The position numbers were made by a program, and so were the translations under genes. A stretch of 64,000 nt of DNA from Siphonodentalium dalli (Eukaryota; Mollusca; Scaphopoda; Gadilida; Siphonodentaliidae), in the NCBI GenBank assembly GCA_032622095.1, contig CP136061.1, positions 96,035,345 to 96,099,344 of the forward strand. Direction: 5' to 3'. The notes under the pieces are model-generated. The model was given only the letters and a program-made list of their open reading frames with translations, had not been told where the DNA came from and did no database searches. Below, one piece after another: positions 1 through 64,000 of this stretch (within the stretch, counting starts at the first letter, position 1; each line of letters starts with the position of its first letter).

Positions 1-34
1 ATATTTCTGCAACGAACGCCGCCCATGCCTTTAA
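1..34 (-). mobile_element. Family E TTAA element, end fragment
   Basis: The first 34 bases are the reverse complement of the left end of the complete E copy at 19820-20193: the GCCGCCC terminus and the adjoining GCAGAAATAT tract match, and the fragment closes with TTAA at 31-34. The window boundary cuts off the rest. Confidence 0.7.
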
Positions 35-1979
35 GCCCACAGTAGAAACAGCGGGCCACAGTGAAAACATTGCCATCGTATATAGCCTGGTATAGAACAT
101 ACTGCCCAAATAGTGCCATATTGGGCTTACAATCTCTACCAGAGCGCACCAGTCATACTTCCTTTCTGACTCTGTGACCGGATGGGTACTAGTCTGCCGT
201 TTCTATATTTAGGCGGGGTTTTCCAAACAAAATGGCAAAAACCGATCGCCCCAAAGTCAAATTTCCTATGTGCTTTGAGAACAATTCCCGCACTAAAAAC
301 TTAATGACAGAATGGAGAATCAGAGTGCTAGTTTTGTTGGCGATTTTCGCAAGCAACTCGTCAAAGTTGGAGCAAATTAGAACTCTTGTGTCTGACTTGC
401 CACGCGCGTTGTCGGGACATTTCGTCCATATGCGTTTAGAATTTTGTGTTGATAAAGTAATCGGAGATTCAAATCACACCGTTTCGAAATATAGTTCTTT
501 GGTTCTGGTGGGACTTTCCAAACTTTTGTTCGATATTTTGTGTGCTTAACAAGGGCAGCATTTTGCTCTGCTCGCTTAGTATATATTTTAATATGTGGGT
601 AAAATGTCGCCGATAGCAGCGCCCTTACCGAGTCAACAAGGAAGGCAAACCCTGCATGGAGTTTGTTAGGCTTACTGCATTTGAAATACGTTCATGATGA
701 ACCTATATCGGTCACCACATATTGAGCTTATGGTCAGGGGGAACAGGCTGGTGGTGCGCTATCTCAATTGAGAAATATACGAGAATATCATTGGATGTGT
801 AATGTAACCATGCATATATAGAACATAAAACGAAACATAGATACAAGTATATCGAATATAGAAACACACACTTCCCTTTCCCCAATCGACAATTATTCAA
901 TGATTATGGACACATAATCCCATAGATTAACCTATTAGCCTAGCTGTTCAATAAATGTTCTTGATATTGAGACAGTTCCTGTGACATATAGTACTGAAAG
1001 TGCAATCGCTGGCGAGCTACTACAGCGTTCACAGGCATATTCAAATATTTAATAGTATAATTATGACAAAATTTTACAAACAGAGAGTAAGATTATGTGA
1101 ACAAAATTGACCTATATAAAAAATAATTAAAGAAATGTGTTTGTGCTGAGAAAGTTAATACATGTACTATGCCTTTGATGACGAAACATGGAAAGGTACA
1201 TTTTGTTTTTGGTTAATTATCTGATGATGATAATAATGTATTTTATGCTAAATAATGATTATTAAAGAAACCACTGATGTCAAGATCTTAATTTTGTGAA
1301 ATGCAGGATGTCCCTGTATTTCCAATTATATATGATATAAAGTGGAGTAAAAGTTAGTCAAAGAAATGTTCTTAGAGCCTAATATCATTACTGGTCCTTC
1401 ATTTAAAATTTAAGTTCTGCAATTGAACTGGAACTTTTATTATAAAAAACTTATCAAACTAATGAAAACGACCAGTAACTAGGATAAAAAGAGATTGGTA
1501 TGAATTAAATTGACATAGGTCTGGCAATTGAAATTTTTACCTCTTAAATAAGTCTAAGCTACTAATATCAAGATAATATTAAGCTGAAGCAGTCCACGGT
1601 AAATGCACCACAATCATGTCTCCCCGCCAAAGTCTTCAAATAAAATATATATCGGTACCGGAGTAGCATAGTGGGAGTCTGATGTTCCGAGTTGGCGGAT
1701 CCATTATTGATATACATCTGTGGTAAGCGATTGCTGACGTGAAGAACAGGTATCCGTTCATTGTTTATTTTGTGTATATACACACAATTATGTACAGTTC
1801 TATACCGGTTTCGGCCCATCCTGGCATTTTCATTAGAATTGCACGAATTTGCTAAGCCAATGAACATAAACAACGACCAGATACCTCTCGATGTTGATAG
1901 ATACACTATCTCTAAGTGCGTGTTTGAATCATCGATGAATGGCCAATTCAAAAATGTTCACACATAATTACAAAATATA
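35..1979. other. Unassigned AT-rich sequence
   Basis: I recognise no gene or repeat here. A 105-codon open frame on the plus strand at 232-549 begins at an ATG and is less AT-rich than its surroundings. It has no recognisable domain, signal peptide or membrane helix, and nothing beyond its openness supports it as a gene. Confidence 0.5.
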
Positions 1980-2245
1980 AGGTCATGCAGTGTTGTAGAT
2001 TCATAGTAAATTTACCCACCTACATGTACATGGTCTCCTCGACAATAAAGCTGACAAAGCCGTGCCACTGCTTAACGGATGAAATGAAACAGAACTTAAT
2101 AAAAAAGGGCCATGCAGTGGTGTAGTTTCATAGTAAGACCATGCTGTACTATATTGTTATAGTAAATTTAACCACGGGCATCGTCATCCTCCGCCAATAC
2201 AGCTGACTTGGACAACGCTGTGACATTGTATGACGGCTGAAATGA
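1980..2245. repeat. Diverged tandem duplication, about 130 bp x2
   Basis: The stretch from about 1980 (GGTCATGCAGTGTTGTAG) recurs from about 2109 (GGCCATGCAGTGGTGTAG). Both copies then run through a 'catagtaa', an 'aatttA(a)CCCAC' and an 'AGCTGACWWRG' segment in the same order. The copies differ by many substitutions and small indels, so the duplication is old. Confidence 0.6.
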
Positions 2246-2249
2246 AGCA

Positions 2250-2530
2250 AATCAACAAACCTGCTACCCGATTTACCAATTAATTAGCCAATGCATCAAT
2301 AAATCAACCAGTCAACCGACCAACCCACTAACAAAATCAACAAGCCAATGAGCCAACCAACAATCAAATAAACCAACAAATAATAAACCAACCAACCAAC
2401 AAATCAACCAGCAATAAAATAAACCAACCAGATAGTAAACTAATCAACAAACGAACGAAACAAGCAAGCAACGAATTAACATATCAGCTAGCCAATTAAC
2501 AACACACCAACCACATTCAATCAACTAAGC
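2250..2530. repeat. Low-complexity AACC/ATCA-rich tract
   Basis: About 280 bases are made of irregular 4-5 bp steps such as AACCAACC, AATCAACC and AATAAACC, with almost no G on the plus strand. No fixed longer period is visible. It reads as a decayed microsatellite-like tract. Confidence 0.7.
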
Positions 2531-2570
2531 AACCAATTATCTATTTCCACCAACATCACCGAATAGCATT

Positions 2571-2870
2571 TGAAACTATGTGACAAAAAACACGTCGCAT
2601 TTTTGAAACGACTTCCAAATGTAACTTTGTAACCCTTTTTAAACAAGGATGGGTGAAACATTTTCATTTCCCTAGTTGGAGTAATTCTCTGATAAGCATT
2701 TGTAACTATGTGACAAAAAACACATAGCATTTTTGAAAAGACTTGCAATTGTAACTTTGTAACCCTTTTTAAACAAGGATGGGTGAAATATTTTCATTTT
2801 TGGTAACTGTGTGACAAAAAACACGTCGCGTTTTTGAAACGACTTCCTAATGTAACTCCAAATGACAAAA
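2571..2870. repeat. Tandem repeat, about 130-bp unit, 2.5 copies
   Basis: Units start at 2571 and 2701 with ACTATGTGACAAAAAACAC, followed by ATTTTTGAAA, a GACTTSC tract, TGTAACTTTGTAACCC and AAACAAGGATGGGTGAAA. A shortened third copy begins near 2801. The similar short reading frames on the minus strand are products of this repeat. Confidence 0.75.
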
Positions 2871-2881
2871 AAAAATAGGGC

Positions 2882-3005
2882 GCATTTGTAACCGGGTTAC
2901 TGGTCGGAGCTAACATACGAGCAAACGTTGAGTCGACTCGTAAAAACAAAACACGACGTATTTGCAACCCAGTAACTGGTTACAAATGCGTCGTATTTTT
3001 GTTTC
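2882..3005. repeat. Compound inverted repeat
   Basis: GCATTTGTAACC and GGTTACTGG near 2882-2903 are answered by CCAGTAACTGGTTACAAATG at 2969-2988. An overlapping palindrome pairs AAAACACGACGTATTTG at 2946-2964 with AAATGCGTCGTATTTTTG at 2984-3002. It shares wording with the tandem repeat just upstream and may be its inverted edge. Confidence 0.5.
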
Positions 3006-3561
3006 TGCACCAAAATCTGCCATATATGTCACCGAAAGCAGCAATTGGGCAGCTCTATTGCCGCGATATAACCAGATGCCAAAATGTGATGCCAATTCCA
3101 ACATAAATGGAATGGGTTGTAGAATTGAGTCAGCCCACACTGACCGCGTATGGTACGGATCAATCTGTTCATCCGCTTGAGATATTTATCTGCTGCGGAA
3201 GACAATTATGATCTCATGGGACCATCTCGCGTGAAATAGTCTCAACATCAGAATGACTGTGTACATAATTATTACTGGGGAGATTCATGGCTTGTTTAAT
3301 CTATTCCCCAGACGCAGCGACATGAATCCAACACATAGCACACCATCTATTGGATCCGAGCTGACAATCATATAGACACTAACTGCTCTCTATCGATAGT
3401 TACAATCTGGAGGACAGCACGTCGAACCACAAAGTGCGCGCTGGCTAAATCACACTGCACGCTCAACTGATACTGTTGGCAATTTGTTGCAATTATTTAT
3501 TGTGTTGCTATATTGCAGTTTGGACTCTTTCTGCTTTGGTTCGTTCGACTGATTTTTAACG
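3006..3561. other. Unassigned sequence
   Basis: No gene or repeat was recognised between the compound inverted repeat and the 73-bp minisatellite. The open frames here are short and lack any motif. Confidence 0.4.
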
Positions 3562-4355
3562 GGAGTGGTGTAGATATAATGGCTGGCTCGGTCTGATATG
3601 CAACGGGTCATTGGTGTGGATGTGTGTTTGCTGGGGTGGTGTAGATGTAAGGACTGACAAAGTCTGACAACGCAACGGGTCTTTGGTGTGGGATGTGTGT
3701 TTGCTGGGGTGGTATAGATGTAAGGACTGACTAAGTCTGACAACGCAACGGGTCTTTGGTGTGGGATGTGTGTTTGCTGGGGTGGTGTAGATGTAAGGAC
3801 TGACTAAGCCTGACAACGCAACGGGTCTTTGGTGTGGGATGTGTGTTTTATGGGGTGGTTTATATGTAAGGACTTACTAAGTCTGACAACGCAACGGGTC
3901 TTTGGTATGGGATGTGTGTTTGCTGGGGTGGTATAGATGTAAGGACTGACTAAGTCTGACAACGCAACGGGTCTTTGGTGTGGGATGTGTGTTTGCTGGG
4001 GTGGTGTAGATGTAAGGACTGACTAAGCCTGACAACGCAACGGGTCTTTGGTGTGGGATGTGTGTTTTTTGGGGTGGTTTATATGTAAGGACTTACTAAG
4101 TCTGACAACGCAACGGGTCATTGGTGTGGAATGTGTGTTTGCTGGGGTGGTGTAGATGTAAGGACTAAGTCTGACAACGCAACGGGTCTTTGGTGTGGGA
4201 TATGTCTTTGCTGGGGTTGTGTAGATGTAAGGACTGACCAAGTCTGACAACGCAACGGGTCTTTGGTGTGGGATTCGTGTTTGATGGGGTGGTGTAGATG
4301 TAAGGACTGACTAAGTCTGACAACGCAACGGGTCATTGGTGTGGGATGTGTGTTC
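3562..4355. repeat. 73-bp minisatellite, about 11 units
   Basis: The unit contains GTAAGGACTGACTAAG, TCTGACAACGCAACGGGTC, TTTGGTGTGGGATGTGTG and TTTGCTGGGGTGGTGTAGAT. Successive GTAAGG positions at 3647 and 3720 give a 73-bp period. Units differ by a few substitutions, and some have TTTTATGGGG or TTTTTTGGGG in place of TTTGCTGGGG. Since 73 is not a multiple of three, minus-strand open frames cycle through the three reading frames of the same repeat. The strand is strongly purine-skewed (G-rich on plus). Confidence 0.92.
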
Positions 4356-5057
4356 GTTGTCTGTCGTATCAAATAACAATTGATGTGACAGGAAAAGTGG
4401 TAAAAAAATCATTCCGTAATCATCATTTTATTTAATATGTTAAGAAAATAAAGGTTACAACATAAAAAGCTCCAAGTTTTAAGGCCAAACTAGTTGAAAA
4501 GTAGGGAGGAATGTTGTTTTGAGCTGCGGAAAAATTGCTTTGGGTCCTCTTGATCATATACGTGGGCGTAAAAAATGCTTGACCCATTCCTAGTAATTGC
4601 AGGAGATATAGAGGATGATCGTTTGCATGAATCTAATAGTTTACTATTTTCAAAGTCAAGAATGCTCATAATTATTGAACAACCCAAGGATCGAAATAGC
4701 TTTTTGTGGGTATCCTTCACCTCTACAGGTCAGTAAATACACAACATGTATTAAAATCCACACAGGTCTGTAAATACACCAACGACATGTATCCAAATTC
4801 ATACGTGTCTGTAAATACACGAACATGTATGAAAGTCCATATAGGTCTGTAAATACACCAACGGCATGTATTCAAATACATACATTTCTGTCAATACACC
4901 AACATGTATCCAAACCATTACAGGTTTATAAATACACAACATGTAAGAAAATCCACACAGGTATCTAAATACACCAATTGTTGGTACTGGATTAATGACA
5001 TTAAATATTAGATATGGTTATTTTCTATATCACACCATGGCAATAATAATTCTGACA
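4356..5057. repeat. Duplicated flank of the minisatellite, copy 1
   Basis: From GTTGTCTGTCGTATCAAA onward the sequence matches 5854-6505 base for base over long stretches, including the AAGCTCCAAGTTTTAA tract and the CCATTCCTAGTAATTGCAGG tract. The minisatellite plus this flank was therefore duplicated as one block. The internal 38-bp array differs in unit number between the copies. Confidence 0.85.
4730..4985. repeat. 38-bp minisatellite, about 6.5 units
   Basis: The unit reads TAAATACACMAACATGTAT, then AAARTCCATACAGGTCTG. Units vary from 36 to 42 bp and have diverged considerably. The array has a counterpart at 6225-6440 in the second copy of the block. Confidence 0.8.
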
Positions 5058-5576
5058 AGTTTACACACGATGTATGTCGTTGCCCCAAATGTTCTTGTAA
5101 ACACTGTATTACCATTCCAAATGATAATTAACTGCGTCATTTGCTACCGGAGTTATAAAACCAAATGTGTGTGCAGACTGAGCACTGTCCGCACAGATAT
5201 ACGGACGGATTGGGTCGCGGCTATACGCCCCGAACATCATCAGGATGGCAGGATCATACTATAATTTGCGTAACGTCTTGAAGCACAAACAATGTATTTA
5301 TTGATTATTAAAACATGACGACAACGACACCATCAGCGAGAGTGAACCTTTATGCTTTGGTGCTATAGCCTATAGTATGGTGTGTACAACAACAACAGTA
5401 TGTAATGATAGGTACTACAGATTTATCTACGTCATCACCTTTTCACATAGGTAATTTTGCGGGCTGCTTTCTGGCAGACAGTTATCATAATGTTCATCAG
5501 TTTGAACAAAGAAATAGTTGTAGAATTTCCACAGAAAGTAGCTCGAGTTTGTGTCCCTTTACGCGAAATTAGGAGA
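5058..5576. other. Unassigned sequence between duplicated blocks
   Basis: I see no gene. An 89-codon frame at 4995-5264 begins inside the repeat block and is unlikely to be real. The second minisatellite array begins abruptly at about 5577. Confidence 0.4.
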
Positions 5577-5853
5577 GATGTAAGGACTGACCAAGTCTGA
5601 CAACGCAACGGGTCATTGGTGTGGGATGTGTGTTTGCTGAGGTGGTGTAGATGTAAGGACTGACTATGTCTGACAACGCAACGGGTCATTGGTGTGGGAT
5701 GTGTGTTTGCTGGGGTGGTGTAGATGTAAGGACTGACTAAGTCTGACAACGCAACGGGTCTTTGGTGTGGGATGTGTGTTTGCTGGGGTGGTGTAGATGT
5801 AAGGACTGACTAAGTCTGACAACGCAACGGGTCTTTGGTGTGGGATGTGTGTT
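5577..5853. repeat. 73-bp minisatellite, second block, about 3.8 units
   Basis: The unit is the same as at 3562-4355 in the same orientation, with fewer copies. It leads directly into the duplicated flank, as the first array does, so array length has changed since the block was duplicated. Confidence 0.92.
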
Positions 5854-6505
5854 CGTTGTCTGTCGTATCAAATAACAATTGATGTGACAGGAAAAGTGGT
5901 AAAAAAATCATTCCGTAATCATCATTTTATTTAATATGTTAAGAAAATAAAGGTTACAACATAAAAGCTCCAAGTTTTAATGCCAAACTAGTTGAAAAGT
6001 AGGGAGGAATGTTGTTTCGAGCTGCGGAAAATTGCTTTGGGTCCTCTTGATCATATACGTGGGCGTAAAAAATGCTTGACCCATTCCTAGTAATTGCAGG
6101 AGATATAGAGGACGATCGTATGCATGAATCTAATAGTTTACTATTTTCAAAGTCAAGAATGCTCATAATTATTGAACAACTCTAGGATGGAACTAGCTTT
6201 TTGTGGGTATCCTTCACCTCTATAGGTCAGTAAATACACAACATGTATGAAAGTCCATACAGGTCTGAGAATACACCAACGATATGTATCCAAATCCATA
6301 CGTGTCTGTAAATACACCAGCATGTATGAAAGTCCATACAGGTCTGTAAATACACCATCAACATGTATCCAATCCATTACAGGTTTGTAAATACACAACA
6401 TGTAACACAATCCATACAGGTCTCTAAATACACAAATTGTTGGTACTGAATTAATGACATTAAATATTAGATATGTTCTATATCACACCATGGCAATAAT
6501 AATTC
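5854..6505. repeat. Duplicated flank of the minisatellite, copy 2
   Basis: This matches 4356-5057, with its own 38-bp array at 6225-6440. After the match ends near 6505, a further piece at 6505-6548 repeats an internal segment (TTGACCCATTCC, then TAATTGCAGGAGATATAGAG) also present at 4573 and 6074, giving three copies of that segment. Confidence 0.85.
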
Positions 6506-7042
6506 TTGACCCATTCCAAATAATTGCAGGAGATATAGAGGACGATCCAGGGAGAGCAGATGACAGTGTTCTCATAGCACACTCGGAGAATATCAGTTGT
6601 ACAGTAAATGTGGTCTGTTCATTATGCCATGCGTTGCATGGTTTGTAAGAATACAGTAATGTATTGGTCACCACAGCACGTCCAGACATAATTACATGTG
6701 TGATATATAACCTATGACAGAGGGTCATTTAATACTAGAATACGCACACAATTATGCAGCTGTTCTTATATACATGGGTAACAGTGCATGGAAATAATGA
6801 GTTCATGTTCGTGTACGTATGTATTGTGGACTGTTTATAACCGATATTTACCAATAGCATGGCCACATAATTGTATGATCTACTCTCATGTGCCTGGGTA
6901 CAAGCCTTTAGTATTATGGGACCGGAACTTAGGCCTACTCGGCCACCTCCGACATCTAAGTTTGTGAACGATAACCGATAGAAACCGATCTCCATACAAT
7001 AGAGATGTTTCCCTACTCACGATTATAACTAACGATTGGAAA
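6506..7042. other. Unassigned sequence
   Basis: Apart from the 44-bp internal repeat at its left edge, no gene or known repeat is seen before the G element. Confidence 0.4.
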
Positions 7043-7136
7043 TATGTGACCCGCCATATCAAATCCAGTCGGAAGTCGAGATTTTTTTTACCCTGTGCCA
7101 ATGCATCTTCTATCTATCTATATCTATATTTGCGAA

Positions 7137-8400
7137 TGTCTGTCTGTCTGTCTGTCTGTCTGTGTTCTATAGAAATTCACAGGGGACTATCTAGATGATG
7201 CCAAATGGGTCTACTAGGAGTAGCTTTGTACGAGAAAGATAATGGTCGGGGTTAGAATTTTCTAAAGTGACGCCGTTGTTGTCAGGGGCAGAAAAGGGGG
7301 AGGGGCAGAATTTTATTTTTTCGCCGATTACCACCAAACTTATATATAATCATCCCCATAATACGAGGAATATAATTTCCACCAAATTGATACACGTTCT
7401 TATCCATGATACGAGGAATCTAAAGACATAGTGGCGCTGTTTGTGTGAGAGATGGAGAGGGGAGGGATTGGCACCAAATTTGATAAAAAAATTGTTTTGT
7501 CGCCGATTATCACCAAACTTATAAACAATCATCTCCATGATATCAGGAGTGTAATCTTGTGGTTTAAGGATGTCACAAGTGGGGCCATTCGAGTCAGTGG
7601 TGTATAGAGATGAGAGGGACACAAAAATTATATCTATATGTTTAGTGCCGATTTCCACCAGATTGATACATATTCTTCTCCGTGATACGAGGAATCTTAT
7701 CGTTTGGTTTAGATACACCAAATTGGTGCCCTATGGATGAGAGATATGGGGACCTTAAATTTGATACGAATTTGTATACTCGCCAATTTTCACCAATTTT
7801 CACCAATTTCATATATATGCATCTCTAATATCTAATGAGTCTTAGTGTGTGCAGCTTGAGTCCGAAATAGGGACGGGAGGGTCACCAAAACTGATACAAA
7901 ATATTTTCAGTACCAATTACCATCAAATTCAGACACGTTCTTCTCAAATGATACAAGAAATAAAATCGTGCTGTCTGTCTGTCTTTTTGTCTGTCTGTGT
8001 GCGTTCTATATATAACTTCACGCGGTACAATCGAGATGGCACCAAGGCGTTCTAAGAGGAGTATCTTTTTACAAGGAAGATAATGGTGCGGGTTAAAATT
8101 TTCTAAAATGACGCTGTTGGTTGGAGGGGAAATTTAAAAAATATGGTGAAATAGTTTTGTCGCTGATTTCCACCAAACGAATACATAATCACCTTCGCAA
8201 TATGGCGTTGTTCGAGTCAGCGTTGCATCAACAATTGATTTAATAAACCAAATTCCACCAAATTCATACACGTTTTTCTCTAATTGTATACCATGAATTA
8301 AATCACACTTGGTGTCGTTTGCGTCACGGGTGGCGAGCGGATATGAACTATCATTGATAAGATTGCTATTCGCCGATATCAACATATAAGTTATATACAG
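7137..8400. repeat. Helitron-internal tandem cores with GTCT microsatellite
   Basis: A (GTCT)n tract at 7137-7162 and a similar one at 7970-8000 are each followed by GTTCTATAKA, a TTCACRSGG tract, ATGATGCCAAATGG-like and GATAATGGTSGGGTTA segments, about 840 bp apart. Between them, units with CCGATTNCCACCAAA, TTATAC and GATACGAGGAATCT recur at irregular spacing. Microsatellite plus core-repeat architecture is known from bivalve Helitron-related elements; here it lies inside mapped Helitron ends. Confidence 0.75.
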
Positions 8401-9401
8401 TCACCAGGCCATCTCCATATCATTTTAAGTAGTTGGGCGTTCACATTTCACAATCCCGACATATGGTGACCCACAAAGGTCACTTGAACAATTATATCTT
8501 CTTAACAGTCATATTTATATGGGAATGGCAATCAAGGCATTCACACAATGAGCTAGCAAAAAGAGATAACTAGAAGAAGCATTAAACGTATATTTATCAT
8601 GCTATTGAAGAGATACATATATTCGTGCAAAATGAGAGACCTCGAACCGTCAGAGGATTGCATATATATAATAACAAAATTTATTCTGTTCCATTCAATA
8701 CAGTTTCCACAAAAAGTTACAATTTGTCAAGAGATATGGAAGGCCTGTTCAAAAATAGTGGTTATAGTGTGCAGTCAAATACAGTTTCTTCTGATATACA
8801 AGAAAATGCAGTTAGTAGCACAAGACTTTTCAGGATCCTACCAATACTGACATCTGACAAGGGGTTTAGAACAGACTCATCGACTGACATAAACAACTCA
8901 AAATCTCGCTCTGTGCCTGGCACATGTAGCTGATATATATGCGCAGTGACATTTCGTTTAAACTAAGAATATTTAGCCAATATATAGCACCATGAACAGA
9001 GGAGCACCTGGAAATTTCTTTGAAACATATGTATCGTCATGAAGATATGATAGCCAGGTGTCCTCGAGATCGTAGTCCAACCCTCTAGATTGATTGATAC
9101 ATCTCAATATGTAAAACCCAATTATCATCTTTTATCGAACTAATGTGTTTATGATGTTCATGTATCATATTATAACGTCTAATGTATACGCAGTTGTAAA
9201 TAAATAAATACTTCATTATTTGTGGAGCGGATTAATCGCGATAAACAGAATGACAATTGACAAGGTGAGCCACTACTTATATTCCATGACTGTAATAATC
9301 ATGTTTTGTGATGATATTTGAATATACAATTTATGAGAAAACGTATAACACTTTAAGCAAGAGCATTCTATATTCCCAACAAATATCCACAGCATACATT
9401 A

Positions 9402-9430
9402 ACCTGGGCAACGCCGGGTAACCCTGCTAG
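9402..9430 (+). other. Helitron 3' terminal hairpin and CTAG end
   Basis: A six-pair stem (one G-T pair) closes a six-base loop at 9402-9419. It is followed by AACCCTG and the terminal CTAG, then the host T at 9431. This is the expected 3' termination signal of rolling-circle transposons. Confidence 0.85.
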
Positions 9431-9934
9431 TTCTCTTATATATGCGAGTTGACCATATGCCGCCTCGCATATATAAGAGAATGCATTGGCCTCACAATTT
9501 TTTACAATTTTAATAATTTGTTCTTGTATTCTTTAACAATTTTATAATTTCACCCATACAGAGCCCCAGACAAACATGAGCAGACGACACTCTTCTATGT
9601 GCTTCTATATATGTGTGGGGCTCCCTGCAGGGTAATGGATGTTTTTTTATTTTATGTCCTAAAAATTGTAAGAAACATTTATTTAAAATACATGATAAAA
9701 AATTGTTAAGCCAATGCATTCTCTTATATATGCGAGGCGACCTATGGTGGACTCGCATATATAAGAGAATGCATTGGCACAGGGTAAACAAAAATCCCGA
9801 CTTCCGACTGGATTTGATATGGCGGGTCACATATGTTGTGCTCCCTGAACGCATATTTCCCGAGAATTAAACAGTTTCATCAATCATGAGGAAGGCATGC
9901 TAATGAGTCAGCATTATTGATGAGTTCAGTTAAT

Positions 9935-10133
9935 TAGTTCAACAAACGAGCATAGGTCGTAATGTTGAACGTATTCTCTAATCATTTCCCTCAATAAATA
10001 GGGCTTCTTCTGCACTTTTATTTATCTGTCGTTTGCGTTTATCACATGAACATCCCTCCAAATCAATAACAAATCATTCCGATGTACACTTTTTAATTGA
10101 TTGGGAGAATCAATTTAGTATAGAAAGGGTTAA
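9935..10133 (-). mobile_element. Family V TTAA element, end copy 1
   Basis: The segment ends TTTAGTATAGAAAGGG followed by TTAA at 10130-10133. It matches 53990-54190 throughout, including TTTCCCTYAWTAAATAGGGC and CATTCCGATGTACACTTTTT. More diverged copies lie near 43285 and 60870. Only one end is clear, so full element limits are unknown. Confidence 0.6.
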
Positions 10134-10835
10134 TACTGCCATACAATATGAAAAATAGGCAGCCAACAGTAATTTCTTTAACTGTAATTGATACAGCTTG
10201 CCTCTGGGATGGTCAATATCGTTATAACTTCACTTTTGAAAAAAATACACTAAGAAAATTCGAACGCCAGCATGAGAATCCGAGAGGCATGCAGACTTTA
10301 AACAAACATTTAACCGTTTCTACACTGAATGGATTCTCCTATTCAATTATACAGAAATACATTGCTCTATTAATAATGTGTAGGGATGTTAAGGTGATAA
10401 AAGCATACGACAGATAAATAAAACTACGGAACGGGCCCTATTTATTGAGGGAAATCTTTAGATAATAAGTTTATGAAACATATCTAATCTAACAACACAC
10501 GCAATATGTCACACGTACATATTTCTAAACATGCCTATTATCTCAAAACAGTTGTGAGGAGAAATCGAGACTTGAGTAAACTGAACAATAACCATATAAT
10601 GTCTGGAGGGACCATTTATCGTTCCCATGGCTAATTCGCGTGATCGGATCTACTATAAAACATATACGTTATGTTCATCGATCTGTGGGCTTTGTTGAGG
10701 ACATGCTCCGGGACTTATCTGATTCTTTGACGCAATATACTCGTAGATATCGCAAGGATTCAACAAACGGAATGGCGCAATTGATGGTGCTTATTACTTA
10801 CCACTCTCATGCACTTGAATCTGGAAATACTTTAA
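10134..10835. other. Unassigned sequence with inverted V fragment
   Basis: At 10434-10460 the reverse complement of the V tract CCCTCAATAAATAGGGC appears, so about 450 bp is bracketed by inverted V pieces (9985 and 10436). An 89-codon frame at 10148-10417 lies between them and shows no recognisable domain. Confidence 0.4.
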
Positions 10836-10927
10836 TTAACCCTTAATGACGGGAGCTGCACTGGTGCAGCATTAAATACCATGTGCCAGTGTATTCTCTT
10901 ATATATTCGAGTCTCTCATTGGGAGCC
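10836..10927 (+). mobile_element. Family H TTAA element, left end only
   Basis: TTAA at 10836-10839 is followed by CCCTTAATGACGGGAGCTGC and a short palindrome (CTGCACTGGTGCAG). Half of a degenerate hairpin module follows (GCCAGTGTATTCTCTTATAT). The sequence then breaks off into unrelated G-rich sequence, so the right end is missing. Confidence 0.6.
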
Positions 10928-11400
10928 GGGCACGTATTGCCGGGGTGGGTGGTCGATGGGACCAACTTTTTTTTCCCGCAACTCAATTTTGTTTTTCTGC
11001 AAGTCTTTTTGACTGTTTTTGCAATGAGTTTGGCTTAAAACACCTCAGAATGTCAATATTAACATAAATGAAAAATTTCATGATGATCAGACAAACAGTG
11101 GATTGAATTTTGAAATCCAAGATGGCCGCTGGCAGCCATGTTTTTGGGCCGAATGACCCCAAAATGACTCGTTCCTATTTACATGTCAATGATAAGATCC
11201 ATGACAAATAGTATGCACAGAAAGTCATATACAGCTGTTTACAGTTAATCCCCCCCGCAAATCTCTGTTTTAGTGTTAAAAGGGGTTAGGTGTCCAAAAA
11301 TGGTCGGGAAAAAACTGGCGAAAACGGAAAAAAAATTTGGACGCTGGGGTGGGTGGGTCCCAATAAGGGTCAAAAGGATAAAATCAGATACGTGCCTGAA
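10928..11400. mobile_element. Possible TIR element interrupting H
   Basis: CGGGCACGTATTGCC at the left and ATACGTGCCTG at the right are imperfectly inverted. GGGTGGGTGG tracts adjoin both ends, also as GGTGGGTGGGTCCC near 11350. The body reads AAATCCAAGATGGCCGCTGGC, without coding potential. No clear target duplication was found, so the limits are tentative. Confidence 0.35.
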
Positions 11401-12154
11401 TTTTGTTTCCGACCCCCCCCCCTGTCTGCGATCTTTCCAGTGTAACCGACCACGTCTTGGTAATCAGAGGATATTACTTACAATGACAGCCCGCGGTAAC
11501 ATCATTACTCATAATATTGAGGGCATATAGAAAAATAATAAGTGATTACCGATTGGAGCCATATTTGGACATAGTAAACAAATATTGAAATAAGACAGAT
11601 ATTCAGTAAATTGCGGATTAGCAATCATACTCTAGAAATTGAAAAAGGGCGTCATATACCACCGAAGATTCCTGTAGACAAGAGAATATGAAGAAAGTGT
11701 GGATTGGAAACGGAAACCGAGGAACATTAAATTTTAAGGTGTCCTATTTACAAAAGCATTCGTCTCCGTTTCTTTGACGAAACAAATAAAGTAAATCATA
11801 AGTTTACTAATATGACTGATACACACAAATTCATGTTCGTACTGCGAAATGATAAAACATAAACGTGCGATATCATTGGTATCAAGGTCCGTCTCTTCTC
11901 CCCAAAAAGTGTGAAACACCAGATTTACAAGATTTATTCTGATTAAAATAGTGTATAGTTATTGTTTCATATATATATTTATTGTTATTTGTGTTGTGAC
12001 ATCGGCTCCGTGTGGGTGTAATTTTCAATAAACTTATATTATCTTACCAGGTTGCATGCTTGGGCCGAAATAACCAAGTGCCGAACACCTAGGTGCCGAA
12101 ACGTCCTGAAAGGCAGGTGCCGAAACGTCCTGCACCATGCATATATGAAAGAGT
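11401..12154. other. Unassigned sequence with short tandem repeat
   Basis: A 24-bp duplication (AGGTGCCGAAACGTCCTG twice, 12086-12132) sits at the right side. A third partial GTGCCGAACACC lies just before it. Nothing else is recognised. Confidence 0.45.
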
Positions 12155-12505
12155 TAATTAACGCCACCGGTGTATACTGTTGGCCAAATTATAGAAATCC
12201 ATAGTCCTATGTAGGTTTTATAAATAGATAATTTGTTTTTCCGGTTATTTTGGGACGCGTTAAAGTTGTACTGCGACCCCGAGTCCGGTAAAAGCTGTAG
12301 TTGGAATGTCCAAGTTCGTGAAAGTTCTATTGACTATGCCGATGATTTGAGAAGCTTTATTGTTTTAGAATATAGAAAAGCTAATCTGGCCGTGTCAAAT
12401 TGAGCTATAGCGATGGGATATCTCGCAGGACAACACATTTCGGGTTTTCGTGGGGTGTGTATTCGCTGGATGTCTTATATAGTTGCAGTATATACAGTAA
12501 CTACA
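12155..12505 (-). repeat. Dispersed repeat K, copy 1
   Basis: Read in reverse, this matches 19078-19640: GTGTATACTGGTGG-like, TATAAATAGATAATTTGTTT, GAGCTATAGCGATGGGATAT and CACATTTCGGGTTTTCG tracts occur in the same order. The copy at 19 kb carries about 270 bp of extra or diverged sequence in the middle. A third partial copy lies at 62700-62875. No ends or target duplications were found. Confidence 0.65.
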
Positions 12506-12803
12506 TGTATTATTTAACGGAATTCTGAGGCGGTGCATTCATGTAACCAATATATTTTATATTATAATTTATATTTATGGCTAATAATATGATCTTGGTG
12601 GCGTTACCATTTCTGACTATGGTTTTCTTGTAGAGTGGTGTACGGTTTTTATCCTCGAGTGGGATGCGGAGGATTATTTTTACGAGTGAAATAGACCTCC
12701 CATCTCACGAGAGAACAACTGTACGCTGCTCAGAACAGTTAACTGTTTTGTTTATATGTCCGATAGCAGTTTGTTACGACCCTAACCACACTGGAACACA
12801 TAT
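12506..12803. other. Unassigned sequence
   Basis: No gene or repeat is recognised between repeat K and the A element. Confidence 0.4.
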
Positions 12804-13203
12804 TTAACCCTTTACCCAACAAACCGGCCAAAACCGGCCAAATAAAGCTTCAACAGCCTAAAATATCTTCGGTCTGTCTCAATAGAACCATACAAATATG
12901 GGTATCATTGGAACCGGCTCATTGACCACATTGTGATGGTTACAGTTATGCCCTGTGCCAATGCATTCTCTTATATATGCGAGTCGACCATAGGTCGCCT
13001 CGCATATAAAAGAGAATGCATTGGCCTAAAAAAAATCTTTTTTTAACACTTTTTACCATTTTTTCTTACAATCTTTAACAATTTTATAATTTTTAATATG
13101 TTAAGCCAATGCATTCTCTTATATATGCGAGGCGACCTATGGTCGACTCGCATATATAAGAGAATGCATTGGCACAGGGCCCTTCTGTTGGGTAAAGGGT
13201 TAA
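12804..13203 (-). mobile_element. Family A TTAA MITE, copy 1
   Basis: TTAA at 12804-12807 and 13200-13203 flanks inverted ends CCCTTTACCCAACA and TGTTGGGTAAAGGG. Orientation is opposite to the copy at 24042. The inverted pair of 69-nt hairpins lies at 12957-13025 (one arm mismatch) and 13105-13173, separated by an AT-rich spacer. The other side carries the A-specific tract with AACCGGCC and ATATCTTCGGTCTG. TTAA target and CCCT start fit piggyBac-type mobilisation; the MITE encodes nothing. Confidence 0.92.
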
Positions 13204-14464
13204 AGCTAACACGTTCTTAAAGCTTCAACATCACCAGCCATTTATGTTAAATTAGCGCACGAGAATAACGGAAACAATATCACGTAATGATGATGACGCA
13301 ATGCACGCTGAGAGCAGGAAAACACATTGACATTGGAATAAAACGTTCGGTCTTCTGACAGCGGGGATACGATTGATATTTTTGACGTAAACAGTTGGTG
13401 AAAATATAATAAACGATGGTGTTGTAGTGAAAATTGCAAGGCGTCAGTATTCAGTTAGCGAACGAATGAATGTTCGGATATTATAAATTGTGCAATACCT
13501 ACACTATAGCGCCACATCTGTTCTATGGATATCTGTTGTAAATTGCTGAATATGAATAAACTAAGGACACAACAGCATCAATTTGTGAACAATTAACAAT
13601 GTCAAATGCACAATTAAATCTCTTTTATTAAATCTACCGACTGAGTTCCCGGTGCCATTCGGGGTGATTTCTTTTGTAGTCTTCCGTTTAGCGATTACGC
13701 CACCCCGACGCCGGAAGCCATCATTGCGCGCAGAGTGCCGTTAATCGGAAATCAATGCGCAGCTTTCCTATACACCCGCGGGAAATAGAGGAGCATACTT
13801 TTTAAATGTCGTTTCTCCAATTGTAGCTTTTTTTTTCATTTTGAGGATTAGCATACGAATGGGTATTCCGAGAATATATAGCTTCATTCATTTTGAGCAT
13901 TAGCATACAAATACGTATTCAGAGAACATATAGCTTTTTATATATAGCGAGTTCATTTTCAAAGCTGTCCCAGACGTTTTAAGAGACGCCATCTTCCACA
14001 GACACAACAAACATTCAACATACCTGAGATTGGAAAGAGATATGTCTGAAGGAATTCGAACCTTCCAAAACCCTGCTTGAAGATTAGGTAACTCGGAACG
14101 TGCTCGCGACTCGCGAGGTTGGGATAAATAGTCCGTCATCGCTGGGAGTAGGAACACCTCTGGGAGTAGGATAACATCGTGGCGCTTCCGGGAGTGGGGA
14201 TACGATTATTATTTTGGCAGAAAAAGTTACTGAAAATATAATAAATATTAGTGTATATCTCTAGTGGAATACAAGCCGGAACTATTCTTGTTGACGTTGT
14301 CGCCAAGAAAGATGACGTACATTACGTCGATCATCCGCTTCCGGTGAACCCCCCATAATTACTGGTTATTTGTCAGACTTAAATCACAATAAAGGTAGTT
14401 ATAGTTACAACGAAGGTGACATTCATGGATTGAACTTATCTGACTGAACGGTGTAGAATAAATA
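13204..14464. other. Unassigned sequence with local duplications
   Basis: About 80 bp at 13362-13440 (GGGGATACGATTGATATTTT, then GAAAATATAATAAA) recurs diverged at 14195-14275. A 53-bp tandem pair lies at 13836-13939 (CATTTTGAGSATTAGCATAC, then GAGAAYATATAGCTT). No gene is seen. Confidence 0.5.
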
Positions 14465-14625
14465 CAGAACACAACTTGCATCATAATCTCGAATCTGTTA
14501 TCGAACTCGTTGCGGACGGCGCAAAGTTATATTTCGCTCGAACTACGCTCTCGCGAAATATATCCTTGCGCCATCCGCAATTCATTCGATAAAAGAGTCT
14601 CGATTATGATGCGCGTTGTGTTCTG
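14465..14625. repeat. Fold-back palindrome, 161 bp
   Basis: The arms CAGAACACAACTTGCATCAT (14465 on) and ATGATGCGCGTTGTGTTCTG (ending 14625) continue inward through CGAATCT/AGTCTCG-type, TGCGGAYGGCGCAA and ATATTTCGC segments with scattered mismatches. The loop is only about a dozen bases (TCGAACTACGCTC). It is non-coding, and no target duplication was identified. Confidence 0.7.
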
Positions 14626-15080
14626 TCTATGCTGCTATTGTAATGTTGTATTTAGTCGAATTCCACGTAATAGTTCAATGCCCGTGTTTACAAGACATGC
14701 GAGTCAAAAAACAAATATATACTATTATTATTGACCAAATACCATCAAATTAAGCGAACTTTACAGGACGTAAAACCTTGAAAATAATTATATTTGTTAG
14801 ATAGGTCCTGATTTTATTCAGGCATATATACTTAACACATTAAAATCCGACATTTGCACAACCATGAGCCGTTCTCAATGAACTGTTTTATTAATATATG
14901 TGTAGTTTTTTTTGCACAGACATGAAATGCACTGTTCATTATATTCCACCACGCTCTATTGTATCATACTTGACGATTTGAGTGCATAAATAATTGAACT
15001 GAATTTTGCAGTTGTAAGCCTTCTTTGCAGTTGTAAGCCTTCACGAAGTTGCTGTAGACAAGTTGACAATAGCGTCGGGA
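14626..15080. other. Unassigned sequence
   Basis: Nothing recognised except a 20-bp direct repeat (GCAGTTGTAAGCCTTC) at 15008-15042. Confidence 0.4.
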
Positions 15081-16114
15081 CAGGGACGTGGCTGTACCAC
15101 CCCCACCAACTTTGGAAAAAAAATTCAATCGTTGGAAATGCTATGCCTGACTATACATTAGTTGCACATTTTACACCTAATGGTCTCAAATTGATCGCGG
15201 TGTCTGAATTTCAAACCAGTTATATTAGTGGGGGAATATGACCAACAACAACATAGTTTTCTACTTCTTGTCAAATGTTTGTTCTAAAATGGCCACCAGT
15301 TCTGATCAGTAACGAATTTATCAAGCTTAAAGGGGTACTGTACGCCATTTTCATTAAATTTCCGGTGATAACAACGATCTAATATCGATAATATATAGAA
15401 ACATAAGTAATTTGAGTCGTAGATGTATTCTGTAAACGCTCAGGTTAATAGGCTATCTTAAAATTTAATAATTTAAAAGTTAATAATTTGATATAAATTG
15501 AATTTATGACTGGAGCCATAAAATGGCGTCGACTAAATTACGAATTTCCGTGTACACGAAGTAATCAAATAAAGTAATTGAGGGATACTGGACTGTTAAA
15601 CCGATCGCACACACGATCGTTTAAACATTATGATGATATGGGGAGAAAACTCAAGCTACTCACTGACTAGTGACGATACAATAACTTAAATGAGAATATG
15701 GGACTAGTATGCATATAATATAACTTTAATTTGATTCATTTAGTTGAAAACTGTACAAAAATTACTCGACAACGACAATTTGTATTTTTGCATTCCGGTA
15801 AATTTGCCATCCGTAACACTACTTCGTACTCAACAGACTTTCAAATAATGGAAAAAGTGTTACCTTATTCTCCGACTCGGAGACTATAGAAACCAACAAC
15901 AACATGTTGGGTACAGTATCCCTTTAAGGGGGTTTCATGTTGGGAATTTCCAACATTTGGACATGTTTAGGTACCAGTTGAAAAGCTGGGGGGAGTGCAA
16001 ATGGATTTTCACCACCACTGGAGTTTGTCCTGATTCAAGGAGCCGGGGTGGAGAAGTTGTGCGTTTCAAGGTGGACTCTCCTCCCCAAAAGGATGCCATC
16101 TAGCTACGTCCCTG
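15081..16114. mobile_element. Family O hAT-like element with nested N
   Basis: The ends CAGGGACGTGGCT at 15081 and AGCTACGTCCCTG closing at 16114 are inverted. GCGTC lies just outside on both sides, which hints at a target duplication without proving one. CAGGG ends are typical of hAT elements. The interior holds C-rich tracts and the complete N element at 15327-15927. Related sequence occurs at 25540-25938 and 16923-17062. No transposase reading frame. Confidence 0.6.
15327..15927. mobile_element. Family N TTAA element
   Basis: TTAA at 15327-15330 and 15924-15927 borders the inverted ends AGGGGTACTGTACG and GGGTACAGTATCCCT. It lies inside O and is therefore younger than it. The 590-bp body is AT-rich and includes a second TACTGGACTGTTAAAC motif internally. 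No protein is encoded. Confidence 0.75.
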
Positions 16115-16922
16115 CGTCTAACTGAATTATAACCATGTATCTACTAGGTAGCGATCTGTATATATCACAAAGCGTATGGCTGCACACGAATCAATAGCCT
16201 ATCTATTTTGCTCTTCAATGTGTTGTCTTGCGTGCACCAATTAATTGTCTACACCAGCGGTCAATATAATACAACGTATTTAAAATAGTAATCCGTTGTT
16301 CTTTTTTTGTGAAACTTCAGCAGCGCTTGTGTACCCGAGTACTATCAAACCCGTTAGGTAACAAGAATCCGCAAAATCGGCCGATTATTTATTGTAACTA
16401 CAAATTTTGTTAAATATAAAAAAAAACTGTGGATTTGCGAGTAACAATTGACACATATAGTTCCAAAACAAGACGTGAGGGTTTCCAGGAGCACATCAAC
16501 ACATTCCAATTGTATGTTGCGGGGATGAACAATTCGACATTACAAATGCTGATTAACAATATTTAGACATTCTTGGTATCGGATTTTTTCAATAGTTTAT
16601 AATTACAGCAAACGTTTATATCCCGGTGTCGGAATATCGATTTTTCATAATTGACGTGCTGACAATGCAGGCGAATAGGTGAACGTCTTACAGTGAGACA
16701 TTTCATTAAAGCGCTATGATTCTAGACACCATTATATTATATATTCGCACATTCCATATCATTCACTTTACGTTTTGTTTAGTAGTTTTACGTTTAAAAA
16801 AAACTTTCGGTGTTGACAATTATTCCGGACCATCAGTACTAAGAAGATTTGTTGTAATATGCATATACATGTAGTAATAACAGATTAGTATAATTTAACA
16901 ATTTGTAAAAGTTTCATAGTAT
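16115..16922. other. Unassigned sequence
   Basis: AT-rich, with no gene or repeat recognised. Confidence 0.4.
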
Positions 16923-17062
16923 TGACCCCTGCAGTTCGGACTTCTCCCCACCTTGGAATTTACAACTTGACCACCCTCGCCCCTTGAATGAGAGCAAATC
17001 CCTTGCTGGTGAAATTTCATTAGTACCCCCTCACCTGGGGTTGAAACTTTTCATCTTGTCAA
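16923..17062. repeat. O-like C-rich fragment
   Basis: Tracts such as GACCCCTGCAG, ACTTCTCCCCACCTTGG and ACCCCCTCACC resemble the interior of O (16000-16090) and of the copy at 25.6 kb, but no ends are present. Confidence 0.35.
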
Positions 17063-17068
17063 AATATC

Positions 17069-17362
17069 CAACATATTCTCATGAAAATAGGTTCATATTG
17101 GACGTAAATATTCATATTGGACAATTTGATTCAGAAATAAGCCCATAATGAGCGTATATACTCGTATTCCGTTGAGCGTACGCTAGTCGTTTCGATGAAA
17201 ATGGAGATTAATAATGCCAATATGGGCGTATTTCGTATGGAATTGTCCCATATCGGACTGTTTTAAAAAACGCGTCCATAAAGAGCGTATATTGAGGTTA
17301 AATGATGTCAATTTCGCTAATTAAAATACGCCCGCTATGTGTTTATTTTAAAGAGAACAGGC
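17069..17362 (+). mobile_element. Family D element, copy 1
   Basis: The segment begins AACATATTCTCATGAAAATA and ends AGAGAACAGGC. Internal tracts TTCATATTGGAC, GCGTATATACTCG, GTTTCGATGAAAATG and CCAATATGGGCGTATTTCG are shared with the D copies at 31, 37, 39, 41 and 50 kb. The outer ends are the same as those of family C. The transposon superfamily is unknown. Confidence 0.7.
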
Positions 17363-17631
17363 CGCCGTCACCGACTGTCTGTCTTGTGTCTACAACTCCA
17401 TTAAAAGTTGATATTTTTACAAGCCAACTCAATCAAGACTAGACTCCTTCGATCCGGTACCGTGTGCTAATGATCCAATCATTTGACGGCAATTTCCAAT
17501 CGAAATCGAATGGTGTTCCTAAATACCAGTGTATGTATTGTCTTCCATTGGGAGCAATGCCCACAATGATGTTGTGTGCCTTTTCAACCTGCTTATCGTT
17601 GATGATATACTAATACAAAATAATATTTATA

Positions 17632-18424
17632 TACACTCTTATAACTAATGTGTAGAAACATCAAATGTGTAAACCCGGTTATTACACATAGAAATGTGTA
17701 GTTTTACATACACATACATTGACCAAGTGCCGTTCTACACATAATGTGTATATTTTGTTACACACAATTGTGTAAGAACGTAGAGCATGCGCATTGCGGT
17801 GCCTTCAGTTTCATAGTCTGCTTCGTGACGGCCATATTGTTTGAGTATATTTTTTGGAATACAATCTACAGCGATCGTAGACAAGGATGTAAGTTCAGAA
17901 TTCCAATTTGTGGGTTAAGTATTAATAGTATATGAGGATTTATTTGTTAAAACTTTCATGGCGATTACTGCCCTTAGACTCTTGTTATGATTGTTGTAAT
18001 AATACTAATATTATGCAATCATGCCTCGACCCTGGTTTGTTCATTCAAAGCAAAAACTCACAGTACAGAACAAAATACTACATACCACTATGCACCGTGA
18101 AAGTTTTAACATATAAATCTGCATATATCTTTAATACTATACCCACAGGTCGGACTACTGAACTTGCATTTCTTGTCTACGAACTGTATGTGTAAGAACC
18201 TACACAAAATGTGTACGGGATATGTGTTGATTTTATACACACAGTTGTGTATAAATGTGTAAAAATTTACCCATTTATGTGTAAAAATTGTTACACAATT
18301 TGTGTACGAATATGAAACTACACATATACTACACAAATATGTTTAAGATCAAAATTGAATAATGATTGTGTAGCAGGGCTACACATTTTGTGTAGAAAAC
18401 CTACACATTAGTCATAAGAGTGTA
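17632..18424. mobile_element. Family M TA-flanked element with long ends
   Basis: TA at 17632-17633 and 18423-18424 borders inverted ends CACTCTTATAACTAATGTG and CACATTAGTCATAAGAGTG. Inside both ends TGTGTA/TACACA motifs recur many times (for example TACACACAATTGTGTAAG and its relatives), giving subterminal inverted repeats over about 150 bp each side. The middle 17790-18190 is unlike the ends. TA flanks suggest Tc1/mariner-type origin; no transposase is visible. Confidence 0.75.
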
Positions 18425-18626
18425 GCGCTTTATTGGTGAGAGCTGATACCCACTCCCGCCCGCATTGTTCTTAGCCTCCCGTCGCATATCCAGCAGTTTT
18501 CTGGCTTCGTTGCGTCTGTCAGAAATCTATAACGTGGGACATCTGGACCGTCTGGTCTAAAGTAGTGTATTTATGCGTGTGAGTGTGAGTTTCACACGGG
18601 GACCAAGTAAGTACAAGAAAATCAAT

Positions 18627-19640
18627 GTCAGAAATGGTAACGCGCTCAAGATCATATATTATATACCCATGATTGTAATTATAGAATATAAAATATATTG
18701 GTTTCGCGAATGACCAACTCAGAATTCCGTTAAAATAACAATAACAACCAGCACCCAATTAACGAACAGGCGACCGACTCGGCCGTCTCCGACCACAACC
18801 TCCAGTGGGCTGCAGAAAGAAAAATGTCTATCAAAGTTGAAATATAAGACTTACAAATTATCATTTTCATTTCTTTTATTTGTAATTGACATAGCTTGTC
18901 ACAAACCAAAAATCAACATTATTGACATAAACGAAATTGAAATTCCTAACTGCACCTTTTACCGGACTCGGCCTCTAGGTCGCAGTTCGACTTTTAAATC
19001 CGTCCCAAAAATTCCCATTTCTATAAATAAAACCCCCAGCGCCCAGGAAAAACAAGAATATCTACATTAGTATACACATACTGCAACTATCAAATTATCA
19101 ATCCAGCTAATACACACCCCGCGAAAACCCGAAATGTGTTGTCCTGTGAGATATCCGATCGCTATAGCTCAATTTGACACGGCAAGATTAGCCTTCCTTA
19201 CAATATCCTAAAACAACAAGACAGCAAGACGTAAGGAAAAAATAGTTTATTGTTGAATATAAAAATATAATTTGTATGAAAAAACGTTCATAGCAAATCA
19301 GTATAAATCACAGTTCATAGCAAAACAGTATGAATCACAGTTCATTGATAGAACAAACCACTATTATGATGATCGTGTCGTTATTTGTTTAAAATACGTA
19401 TCAATTGACATATACGCACACGTTCCCTCATTAAAATCAATATATTTCGAACATTTTAGGCGACCTCGGCGAATTCGGGGATCTCCGCAAATATAACTCC
19501 GCAAACAGGGACCTGCTGCGAATTATCACAACCGGAAAAAGGAAAAACCAATTATCTATTTATAAAACCTCCACAGACACACAGCTATGTAAAATTTGTC
19601 CACCAGTATACACCCGATGGGCGTTAACAAACCGCAATAC
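18627..19640 (+). repeat. Dispersed repeats L and K, copy at 19 kb
   Basis: GTCAGAAATGGTAACGCGCTC, ATCATAT and CAGAATTCCGTTAAAA tracts line up with 62298-62400. The ACCCGAAATGTGTTGTCCTG, GATATCC and CGCTATAGCTC tracts line up with 62717-62762 and, inverted, with 12400-12460. L and K are thus neighbours in both loci, suggesting one larger element. A 26-bp tandem pair (CAGTATRAATCACAGTTCAT) sits at 19298-19343. Confidence 0.6.
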
Positions 19641-19819
19641 CGTTACACGAATATTTCCGATGTTCATCAGGCAATAACTGAAGTCGACACTTCATAAAAC
19701 AAAATACGTAACATCAAGCCGATCGTGCGCGCCTATACGTCACTTCATGCCCATAGTTTTGCACGCTCTATAGCTGAGTGTTGCTATTTTGGAATTTGAA
19801 CAATATTATTATGTTACTT

Positions 19820-20193
19820 TTAAAGGCACGGGCGGCGTTCGTTGCAGAAATATTCATATTTGTTCAAATCGTCATCAACAGAAGGAATATTAAAATATAT
19901 ATAGTTTTGTTACTCTTTATTATTTCCATATCAGGAAAACAGTAACAAATAACGCTCTTTATGTTTACCATATCCGGATCTAAACAAAAGCCAGGTTCTG
20001 TAACGTTTTTTTGTTTTTGTTTACATAACAAAGGAAACACATTTGACAATAACATATACTGTTTATGCCATATATCTGATTGGTATAAGATCAAAGTCTG
20101 TCTATAGTTTACTATTATTTCTGTTTATGGTGGTTCCGACGGAGATGAATATTTTAACAGCATACCCACCGCCAACGCCGCCCGTATCTTTAA
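19820..20193 (+). mobile_element. Family E TTAA element, copy 1
   Basis: TTAA at 19820-19823 and 20190-20193 borders AGGCACGGGCGGCGTT and AACGCCGCCCGTATCT. The body contains AACGCTCTTTATGTTTACCAT, which is found inverted in the longer E copies at 23.3 and 63.5 kb. No reading frame. Confidence 0.85.
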
Positions 20194-20257
20194 TTGTTGT
20201 GGCAGTTTTGAAAAGTTGTTAATGTTCTATTAAAATGTACTGTTATACGATTATAAA

Positions 20258-20401
20258 AAATGACTTGCAGATCGATTGGGGTCATTGGTTTTGACCGGCG
20301 GGAGTAATTAAACAAAGTTCCCGTGATTCGGGATTAACTCACTTTGCTTAATTACTCTGCCGGTCAAAATCCAATGAACCCAATCGATTTGCAAGTCATT
20401 T
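20258..20401. repeat. Fold-back palindrome, 144 bp
   Basis: Arms from AAATGACTTGCAGATCGATT to AATCGATTTGCAAGTCATTT pair over about 54 bases with few mismatches. They include GGGGTCATTGG/CCAATGAACCC and TTTTGACCGGCGGGAGTAAT. The loop of about 35 bases contains CCCGTGATTCGGG, itself a small palindrome. No gene. Confidence 0.75.
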
Positions 20402-21469
20402 CTTAAGTACACGTACTATATGTGAACATCGGTCGAGTTCATTACTATTTGGAACCTAAAATGGAACGAAACTTCATATAGATAGTTATGACAGAGAAGG
20501 ATGAATAGCAAACAAGACACTGTAAGCGCAAATTAACCATCATCAATTTGTAACCAGGTGTGACACCGGGGGAGGTATCAGGGGGATCCACAGCCCCTAT
20601 CGGAGGGTTACCCCCCCCCCCAGTCCGGGAGATCTGAAGTCGTCAGCGCTCTATATATAGCTCCCTTGTGTCGGGGATCGTAGCAACTGCGTCGGGAAAT
20701 CCTTGCGCAGCCCTGTTTTAAACCAATAAATGGACATGGCTCATTCGAACCTCCAAATTTTTTCTGCATAATTTGGATGGACGGATAGAATAGGTCGATA
20801 AATTGATATACCGGCTTCATATGCTCAGAAAATCACTTGCCAAAGTCACTGCCATTTTTCAGCCATTTTCATCTGTTCCATGTCGTTCAAACGGCTGGTG
20901 TGTGTTTGGGACACAAACACCGTCTTCACAGTTGTATTTTTCATTACTTCAGTCCGTCTTTTTGGGCTACATAATTCTCGTAGAAAGGTGGTTCAAATAT
21001 TTATCGACTTATTTCGATACTGTGAAAAATTCAAAAGCTAATAAAATTATCTGTATTTTGGAGCGCAAACCGCAATGTGCCTATAAATACATGTATATAT
21101 TATCAAGAGGTTAATATTCATATTTACCAGGATATATCGGACAAAACACACATCAAAGGATCGCATTGTCAGACGGGGTGATGTCGTGGGCCTTGTTAAT
21201 AGGGCTTCAGATGAAAGGTGATATATCGATCTTTTGAAATTTCAAAATTTCATAAGTGTGAATCTGAGCATGTTTTACTGAAGGCAGTTTGTGGTAGACA
21301 TCAAATATGGTCAATCTCTTCCTAAATATGTTTTATATTGTTTCCGGGGTATATAATAATAAATATGAGTCGAAGATACCAACATGTCCGGAAAATAATT
21401 GATATTGTATGAACCCATCAACAACAATAATGTTTACTTTATTTCTAAGTGTGTCTCTAGAATTACTGT
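20402..21469. other. Unassigned sequence
   Basis: Contains short C/G runs (about 20570-20630). A 103-codon frame at 20803-21114 has no recognisable features. A TTTTGGAGCGCAAACCG tract at 21056-21072 recurs inverted near 23302-23318. Confidence 0.4.
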
Positions 21470-21700
21470 AAATTAAAAACTGTTCTGCCAGAAAGGGTTT
21501 CTTGATTGATAACAAACCATGTCGTGTCATATCGTATCGCACCGTTTGTGAGATCAAAGACATGAGCATGTGGCACATATACATGTATATATCAATCGAA
21601 GTATGTGGAGAGCTTCGTGTTCTTCTATAAAGTCGAACCCTTGATCGTACACACGTATATCCATCATGTAACAATTCCACGGAAAGCAAACAAACTACGC
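21470..21700. repeat. Segmental duplication, copy without B
   Basis: This matches 22540-22960 in the same orientation: TATCGTATCG, CATGRGCATGTGGC, ACATGTATATATCAA, CGTTCTTCTATA, AACCCTTGATC and GCAAACAAA in order. It lacks the B element present in the other copy and so gives its empty site. Confidence 0.75.
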
Positions 21701-21906
21701 AGTTTAGAAAACTACTGACTACTGACTACCCACTTATGGACCTACCCCCCCCCCACTCAACCACCAGTTCTCTACTATTGGTCTTAACACTTGCCTAACA
21801 TATATGATGAAAATACCACTTTGCACAAAACCCTGCTGCGACATTAGTTGAAACGAACAAACAATTACAGAAAATCCATCAAATGTTATATTGTGGAGTT
21901 TATGTT

Positions 21907-22340
21907 GGAGCTCCGTGGTCCAGTGGTTAGCGCGTTGGACTTGTCTTCGCTGTCAACACAGCGAGGCGAGTTCGCGGCTGGCTGGTGGTCTGTTATGAGT
22001 TTCCACACAGCAGTGGCTTGGCCGACTTGAGCGATGTGCAATTGTTGGATTGTACACTGTTTGAATCTCGCGCCAAGTTGTGACCCTTGAGCAAGGTCGC
22101 TCGTACTGTGCCTGCTTTGCACCACCCATGCATTACAAGGGTACCTGATAATGAGCAGTGAAAGATCTTGTCAGTATGGTATCCTCGCATACTCCCGGCT
22201 GTACCTCCCCATGTCCCCGGGGAGCAGTAGATGGTTACCGAATGTTCAGGCTCATCAGGGTAATAATTGTAAAACTTTGAGCGCTTTGGGCCTCATGGGA
22301 AAGGCGCTTTACAAATGCTATACAGTATTATTATTATAAC
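21907..22340 (+). mobile_element. tRNA-derived SINE, full-length
   Basis: The head resembles a tRNA gene. An A-box-like TGGTCCAGTGG lies at 21916-21926 and a B-box-like GAGTTCGCGGC near 21968, the usual internal promoter for RNA polymerase III. A body of about 300 bases follows, then a tail with GGCGCTTTACAAATGC and a TTATTATTAT run near 22328-22338. Short 3' simple repeats of this type are typical of SINEs moved by LINE enzymes. A second, split copy lies at 56225-57225. It is not a functional tRNA, because the cloverleaf is not preserved. Confidence 0.75.
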
Positions 22341-22539
22341 GCTTTACCAAATCAGCCATAACCCATATAGCAATATAAGCTCTGGAAGGCACTACACCAA
22401 GCACCATACAGTCACACAATCATGCATGCAAATATGTTCAGCTGTCATTTTGTCAACAGTTTGTATGCATAATTTGGTATTGGGAGAGCGGCTTTATAAG
22501 TCAACAAGCAAATCAAATATGTTTCAAGTCAAAACTCAA

Positions 22540-22960
22540 CAATAATATCGTATCGTATAAGATTAAATACATGGGCATGTGGCGCATACAGTAATGCCCT
22601 AAATAATCGACTCCTTAACCACAGCAGAATTATGGGTAACTTTTCAGGATTTAGTCGCAAATATGGCTTGTAGCCATTCATCGGAAAGCTCTCAGTGAGA
22701 GCTTTCCGATTAATGGCAACAAGCCATATTTCCGTGAGAGCTTTCCGATGAATGGGAACAAGCCATATTTCCGACAAAATCCTAAAAAGTTAACCATAAT
22801 AATTATTCTGCTGTGGTTAAGGATTATACAGGGCATTGCTGTACATGTATATATCAACACAGCATGTGTATAGTGCCTCGCGTTCTTCTATATTGTTAAA
22901 CCCTTGATCCTACACGCATATAAGCATCGTGTAGCAATTCTGTGGACAGCAAACAAAGCA
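22540..22960. repeat. Segmental duplication, copy carrying B
   Basis: Second copy of the segment at 21470-21700. The B element at 22587-22843 interrupts it between CATGTGGCGCATA and TACATGTATATATCAA, at the spot where the other copy is continuous. Confidence 0.75.
22587..22843. mobile_element. Family B palindromic MITE, copy 1
   Basis: TA at both edges borders CAGTAATGCCCTAAATAATC and its inverse ending GGGCATTGCTG. The whole element is one long palindrome (TAACCACAGCAGAATTATGG, TAACTTTTCAGGATTTAGTC, GGAAAGCTCTC and their complements). In this copy the tip of the arm (GAGAGCTTTCCGAT...GCCATATTTCCG) is duplicated, giving an extra 40-50 bp. CAGT ends plus TA are typical of Tc1/mariner/pogo-type elements. 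Confidence 0.88.
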
Positions 22961-23322
22961 CCATGAGTGTTTAAGAGTGGTTTGTAGGAGTGAAGCGATG
23001 AATTATTTTATGGTAGAGAACTTTATTGGACCACGTCAAGGAGGCCCCAATCACACAAGCAACCGTTGTTCATCACAGTCAATGGTGCAATATCTCTTTG
23101 ATGGGCAAACAACTTTCTAAAGTAATAACCTTGCAGCACACTCCATTATGTATTCATCGACCATTCAGCTATATGGGGCCTGCAAAAAACGTCAGCTGTT
23201 GCAGTTATAAAAACGGCCATCGAATCTATATTGGCATCATCGAGATAAAAATGAAGCCATGTCCTATCATTTAATAGCTTATCAACTTAAAGCAACATGA
23301 CGGTTTGCGCTCCAAAATACAC
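22961..23322. other. Unassigned sequence
   Basis: An 82-codon frame at 23026-23274 has no recognisable domain. No repeat was identified. Confidence 0.4.
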
Positions 23323-23824
23323 TTAAAGACACGGTTGGCCTTGGCGGTGGGTATCCTGTGAAAATATCTCCACCCGTCAAAAACCGCCACAAACAGAAAG
23401 AACATCAAAATGTAGATAGACTTTGTCCGTATACAAATAAGAAATATCGCATAAACAGTATGTTATGGTCATTTGTTTGACCATTGTTATGTAAACAAAG
23501 GCATAAAAAGTAACTTTTCTGGTGTTTGTTTATATTATGATGGTAAACATAAAGAGCGTTCTTTGTTGTTGAATACCTGATATGGAACTAATAAAGAGCG
23601 TTTATGCCATTTGTGTGTGATTAGCCAGTAGCATTGTGTTGTCTTCTGTAACAAAATCAGGCTCTTGCTTAGGTAAAATATAGTAAATCTTTATGATAAC
23701 ATGCTGTTTACGCGATGGTCATGGTATATATGAACGGAACTGTATGCGTTTTAATGTTTTTCTGTTTACGGTGTTTGGAACAAATATGAATATTTTCGAC
23801 AATTAAGGCCGCACGTGCCTTTAA
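23323..23824 (+). mobile_element. Family E TTAA element, long form, copy 2
   Basis: TTAA at 23323-23326 and 23821-23824 borders AGACACGGTTGGCCTTGGCGG-like and GGCCGCACGTGCCT ends. Over 502 bp it is almost identical to 63477-63978. It shares TAAACATAAAGAGCGTT with the shorter copy at 19820. The longest internal frame is short and not recognisable. Confidence 0.88.
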
Positions 23825-24041
23825 TAATATGCTTTCCAAATTTGTCCCGGTATCGAAATAGGTCGATACAAAGTTGAACTACCTTTCTAGCAGCTTTATA
23901 TGTCATAGAAAGACACATTGACGTAATACAAATGCAATTTAGAACACAATGTTCGGGTCGCGAACAAAATATGTTCCATTTGTATTAATCCGAATTCAGG
24001 AATTGAAAACGGAATGTCCGGAAAAGGTATTTTGCGTTACC

Positions 24042-24441
24042 TTAACCCTTTACCCAACAGAAGGGCCCTGTGCCAATGCATTCTCTTATATATGCGAGTC
24101 GACCATAGGTCGCCTCGCATATATAAGAGAATGCATTGGCTTAACACATTAAAAATTATAAAATTGTTAAAGAATGTAAGAAAAAATGGTAAAAAGTGTT
24201 TAAAAAAGATTTTTTTTAGGCCAATGCATTCTCTTATATATGCGAGGCGACCTATGGTCGACTCGCATATATAAGAGAATGCATTGGCACAGGGCATAAC
24301 TGTAACTATCACAATGTGGTCAAGGAGCCGGTTCCAATGATATCCATATTTGTATGGTTCTATTGAGACAGACCGAAGATATTTTAGGCTGTTGAAGCTT
24401 TATTTGGCCGGTTTTGGCCGGTTTGTTGGGTAAAGGGTTAA
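24042..24441 (+). mobile_element. Family A TTAA MITE, copy 2 (reference)
   Basis: TTAA borders at 24042-24045 and 24438-24441; ends CCCTTTACCCAACA and TGTTGGGTAAAGGG. Hairpin modules lie at 24072-24140 and 24220-24288. Each has a perfect 27-bp stem (GCCAATGCATTC...), one T/C mismatch, a 5-bp inner stem CGACC/GGTCG and a 3-base loop. The second is the exact reverse complement of the first. The 149-bp right part (GTGGTCAAGGAGCCGGTTCC, GGTTTTGGCCGG) is specific to family A. Confidence 0.93.
24072..24140. repeat. 69-nt hairpin module (reference copy)
   Basis: The stem runs 24072-24098 against 24114-24140 with no mismatch. The arms include ATGCATTCTC and TTATATATGCGAG. Copies, whole or damaged, recur about twenty times in this window inside families A, G, H and I. 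Length, stem and small loop resemble a microRNA precursor, but no expression evidence is available. Confidence 0.9.
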
Positions 24442-24812
24442 TATGAAACTATTTAAAAACTTCGTTTTAATCAGTACAATTATGTAGTCACATAAACGTT
24501 TAAGAGTGACGACGGCTTTTGATTTTCTTCCCATGGTCTACAGCAAATGTTGAGTTTTTTACTCCACCGCCCACTAAAACAATTGACACACCTTAAACGA
24601 AACGATATCAAATTTTCGAAAAATATAAGAAACAAACCATGTATTTTCAGCGCTATATCGAGGAATTTGTTCTGAAATTATTTCGCCTAAATATGATTTT
24701 AGAAACCTTTTACCAAGTTATGTATACGTCATTTTGGGATTCGAACCAGACATGTCTGTTTAAGGCCCCGCTGCACTTATTTGAGTCTGAAATAAGCTCA
24801 TCATAGTGGACG

Positions 24813-25029
24813 TACAGTAATGCTCTAATTAATCGACCTCTTAACCACAGCAGAATTATGGGTAACTTTTCAGGATTTAGACGGTAATATGGCTTGTTGC
24901 CATTCATCGGAAAGCTCTCGGTGAGAGCTTTCCGATGAATGGCAACAAGCCATATTTCCGACTAAATCCTGAAAAGTTACCCATAATTCTGATGTGGTTA
25001 AGAGGTCGATTAATTAGAGCATTACTGTA
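24813..25029. mobile_element. Family B palindromic MITE, copy 2
   Basis: TA edges at 24813-24814 and 25028-25029, ends CAGTAATGCTCTAATTAATC and its inverse. The arms are nearly perfectly complementary over about 105 bases, meeting at a GAAAGCTCTCGGTGAGAGC centre. It is inserted in a D element. Confidence 0.9.
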
Positions 25030-25073
25030 TATCCGTTATTCTGATTTATGGCGCGGGCCACAGTGAAACACAC

Positions 25074-25077
25074 TAGA

Positions 25078-25111
<34 letters not shown>

Positions 25112-25121
25112 CAGAGAGAGT
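25074..25121. repeat. GA microsatellite
   Basis: An almost pure (GA)n tract of about 48 bases with single T and C interruptions. A T-run of about 17 lies further on at 25188-25204. Confidence 0.95.
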
Positions 25122-25539
25122 ACATCTGGCTAGTCGATTTAGGTTCCTATAGAGAGCAATTCAGATTCAAATTATGCCGATGTGGGTTTTTTTTTTTTTT
25201 TTTAATAAGTTCAATATGCGCTTATTTTCAAGAGAACAAGCTGAATAATCGATGTGGTTGTAAGAAAGGATACCTCTGTGGACGTTTAAGGCAATCGATT
25301 GAGTTATGTCTGGTTATAAATTCGAAGGGTCAGCGATCATAGTTAATTATATTATAATTAATTATTACATACATGTATATACATATCCCTATCCGAATTT
25401 ACCATGTAAATGATTGAATGTATACATTCCGAAAATAGCAGTTTATCCCCACAGGCTACAAGTTACAAGCTACACGCTGGACCTCTCTATTTACTCTATT
25501 TATGTATAAGTAGCATTGTGGATGTGGCTAGTGGGTATC

Positions 25540-25938
25540 AGTTGGGGGTATACACATTCATATTACCAACTGCACCCCCTTTAACAAGACCAATCCATTT
25601 GCATGCAAACCCTTGGGTTGGAACTTTGAAACTGGTACATTGTATATACCTAAAGCGTTTCAACTGTTGGAAATTCCCAAACTGACCCCCGCCCCCCATT
25701 TTCTAACTGATGTTCATTTTAGACCAAAAGTTAGGCAAAAACAGTAGAAAATATGTTGCTAAAAACAACATATCCCCCCTCATTACTAGTTAGAAATTCA
25801 AACAATTGTAATTGCAACCAGCTGTTGAAAGGTTTGACCAAAGTTAGAGGGCGGGTGGGGTGGTGTGGGGTGGATGGTGGATGGGGCTTGGTGGTGGGCT
25901 AAACACAACTCAACCCCATGTCGGCACGTCCCTGAACG
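25540..25938. mobile_element. Family O-like element, right end present
   Basis: The right end GGCACGTCCCTG resembles the O terminus at 16114. The interior shares GTTGGAAATTCCCAA, GACCCCCGCCCCCC and G-rich GGGTGGGGTGG tracts with O. The left end was not found, so the start is approximate. Confidence 0.4.
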
Positions 25939-28404
25939 GTTTCTCACATACGAGCAAGACCACACATAACTATTCTATGTTTACGATCGTTAGTGCATTG
26001 CGTGCACCAATACCATTCCATAGCCGGTCGCTAATCAATTAGCCCAGACTGTGCGTAATTTACATAACATAATCGTTTCCCATTCCGTATTCCATAACTC
26101 GAGTATTGTTGCCCATCTGCTTGTTAATGTGTTTTACATAATCTCTAAACGAAGGGTATCAATAATTACCAGTCAATATCGCACAGGAGTGTTAAGAAAC
26201 AACACCTCTTCGTGATACTTGAATTGAATTGTCCGATTAAATTTTTCATTTGTTGAATCTTTTTGGGCGCGGAGATAAAATGGAACTTCTGATTCTGGTC
26301 AAAAAACTTCGTTCCATCAAACAAATGGTACTTTGATTCGAAGCAAGAATCCATAAAACGAATGATGTTTTAATTCTGAGAAGGAATAACTCCATTACTC
26401 CGCGTTTGTTCCGTTCGACAAAGAATCACTGCCTCTATAGTGCATATGTTCTAGTCCACTGTTGGTTCACACAGCCATACGGGCACTACTTTATTCTGTC
26501 GCTTTTAACACTTTCTATACTAAATACTCGTTGATGAGTAGTTCCCTTATAATCTGGTCGTTGAAGCATTAAACATAGAATAAATTGTTTTTTTCTAGTG
26601 TCATATATTTTGTCCGGCGGAATGTGGGGAACAATATAATGAATGTATCAAAGTATCAAAAATCCGCTAAAATCCGCCTTGGGGGAAACTTTTCTATACA
26701 ATACGCCGTTGGTATCTGAAATTGTTGAATTTCTGCGGTAGGTGCACAAATTAATGCCAAATTCGTAATAAATTAAATATTGAAAAACAATGCTTAGTCG
26801 TAAACCATAATTAGAATGTAGAATGTATGGCCCAAAATGGCCGCCAAAATGGACATAACTGAATGAAATTTACATTTCGTGCAAAATTAAATAGCTAGCC
26901 ACATAAGAGTGAACAAATGCTCGAGTGGGCAATCGAAAACAGGGTATCATGCACCGGTTAAATCTTGATTTGTTTAGCGCCCAAAAATGGAAAATTAACG
27001 CAGTTTTGTATGTATTTTTATCTTGAATCGTGTGACAATATGTGTAATTAAACAGTTACATGCGATTTAATAGGGATGTGTTGATTCTGTGACCCTTTCT
27101 AGAAGCAAATATATATGTAGTCAGAGCAGTCTCACGAATGCGACCGATCATCATTTATTTTGATATCTACAACATCAACACTTTCAAATTGCACTGCTAC
27201 GGAACAATATGAGATATATGCTGCATATGCATGTAGTGCTGGGTAAAATGTGAAGATCATAGTGTCCCCGTCTCAAAATAGTTGTCAGATTTGCCTCCGA
27301 TCAGTTGATGAAACACGAATATTTCGCTTTTAACACGAGAATGTATGGTGGCATATTATGAATGCAATTGATTAAAACATAAAGGAGTACCACAGACTAT
27401 CTTCAATAAATTATAAACTTGACCAACATTGTTTACATGCTCTGTGGCGGATGCTGTGTTTATAGCTTGAAATAATATTTTGTTATATCACTAAAGCCAC
27501 ATCTACGCCTCTATACCATAATATTGTTTTTCGCATACTTAGGATAATACACGATTGCATGTTTCATATACTCTGATACCGAAGTGACAAAATTATACCA
27601 ACTTTTTTTCAAATCTCCACACAAGAGTGTTTATGTCATGTGTATCGATCTCTCCTATACTTGGAGGTAATAAAGATATCTCATACCTGAATAGAAGACA
27701 GAGAAACATGTATTATTGGGATTGTTTTGTTGAAGAATACAGCGCTGCGGTGTTGGACACTCGATTTACACTAATTGTGCCCCAACGGCCTCGGTGCCTT
27801 ATCCCCCAATTAAACACATCCAAACGAAATTAAATTCTTATATTTATATAGTTTTTTCCTCATTTATCTTCATAAAGTTGGTTTGAATTATTCAAATTTG
27901 TCGTGAAATCTGACTAATGTATGGAGATGATATATCACGCGACACTTAATATTGGCCTAAATAATCTACATGTGACGTATCGATCGATTAGGTTCCAACG
28001 GCATGCGCGTTTAAACGAATGGATGAATTAATGAATAATGTATTAGAGTGACACGAATATCTATCATACAAGAAAACTGTCACATACTACATGCATGTGA
28101 CCCTAAAATAACTTGACAATATACATCGATACTACGGCCATCAAGGCGTATCAGTTACTTTAAACGGAAAACATATATAATATATATTATAGTGCAAACT
28201 GTGGTAAATTTTGATTAACAATCCTACAAAGACGAGTTTGCCTATATGTTGGTAAGAACTTCGTGTATACAGGTAGTTTGCTGTCTGGATCGGAAACTTT
28301 GCATCTATGATAACTATAGTCATAGCAGCGTAGCACAATGATTTTCATCTTCGACCTTGCGGGCATCACACACGCATCACAAAACCGTTAACCAGAGTCG
28401 TCGA
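25939..28404. other. Long stretch without recognisable genes or repeats
   Basis: About 2.5 kb with no MITE end, tandem array or convincing reading frame, the longest repeat-poor stretch in the first half of the window. A TTTAACACTTTCTATAC tract near 26506 followed by TTGATGAGTAGTT resembles parts of family V (53965-54000) and may be a decayed fragment. Confidence 0.45.
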
Positions 28405-28565
28405 CTCCACCCCTGGTCAAGTGGTCATGTTAATGTGCTATGATGCGGTTGGGTCCTGCTGAATTGCTATGATGATGTTAGGGCAAACTGATGCTGTTAA
28501 CAAAAAGTATCGTTATATTTTTTTAATGTGTATTTTTATATAATCTGAAAATATCCAGGAAAAAC
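28405..28565 (+). repeat. Family U arm, solo copy
   Basis: CCCCTGGTCAAGTGGTC, GGTCCTGCTGAATTGCTATG, GGCAAACTGATGCTGTTAA and AATATCCAGGA match the arms of the U inverted structure at 33825-35010. Only one arm is present here. Confidence 0.6.
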
Positions 28566-28723
28566 CCATTATGCGTATCAAACTTTCAAAAACATAACAC
28601 TTACTGCATGCTAGGTATATATAAAACAACCGAGTACGAGTTTGAAGAGATTGCGTTGTTTTTGTAGCGATATATTGCTATTGCAAGTAATTCCACAGGA
28701 TATACATTATGGGTATAAGTATA

Positions 28724-28875
28724 TAGAGGATCTCACACGAGTTTCTATTTTATACGGAATTTATCAACCGAGTTCACTAAATTCGATTTGAGCCGAGGTT
28801 TACCGAGGCTCAAATAGAATTTAGAGGACGAGGTTGATAAATTACGTATAAAATAGGACGAGTGTGAGATACCTT
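28724..28875. repeat. Fold-back palindrome W, copy 1
   Basis: The left arm (GGATCTCACACGAGTTTCTA, TATCAACCGAGTT, CTAAATTCGATTTGAGCC) pairs with the right arm (GGCTCAAATAGAATTTAG, ACGAGGTTGATAAATTACG, ATAGGACGAGTGTGAGATAC) at moderate identity around a loop with GAGGTTTACCGAG. TTTTATCACATGATC follows. Confidence 0.7.
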
Positions 28876-29147
28876 TTATCACATGATCAAATAAACCCGA
28901 AGCAACGCGAAATATTCATCGAAAACAACAATCATGAACTACAGCGATAGCAAGTTATTTGAAGAACGCCGTGACGTCATCGCACGCGCTGATATTAAAC
29001 GTGTCTATTACCGATAATTATGAAACTGCTTTTATGGCCAAATTATGTGATAAAATAGTTTACTGTTATAATCAGCCCATCTGTGAGTGTGTAATAACAG
29101 TCAATAATGATATGATTAAAGTTCACGTTGAACATTATATTTCTTTC

Positions 29148-29206
29148 GAGTATATGAACATTGAGTATGAACATTGAGTATGAACATTGAGTATGAACAT
29201 TGGCCG
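29148..29206. repeat. 15-bp tandem repeat, about 3.7 units
   Basis: GAGTATGAACATT is repeated with a 15-bp period (TGAGTATGAACATTG), nearly perfectly. Confidence 0.9.
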
Positions 29207-29260
29207 CATGTTAAATAGTTTCATAGACACTCTCTATAGCACTTATGGAGTAACGACATA

Positions 29261-29723
29261 TGTGACCCGCCATATCAAATCCAGTCGTAAGTCGGGATTT
29301 GTTTTACCCTGTGCCAATGCATTCTCTTATATATGCGAGTCGACCATAGATCGCCTCGCATATATAAGAGAATGCATTGGCCTAACAATTTTTTATCATT
29401 CTTTTTAAATAAATGTTTCTTAAAAATTTTAGGACATAAAATAAAAAAAACCATCCATTACCCTGCAGGGAGCCCCACACATATATAGAAGCATATAGAA
29501 GAGTGTCGTCTGCTCATGTTTGCCTGGGGCTCTGTATGGGTGAAATTATAAAATTGTTAAAGAATACAAGAAACAATTATTAAAATTGTAAAAAATTGTT
29601 AGGCCAATGCATTCTCTTATATATGCGAGGCGACCTATGGTCGACTCGCATATATAAGAGAATGCATTGGCACAGGGTAAAACAAATCCCGACTTACGAC
29701 TGGATTTGATATGGCGGGTCACA
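29261..29723. mobile_element. Family G MITE, intact copy
   Basis: TGTGACCCGCCATATC at 29261 and GATATGGCGGGTCACA closing at 29723, bordered by TA. Hairpins lie at 29313-29381 and 29603-29671. The spacer carries the small nested piece with CAGGGAGCCCCA and TGGGGCTCTGTA ends. This uninterrupted copy gives the empty site for the Helitron in the G copy at 7 kb. Confidence 0.92.
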
Positions 29724-29725
29724 TA

Positions 29726-30520
29726 TACGCATTGTATTACTTCGTGTGTGAAGGCGATTATTCGTTTCATGTAGAACATGAATTCCAAAACTGGATTTCA
29801 TTTTACTACTTATTGCTTGAGACAGCGTTAAGCGGAAAATATTAGAAGATTAGAGGAGATGAATACACGTCAAATTAATAGAAATATATGGAAGCATCAC
29901 ACATAAACCATGGATAATGCCACATGTAACCAATTATTCATGTTACCGTGAGTGCCGTATAGTGAACACGTACACTGAGAACTTTACAGTTTTGAAAGGT
30001 AGCTTGTATATATTCGGTGGCCTGGGGAATTGCCAATTAACACGAAGCTACGTTCACACAGCTGGCACACTTACCTGGAAACATTTCATGAATTTCGCTA
30101 TATATGATTACCTATTGAACACTTTTGAGTAATAAGTTTGGGAATTACATAATATCTGTCTTAGAGTGTATATCACTTAAGCCGACACCATGCACACGGT
30201 GCAACAATTTTGGGCAATAAAATGTCGCATCGTGTGTGGTGGCACGTTTCTTGTTGCACGCAACAAAATTTTGTTGTGGAACATTCTTGCAGCAGATCAA
30301 ATTAATAAGATTTTGTAACGTGTTGCAGCCAATCACATACAGTCATCCAATCACATGATTGTCGCATGGTAATTTCACCTCCGGGTTTACCCCAAACTTG
30401 ATCGAGGCGGCCATTTCGAATATACGCCTCGTCTGAGAATAAAAACACCTTTTAATTCATAATAGAAAAACCGTGTGTTACTCAATAGTCTACAGATTGA
30501 AGGACATATATACTAGACGT
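29726..30520. other. Unassigned sequence
   Basis: A short imperfect palindrome with TTTCTTGTTGCACGCAACAA lies near 30247-30267. A 71-codon frame at 29917-30132 shows no recognisable domain. Confidence 0.4.
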
Positions 30521-30802
30521 AAGCTGCTTTCACAGACCTGCGACTGACGCAAGTGGCCAACACAGGCGGATATCGTGTTACAGGCGCAACGTTTCAAACC
30601 AGACATATATCATTATCATTGGGATTGCGGCTGACCCATTTAAACGCAACCGATTTCAAAACTTTTTGAAATCGGATGCGTTTAACTGCGTCAGCCGCAC
30701 CCCCAATGGTATATGTACAATATGGTTTGAAAAGTCGCGCCTTATCCGATAGCACAATGCATTGGCCGCATGTGTCAGTCGCAGGTCTGTGAAATCAGCT
30801 TT
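30521..30802. mobile_element. Family J MITE, copy 1
   Basis: AAGCTGCTTTCACAGACCTG opens and CAGGTCTGTGAAATCAGCTT closes the element, with the match continuing through CGACTGACRCA. The centre is a second palindrome: GGCTGACCCATTTAAACGCA against TGCGTTTAACTGCGTCAGCC. A diverged copy lies at 41840-42086. The target duplication is unclear. Confidence 0.8.
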
Positions 30803-31006
30803 AGATTACCCCGAGCGGGTTGGAGATAATAAACTACACTGTTTTCATTGTGAAATCTATCTGACAATAATTAGTTTTTTTTGTTTAACAATTTGAGTCC
30901 CATGCACGATAAACAAGCCACACATGTACATCCTATTTCGAGATCGATAAATTCATTCGACCACTGGGTAATAATTGCAATCTATAGTCCCGTGCAATGT
31001 ATATCA

Positions 31007-31378
31007 TTAACCCTTTACCCAACAAACGGCCAAAACCGGCCAAATAAAGCTTCAACAGCCTAAAATATCTTCGGTCTGTCTCAATAGAACCATACAAATA
31101 TGGGTATCATTGGAACCGGCTCATTGACCACATTGTGATAGTTACAGTTATGCCCTGTGCCAATGCATTCTCTTATATATGCGAGTCGACCATAGGTCGC
31201 CTCGCATATATAAGAGAATGCATTGGCCTAAAACAAATCTTTTTTTAACACTTTTTACCATTTTTTCTTACATTCTTTAACAATTTTATAATTTTTAATG
31301 TGTTAAGCCAATGCATTCTCTTATATATGCGACCATAGGTACATTGGCACAGGGCCCTTCTGTTGGGTAAAGGGTTAA
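31007..31378 (-). mobile_element. Family A TTAA MITE, copy 3, one hairpin damaged
   Basis: TTAA borders and A ends as in the reference, reversed. The first hairpin is whole at 31159-31227. The second, 31307-31348, has lost its middle and reads TATATATGCGACCATAGGTAC before TTGGC. It adjoins a D segment at the same position and in the same relative orientation as the A copy at 41104. Confidence 0.9.
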
Positions 31379-31708
31379 TCTACCTTTTTCATCGACACGA
31401 CTTACCAGATTCACACCCTTTATAATGTGTTTTCGCTGCGGCCAGCACCATTCAACGGAATAACGGGCATACGCTAGCACACCAGGGGCTTATTTCATAA
31501 TTAAATCAGTCCAATTTGAACCTGTATGAATATTTAGGTCCAATATGAACCTATTGCACGAGGATATGTTGTATAAGCAATATACATAATACATACTAAA
31601 TACTGTTATATGTTATAACCATTCGTTTATTTATTTTTAATGTACAATGTGTTCATTTTATTCTATTATCTCGATATTATAAGTGTGTATCGTTGTATGT
31701 ATCACGTG
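31379..31708 (-). repeat. Inverted duplicate of 40780-41103
   Basis: From TCTACCTTTTTCATCGACAC to CGTTGTATGTATCACGTGT the sequence is the reverse complement of 40780-41103. This includes D sequence and about 140 bp of non-D flank (GTTATATGTTATAACCATTC, TGTACAATGTGTTCATTTTA). Together with the A element on its left, about 700 bp is duplicated. Confidence 0.88.
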
Positions 31709-31868
31709 TCTTTTTTTAAACACTTTTTACCATTTTTTCTTACATTCTTTAACAATTTTATATTTTTTAATGTGTTAAGCCAATGCATTCTCTTATATAT
31801 GCGAGGCGACCTATGGTCGACTCGCATATATAAGAGAATGCATTGGCACAGGGTCGTTCTGTTGGGTT
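31709..31868 (+). mobile_element. Family A fragment, right half
   Basis: Starts inside the AT-rich spacer and continues through a whole hairpin (31781-31849), GGCACAGGG and TCTGTTGGGTTAAAG. The other half and its TTAA are missing. It sits exactly at the outer border of the inverted duplication. Confidence 0.85.
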
Positions 31869-32464
31869 AAAGCACCTAATAATATTAGATTATGAATTTG
31901 TCCCGGTATCGAAATAATAAATATCGATAAATACTCGAACTACCTTTCTACGAATATCAAATGTTACAGAAAGACGCATTTAAGTAATACGAAATACAAC
32001 TTTGAACACAATGTTTTGCCCCAGCACATTTGCACGGCATGCAGTGGAACACAAAAGAGCGTTCCGTGTTAGTTTCTTCCTGATATGGTAGAAATAAAGA
32101 GCGTTTGGTTCACTTCGAAAAATTCAAAACAGCTGTAAAATGTATGTTCTTCAAAACGGTGTATCAATAGTTCGTGTATTTTAAACCTATTTTATAACGC
32201 TTTCAAATTACGTAGAACAAAATTGGAAGCTTGAATGAGCCATGTCCGTTTAAATATATCACATTTAATGATATACATTGCATATGACAATAGGTTGCAA
32301 TTATTAATTTCCCAAGTGAGTTATGAGATAATTCTGTCAGCGTCGACATTTTGTTGTATGTTGCCTGTTGATCGAGTCGTGTGCGGTGGCTTACAACAAT
32401 GTTGTGCAAACTATGATGTTGCAGGCAATGTTGTGAATGTTGCAACGTGTGCGGCAAGACTGTT
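31869..32464. other. Unassigned sequence with E-like fragment
   Basis: At about 32052-32110, AAAGAGCGTTCCGTG, CCTGATATGG and AATAAAGAGCGTTTGG resemble part of the long E form but no ends are visible. An 84-codon frame at 32235-32489 has no recognised domain. Confidence 0.4.
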
Positions 32465-32748
32465 CTCCCGAAAATACACTCATTTTTGAGTCGATAATGT
32501 GCTAAAATAAGAGCATTCTAGGCACATTATCGACTCATAATGCTGAGTCGATTCTAAGCAGATTATATGCTCATGACTTTTCAGGTGTACGCTCTTTAAC
32601 ATGTGTTTTCAATGTGGTCTGCGCCATAAAACGAATAACGGCGATGAGTCCATTATCTGCTTATTTCAGAATAAAATAATCACACATCATGTTCCTATTT
32701 CACATTATAGATCGATTATGTTCTTATCTGCGCGACGATATGTTGGCT
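32465..32748 (-). mobile_element. Family C element, copy 1
   Basis: Begins CTGTTCTCCCGAAAATAC and ends CGCGACGATATGTTGG. Internal tracts AGTCGATAATGTGCTAAAAT, CAGGTGTACGCTCTTTAACA, CCATTATCTGCTTATTTCAG and AATCACACATCATGTTCC are shared with other C copies. Slightly shortened at the left compared with the copy at 47 kb. Confidence 0.8.
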
Positions 32749-32757
32749 TGATTGGCT

Positions 32758-33176
32758 TTATTATAGCGATGAAATCATTGTGCGCGACGGACTTTATTGT
32801 AGCGATGAAATCATTGTGCGCGACCGGCTTTATTGTAGCGATGAAATCATTGTGCGCGACCGGCTTTATTGTAGCGATGAAATCATTGTGCGCGACGGAC
32901 TTTATTGTAGCGATGAAATCATGTGCGCGACGGACTTTATTGTAGCGATGAAATCATTGTGCGCGACCGGCTTTATTATAGCGATGAAATCATTGTGCGC
33001 GACGGGCTTTATTTTAGCGATGAAATCATTGTGCGCGACCGGCTTTGTTATAGCGATGAACTCATTGTGCGCGACGGGCTTTATTTTAGCGATGAAATCA
33101 TCGTGTGCGGCGGGCTTTATTATAGCGATGAAATCATCGTGTGCGGCGAACTTTATTATAGCGATGAAATCACACG
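32758..33176. repeat. 36-bp minisatellite, about 11.5 units
   Basis: The unit contains TAGCGATGAAATCATTGTGC then GCGACSGGCTTTATTG. It is 36 bp long except for one 33-34 bp unit near 32920. Since 36 is a multiple of three, long frames stay open (for example a 137-codon frame at 32780-33193), but they contain only the repeat. The array begins next to the CGCGACGATATGTTGG end of the C element, whose GCGCGAC resembles the unit. Confidence 0.93.
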
Positions 33177-33255
33177 AGTTGTTGCATGATTAATTCTTGC
33201 CATTTATTTCAATTGTATAATAACGTTAGGAACTACAAAGATCTCATTGCGTATG

Positions 33256-33439
33256 TAATAAACGACCGTGGAATAAATAGAGTATATACAACGAGTCCCC
33301 AGTTTATAGCGGAATTTACAAAACGTGTCCAGTACATCAGGTCTGTGCCGAGGCTTTGGTGAGGTCCAGACCTAATTTACTGGACGAGTTTTGTAATTTC
33401 CGCTATAAATTGGGGACGAGTTGTAGATTTTATTTATTA
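33256..33439. repeat. Fold-back palindrome W, copy 2
   Basis: The left arm (ACGAGTCCCCAGTTTATAGC, GGAATTTACAAAACG, TCCAGTACATCAGGTCTG) pairs with the right arm (CAGACCTAATTTACTGGACG, TTTTGTAATTTCCGC, TATAAATTGGGGACGAGTTG). The loop has GCCGAGGCTTTGGTGAGG. It is followed by TTTATTACATGATC, as in copy 1, though the arms themselves differ from copy 1. Confidence 0.7.
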
Positions 33440-33824
33440 CATGATCCAAAACCTCGACAAAACATACTTAAATCAATAAATTAGACGCGAAATTAACATC
33501 GGCTTCTATAAGGCATGCCATGACGTTTCACGTAACTATGCGTTTGTCCGCGTAAAGAAATAATCCCAGACGAATAAAGACTCTTTGATGTAGTTAATGG
33601 CGTATATTTATTGACATATTTGATCAAACTCTTCATTATAGTTTGTTGGAAAAATATTGGAAGCCATAGTATTTTGAGACGTAGCTTACGGAATGTGAAC
33701 AGACGACAAACCACAAGTCACAGGTCACTGGGCAATAATTCATGTTATTAAATGAACGTTTAATATCACAATTTATAGAATGGGTTTATTGAATGGAATA
33801 AGGGTAGGCTCATGTAATAAATGC
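33440..33824. other. Unassigned sequence
   Basis: A short stretch (GACGCGAAAT, CATGACGT) resembles the sequence downstream of W copy 1. Nothing else is seen. Confidence 0.35.
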
Positions 33825-35010
33825 ATTGTCATTTACATGATGACGGTATGGCAAACTGATGCTGTTAAGAACAAGTACGATTATTTTTTCTAAAGTTGTC
33901 ATTTTCGTGGTGTTCGGATAATCTGAACATATCCAGGAATAGACATTGGCTGCGGACACACGTATCACAGTAGCGATGGCATAATATGTGTGACAATTTA
34001 TTATGGTGAAGTTTGGTGACAACTGGTTATCATAATTAATATGCCATAGCTAGCTATGTCGCCCGCTGCATATTCGCACAATGAGCCCTCCAAAGTTCGT
34101 TATTATCAGCATTTTTCTTGTTTTTGGTCCTTGTATATAGTTCGCTTTGTTTATTCCAGATATGAGCTTGCAGCTGCATTTCCTCCAACACAGCTTCATC
34201 GGCCCACATGATAATATTAGTGGAATTATGCGTAGAACTAAACGTCGCAAAATGAAAAACGCAATAGGGGTACTGTCTTAATACGCATGAAATTAATATA
34301 AGTGGATAAACATGAATTGAGATCATATCAACAAAACGTACTGTGGGCATGATATGTGAGTGAATGAGGGTTTGCCACTGCCAAACACAATTCTCGACGA
34401 TCGAACGTGCAATTATATATATCGTAGAGAACACAATGTAGCAAAACGTAATGATTATAGAGCTCAACCTTGGTGAAACGCAATGGGTTAATTGGTCAAG
34501 TCGACTCGTTGTGCGGAAACTCAGCGGGCAACATGGCTATAGCTATGGCACAGAAATACATGTATGACGGCCAATTGTCACCAATCTCCACCATAATAAA
34601 TTGTCACACCTACTATGCCATCGCTACTGTGGTACGTGTGCCCGCATCCATTATGTGTACCAAACACTCTAAAACATATACATTGCAAACATATGTTAAT
34701 ACTGGTTGTATTAGTTATTGAAAATCGACGATAATCACGATGGCTATTCACATCTAGTTGGAAACACCAGCGCAGCCATTTATTCAATTTTCAAAAATAT
34801 ATATGTTCTTGAACGTTTCAGACACTTAACTGGCTTTTTCTCAAATCGCCCGGATTAGCCAAACACCGCGAAAATGACAACTTTAGTAACAAATAACGGT
34901 ACTAGCCTTTTCGTAACGGCATCCGTTTGCCATATCAGCATCATAGCAATTCAGCATCACCCCAACATCACAGCAGACTAGCAGGACCACTTGACCAGGG
35001 GTGATTTTGT
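33825..35010. repeat. Family U large inverted-repeat element
   Basis: Two pairs of arms are nested. The outer pair is 33825-33930 against 34850-34960 (GGCAAACTGATGCTGTTA, AAAGTTGTCATTTTCGTGG). The inner pair is 33935-34030 against 34560-34660 (ACAGTAGCGATGGCATA, GTGTGACAATTTATTATGG). The right outer arm extends to 35010 with the AAGTGGTC/GACCACTT end also seen in the solo arm at 28405. The 530-bp centre holds a minus-strand frame (34054-34467) of 137 codons, hydrophobic at its start, of unknown nature. Confidence 0.6.
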
Positions 35011-35734
35011 AAGGAGCTTGTCGTTCGTATATCTAATGTGAAGCGCTTAGGGCCCATCTGACATTTGGGACACGCGTTATATAAGCACCAGTATTATAGT
35101 ATATCACATGAGACCCCTATTATATAATTTAAAAAGCCATTACATATTTCCGTATGTCTCACAAGTGATGAATAGGCGCGTGCTTCCCGGGATCACTTGG
35201 CATCGCGCCAAACATTGATTTCGGCGGATTAATACTTATTCTAAAAGCCGCACATGACACCAACACCAGAAAATAAATGCAAAATGATTGCTTTCTTTAT
35301 TAAAGTTACATTATTGTCCATCTTCGTTGCAATAACGAAAATGGACACACAAACAAAGAGGCACATTGGGGGACTATATTTTCCGTCGCCAGCCAGAGCG
35401 CGCAATACTGTCGTACACGGTTGTGACGCGTCTAGTTTTTTCAAGTGATATTCGAGATCTTCAATTCGTTATTTTTGGTATATACTCGTTTGATGAATTT
35501 GAATCACAATTCGTCTACAACTCGGTGTGAATCACAATTTTCAAACTCGTTTCATAAAATCTCATATCCTTATAACTCTTTGGAGATCCTCTTGATATCA
35601 TAGCAAACGACTCTACGACGAATTACCCAGACAGATATAGCAGCGTGTGCACGCACCCTTACCACAAGCAATCGCGAACTGTTATCACGTGGTAATGGTT
35701 TGATACCAATCACATGAGCAATGTCCAACCTGTT
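35011..35734. other. Unassigned sequence
   Basis: No gene or repeat recognised. Frames on both strands at 35241-35448 overlap each other and carry no known motif. Confidence 0.4.
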
Positions 35735-36067
35735 CTCCTGATAATTCACACATTATCTACTTATTAAGAATTTGTTTTAGGTAGATAATCTGCTTAGAAT
35801 CGTCTTAGAATTTTGTGTCGATAATGTTCTGACAATGAGAGCATTTTAGTCACATTACCGACTCACAATGAGGAGATTATAAGCAGATTATGTGCGGACA
35901 ATGAAACAATTAAGCTGTTCAGATGTACGCTCTTTAACAGCCCGCGTCATAAAACGAAATAACGGGTATAACTCCATTATCTGCTTATTTCAGAATCAAA
36001 TAATCACATTATGTACCTATTTCAAATTATAGGGCGGTTATGTGCGTATCTGCGGGAGGATGTTGCA
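35735..36067 (-). mobile_element. Family C element, copy 2
   Basis: CAACCTGTTCTCCTGATAAT opens and TGCGGGAGGATGTTG closes. Internal C tracts (TAGATAATCTGCTTAGAATC, CAGATGTACGCTCTTTAACA, TCCATTATCTGCTTATTTCA) are conserved. Confidence 0.8.
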
Positions 36068-36440
36068 GCCCAATACTCATTGGGCCCATGTTCAGTCCTT
36101 TACTTTCCATGTGTTAATGATGAAAACCGTATTCTTGCCATGCTTGTAAACCGTTTATCTTTGCATAGTTTTTGGCCTTTTTGTAAGATGTTACACCATT
36201 GCCGTCAGTTGGGCATATACGTAATCTAAAATGTGAAAATATTATTCCGCCACTATGCCAATTATGCTATACTGACATTTGGTTGACATTATAATTGTCC
36301 CCATGACACACTCCTCCACAATGAGCACCCAAGTCAGAATAGACATCGCTTGCGTGCGGGTTAGTAGTTTGGGGCGGACCCTCACTTCTCGTGGCATTTC
36401 CAGTAACCCTTGATTACTATTACAACAAACAATACAGCCT
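36068..36440. other. Unassigned sequence
   Basis: Between two C copies; no gene recognised. Confidence 0.4.
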
Positions 36441-36620
36441 GTTCGCCCGAAAATTTGCACAGTATCTGCCTATAATATAACTTGTTTTAGATAGTTCTGC
36501 TTAGCGCACATTTTGAGTCGATAATGTGCTGAAATGAGAGCATTTTAGTCACATTACCAACTCATTATGAGGCGATTCTAAGCAGATTATGTGCGGACAA
36601 TGACACAAATAAGCCAACTC
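36441..36620 (-). mobile_element. Family C element, truncated copy
   Basis: Begins GCCTGTTCGCCCGAAAAT and contains the C internal palindrome (GAGTCGATAATGTGCTGAAA against ACATTACCAACTC, then GAGGCGATTCTAAGCAGATT). It stops after GACACAAATAAGCCAACTC, lacking the second half. Confidence 0.75.
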
Positions 36621-37216
36621 GCGACATAATATTTAAAAAAAAAACTATTTTGAAATATCAGGAAATGTTGGAAAAACGTGCGTCTGGCCATTAACACAGC
36701 GAACCTGGTTCAGAAGGACAAGCGGTTAGCCGCGAACCGTTTAAGATTCATCTTGGACCTGGCTATCGCTCCTACACGACCAAACGGATTGTTCTGATCC
36801 GTCGATGTAATTAGTTAGAAAGGGTGACGTGGTTAGAGCACTCTAATTTGATGGAGACCGACTCGTGTCAGAACATTATCCCTTGGCAAAAAATATCGGG
36901 ATGAAGAATCCATCAGTGGAGATTGAAGTTAAGACGTATTTAGCACTGTTAGCACAGCCGTAGCGGTGACCCGGAATTACTACCTGGGGCAGTGTAATTA
37001 TTCCAACACCAATTCTAGAAATCAAGACGGATTTCACCCCCACTGTTAGGTAATTAGTAAACCGGGAATTGTAACAGTATTCCTCATCTACTACATATCG
37101 TCAGATCGATGTCCGATGGTTTTTTCGAACGATTTCATGTCGGCTCGCTGTGCATTAGTTTAATTGTATGTAACGTATTTAGTCCGATGCAATGTCCAAA
37201 GGATAGTTGTCATCAA
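36621..37216. other. Unassigned sequence
   Basis: A GTGGTTAGAGCACTCTAA tract at 36831-36848 resembles a tRNA A-box region, but no B box or cloverleaf follows; it may be a decayed SINE. No gene. Confidence 0.4.
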
Positions 37217-37730
37217 CAGCAAGAGTCTTAAGGCGAAGGCTGTACAATCAGACTGTTTATGCCAATCACAAAGTGCACGACAAGACAACATATCCTCGTC
37301 CAAATAGGTTCATATTTAACCTAAATAGTCACATATTTTCATATTGGACTGATTTTATTTGAGCCCATAGTGAGCTTGTACCCGTTGTATTCCGTTGAAT
37401 GGCGCGGGTCGCAATGAAAACGCATTGTAAAGAGCAAGCATATGGTAAGTCGTGTCGATGAAAAAGGTAGATTAAATAATACCAATATGGGCTTACTTCG
37501 TATGTAAATAATAGTCCCGTATTAAACTATTTTAAAAACCGCGTTTTATTTTTTTCATATATAGCGTATATGAAAGTTATATAATACCAATATGAGCTTA
37601 TGTCGCTCATTAAAATAAACCCGTTATGTTGTTATCTTCACGAGAACAGGCTTCTGAAGCAAGATTCTTAAGGCGAACACTCTTGCTGTAAAATCTGTTT
37701 ACGCCAGTCATAAAATGTATGAAAAGAACC
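37217..37730. repeat. Direct repeats of about 70 bp flanking a D element
   Basis: The left copy 37217-37285 (GCAAGAGTCTTAAGGCGAA, GACTGTTTATGCCAATCACA) and the right copy 37661-37730 (GCAAGATTCTTAAGGCGAA, TCTGTTTACGCCAGTCATAA) bracket the D element at 37286-37652. They are far longer than any target duplication and have diverged. Confidence 0.7.
37286..37652 (+). mobile_element. Family D element, copy 4
   Basis: AACATATCCTCGTCCAAATA opens and CACGAGAACAGGCT closes. The body has TTCATATTTAACC, GTTGTATTCCGTTGAATGGC, GTCGATGAAAAAGGTAGATT and CCAATATGGGCTTACTTCG. The ...GGTAGATTAAATAATACC tract gives the empty site for the A insertion at 41104. Confidence 0.85.
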
Positions 37731-37760
37731 ATTCTATAATTAAGGAAATGGGATGTGTGG

Positions 37761-38255
37761 TACAGTACCGGTCAAAAGAAGTGGTATATTAAGCGCGATA
37801 TTTTCCCGCCCAATATCGCAATAATATTGCAAGTGGAAACGCTTATAAGCGCGCCGCTTGCGATATTATTGCAATATTTAGCGCATAATATCGCAATATT
37901 TCGCTCTTAATATTACGATATCGCGTGCTTTAAATTGTGACATTTAAAGAAAATTATTGCTTCTTCTATACTGTTTATTGCATAATCGAAACAAGTTTTA
38001 GATTTGTATATAATTATATTTGTAAATGCTATATGTACACTATATGCACAGTATTTATATAATAGAAATATAACACTATCGGGTCTGGTGAAATTTTGCG
38101 CCGTAATATCGCAATATTTTGCGCTCAATATCGCAATAATAAGCGCGACAATGTTTTGGTATTGTGCTATAATCGCACCTTTTTCTAAATTAAGCGCGCT
38201 CAATATCGCAATAAAGGCGCACCTCAATATACCACTTTTTCTGACTGGTACTGTA
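37761..38255. mobile_element. Family S Tc1-ended MITE
   Basis: TA at both edges borders CAGTACCGGTCAAAAGAAG and CTTTTTCTGACTGGTACTG; the inverted match continues through TGGTATATT. CAGTACCRGTCAAAAG ends are well known from Tc1-like transposons. The subterminal regions are packed with AATATCGCAATA and GCGCGA motifs in both orientations (about 37790-37920 and 38100-38225). The middle 37925-38095 is unlike them. No transposase frame. Confidence 0.85.
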
Positions 38256-38327
38256 TGTGCAGTAGTCGGGTAGTCCGAATTGTTTCTTTCCTACAGTGAG
38301 CTTGTAACATTAGACTTGAGGTAATAA

Positions 38328-38514
38328 CCAAAAATGTATGCTGGTTGTTGAGTACACATTAAAACGTATGGTGGCTGTTGGGTAGAAACTAAAATATATC
38401 CTGGTTGTTGGGTACAAACTAATACATATGCCGGTTGTTGGGTACAAACTAAAACGTATCCTGGTTGTTGGGCACAAACTAAAACATATCCTGGTTGTTG
38501 GGCACAAATTATAA
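38328..38514. repeat. 30-bp minisatellite, about 6 units
   Basis: The unit reads AAAACATATCCTGGTTGTTG then GGCACAAACT, with units diverging towards the left edge. Confidence 0.9.
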
Positions 38515-38879
38515 TTTTTCAGCAGTCGCAATCAGAAATTGGTCCTGTTGTCAAATGGCACGCGAACCATGCACTGCAGAGTGTGCACCGAGACAGGTTG
38601 GTCACGTTGTTTCTTAGCAATGTTTGAGTTCATGACCTGGAGCACACACCAATTTATTTGGTCTTGCCATTTTCTTGAACGGCCGTACATTAATGGCGAT
38701 GTTACTTATGTAGTCAGTGGTAGTGACATGCACCCAATCGTCAAACCGCTTGAAGATCAGAACATAGCTGTTCAATAAAACATTTTATAATCAATTTCTT
38801 TGACATTCTGTGCACATATGTCAACAACTGTGGAGCCAATATCTCCGTCTTAGATAAATGAGCTATATCGCGGGTTCAG
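38515..38879. other. Unassigned sequence
   Basis: A 79-codon plus-strand frame at 38539-38778 begins at an ATG and is fairly balanced in composition but has no recognised domain. No repeat. Confidence 0.35.
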
Positions 38880-39044
38880 AACACAGCCCTGCTACTATTA
38901 TTGTTTGAGAGTAGTAACGAACACAGCCCTGCTACTATTATTGTTTGAGAGTAGTAACGAACACAGCCCTGCTACTATTATTGTTTGAGAGTATAGTAAC
39001 CAACACAGCCCTGCTAATATTATTGTTTGAGAGTAGTAACCAAC
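38880..39044. repeat. 40-bp tandem repeat, 4 units
   Basis: The unit is ACACAGCCCTGCTACTATTA then TTGTTTGAGAGTAGTAACGA. The first three units are nearly identical; the third carries an extra TA. Confidence 0.93.
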
Positions 39045-39275
39045 ATAGGTGTCTGTGCAAGAGATGATAACAGAATATTTTGGTTCCACCAGGAGAGCCA
39101 TTATCTGTCCCAGTCCGGATTGCATTGACCTAGTTTAATTGTTCAGCAATACTGTGAAGGGTCTGATCAATAACAAATACGGATGGTCTTTAGACTGTTA
39201 TTCATCGCAATTGGGATGGACATGTTCTACCCAGACACACACGTGATAGGTCGCCTGAATTCACACATACTTCGA

Positions 39276-39607
39276 AAGCATCTCCGCACGTTCAGTGCGT
39301 GAAAAATTAGGATTTGATTCTGAAATAATCTCCTGGTTAGCTTATACTCGTTATCTCGTTGAATGGCGCGTGGCCGCAGTGAAAACCTTTTGTAATGAGC
39401 GTGACTCGGGTATGTCAAGATCCGTGAAAAAAGGTAGATTAAATGATGCCGATATGGGGATATTCCTTATGGAAATTGTCCCATATCGGTCTGTTTAAAA
39501 AAAGACGTTTTACGTCCATATAGTGCGTAGCTTGAGGTTAAATATCTCCAATATGACCGTATTTCGCTCATTAAAATACGCCCGTTATGTGCTTAATTAA
39601 GACAGCA
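39276..39607 (+). mobile_element. Family D element, copy 5 (ends worn)
   Basis: GATTTGATTCTGAAATAATC, CTCGTTGAATGGCGCGTGGC, GAAAAAAGGTAGATTAAATG, CCGATATGGGGATATTCC and TAAAATACGCCCGTTATGTG are D tracts in order. Both outer ends are degraded. Confidence 0.75.
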
Positions 39608-40127
39608 CAATGAACTCCCGAGCTCGCGCTGGTGAGAAAATCAATCTAGACATATCTGGAAAAGACTCGGCCTATGTTCATCCAAGAGGAATGGGTTCAA
39701 ATATCAACGGGAGCCGATTGAAAATTTCGATTGCTTTTCTTTTCGCTGAAAGCCTCGTTTAAATTGACTCGGTGAGCTGTGAATATTTGCACATATCGCC
39801 CTAGCAGACTTCAATGTCAGTTCATGTTGATTCATCTCACACTGCCGACACCATCCTCACGGTCGAATGTACAGAAGAATTAAATATCTATTCCAAGTTC
39901 GCATCTGCTGATAGAAAAGAACGTTTTAATTGAAAAGAGCATTTCAGTGGAAACACACCCATACCATTATTCTGGCATGCACCATTAGTATAGATAGCGC
40001 GCGTTTACTTCCAATTTGATTTTACACAAAGTTAACTCAATTTTCGACTAACCACGCATTTCTCTGTCATATCGTCAACTCTGCGTAATGCCTAATACAC
40101 GATCGTCAAGGAAATTTCAAATCATCC
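39608..40127. other. Unassigned sequence
   Basis: No gene or repeat is recognised between D copy 5 and C copy 4. Confidence 0.4.
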
Positions 40128-40495
40128 TAAATTGCCACATATCCTCGCGGAAATACGCACATAATCGACATGTAATGTGAAATAGGTACATATTTTGATT
40201 ATTTGATTCTAAAATAAGCAGATATTGGATCATATTCGTTATTTAGTTTTATGGCGCGGACCACAGTGAAAATACATTTTAAAAAGTGTACACTTGAACA
40301 GTGGTGAGTTGGCTTATATGTGTCATTGTCCGCATGATATGCTTAGAATCGCCTCATTATGACTCGATAATGTGACTAAATCATTTTCATTTACAGCACA
40401 TTATCGACTTAAAATGAGGCCATTCTCAGCAGATTATAAACCTAAAATAAGTTATATTGTAAGCAGATATTGCGCGGGTTTTCGGGAGACCAGGA
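40128..40495 (+). mobile_element. Family C element, copy 4
   Basis: CACATATCCTCGCGGAAATAC opens and GTTTTCGGGAGACCAGG closes. Internal C palindrome: GAATCGCCTCATTATGACTC against TCGACTTAAAATGAGGCCAT. A 142-codon frame starts inside it and runs into flanking DNA; it is not credible as a gene. Confidence 0.8.
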
Positions 40496-40779
40496 TGGAA
40501 ATTGATGCAACGTTGCAAAGTTTGGTTTGGTTTATTGGTGGCCAGCATCATCTCAGACATATCACGACCTGGTCAGTTTTATTGAAGAACAGAAAACAGA
40601 GGAGGTTAAATTTATTTCAGCATAATTTATTGATAACCAAAATATTGTACATGCGTTGTTTAGAGTATGAAGGTGGAATAAATAATAAAAATAAATACTA
40701 TTTACATAGTGCTTTATCACAAATGACCCAAAGGGCATACATTTCTACTAGTACCCTGCCCTCTATAACACGTGATACA
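40496..40779. other. Unassigned sequence
   Basis: AT-rich; nothing recognised before the segment shared, inverted, with 31.4-31.7 kb. Confidence 0.35.
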
Positions 40780-40914
40780 TACAACGATACACACATATAG
40801 GCCTACAAGAGATAATAGAATAAAATGAACACATTGTACATTAAAAATAAATAAACGAATGGTTATAACATATAACAGTAATTAGTATGTATTAAGTATA
40901 TTGCTTATACAACA

Positions 40915-41625
40915 CATCGTCGTGCAAATAGGTTCATATTGGACCTAAATATTCATACAGGTTCAAATTGGACTGATTTAATTATGAAATAAGCCCCTGG
41001 TGTGCTAGCGTATGCTCGTTATTCCGTTGAATGGTGCGGGCCGCAGCGAAAACACATTATAAATGGTGTGAATCTGGTCAGTCGTGTCGATGAAAAAGGT
41101 AGTTTAACCCTTTACCCAACAGAACGGCCCTGTGCCAATGCATTCTCTTATATATGCGAGTCGACCATAGGTCGCCTCGCATATATAAGAGAATGCATTG
41201 GCTTAACACATTAAAAATTATAAAATTGTTAAAGAATTGCCAATGCATTCTCTTATATATGCGAGGCGACCTATGGTCGACTCGCATATATAAGAGAATG
41301 CATTGGCACAGGGCATAACTGTAACTATCACAATGTGGTCAAGGAGCCGGTTCCAATGATATCCATATTTGTATGGTTCTATTGAGACAGACCGAAGATA
41401 TTTTAGGCTGTTGAAGCTTTATTTGGCCAGTTTTGGCCGGTTTGTTGGGTAAAGGGTTAATAATGCAAATATGGGCTTATTTTGTTTAGAAATAATCCCA
41501 CATTTGACTGTTTTAAAAACCGCGTTTAGGTCCACATAGAGCGTATATTGAGGTTAAATAATGCCAGTATGAGCATATTTCGTTCATTAAAATAAGCCCT
41601 TTATGTGCTTATTTTAAAGAAAAAG
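40915..41625 (+). mobile_element. Family D element with nested A
   Basis: The left part 40915-41103 and the right part 41461-41625 form one D element (AATAGGTTCATATTGGACC, GAAAAAGGTAG, then AATGCAAATATGGGCTTATT, GCGTATATTGAGGTTAAATA). It is interrupted by the A element at its internal TTAA. 40780-41103 also exists inverted at 31379-31708. Confidence 0.88.
41104..41460 (+). mobile_element. Family A TTAA MITE, copy 4, short spacer
   Basis: TTAA borders at 41104-41107 and 41457-41460. Hairpins lie at 41134-41202 and 41239-41307, so the AT-rich spacer is only 36 bases against 79 in the reference. Other D copies show the uninterrupted target GGTAGATTAAAT, confirming TTAA as the duplicated target site. 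Confidence 0.93.
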
Positions 41626-41839
41626 ACTGGCATATCATAACTCATCTCTCAAACTTTTACTAAACAATTGCTCAACGCCGATGTCAGTACAGCCTCAAGC
41701 AACGTTGAATACATTGATGAGTAAAGTAGTTCTACTCAACTTTGAAAATGAAATCGATCAACAACCGACTGTTAATCTTGACTAACGCTGACTGAACATG
41801 TATGTAGCTAATGTTGAAAAATAATGAGTAACTGACACA

Positions 41840-42086
41840 TGTAGCCAACGCATGCGGCTATCGGATTAAATGCGCACTGTTTCCAACCATACACATATCA
41901 CCGGAGGTGCGGCTGACGCATTTAAACACAACCGATTTCAAAATGTTCTGAAATCATACGTGTTTAACTGCCTCAACCGCATCCCGGTGATATTTATATG
42001 AGTTGAAACGTTGCGCCTAACCCGATAGCCCCATACATTGACCGTATGCGTATGCGTCAGCCGCAGGTATGAGAAAGCAGCTTTAT
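41840..42086. mobile_element. Family J MITE, diverged copy 2
   Basis: The inner palindrome GGCTGACGCATTTAAACACA against GTGTTTAACTGCCTCAACC and the right end CAGCCGCAGGTATGAGAAAG, CAGCTTT match copy 1. The left terminus is worn away. Confidence 0.7.
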
Positions 42087-42361
42087 TCATACAAAAGGTG
42101 CATGAGTCGAGTTGGCTGGGGATATACCTTGGGATAATTCTCGAAACTGAACCGGATGGTATTCAAGAATCAGCGACCGAATTGGAATATCGAGAAATTA
42201 ATGAATTTCCAGAATTAGTATATCTGGTTTTGGTCTGATTAAAAAATCGGAATTATTCTGTGATATAAACTTATTAGTTTGTTTCGTTTCTGTATTGTCT
42301 GTGGTGTCCATGGTATAACGTTAATTTCACAAGTTATTTTGATGCCGACACAACACGACAT
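42087..42361. other. Unassigned sequence
   Basis: A small frame (42038-42238) overlaps the end of J. No gene. Confidence 0.35.
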
Positions 42362-42672
42362 AATATATATTAGAGAATGCATTGGCCTAATAATGTGTTT
42401 TTATTATTTTTTTTATAATTGTTAAAGAATATAAGAAAAAAAAATAAATTATAAACATTGTTATAGAATGTAAGAACAGATAAGAATGTAAGAAAAAAAA
42501 TGATAACAATTGTTAAAGAATGTAAGAAAATAAAAAAAATGTATAAAAAATTGTTAGGCCAATGCATTCTCTTATATATGCGAGGTGACCTATGGTCGAC
42601 TGGCATATACAAGATAGTGCATTGGCACAGTCTCTTTATTGTTGGGCCGGCGCAGCTCCCGCCATGAAAGGG
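42362..42672. mobile_element. Hairpin-bearing H-like element, left end lost
   Basis: Half a hairpin (AGAGAATGCATTGGCC at 42372) is followed by a long A-rich spacer with four TTGTTAAAGAATRTAAGAA-type units. A degenerate whole hairpin follows (42558-42626), then GCAGCTCCCGCCATGAAAGGG, which resembles the H terminus. The last base of the TTAA is changed (ATAC). Confidence 0.65.
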
Positions 42673-42807
42673 ATACACAAGAAGGACAATTAACATGGAT
42701 CTGCTGTTAGAGATACAATACTGGACAAGCGTGCTCATATTTAACCAGTTACAGAATAAACAAACCGACTACACGAGATGACGAATGAAGGCAGTGTTCA
42801 GCCTATT

Positions 42808-43152
42808 CTTGCGAAAACACACACATTATCTGCATTAATACAACTTGTTTTAGGTAGATATCTGCTTATCGCCTTATTTTGAGTGTATTATGTACTGAAA
42901 ATTAGATCGTTTTAGTCACATTATCGACTAATGAGGCGATTCTAAGCAGATTATGTGCGGACAATGACACAAATAAGCCAACTCACGACTTTTCAGGTGT
43001 ACGCTCATTAACATGTGTTTTCATTGTGGCCCGCGCTGTAAAACATAACGGATATGAGTCCATTATCTGCTTATTTCAGAATAAAATAATCACAGTATGT
43101 ACATATTTCACATTATATGTCGATTATGTGTGTATTTGCGCGAGGATATGTT
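42808..43152 (-). mobile_element. Family C element, copy 5
   Basis: GCCTATTCTTGCGAAAACAC opens and TTGCGCGAGGATATGTT closes, with the internal C tracts in order. Confidence 0.8.
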
Positions 43153-43284
43153 AGAGTGCTACATGGACAGTCTATACAATTCTTAACCATGTATTTACCA
43201 CATGATCACGAACGAGTAGGTCCTTAGGAAATGTTCATATACAGGTAGTACTTTCAACAGACGATGTTTGTTGAACTGATTTTC

Positions 43285-43445
43285 TGTGCATCCCCTAATG
43301 AATATAAGTCTTTATGTCCTTGTATTATCTTTTCGTCTGTATGTCGTCTGATTTTATCCATGTACATCCCTCGAAATAAAAAATAAACCATTCCAATGCA
43401 AACTGTTTTAAGTTGGTGGGAGATTTTGTATAGCAAGTGCTCAAT
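43285..43445 (+). repeat. Family V fragment, diverged copy
   Basis: CCTAATGAATATAAGTCTTT, TTTTATCCATGTACATCCC, AACCATTCCAATGCAAAC and GGGAGATTTTGTATAG follow the V order but the TTAA terminus is not preserved. Confidence 0.5.
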
Positions 43446-43514
43446 TTAGGTGCCTGGATTCATATGGGCGCCATAGTGACATGATCACAAACATTGAAGT
43501 AACTCAAACAAAAT

Positions 43515-43812
43515 TATTTGATTGAAACATAATCTGCTTAGGGTCGATAATAAACTGAAAATGAGAGCATTTAATGTAAATCACATTATCGACTCACAAT
43601 GACTCAATTATAGGTTTATCATGTACTGATAATGACACATATAATGCGACTGATCAGGTGTACAATCTTTAAAATGTGTTTTCACTGTGGGCCGCGCCAT
43701 AAAACTGATGGTATGGGTCCATTATCTGATTATTTCAGAATCAAATAATCCAATATGAACCTGTTTGCACATTATAAGTCGACTATGTGCGTATTTGCGC
43801 GTGGAAATGTTG
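43515..43812 (-). mobile_element. Family C element, copy 6, worn left end
   Basis: C tracts TCTGCTTAGGGTCGATAAT, TCACATTATCGACTCACAAT, GGTCCATTATCTGATTATTT and the end TTGCGCGTGGAAATGTTG are present. Some tracts near 43745-43765 (CAATATGAACCTGTTTGC) are closer to family D, so the copy is mixed. Confidence 0.7.
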
Positions 43813-45049
43813 AATAGATAGGAATTGTTATCGAAGATGCTATGCTCTTGGTCAAGTAATTATGAGGCAACACCGATTTGTAAACTCCTTCGCTGATGTG
43901 TCAGGGATATATTCGTTAAGATATTGTCACATGAGGCGTGTAGCACACAAGAGTGGTAATACTAATTTGTTTTCAAACAGAAGTGACTCTGATCGAAAGT
44001 AAGATTCCACATTGGAATACTCGAAGAGTCGATTTTTATTTTGGATTTTTAACTTATGAACAGTTGTTTATTAAACGCAATCAGTAATTAAGCATACCTC
44101 TGCAACATGTCATGATATCGTATATAACATACGTGTATATACACATTATATCTAGTACGAATTGTGTATGTGTGTTGCTGACGCAAACAGCTCATATTAC
44201 CACAAATCTAGCGGCTGGATCAACTTGGGCAAGATAGCAGCGCCCAATTGCGAGGGCTGTAATTATTTTACAAAACTGGGAAAGTTCATAAAACGTGAAC
44301 AATTGCGATAGGTAACATGATTATCGTATTCAGTGAAGGCCAACTCCGTGTGTTTGGTTATAGGAAAATGAATTATGTCATCTGCGCTTGCAAGACAATA
44401 TTTTGGAAATTGCTATAACAACTGTTTTTCCAATTTAAATATGCCTTAGCTCAAACATAGCTCTATCAGATCGAAGAAGCTTATTTACTAGCTCAATGAA
44501 TTTAGTTCTCAGTTCCCAGTTCGTTATTCAGCCTCCGATTCAAATCTTTTTAGTGTCCAGTCTTATTTACTGGCATTCTCTCTGTCTTGGTCTGCGTTGG
44601 GTTTGAATTATGTCATGTTTAGTCAAAAAATGGGTACAAACCAAGGGCTCAGTATAATTTGAAGTACAGATTCCCCCTTCCAGGTTGGCCAAAATTGCTG
44701 GAAATAGTGTATTGCTACCCAATGGCAAGTTTAATTCGTTAACTGTCTAAGTTTCTACTTCGCAGAGGTACTAGTATGTTTTAATATACAATAGATGTTC
44801 ATCTCGAAATAGATACAACTGGTAAGCGAATGAGCATTGCTATCTGGCATTGTTGTTTTTTTTATTTATATTTTATTATTAATTTTTTTTTTAACAATGT
44901 TAAATTGAAACAAAAACGATAGAACAAGATATTGTTTATTCTATTCCTGACATAAGACATATAAGATTTACCAGATTTACCAGTATAGAACACATTCGTC
45001 GACTCATTAGATATGTACATGCCATTTTCGTGACTCATCTTTTTGTATA
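43813..45049. other. Unassigned sequence
   Basis: No gene, tandem array or MITE was recognised in 1.2 kb upstream of the hAT element. Confidence 0.4.
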
Positions 45050-45057
45050 CTGGTGAG
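45050..45057. other. hAT target-site duplication, left
   Basis: CTGGTGAG, identical to 46493-46500 on the other side of the element. Eight base pairs is the standard hAT target duplication. Confidence 0.95.
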
Positions 45058-46492
45058 CAGTGTTCGCGCTGTCGGTAGCCAAATTAGCCAATGGCTAATC
45101 TTTTTCGAATTTGGCTAATAAAAATTTCATTTGGCTAAACTTTTGGCTAAACTTTTTTTGACCCAAAATGGAGACGGAAAGCATGGAGTCAGAAAGCTAA
45201 TTAATAAAAGCGCTCAATAGATCGACATTCAAGACGAAGTTAGGAGACGAAAGTACCGGTATTTCGTTATTTTCGTACTTATGAAATATCGTTCCGTGTG
45301 GCGGCTGTACAAAGGAACATTATTCTAAACAATTTCCCTGTGCTACTCACCGTGCTTCATGAGGATTCGTCGGCTAAATCCACTGGATTGTATAAGTCTA
45401 TAGCTTCCTACAAATTTCTGTATGTTTCACATTTCCTGAAGGATGTGCTTAAGGAGACGGCCATTCTCTGTAAGTTGTTCCAATGCTCTGTGATCGATTA
45501 TACGGACATCAATCCACTCATATCAGTAACAATTTCCAAAGTTGAGAAATTCACAAAAACGCCAGGACCGTCATTGAAGAAATTCCTGTCTGAAATTCCT
45601 AAAGTGCCACATCAAGATGACGGTTCCGAGTTTGAGTTTAGCTTTTCCATTTCTGGCCACGACATAAAGGATGGTGCCAAACTTCGAAAGGACAGTTCGT
45701 CAAATGCAGTTAAGTTTGCCACAAACATAGTTAAAAACCTGAGAAGTCGATTCGCAGATGACAAAGATTCTTCTGTTCTTGTTAGTTTGACTAAGATGTT
45801 TGACATTCGGACAACCGATAAGCAATTGACCAAGGAGCTGACGACCCTGATAAAGTATGCACTGCAGACAGACGATACATTGTCTGCAGATGTGGTCACT
45901 GATGAAATAATTTCCTTCCGTGCATTTTGTAAAACAAAGAAAGACATTAATGATGTAGACGATGGCTGCCAGTGTGCATTGAAATACAGAGAACTGTTTC
46001 CAATCGTAGGGCAGTTAGCGGAACGCTTTGTTTGTGTACCGGTTTCTACCGTGGACTGTGAGAGAGCCTTCTCCACTCAGAACATTATCAAAACCAAGTT
46101 AAGAAATAGACTATCTGTTGAATACTTGAATCAGTTGATGAAAATTTGCCTTGTTGGCCCAGCTATTTCGGAATTCGATTTTCACCGGGCTTTCTGCGCA
46201 TGGTCCGACGTGAAATCCCGTCGTATTTTATATTAATGTTTTGTGATATGTGATATGTTCGTATAATATTGATTTTAAAGTTGTTTTTGTGTTGTTTTAA
46301 TTATGTTTTCATTCTGAGTATAACAAATAAAGTTTAAAACAAATATTTTAGTCATTAATTGTGAACCGACCAGAAAACGATGATTTAATTTGGCCAAAAA
46401 ACATTTGGCTAAAGTTTTTTTCATTTGGCTAATAAAATTTTCATTTGGCTAAACTTTTGGCTAAAGTTTTTTTCGGTCCAGCGCGAACACTG
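45058..46492 (+). mobile_element. hAT DNA transposon, internally deleted
   Basis: Perfect 14-bp inverted ends (CAGTGTTCGCGCTG and CAGCGCGAACACTG) lie between identical 8-bp duplications. Subterminal zones contain four TTTGGCTAA-type motifs at each end (45089-45155 and 46390-46470), all reading the same way, candidate transposase-binding sites. The coding part is only the C-terminal half of a transposase, followed by AATAAA at 46326. A complete element of this hAT group is usually several kilobases, so this copy lost its N-terminal coding region but kept both ends. The intact duplication and long open frame argue for a fairly young insertion. Confidence 0.95.
45298..46236 (+). pseudogene. hAT transposase, C-terminal fragment
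   Basis: 312 codons stay open from a GTG; the frame is open back to 45244 without an ATG, so the 5' part is missing. It most resembles the ZNF862/KIAA1586-like hAT group, inferred from the wording of the C-terminal region. Residues 30-100 (SYKFLYVSHFLKDVLKET...) match the all-helical region with FLKDVL and LSKxFQ-like steps. Residues 228-290 contain the hAT C-terminal dimerisation motif with PVSTVDCERAFST (248-260) and IKTKLRNRLS (264-273). Glutamate 255 sits where the family has its third catalytic acid; the two aspartates and the N-terminal zinc finger are absent, so it cannot be an active enzyme alone. Confidence 0.9.
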
Positions 46493-46500
46493 CTGGTGAG
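46493..46500. other. hAT target-site duplication, right
   Basis: CTGGTGAG directly after the terminal CACTG, identical to the left copy. Confidence 0.95.
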
Positions 46501-46654
46501 CATTCATTACCACTTGTCGAATAAACTGGTTCCTGCTCTAACACGTCGACAAGCTCAACATATAGTAACTTGACCGTGATTGCAATGTACCAGTCTGCTG
46601 TCAAGTAAACATGCAGGTTATCGGCACAGGTTAACCTCATTCTTAACGACTCGG

Positions 46655-47315
46655 TGTTACGCCGAGTTATGTAGTAACTGACGAGTTTTGTGGTAGCGAG
46701 TTATGTAGTAACAATCGACGAGTTTTGTGGTAGCTCACGAGTTTTGTAGTAAAATCGACGAGTTATGTAGTAATTTCAGGTTACGAGTTTTGTGGTAAAA
46801 TATCGACGAGTTTTGTAGTAAAAAACAAGCAACAATTTTTATTCAGTTTCAAAGGCGCGTTTAATAAAATCTTATATAGTAAATGCAATGATTTTTGTGT
46901 AATTGTTTGTGTGGTTGACGTTAATGACACTGTAGCTCAACTTGATGTTGGTCCCTCGTCACTGCTGCGCCGTTTCTCATCAGATCTGAGCCAAACTTCG
47001 TACCTAGAAGTACTATGGCCATGTTATTAACTTGGACCTGGTCCCCATTACAACAGACGTCGCATTATGACGTTAATACCCAAAAAACATTGCATTTACT
47101 ATATACGATTTTATTAAGTCCAAACCCGCCTTTGAAACTGACTAAAAATTGTTGCTACAAAACTCGACGACTCGTTAGCTTGTTTTTTACTACAAAACTC
47201 GTCGATATTTTACTACAAAACTCGTAACCCAAATTACTACATAACTCGTCGATTTTACTACAAAACTCGTGAGCTACCACAAATCTCGTCAGTTACTACA
47301 TAACTCGGCGTAACA
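46655..47315. mobile_element. Family P element with repeat-filled ends
   Basis: Ends TGTTACGCCGAGTTATGTAG and CTACATAACTCGGCGTAACA are exact inverses, bordered by a 5-bp duplication CTCGG (46650-46654, 47316-47320). Each terminal zone of about 160-175 bp holds seven to eight CGAGTTWTGTRGTA units facing inward from both sides. The centre of about 330 bp is unique and lacks a transposase. I cannot assign the superfamily; 5-bp duplications are known for several cut-and-paste groups. Confidence 0.8.
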
Positions 47316-47372
47316 CTCGGCCATTTCCGCTTCGTTAGTAAATATTGTTTTTTTTAGCGAAGCGGAAGTGGC

Positions 47373-47721
47373 AGCCCGTTCTCCCGAAAATCAGCACATT
47401 ATCTGCTTATTATAGAGCTTATTTTAGTTAAACAAATCTGCGTAGAATCGCCTCATTTTGAGTCGATAATATTGAAAATGAGAACATTTTAGTCACATTA
47501 TCGACTCATAATGAGGCTATTCTAAGCGGACAATGACACAACTATGCCAACTAACGACTTTTCAGGTGTATGCTCTATAACTGGTGTTTCCACTGTGGCC
47601 CGCTCCAAAAAAACAAATAACGGATAAGAGTCCAATATCTGCTTATTTCAGAATCAATAATCACTATGTACCTATTTCACATTATAGGTCGATTGTGTGC
47701 GTATTTTCGCGAGGCTATGTT
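47373..47721 (-). mobile_element. Family C element, copy 7 (reference)
   Basis: AGCCCGTTCTCCCGAAAAT opens; the reverse complement of the other end reads AACATAGCCTCGCGAAAAT, an imperfect inverted repeat. Outside lie GGAAGTGGC (47364-47372) and GGAAATGGC (47722-47730), a 9-bp duplication with one difference. The host palindrome R shows this sequence once on its other arm. Inside is the C palindrome around AGTCGATAAT. No coding. Confidence 0.85.
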
Positions 47722-47753
47722 GGAAATGGCCGAGTAGTTGAGAATGAGGTTAA

Positions 47754-48107
47754 CCGATGACAAGACTACAGTTGTGTAAATATGATTTGGAGCGGCATCG
47801 AGTGGATGCGGGATGAATCTATGGGAGAGAATAAAATGGACACCGGGCCCTGATTGGTTAACAATGCAACACACATCAACCCTATAAATTCCAATATGCA
47901 AAATATATATTGGCAGAGTAATTAACCCTTTGTAGAGAAGTTTGAATGTTGCGGTGAGGTCTAAAAAAAATGTTTAGTGCGGTTCTGACACTAGTTACGA
48001 AAACACAATATTTAAAGGCGAATTCCTTGCCTGTCGGATATGATCTTTTTGCCAATAAAGTTACCGCAAATGCCAGTCTTTCAAATTTAAAGAACATTCT
48101 GTCACCC
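47754..48107. other. Unassigned sequence
   Basis: No gene or repeat recognised; a 96-codon frame at 47970-48260 runs into the hairpin module and is not credible. Confidence 0.4.
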
Positions 48108-48655
48108 TGTGCAAATGAATTATCTTATATATATATGCGAGTCGACCACATGTCGCCCCACATATATAATCGAATGCATTGGCCTAACAAATGTTTTATT
48201 ATTTTTATAATTGTTAAAGAATATAAGAACAAATTAAAAATAATGTTAAAAAATTGTTAAAGAATGCAGGAATAAAATGACAAAATTGTTAAAGAATATA
48301 AGAAAACATTATAAAAATTGTTATAGAATGTAACAAATTATAGGATTGTAAGAAAAAAAAATGATTAAAAATGATACAAATTGTTAAAGTTAAAAACATC
48401 CATTACCCTGCAGGGAGCCCCACACATATATAGAAGCACATAGAAGAGTGTCGTCTGCTCATGTTTGTCTGGGGCTCTGTATGGGTGAAATTATAAAATT
48501 GTTAAAGAATACAAGAACAAATTATTAAAAAAGTAAAAAATTGTTAGGCCAATGCATTCTCTTATATATGGTCGACTCTCATATATAAGAGAATGCATTG
48601 GCACATGGTAAAACATATCCCGACTTCCGACTGGCTTTTGATATGGCGGGTCACA
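48108..48655. mobile_element. Family G MITE, left end truncated
   Basis: A diverged first hairpin at 48112-48183 starts right after CACCCTGTGC, with no TGTGACCC end. The spacer is expanded by TTGTTAAAGAATATAAGAA units and carries the CAGGGAGCCCCA...TGGGGCTCTGTA piece at 48411-48478. The second hairpin (48547-48602) has lost half its loop. The right end closes GATATGGCGGGTCACA at 48655, then TA. Confidence 0.85.
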
Positions 48656-48657
48656 TA

Positions 48658-49252
48658 TATGAAAAACAATTACAACACTGTAACCACTAGTAGATCAGTG
48701 TATATCGCCTGTGTATTACATTACCATATGCATATCTCATTTATAGTTTCGCTTAACACCAAACGGTACCAAGTCTGACACGACTGATCGTCGGTGATAC
48801 TAATTCAAAAGCACCCCGGCATATGGTGTAGCAAACATGTCGAGGAAGATGACCGTAAAGACACAGCGTACTAAGTCATCTTTATATTGAAGAAAGTGTC
48901 TTAAAAGCGCCTTTTATTGTAATGAAACGCAAGTGTCCTTTATAATGTTGTCGACTTTTAGATTAGCGCGCGTTATAAGTTCTCAGAGGAAACCGTATAG
49001 ATCAATAATCACATTAGCTGTACGTTAATCACAATAGGGATGAAACTGCTTGGCAAATGAGGCTTTGACATTCAGCATTTTTCACAGGCACCTAAATGAT
49101 AGGGACTGAATGTCACAGGGTGACACTCTTTGTAGAGGACACACATTTAGCCATTGTTTTAATGACTAAATTTATCAGAAGTCACGTTTGAAAGTGGGGG
49201 AATGGTCCAGTCTTAACAACGAATACTTTATTGTTTGTACGTATATGGTTAT
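48658..49252. other. Unassigned sequence
   Basis: No gene or repeat recognised. Confidence 0.4.
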
Positions 49253-49577
49253 AACAACATATCCTCGCACATAATCGACATATAATGGGCACTTAGGTGT
49301 ATATTGGATTATGTGATTCTGAAATAAGCTAATGGATTCATATCCGCTATTCCGTTTTATGGCGCGGGCCACATTGATAACACTTTTTAAAGAGCGTACA
49401 CCGGATAAGTCATGAGTTTATTTGTGTCACTGTCCGCACATAATGAACCAATAATGAGGTCACATAATGAACCTATAATGAGTCGATAATATGACTACAA
49501 CGCAATAATTTTCAGTTCATTATCGACTCAAAACAAATTATATTATAAACAGATTATGTGCGGGTTTCGGGAGCACA
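49253..49577 (+). mobile_element. Family C element, copy 8
   Basis: AACATATCCTCGCACATAAT opens and GCGGGTTTCGGGAGCACAG closes. CGACATATAATGGGC, GCGCGGGCCACATTGATAAC and AGAGCGTACACCGGATAAG are C tracts. The copy has lost 9 bases in the left terminus (the CAAATACG part). Confidence 0.8.
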
Positions 49578-49779
49578 GTCTGAATTGAATGCTTTACATT
49601 CGAAAACGATGTTTGGAGATGTTTGGACAAATCGGTTACTTGTAGATAATCGGTTTATGTGGCCTTCTACCGATTCGCATGCTCCAGTGTCATGTTTATA
49701 CAGTATATTTCAGAATATAACGGCAACTAACTCATTAACTCTTCCAAGATTACAGGAGCTTTCTGAAATTTGCGCAGCC
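49578..49779. other. Unassigned sequence
   Basis: A 124-codon plus-strand frame (49558-49932) crosses from the C end into the hairpin module, so it is not taken as a gene. Confidence 0.35.
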
Positions 49780-49924
49780 CTATGCCAATGCATTCTCTTA
49801 CATATGCGTGTATCCCATAGGGAGCCTCGCATATATAAGAGAGTACATTGGCCTAACAATATTTACATTGACCTTGTAAGCCGGTGCATTCTCTTATATT
49901 ATATATGCGAGGCTCCCTATCAAC
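49780..49924. mobile_element. Family H-like hairpin pair, truncated
   Basis: CCCTATGCCAATGCATTCTC starts a hairpin with the H-type loop (GTATCCCATAGGGAGCC). The H spacer AACAATATTTACATTGACCT follows, and then half of the second hairpin, cut off after GCGAGGCTCCCTAT. Neither TTAA end remains. Confidence 0.7.
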
Positions 49925-50671
49925 TCACTTAATTGGTTAATTAACAAATTACCTTGATTGGTCAACATATCTATCTTGATTACTTACCTTATATATATAC
50001 CCTTATAAATCAATTTTATAACTTTTCTATTCTCTATATAACTACGCTATCATGATTAATCAACATTGGTATCTTGATACGTCAATGCACCTTTTTTCGC
50101 ACATAACAAATAAACACTCCGTCCTAAATTCTTCCAAATATATTTGGTAATATGTTATGATTCTTCCAAATATATGTGGTAATATGTTATGGGATATCTA
50201 ATGAGTTTGGATTGTGAGTTATACAAATGATCAGAGGTGATATCAGTTATAATTAAAATTAGACTCTCGAACAGGCTACGCGTAAACAGAGTCTAAATAA
50301 TTGTACTATCATCCATATTGCCGCCGCTATAAATAGCTTATGCATGCAATCCCTGCAATATGACGTCACAAACAGTTTTAGGATTCACATTCTTGGAAAT
50401 AGTTAATAATATTCTCCCTTGCTATGTATTATTGGTCAATTCTGGACACAGAGTTAACAGAGTTTTCTTCAAGAGTCTAATTTTAATTAGAACTTTGATG
50501 ATATTGACACAGCCCATTATACATACATACTGTCCAGTGCGATCTGTCATAACTGATTTCCAGGACATTAACATATGGATCACCTACATATTTAGCTATG
50601 ATTTGGATACAAACATAAACCCCGTCAGCTAGTAGCTGTTTATGGACAGTCTAGTTCGTAAATATCAGAGT
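49925..50671. other. Unassigned AT-rich sequence
   Basis: Short direct repeats (TTCTTCCAAATATATKTGGT at 50127-50146 and 50161-50180). A 90-codon frame at 50360-50632 is unrecognised. No gene. Confidence 0.4.
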
Positions 50672-51035
50672 ATCCAGCCTGTTATCGTGAAAATAAGCGC
50701 ATACCGGGCTTATTTTAATGAGCGACGTAAGCTCATACAGGCATGATTTATTCTCAATATACGCTCTATATGGACATAAAACGAGGTTTGTAACACATTC
50801 CAATATGGGACTATTTCCATACGAAATAAGACCATATTGGCATGAATGAACCTACATTTGTTCATTAATACGATTTACCAGATTCATGCTGCTTATAATG
50901 TGTTTTCACTGCGGCCCGCGCCATTCAACGAAATAACCGATATATAACAAATAAAGAATAAAATCAGTCCAGTTAGAACCTACATGTACGTGAATTTTTA
51001 GGTCCAACATGAACCTATTTCCACGCGGGCAGCGA
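50672..51035 (-). mobile_element. Family D element, copy 7
   Basis: AGCCTGTTATCGTGAAAATA opens. TTATTTTAATGAGCG, ATACGCTCTATATGGACAT, GCGGCCCGCGCCATTCAACG and GTCCAACATGAACCTATTTC follow in D order (reversed). The end is CCACGCGGGCAG, altered from the usual CGAGGATATGTT. Confidence 0.8.
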
Positions 51036-51586
51036 ATCAATCCAGCTGCACCAGCGACATAATCTCGAGTATAATTCATGTGACACCACACACCACCCAG
51101 GAGTGTGGTAAACAGTACGCAAGTTTGAGTTGTGTGCAACAGTGGATAGTCGAGTGTTTTTCTGGGGCGGTCAGTCGATTGGAATGTACAATGTACTAGT
51201 ATTGACTATCGTTTACTCTAGTCGACCTTATCAAATTATCTACTCAAGATCGTTTTATTGTGAGAATTCACTACTTTGACGAAGTTCTCAACGCTAGGAT
51301 AGTTTCTGAAAAATCTAGGACTAAATCGTTTTCTTGTATCATCAAGTGATTGGCGGTGCATAATGCAATGATATTCATCACCAATTGGGCCAGAATTGTA
51401 TCTTGTGCATAGTCTGTCTTCTGTGTCTATTCCATACCAACTCCCAGTTTCACATGGCAGCCTATATATATGGTTCGAGAGTCTGAACTTAGTTAGCATT
51501 CATGCATATCTTCTGCGTAAAATCGTACGATATTTTTTCGGCCAAATTCTGCTATAAATTTTCTCTACGTTGTACAATTTTGTGAA
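51036..51586. other. Unassigned sequence
   Basis: An 87-codon minus-strand frame at 51236-51499 has balanced composition but no recognised domain. No repeat. Confidence 0.35.
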
Positions 51587-51841
51587 TTAACCATCTGATG
51601 ACTGAGGTCTCCTGACTTTTTTGCAAAAACCCTGTGGCAATGCATTCACTTATATATATGCGAGTCGCCTATATGGCGCCTAGCATATATGAGAGAACGC
51701 ATTGGCCTAACAATATTTACCTTGATCTTGTCAGTGCATTCTCTTATATATGCGAGGCTCCCTATGGCAAATTCGCATATATCAGATAATGCACTGACTG
51801 GCGCAGGATCTTTAATGCTGCCCCGTCATCAAAAGGGTTAA
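51587..51841. mobile_element. Family H TTAA element, complete copy
   Basis: TTAA at 51587-51590 and 51838-51841. The ends are CCATCTGATGACTGAGG and, inverted, CCCTTTTGATGACGGGG. Two degenerate hairpins (51633-51704 and about 51729-51803) surround the AACAATATTTACCTTGATCT spacer. The loop sequence (CCTATATGGCGCC, CTCCCTATGGCAA) differs from the A/G loop. Confidence 0.8.
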
Positions 51842-53989
51842 AAATGTTAACTTCCTATTGTTGCAGATATTGGCCATGTAGAGATGTCTGAACAATAATA
51901 TTGATGTATGTAACATTAATACGAAAATCCGTTTGAATATTCCACATGTTTATGAGGGAATCCAGTTTCATTCAGTATATCGTGGATTTTTGATAGCCAC
52001 GGCTGTTTAGATACGTCTTGTGTTATACCAGTTAAATAATACGGTATACGTAAGTTATCCTATTATCGCTGGAGTTTACTTAAGTAGCCCAGTCGGATGT
52101 CACTCGACATTTGATATCAATTTCTAAATGAAATATTCCGGTCTCACCGTACACCACCAAGGATGATGTTGCAGATTTCACATTCGGGAAGTATTATAAA
52201 AAATCAATTGTGATTTCTCCAATGGCTCCAAACATTCTTACCCACCCCCATATTTTAGCAGTATATTTTTTACTGTGTTATTGAATAAGTCAAATTGACA
52301 CCTGAATTGTATACATATATATGGCTTATTTTGTATGAGAGACTGTGCATATTATTGTATAAGAGACAACACCGAAAGTTGAGTGGCGATGATTAGAGAG
52401 CGCTATGGTGTAATCAACAAGCTATAGCGTAACCAACAAGCTATAATGCTGTAACTAACAAGCTGATGACCGTTACGTTCATTCGTATTATTCGCTCCCC
52501 GAATGTTCACCGTAGATCGCCGCGTAAAAATGACTGAATCCTGGAGATTCACAATGGGGCCTAGTGTGGTTCCGACGGTGTTGAATGTTTTGTTTATCGC
52601 ACACTCTTTACGTACTGTTGTGGACATGAGTATGAACAAGTGTACTGTAAGATACTCGTTCAAAAAGTGCAATGTGTTGAGTGCAAATTATTACATAATA
52701 CAACATACAGAGTCATCCGTACTGTTGTTCCCTGCTATGGTCATAAGCATGCATAATCGCATATGGTTACATTTATGGTATTGCCGTTGTGACGTTATTT
52801 CCTTGCCTCAATAATTATCCTTCCCTATTGCTATACCCAACATATTAAACATATATTTGAACACCAAAACTGTCGATCAGACCCAATACAGTTGGTGCCC
52901 CAACATTGTAGGGCACAATTGGACATACTCGTTTGTGCACCGATATAGACCCCCTGGTAACTAAATTCAAGTCATATATATGAGTCATTGGCACGAATTG
53001 TCGATCGATGAGGCGAATAAGCATATGCTCATATTGTCTTTGGCTGTCCATCTGTAATTGAATCACTTCACGATTCTTGTGTTGACATTACTTGACAAGA
53101 ATGTCAGGCGATAGGCCAACTAGCCAACAAGAATCGAACATTCCGGTAGCCGAATTCCGTTTATGTTGTGTCTCGTGAATGCTATTTAAACTCTTCGAAA
53201 CAGACGGCTCTGTAATGAAAAGGGATTTCGTCTGTCTACTATTTCTCAAAATATACGTATTGTTAACTGCAGTAGTGGAATTATACTACTGCATTTATTG
53301 TTATCCAATTAATTCGTATTTAGATCATTGGTAGACTGTTTGTAAGATGGCATACCATTACATGTTGCTCAAATTATACAAGATCAAGGCATCGACCACC
53401 ACCCGTTATTTACAAAATAAGATCCATCTGAAGAATGTAGACCTAACCCTGGGGTCACTCAGTTCAATATATCCCGAAGGACAGAAATGTGTTGATTGGC
53501 CCATTTGAGGACCTTACATTTTTTGGGAATAAGAATGAAACAACTTTGAATATGGAGATGCATGCGATATGGTCGTTTAATGTATCAATATTCAACTACG
53601 ATTAAAACTTGAAATACATGTTCTATGGGTGGTTGTGGTGTGTCCATGTTATTGCTTGGACAGAAAGCTATCGTTATGAATAAGTTCAAGTTTGAAAGAT
53701 TTCCATGTGCAGGCATGCGTTTTAGTAAATGTCTTTGGAATAATACTACCAGAAATGTACTCTTTTATCCACCTAAATGTTGATCTTATTTGTTTGTTAA
53801 ATGCACCAGCATCAAGACCTTTTCCGGATCCACTTTGACAAAACAGATAAATTGGTGCATGTTCATCTAGACCGTGATTCTAAACGAAAATGAGTTAGTA
53901 ACGTGTTCGCGTGAAATCCTTTTTACCACATTTGACCAATGAAATAAATCTTAACACCTACATTATCCTTGATGAGTAGTTTTCCATAT
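51842..53989. other. Unassigned sequence with a short tandem repeat
   Basis: Three to four units around AACAAGCTATARYG lie at 52415-52465. Short overlapping frames on both strands (52403-52814, 52845-53066) have no recognised domain. A TAAGATGGCATACCATTACA tract at 53344 has no partner in the window. No gene identified in about 2 kb. Confidence 0.4.
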
Positions 53990-54190
53990 GAGAGGTTCAG
54001 ATAATAATTTCAACAAACGTGTTCAACTTATTACCTAAACATTTCCCTTATTAAATAGGGCTAATTCTGAACTTTCATTCATATGCCGTCTGCTTTTATC
54101 ACCTGAACATCCCACCAAATCAATAATAGACCATTCCGATGTACACTTTTTAACTGACTGAGAGAATCCATTTAGTATAGAAAGGGTTAA
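53990..54190 (-). mobile_element. Family V TTAA element, end copy 2
   Basis: Matches 9935-10133 (CATTTCCCTTATTAAATAGG, CATTCCGATGTACACTTTTT) and ends TTTAGTATAGAAAGGG with TTAA at 54187-54190. Confidence 0.65.
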
Positions 54191-54334
54191 ACACATGCTT
54201 TGTCTTAGTTTTTATGACTACATTATTTGTTAGTTGCAGAACATAACAACTAGCATTATATAATCGAGGCTTGCTTCGTCTCTTTTCTAAATAGCTGTGT
54301 ACTCTACCTCAATCTATCCAGATACGCAAATACC

Positions 54335-54686
54335 CTCACCCAATTACGCACATAATCGACATATAATGTGAATAGGTACATAATGTGATTATTTGATTCT
54401 GATATAAGCAGATAATGGACTCATGGCCGTCATTTAGTTTTATGGCACGGGCCACAGTGAAAAGACATGTTAACGAGCATACACTTAAAAAGTCGTGAGT
54501 TGGCTTATTTGTGCCATTGTCCGCACATAATCAGCTTAGAATCGCTCAATATGAGTCGATAATGTGACTAAAATGGTCTCATTTTCAGCACATTATCTAC
54601 TCATGAGGCGATTCTAAGCAGAATATCTACCTAAAACAAGATTTATCATAAGCATATAATTTGCGGGTTTTCGGGAGAACAGGATG
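54335..54686 (+). mobile_element. Family C element, copy 9
   Basis: CCCTCACCCAATTACGCACA opens (worn) and GGGTTTTCGGGAGAACAGG closes. The C palindrome ATCGCTCAATATGAGTCGAT against ATCTACTCATGAGGCGAT is present. Confidence 0.8.
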
Positions 54687-55455
54687 AGGTACTGACTGAA
54701 CGCCACATAACCGGAGTAACGGCTGGTACTCGCTGTCGTTTTATTGGAGGAAAATTCATTGGGAATATCGTCGGTATCTATATTTGTTTTATATAAATTG
54801 TTTGATCTAGCAAAGAAGGTAACCGGATTTAGCATAGAAACCCGCATTGATTGATTTCCACTTCGGTCCGATTCCCAATTCAAATAAAGTAATCGACTAG
54901 ATTAGGTTGATTCGTGACGTAACAGTTGACTCCAGTGACCAATTTGACTTCGCGCAATCTATTTCCTGCTCAGAATAAAGAACTCTCGTTCCGACCGATC
55001 GAACGGCGTCTACCAATATGAACTGCACTGCACTGCAAACTATCAAATTCTTAGAATAACGGCTCTACGTTGTGATCGTTTGTGTTTAAATGCGCACGTG
55101 TGGGACGAACAGGAAACACACTCGTGATGAAAACTATGCGCAATGATATATAATTCCGTCTACAACTGTGTAATCGATATGAACCATGCTATCAGAGTCT
55201 ACAATAAAACGTCCGATATCAACAAAGGCCACGCTTTTGGAACTCAGTCAAGATTCTTGGCTAGAAAACGGTTCCTCATTTGCATTGATGACCGCGAAGA
55301 CATTAGATCCGGGGACTGTGATTTATCGCCAATATATGCACTAACTGCGTCGATTTGAGATTCATCAGCCTGTTTCAGAAAAATACACTCGGTGATTAGA
55401 ATAACAAATCAGGTAATAAATATACGCGAGTACTGTAAAATGTACCGCTGTTTTG
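54687..55455. other. Unassigned sequence
   Basis: An 89-codon minus-strand frame begins in the C element; a 71-codon plus frame lies at 55143-55358. Neither is recognisable. Confidence 0.35.
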
Positions 55456-55650
55456 CCGCGAGTAAATATATTGCATGTTCACCTCCTGTGCCTCTTCAGG
55501 GCCATCATACGCCTGGGGAATAAGAAGTATGTTTATCCCTAACTTAAATTTGCCGCGAGTAAATATATTGCATGGTCACCTCCTGTGCTCTTGTGGGTCA
55601 TCAGACGCTCAGGGAATGAGAACAGTTTTTATCCCTAACTTACACCAATA
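55456..55650. repeat. Tandem duplication, about 97 bp x2
   Basis: GCCGCGAGTAAATATATTGC, then CACCTCCTGTG and TTTATCCCTAACTTA, occurs at 55456 and again at 55551 with several substitutions. Confidence 0.85.
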
Positions 55651-56224
55651 TCGTCGTACCGACAATCCAATTTAATTGTACCAATTTCGTCTTCATAGTG
55701 TAGTTTAAGTGTATAAACATAGACAACTTCAACTAGATATTTGTTGGGTGCTTTATGGCGATAAAATAGGTTTATTCAAGGCTTAATTTTCTAATGCACA
55801 TATGACATTATATACAACATATTCCATATGATATACCGCTTTGAAGAGGAACGATATATATATATATAATTCTACCAGATTACGGAACAGCTGTGTATAG
55901 CTCCAGATTCACATCAAGACGTATCCCGTTAGTTATTGTACCCAGAATGCATCATAATTAAAACTACGAGATAGTTATTCCATTTCCATTGATAATAATA
56001 GACTGACAGCACTGACCAGATCGAAATGAAGCACAAAACACAAATCGGTACCTTAAAAAACAACATGTTCACAGTTTATTCGACCGGATAAGTTGATAAT
56101 ACAATGTTTTGGAGCTTCCTCTTTAAAATGGTGTATAATATGGAATATTTTGTATATAAAGTGATATGGGGATTCGGAAATTAAGTATGCCTTTAAGGGG
56201 TTATTTTCTGTTAGTCAAATATGT
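55651..56224. other. Unassigned sequence
   Basis: Includes an AT-dinucleotide run at 55854-55868. No gene. Confidence 0.4.
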
Positions 56225-56323
56225 GTGCACCGTTGTCTAGTGGTTAGCGTGTCCGACTTGTTTTCGCTGCCAACACATCCAGATGAGTTCGCAACCAGGC
56301 GTTGGACTATTGGCTTTGTATGA
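56225..56323 (+). mobile_element. Split SINE, 5' part
   Basis: GCACCGTTGTCTAGTGGTTAG matches the tRNA-like head of the SINE at 21907. GACTTGTTTTCGCTGCCAAC and GAGTTCGCAACCAG follow. The sequence is cut at TTAA (56324) by an H element; a later part of the SINE reappears at 57098. Confidence 0.7.
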
Positions 56324-56587
56324 TTAACCATTTCACGACGTAAGCTGCGATGGTGCAGCGTTAATTATGTGCCAGCTCTTCTCTTATATATATGAGTATC
56401 CCATAGGGAGCCTCACGCATATAAGAGAATGCACTGACTTACAAGGGCAAGGTAAATATTGTAAGGTCAATGCATTAACTTAATGTGCGAGGTTCGCTAT
56501 GTGAGAGTCGCATACATTTATATACGAGACTATATTGCCACAGGTTTTTCGAAACATTTGAGGAAGCTCCAGTCATGGAAGGGTTAA
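56324..56587. mobile_element. Family H TTAA element inside the SINE
   Basis: TTAA at 56324-56327 and 56584-56587. Ends CCATTTCACGACGTAAGCTG and, inverted, CCCTTCCATGACTGGAGC. The first hairpin, near 56370-56438, has the H loop GTATCCCATAGGGAGCC; the second is badly decayed. Confidence 0.78.
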
Positions 56588-56593
56588 TTAACA

Positions 56594-56763
56594 TACAGTA
56601 ATGCTCTAAGTAATCGACTTCTTAACCACAGGAGAATTATGGGTAACTTTTCAGGATTTAGTCGGAAATATGGCTTGTTTCCATTCATCGGAAAGCTCTC
56701 GCCTGAAAAGTTACCCATAATTATCCTGTGGTTAAGAAGTCGATTACTTAGAGCATTACTGTA
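56594..56763. mobile_element. Family B palindromic MITE, copy 3, one arm tip lost
   Basis: TA edges; left arm CAGTAATGCTCTAAGTAATC to GGAAAGCTCTC, then directly GCCTGAAAAGTTACCC of the right arm. The inner part of the right arm (about 48 bases) is deleted, so the palindrome is no longer symmetric. Confidence 0.88.
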
Positions 56764-56900
56764 TGTCGTGTCGTACGCTGATCAATGTCGGCCCAAGGTG
56801 TTGATCAGCGTACGACACGACATACAGTAACGCTCTAAGTAATCGACTTAGAGCATTACTGTATGTCGTGTCGTACGCTGATCAATGTCGGCCCAAGGTG
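56764..56900. repeat. Inverted-triplication scar beside B
   Basis: Flank F (37 bp, 56764-56800, TGTCGTGTCGTACGCTGATC...) is followed by an inverted piece. This holds 22 bases of F reversed (56801-56822) and the B tip reversed (56823-56847, TACAGTAACGCTCTAAG...). Next come the B tip forwards (56848-56863) and an identical second F (56864-56900). The order forward-reverse-forward is what a double template switch would leave. Confidence 0.85.
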
Positions 56901-57097
56901 TGACCATTTTGACTTTTACTGTGCTCGCTTCGTCATATGTGCAAGAAAAATAGGGACCTGGTTTGTTTAGTAAGCATAAGCCGCTCTTGTGAAGCACCTG
57001 TACAATGGCAGCATTCATAAGAATCGACATTACTTAACAAATGGAATAATACTGAGAAACTCACTTATGTTAGAGAGATAAGCGCCGGTGGATTATT
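56901..57097. other. Unassigned sequence between SINE halves
   Basis: About 200 bp of unknown origin, between the rearranged B flank and the SINE 3' part. Confidence 0.4.
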
Positions 57098-57225
57098 GAG
57101 TCTCCCGTATACCACTGGCTTGATCGGATTAAGTAATGTTTGGATGTGAATCTCACACAGTTCAAATATCGCGCCAAATTGTGACCCTTGAGAAAGATCA
57201 GTCATATTGTGACGGCTTCGTCGTA
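57098..57225 (+). mobile_element. Split SINE, middle part
   Basis: ACCACTGGCTTGATCGG, GTTTGGATGTGAATCTCACA, ATATCGCGCCAAATTGTGAC and CCTTGAGAAAGATCAGTC follow the order of SINE positions 22012-22105. The 3' tail of the SINE is missing. Confidence 0.65.
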
Positions 57226-59385
57226 CCTAGACGCGAAATAGCCACCTATAGCGTGTTGGGGAAAACGTGAGTGTATGGAGGTACGGCGGTATTATCCAGT
57301 CATCTATGCGACCTATGACAACATGAACACGATAATCTCTATAATCTTCAATTAATTTGTGTCTCCCGTGGACAAATTGCTGCATCGTGATATTTTGTCA
57401 TCGTTAATTATGGTTAATTATACACTACCTGGATAATGGTTGCCGTTATTGAGCGTATATGGACTGTAATCGCGTCAACGGTGCGTATTTCGTTGATGTC
57501 ATCAGCTATTGCTTCTCGGGCTAAATAGTTCAACAGAATGTACTTATACGATATATCTTACGTTGGAATATTGGTGATGACCGCAGGGCTTTTTCTGTGT
57601 GACCATTGTTAGTGAATAGGATAAATATTGCATCAACATGTGTTTTATGATTTCAAACTATGTACGGAGGCTATCGCTGCGATGTATAGAGACGTCAACG
57701 CATATAACACATTTTAGTGGTTATCATGTATATGATCGCATTCGTGTGGATCAGTAAATATTATTTTTCACTCGCGACAAGCCGCTGATGAGAAAATATA
57801 TATTTACAGGTAATAATTCACGATATATATACTCACTAACATAGTAGAAATCCTTCATATATTTTTTGTTTATATATAATTATATATAATAATCACCCCA
57901 TACAGATTAAGTTATTGCCTGTATGTCTCTGATCTACTAGAAGCCACACAAAAAATAACACTTCGATATCAATAACGACGCTTATATCTTGAACATGTAT
58001 CGGTTTGATTTGTAACGTCAGGGTTTAATTAACAGGATCCAACAACACCATGTTTCATACCAATTTTGAGGGACCAATCTATACCAATAAAACTAAATTG
58101 CATTGATTGACAGACGCGATGCGATGCCAACGTGTGGATATAGTAACGTTGCAAGTGTATACTGGGCGTTATTATAGATGTCATGACGTGCATTGTACAA
58201 TGTGCATACCGGGAAGTAGAGAACTACAGTATGATAATTCGCCATGTACTTATTTGTTTGCTTGCTTTGGTGTTTAACTTATTTTCATAACCGAAGTATC
58301 ATCACGAAAACGAACAAAACCACGTTGTCAGAAAAATAAATAAAGCAACTGTATGCACGTAGGCATTGCATGGTGATACAATAACATAATATGTGTTCAA
58401 TTACATTAGATTCAATTACCAAATTCGTATATTTTCTCTGACATATTATGGACTTGTTCGAGTGCGATAAACATATAAGTTAGTTCTCAGGCTCCATGCC
58501 AACCTGGGAAATGTAGCATTCTACCAACATCACCGAAACTTTCGAAGAAATCGACCATTCCACTCCATATAGAAAACATTTTCTGAACTACGCTCAATTG
58601 TAAATATTTACATCTCAATTCGGGACGCAACAATCGGCGATAAACTAACGATTTCGCCATCCAGCGTCATTGCATTTAATTAATATATAAGAATTGTCAA
58701 TTTGGATTAATTTTCGTAGAAACAAATACTGTGAGCAAGATTACTCTCCATTTCTATTTGCTCACCCTGCCGGAGTGTTTGACATCACTTTAACGTAAAG
58801 CTATAGGAATATAAATACAAAAGCTGTGAACTATATGAAGTTACATTATCTACAATACATACATTCAGCCTAAAACTACAAATGTAATTAATATCACTCA
58901 ATTGATAGCGAGCAATATATATAAATCGTGATAGCTTCACATTAAATTATACCCAGTAGTTTTTGTTTACATTCGACTTATCATTGGTATAGGATACTCA
59001 TAATAGATTATACATCTGATGTGGGCTTTGATAATAACATGAAGTTGAAATTCGCCGGAATGAACCCCAATGTCATATCTAATCAACATGCACTCTTTAA
59101 AGTATTCCAATCGTTTTCGTTGCTCTCCGACCATAAATTTTAGCTTCTCAGGCTCATACATGTATCGACATCGGTCTCTGAGAGTCATAGTTTCTAAGAG
59201 AATAATTGGGTGCTTGTATGGGAACAGGTGGCTCAATTCCACTTGCTCATATATTTCTGACTGGATATACACCACAGCAGCAATAGTGCTCAGCAAACAG
59301 TCATTCTTACTTTTTTTTTAGTTTCAATTACCATATGACGAAACACATATTCGAAAATTAGCCCAGAAATAACCTTGGAATACCC
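57226..59385. other. Long unassigned stretch
   Basis: About 2.1 kb without recognised repeats apart from TA-rich runs near 57868-57890 and 58679-58695. The only frame of interest is the minus-strand one at 58967-59296, listed separately. Confidence 0.4.
58967..59296 (-). CDS. Possible coding exon of unknown function
   Basis: A 109-codon frame from an ATG. Unlike most frames here it does not overlap a repeat, and it has balanced, charged composition: LRDRCRYMYEPEKLKFMV and GEQRKRLEYFKECM in the middle, a hydrophobic N-terminal stretch of about 10 residues. I recognise no family. No convincing promoter, polyadenylation signal or splice site was identified; the upstream side has only AAACTAAAAAAAAAG. 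Chance openness remains quite likely. Confidence 0.15.
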   Translation of the reverse strand: MLSTIAAVVYIQSEIYEQVELSHLFPYKHPIILLETMTLRDRCRYMYEPEKLKFMVGEQRKRLEYFKECMLIRYDIGVHSGEFQLHVIIKAHIRCIIYYEYPIPMISRM

Positions 59386-59862
59386 TTAACCCTTTCAGTG
59401 CCAAGTCAGATTTTTGTATCAACCCATATACATTGTGCCAATGCATTCTCTTATATATGCGATTCGACCATAGGTCGCCTCGCATATATAAGAGAATGCA
59501 TTGGCCTAACAAATTTTCATCATTTGTTATTATTTTTACAATTTTAATAATTTGTTCTTATATTCTACTCTCTTTCAGTGTCAGACTTATTTTGTAGGTT
59601 TAGTGCCAGGGAATCTTACGTTTTTCATGAGCATCAAAATTATTACTATGAATACTTGGTGATAGTTTTGAGTTATAACATGCCCCTAAGGTTTTAACCA
59701 GTTTGTTTTTAAATTCGCTATAGCATGCTTAAGCATACCCAAAAATAATTCAACCAAAAAAAATAAAATAATAATAATAATATTTTTTAAATTTTGTAGG
59801 GCCGATTTTACAGACCGTAAATTAGGGCCGATGAGATCGGCCCCTGGCACTGAAATGGTTAA
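59386..59862. mobile_element. Family I TTAA element with a single hairpin
   Basis: TTAA at 59386-59389 and 59859-59862; ends CCCTTTCAGTGCCA and, inverted, CCATTTCAGTGCCA. A whole 69-nt hairpin lies at 59437-59505 and the familiar AT spacer follows, but the second hairpin is absent. At 59571 CTCTTTCAGTGTCAGAC repeats the terminal motif internally, as if a hairpin-bearing piece had been added between two versions of the element's left end. The right part (GGGCCGATTTTACAG, GATGAGATCGGCCCC) is unique. Confidence 0.8.
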
Positions 59863-60630
59863 ACTAACTTAAATGATATACGAAATACTGGTAGCAGCGG
59901 TGACGAGTAGAGCAACTGCATATATAAATATGTTACCTCCCGGCAGTGAGAGCGTTGAAGGTACTAGATTCGTATATTTGGCAATCATCAATACCAATTT
60001 CAAACAAACAACATACAAATCAAACGGCTTGCGTAAATAAACAATACAACACTGTAAACATCACGAAAGCATACACCATATAGCAGGATTTTAATCAGAA
60101 ATATTGTGAAGAGGAGTGAGGAGGCTCGAATCAACCGCGCGTCTTGAGGCAATGTAGACCAAAAATGGACCATGAGCCATGCTTGCAGGTGAACTTGCCC
60201 AGCGCCGTCTCGGACTATACTCTTGCAATCACGGTCCGTAAAAAGGCTGGTATATATCTGACGCGGTAAGCTGTTTCGACAGTAAATATAGAAGTCATTC
60301 GGCATCTCCTCGCAATGTAACCGTCGTGAACACAACTAGACTTGAACATTGATCACCAGTACGTAATTAAAAAACATACCGCATAACACGGCAGAAAAGA
60401 CACTGCACAAAATTCAAGACTGCAAACTACTGAGACAAAGATAACAGAATTTGCACCGACATCCGGTTGTAAAAAACAATATGATTGGCCACAATGCCAC
60501 GTTCAAGTCAGGAAGCGGGGTTTCCTCCAATCGTAACGTTTCTCTAGCATATCGAGTTTGGTGTCACGTGACACCTGATCCATATGTCGGCGACACTCAA
60601 TCATTTCTTAACAAAATACTCATTGACTAG
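59863..60630. other. Unassigned sequence
   Basis: A 111-codon minus-strand frame at 60000-60335 is hydrophobic at its C-terminal third (SLLFTIFLIKILLYGVCF). It does not overlap a known repeat but has no recognised domain. Confidence 0.35.
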
Positions 60631-60819
60631 TACAGTAATGCTCTAAGTAATCGACTTCTTAACCACAACATAATTATGGGTAACTTTTCAGGATTTAGTC
60701 GGAAATATCCCCGAGAGCTTTCCGATGAATGGCAACAAGCCATATTTCCGACTAAATTCTGAAAAGTTACCCATAATTATGCTGTGGTTAAGAAGTCGAT
60801 TACTTAGAGCATTACTGTA
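60631..60819. mobile_element. Family B palindromic MITE, copy 4
   Basis: TA edges, ends CAGTAATGCTCTAAGTAATC and inverse. The left arm tip is shortened (GGAAATATCCCCGAGAGC) relative to the right arm (GCTTTCCGATGAATGGCAAC). Confidence 0.9.
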
Positions 60820-60869
60820 GTTGCATTATAACATATTCAGATAGGTTCAGGAAACGGTGCCAAATTTTA

Positions 60870-61025
60870 GTTGAACATGTCCCACCAATGAATATGCATA
60901 TCCTTCTGCACTTGTATTATCTGTCTGTGTTCAGCTTATATTTGTCGAACATCCCTCCAGATGAAGAATACATCGCTCCAATGCATATTTTTGTAATTGG
61001 GTAGGAAAATCCATTCAGGAAAGAA
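60870..61025 (+). repeat. Family V fragment, diverged copy
   Basis: CCACCAATGAATATGCATAT, TCTGCACTTGTATTATCTG, AACATCCCTCCAGATGAAGA and AAAATCCATTCAGGAAAGAA follow V order without the TTAA end. Confidence 0.5.
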
Positions 61026-61192
61026 GTGTGTGCATACGGACACAAGAGGCGTTTCTGCACTTCCGACGCTCCTCGAGGTAATCATCTACAGTATCAAATC
61101 ACCGACCGTCATATCCTCGGGGGTTCTGCTCACACTACGCGGGCGTCTCGCGCTATAACCATGCCTGGATATAGAGTGCCTGACACTTGCAT

Positions 61193-61560
61193 AATGAGGC
61201 CCACAGAGGGGGAATTTAGTTATGATATCCTGCACAGCGGGCTAGCGTAACAAAATTCACCCTCTGTGTACCTCACTTTGCTTAGGCCTCATCTTTGGGA
61301 AGTGTCGATGTTCTCAAATTAACATTGTTACTTTGTCTCTTATGTTCAGTTACTATAACAGCCATTTGCAGAATATAAATTGCATAATCGAGGTGACTAA
61401 TTGGTGAACATCACCAACTTCAACTGGGGAAATCAATCTGATACTAGGTATTCCTTTGTAGTTGATGCATAAACAGACTGAGGTTCCCAGAGGGAATTTG
61501 GTTATGCTAGCCCGGTGTGCGGATAACGTCACTAAAATCGCCCCTATGGGCACCTTATCC
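61193..61560. repeat. Two related short palindromes
   Basis: CCACAGAGGGGGAATTTAG and AAATTCACCCTCTGTG (61200-61276) pair around AGCGGGCTAGCG. A related, weaker version with CCCAGAGGGAATTTGGTTAT and GCTAGCCCGG follows at 61486-61560. A 74-codon frame at 61026-61250 ends in the first one. Confidence 0.5.
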
Positions 61561-61592
61561 TGGAAATGTCAGCCACACTATATCCAGACTTG

Positions 61593-61992
61593 TTAACCCT
61601 TTACCCAACAGAAGGGCCCTGTGCCAATGCATTCTCTTATATATGCGAGTCGACCATAGGTCGCCTCGCATATATAAGAGAATGCATTGGCTTAACGCAT
61701 TAAAAATTATAAAATTGTTAAAGAATGTAAGAAAAAATGGTAAAAAGTGTTAAAAAAAGATTTTTTTTAGGCCAATGCATTCTCTTATATATGCGAGGCG
61801 ACCTATGGTCGACTCGCATATATAAGAGAATGCATTGGCACAGGGCATAACTGTAACTATCACAATGTGGTCAAGGAGCCGGTTCCAATGATATCCATAT
61901 TTGTATGGTTCTATTGAGACAGACCGAAGATATTTTAGGCTGTTGAAGCTTTAATTGGCCGGTTTTGGCCGGTTTGTTGGGTAAAGGGTTAA
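61593..61992 (+). mobile_element. Family A TTAA MITE, copy 5
   Basis: TTAA borders and ends as in the reference; hairpins at 61623-61691 and 61771-61839. By eye it differs from the copy at 24042 at only a few positions over 400 bp, so the two insertions are recent or homogenised. Confidence 0.93.
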
Positions 61993-62289
61993 TAACCATG
62001 CAATCATCGTTAAGCTTCGAATCAAGATGGTAGAAAATTACCGGTTGAGTGTCAGAAATAATGCACGTCTCGAGGAATATAATCGCCACTGGCAATAGTT
62101 GTCTGGCACTTGACGAAGCCTTCTCATCTCTTGGTGCGAAACATGGAAGCTGCAGTGTTTCCGGAGTGTTCCACGCACACAATTGATTCAGAAGTGGCTC
62201 ATGTGATTTCATTTCCGGTGCATGTAACTATACTTACCACATGATTTGACACGCGTATCAAAGTGTCCAACCAGTGAATTGAATACAAG
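61993..62289. other. Unassigned sequence
   Basis: No gene; a 113-codon minus-strand frame (61871-62212) starts in flanking DNA and ends in the A element. Confidence 0.35.
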
Positions 62290-62875
62290 AAACCCATAGT
62301 CAGGAATGGTAACGCCCTCAAGATCATACGATTAGATATATATGTAATTTATAATAAAAAAGTATAAATGTACCACCTCAGAATTCAGTTAAAACAGCTA
62401 ATCCTTCAAATTATCACAAAAACTACGGCTTATTACTGCAGGTTTCTCATTCACCACACTAGAAAGCCTCTAAATGCGGACCAAAAATATACTAATCGGA
62501 TTAAATACAAACCCGATACTTCGCAATACGACCTTTATTCTACATTCTAACTGAGAACTGCGTCATCAGCAAAGTTAGCTGTTATATTATGCATTGTGTT
62601 CCCGCAATAAAATCTTCCAAGAGTGGCTCAGCCATTGTTCATACCTAAAAGCAATTAACGCGATCATAAAAGATACAAGCTGCAACAACGAGTCATCCGC
62701 GAAGTTACTTGCGAAAACCCGAAATGTTTTGTCCTGCGAGATATCCCCATCGCTATAGCTCCATTGACACGGCCATATCAACCTTTCTATAATTTCCTAA
62801 AATAACTCGCATCGCGTTAAATCCGAAATGTGATGTCCTGCCAGATACCCCATATATCCTCATTGGCACCAGATA
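62290..62875 (+). repeat. Dispersed repeats L and K, copy at 62 kb
   Basis: GTCAGGAATGGTAACGCCCTC at 62299 and CAGAATTCAGTTAAAACAG at 62378 match 18627-18740. ACCCGAAATGTTTTGTCCTG and CGCTATAGCTCCATTGACAC match 19128-19180. A partial K tract (AATCCGAAATGTGATGTCCT) repeats at 62820. Frames at 62368-62550 and 62587-62781 carry no recognised domain. Confidence 0.6.
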
Positions 62876-63476
62876 CCCCATATAACCTCATACCAGTAAA
62901 CACCCATAGTATTGGGCGTAATAATACTTTCACGTTTTTGTCATGTTCCATGGATGAAAATGAGCTTACATATAGATGAAACACTTATATGCGGACACTA
63001 TTTACTCGAAATAGTTTTTTACATTTGATAAACTTCTCAACATTTTAGCAATGACGATCAAATATATTGGACGAAAGAACGGGATCAAGCCAATACAGTC
63101 AGCATATTTAAATATCACATGTTGTTTAGCAACGAAACGGCCGGGATGTTGGATTGCAATACGCGATAATCAGGTCATCATGGACCATTTATATAAAAAT
63201 CATTACCATTCAAGATGGAATGTTTGCATTCAGTAAAGACAAAAATAGTTTCGGTGATTACGTGACATACATCAACTACAGCTCACTGGCTCTGCTCACT
63301 CTGTTTAAGTATAGGTCCGGTTACTTCGTGACTTATATCACGTAATCATCGACATAAATTGATTACTCCACTGTAACTGATATTCACTTAGGCACGCATA
63401 GCGGAAGAAGAACAATGTTTCATCCTGTCATCAAACTGACTAATGCTTATCTGTGGGTTATATATGAATGTTCCAC
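62876..63476. other. Unassigned sequence
   Basis: A short inverted pair (TTACGTGACATAYAT-like and ACTTATATCACGTAA) lies at 63257-63347. No gene. Confidence 0.4.
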
Positions 63477-63978
63477 TTAAAGACACGGTTGGCCTTGGCG
63501 GTGGGTATCCTGTGAACATATCTCCACCCGTCAAAAACCGCCACAAACAGAAAGAACATCAAAATGTAGATATACTTTGTCCGTATACAAATAAGAAATA
63601 TCGCATAAACAGTATGTTATGGTCATTTGTTTGACCATTGTTATGTAAACAAAGGCATAAAAAGTTACTTTTCTGGTGTTTGTTTATATTATGATGGTAA
63701 ACATAAAGAGCGTTCTTTGTTGTTGAATACCTGATATGGAACTAATAAAGAGCGTTTATGCCATTTGTGTGTGATTAGCCAGTAACATTGTGTTGTCTTC
63801 TGTAACACAATCAGGCTCTTGCTTGGGTAAAATATAGTAAATCTTTATGATAACATGCTGTTTACGCGATGGTCATGGTATATATGAACGGAACTGTATG
63901 CGTTTTAATGTTTTTCTGTTTACGGTGTTTGGAACAAATATGAATATTTTCGACAATTAAGGCCGCACGTGCCTTTAA
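63477..63978 (+). mobile_element. Family E TTAA element, long form, copy 3
   Basis: TTAA at 63477-63480 and 63975-63978. It has the same 502-bp length as 23323-23824, with roughly six single-base differences counted by eye. It differs at its flanks (TATGAATGTTCCAC left, TGTCTTGAG right), so it is a separate insertion. Confidence 0.9.
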
Positions 63979-64000
63979 TGTCTTGAGAAATACAACGTCC

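Follow-up and report, generated by a model that had tools for sequence, protein, structure and literature searches.

The element studied here lies on the forward strand at 24042-24441 of the window, by which we mean the whole 64-kb stretch of DNA that was analysed. It is a 400-bp MITE of what we call family A, which runs from TTAA to TTAA and has 26-nt terminal inverted repeats (88%). The first TTAA and CCCTTTACCCAACAGAAGGG are followed by a double-hairpin cassette (CCCTGTGCC...GGCACAGGG, 24066-24294, forward strand), in which CCCTGT precedes a 69-nt hairpin (24072-24140, forward), an AT-rich spacer resembling a shortened spacer of the subfamily H2 described below (24145-24215, forward), an inverted copy of the hairpin (24220-24288, reverse) and ACAGGG. 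A 147-bp right flank (24295-24441, forward) lies outside the cassette and finishes with the end TGTTGGGTAAAGGGTTAA. Together the two hairpins form an inverted pair of 80 nt (99%), its halves lying 71 nt apart. The first-pass annotation had given the hairpin 69 nt and a 27-bp stem; its length was right, but the arms measure 33 nt and contain one mismatch, and the loop has 3 nt. Folded as single-stranded DNA, the cassette (24065-24295) reaches -104.6 kcal/mol vs -21.5 +/- 3.65 for 200 shuffles, which places it 22.8 standard deviations under them. Among 877 candidate full-length genome matches to the element, all 40 that were scored were given as 100% identical.

The hairpin is shared by many other elements, and this sharing is real and well above chance. 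A BLAST search with the hairpin as query identified 26 hairpins, whole or damaged, within 15 elements of the window; the earlier estimate had been about twenty copies. Family A is further represented by complete copies at 12804-13203 (reverse strand) and 61593-61992 (forward), by copies with one damaged hairpin (31007-31378, reverse) or a shortened spacer (41104-41460, forward), and by a truncated copy with a single hairpin (31712-31870, reverse). Family G has GTGACCCGCC ends and is seen best at 29262-29722 (forward), where ATAT on both sides encloses two hairpins and a GC-rich core; a second G element lacks one end (9431-9831, reverse), and a third consists of the left end and the first cassette bases (7045-7106, forward). 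The core of G (for example 29452-29540, CCCTGCAGGGAGCCCC...GGGGCTCTGTATGGGTG) itself resembles an imperfect hairpin, and an apparent diverged relative of it, with other flanks, seems to be present at locus L011. Family H comprises a left fragment with part of the hairpin (10836-10937, forward), a truncated H1 copy (49735-49920, forward), two H1 copies with TTAA at both ends (51587-51841 and 56324-56587, both forward) and an H2 copy with an H end, the modern type of hairpin and an AT-rich repeat spacer, whose other end is lost (42365-42675, reverse). One family I element (59386-59862, forward) carries one hairpin, and a mosaic of families J and G occupies 47922-48685 (forward). The window also contains a short-period tandem repeat at 32577-33193, two frames of which give the repeats IAMKSLCATGF and YCSDEIIVRDGL.

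In the 2.23-Gb genome (9 contigs), the outer hairpin 33-mer CCCTGTGCCAATGCATTCTCTTATATATGCGAG has 62,118 + 61,903 = 124,021 exact copies, and its reversed control has 0. The cassette is a small double-hairpin DNA module with tens of thousands of genome copies. We fetched 40 regions around exact 33-mer places, taken from the first 100 matches listed, every one of them near the beginning of contig 1; since the regions were chosen by exact match, this sample is biased to young copies. Together with the window they contain 120 outer arms, distributed among the left (23) and right (26) sides of A, G (26), H (13), I (12) and other contexts (20). The flanks left unplaced are those of L011, of L018/L029 (one duplicated locus) and of an arm at L008:1166. 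Segmental duplicates (L002, L027, L028, L029, L039 and L062) were excluded from the consensus, distance, G-flank, TTAA, architecture and border counts, and kept in the 120-arm tally, the border comparison and the count of H ends. Transposase loci and the loci of the hairpin-less group I0 (L093-L108) were left out of the element annotation, consensus, distances, architecture and border count, and the J loci were also left out of the cassette border count. Locus L007 adds two tandem copies to the H, I and architecture counts.

Four end types, A, G, H and I, had been described as unrelated-looking, with dissimilar ends, and as showing two target preferences. The hairpin is indeed found in all four, but "unrelated-looking" overstated the case, three of them having piggyBac-like ends. 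The ends of A, H and I, as well as those of J, have TTAACCCTT in common; their dissimilarity therefore holds only in part, and the picture is that of one piggyBac-like kind with several ends and sets G apart; the end sequences of the set are CCCTTTACCCAACA, CCCTTTCAGTGCC and CCCTTYCATGAC, against GTGACCCGCC in G. Both flanks read exactly TTAA in 22 of 24 complete A copies, in 8/8 fetched copies of the hybrid AG described below, in 18 of 35 H pairs (L053 and L007 contributing two pairs each), in 5/11 I and in 11/14 I0 elements. For these counts the transposase loci were left out, the I0 loci were kept out of I and the AG loci out of A. Copies without an exact TTAA pair mostly have one side altered or shifted by 1-2 bases, or are damaged. 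The TTAA preference of A, H and I is therefore upheld and G does differ, but not by the plain TA proposed for it: identical 4-bp flanks occur in seven of nine complete G copies (ATAT in 4, ATTT in 3) and are unmatched in the remaining 2, although a 2-bp duplication, TA/TT, is an alternative reading of the flank. The 4-bp flanks, with ATTT in three of the seven matching copies, also argue against G as a Tc1/mariner MITE with a TA duplication. Kolobok elements, which likewise make TTAA duplications, have purine-purine starts and termini of the form 5'-RR and YY-3' in the available text of PMC9587614; they were rejected as a source of the TTAA families, given the CCC start of A, H, I and J.

The cassette border CCCTGTGCC...GGCACAGGG that had been put forward is present in A, G and H, whereas I has the left border only. 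Beyond it the flanks of A, G, H and I look unlike, while the hairpins are identical, so that different terminal inverted repeats surround one conserved interior in this group. The arrangement as an inverted pair around an AT-rich spacer, said to be the usual one, describes the element at 24042-24441, but hairpin number varies: I has one, the A copy at L022 has one, and H copies have from one to at least four.

One and the same 69-nt consensus was obtained from 49 hairpins of A, 17 of AG, 19 of G, 10 of I and 24 of H2. Identity of the consensus across A, G, I, the young H and the hybrid makes descent of whole elements an unlikely explanation, in agreement with the first-pass annotation. An older variant of the hairpin differs in its loop (TCTCCCATAGGGAGCC vs TCGACCATAGGTCGCC) and by two double changes that keep the pairing. 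A 39-mer of this variant has 689 + 683 = 1,372 exact genome copies, and 37 of the 39 loci fetched for it (the near-duplicates L061 and L062 included) carry a recognisable H end; the remaining two, L080 and L088, resemble decayed H by eye. Most H copies are about 250-270 bp long. The junction of H2, that is, H with the modern hairpin, has 93 + 129 exact genome copies, and among the 20 H2 loci fetched we identified the older hairpin in two (L119 and L122) and a G interior in one (L118). Most H2 elements contain an AT-rich spacer built from units of about 32 bp, and pieces like it adjoin the hairpin in A, G and I: all 12 window matches to the H2 spacer fall inside cassette elements, and the A element at L092:411-867 has an H2-like spacer. 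This likeness between AT-rich sequences at about 75-95% identity is softer evidence than the hairpin. At L007:855-1796 we also observed runs in which an H end (AACCCTTCCATGACTGGAGTTACCTCCCTTA) is repeated as copies of about 32 bp, together with a tandem unit of 97 bp made of an old-type hairpin and spacer.

The mean pairwise hairpin distance within families (nt 28-69, the H2, A, G and I loci having been picked by an exact match covering the first 27 hairpin nt) is 0.014 in A and in AG, 0.027 in I, 0.035 in G and 0.12 in H2. Over the same positions, A, AG, G and I differ from one another by a net divergence of -0.0004 to 0.0010, and from H2 by 0.003 to 0.005. When family labels were permuted, 0 of 500 shuffles gave a value as large as the observed mean of 0.0019, to which the comparisons vs H2 contribute the largest values; the families are therefore not perfectly mixed. 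The first-pass annotation had named separate cassette clades as old as the families as a refuting outcome; the cassettes of A, AG, G and I show no net divergence, and a small, non-random excess distinguishes H2. The older variant in H, the greatest distance in H2 and the shared consensus together make H/H2 the oldest home seen for the hairpin, and suggest that transfer went from H/H2 to the other families.

Hairpin-less relatives were identified for two of the recipients. The I0 elements are near-perfect palindromes of about 165-195 bp that run from TTAA to TTAA (502 candidates, 40 of them scored), and their outer 44 bp are those of I, bar one or two differences. The cassette-bearing I departs from I0 at CAACCCATAT(A)|CCCTGTGCC. 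The hairpin is absent from the I0 elements at all 16 fetched loci (L093-L108), and the sole arm seen there, at L095, is part of an adjacent A copy that meets the I0 element at a TTAA common to both. For J, 39 of the 40 scored genome copies end at positions 172-188 of the query, in which the cassette border of the window copy lies at 186, and no hairpin arm was present in 10/10 fetched copies. The window copy starts with J (47922-48104), continues with a cassette with an AT-rich spacer and the G core (48105-48608) and with the right end of G (to 48655), and then resumes J (48656-48685; TATGAAAAACAATTACAACACTGTAACC vs TATGGAAAACATTTACACCAGTGTAACC). This copy lacks about 50 bp of J as well as the left G end, and by eye ACC is shared at its junction; in our reading, G inserted first and a deletion that stops at the hairpin base came afterwards. 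Ends free of the cassette, which the first-pass annotation had proposed to look for, therefore exist as I0 and J, but empty forms of A and G did not appear in weak tests: the joined flanks of A matched the right flank only in all 40 scored of 64 candidates (97-100% identical), and G gave 6 candidates, with just 48-49-bp half matches.

Intermediates grading between end types were not met; what we identified instead were hybrids with sharp junctions. The hybrid AG combines A ends with a G interior, its right part reading CAGCCTAAAATA|CCC vs GTTACAGTTATG|CCC in A. Its junction has 146 + 145 = 291 exact genome copies, and all 40 scored of 543 candidates are 99-100% identical over it, so this hybrid has itself multiplied. 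A ends and the G core are both present in 8/8 fetched copies, and the spacer is shortened in a few of them. At L118 an H left end is joined to a G interior, which terminates on the right with TAAAAAAAA and is followed by unplaced DNA, and at L018 a G interior lies between unplaced flanks, its left junction within a T run that is also in G. By eye, the junctions of both loci fall at T or A runs.

Taken together, these observations favour, with a probability of about two in three, capture of the hairpin from H by breakage and rejoining at its base, followed by swapping of interiors through the shared hairpins; capture and recombination had been among the earlier suggestions, and the identical consensus, the older home, the hairpin-less I0 and J and the hybrids AG, L118 and L018 all argue for them. 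The hairpin would originally be the interior of the old TTAA MITE family H, in which the younger subfamily H2 would have given it its present form through two paired double substitutions close to the loop, along with a longer AT-rich spacer. This hairpin, with part of the H2 spacer, would then have been captured by other ends, those of A and I (TTAA) and of G (ATAT/ATTT flanks). Cruciform or hairpin DNA may have been broken at its base and rejoined by microhomology, or copied in repair after excision; breakage at that point would leave junctions beside CCCTGTGCC without a target duplication, and junctions at the hairpin base are what we observe, with microhomology at some. The same border at several junctions could reflect one capture that was passed on rather than many. 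As about 80 bp of identical hairpin arm is common to the families, recombination there would swap their interiors and yield AG; the A/G swap would need only recombination in two nearly identical 80-bp arms. The composites would be moved by transposases that read their ends, presumably piggyBac-like for the TTAA families, a proposal that follows from the ends themselves.

Other explanations account for part of these data. The ends may have diverged or been replaced around the kept interior of one ancestral element, as suggested for the coral CMITEs, and the TTAACCCTT common to A, H, I and J fits this proposal, as do the two compensatory double changes that keep the hairpin paired between H1 and H2. 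We nevertheless consider it unlikely, since I0 and J have the same ends without the hairpin, the target duplication of G is different, the outer flanks of A, G, H and I are unlike around identical hairpins, and AG mixes A ends with a G interior. An old shared interior homogenised by ongoing gene conversion, with no recent capture, would be in keeping with a net divergence close to zero between A, AG, G and I and with the existence of interior swaps; it is very improbable, as it leaves the hairpin-less I0 and J unexplained and no conversion is needed given how little the copies of A, AG and I diverge within each family.

It is also quite improbable that the double hairpin CCCTGTGCC...GGCACAGGG is itself mobile and inserts into MITEs as a hairpin transposon, another of the earlier suggestions. 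Such an element would explain why A, G, H and the left side of I all have one constant border, and would account for the cassette-like pieces at L018/L029 (a duplicate pair) and L011 that have no recognised end beside them. Yet a direct flank match of at least 3 bp occurs in 0/42 cassettes with both outer borders, which makes a freely inserting hairpin unlikely. Moreover, 100 of the 120 sampled outer arms fall within the four families, many of the other 20 being inner arms or lying in damaged copies of H or A, and the junctions of L018 and L118 lie in homopolymer runs that are also in G.

Transposases that could move the composites were looked for as well. The genome has at least 128 matches to a piggyBac transposase (116 of 649 candidates scored), many of which have open frames 500-700 codons long; a single TGA is common to one group of similar length. 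The locus L155 encodes a 653-aa open frame with PF13843, and both L155 and L156 start with sequences (TTAACCCTTTAGCCCGCAA and TTAACCCTTTACCCATCAC, respectively) that are like the TTAACCCTTTACCCAACA of A, though not identical to it; their right ends were looked for and not found. Among 24 piggyBac loci there was neither a partner with identical ends nor, at up to 5 errors, a hairpin arm. In the cut tail of L158, outside the transposase gene, an H copy begins (43 nt, 79%). A long A-like element (L031:1290-3001) is an A copy into which other DNA intervenes, and we read that DNA as a nested transposon. In the window, a 330-codon open frame at 45244-46236 with a hAT dimerisation region (PF05699, E 3.8e-9) is probably a transposase remnant.

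The origin of MITE interiors and the copy-number explosion of a few MITE families are poorly understood. The TTAA families resemble piggyBac-type MITEs in having TTAA on both sides, CCCTT ends and piggyBac transposase genes in the same genome, but differ from them in that a same-end partner was not found among the 24 transposase loci. In our literature search, the CMITEs of Acropora corals alone matched the phenomenon: according to the available text of PMC2872659, these are TTAA MITEs with unlike terminal inverted repeats and a shared 75-bp interior, the origin of which is left open there. As far as that text describes them, the likeness extends to the TTAA target, the CC[C/T]T ends, the several end types around an interior more conserved than the ends, the tandem arrays and the piggyBac link (PMC2872659). 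The TTAA duplication and CC[C/T]T ends are shared by our TTAA families and not by G. Compared with the coral elements as portrayed in that text, those described here have a hairpin pair as interior, an older home family, one other target preference and an amplified hybrid. The 60-nt CMITE core given in the available text has no match in the window and, elsewhere in our set, only 9-18-nt matches at chance level (E at least 0.28); on that basis, the two are the same kind of phenomenon and not the same family. Mobile hairpin elements of mitochondrial DNA, among which the available text of PMC2800124 includes double-hairpin elements and the sponge RHE, are alike in their repeated hairpin units; as described there they are organellar (PMC2800124), while the present hairpin is carried by transposons in a chromosome-scale genome.

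Our observations thus likely represent a known but little-explained phenomenon, here with a probable source and hybrids visible. Because a home family, module-less recipients and an amplified hybrid occur in one genome, the idea that composite MITEs are born through exchange of interiors can be tested directly, and an experiment is now possible on whether a non-coding interior raises the success of a MITE. We regard as rather doubtful, if conceivable, the idea that the double hairpin is a transferable, non-coding booster that raises the copy number of the MITE ends that acquire it. Should it hold, the module might act, for example, through better excision, escape from silencing or attraction of repair, and selection among transposons would spread the hairpin across families much as a domain comes to be shared by many proteins. 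Outside the window, at contig 1:794086-920855 and 735735-779403, cassette matches recur mostly every ~11,175 bp and ~14,560 bp, as if these regions were long tandem arrays with one cassette per unit.
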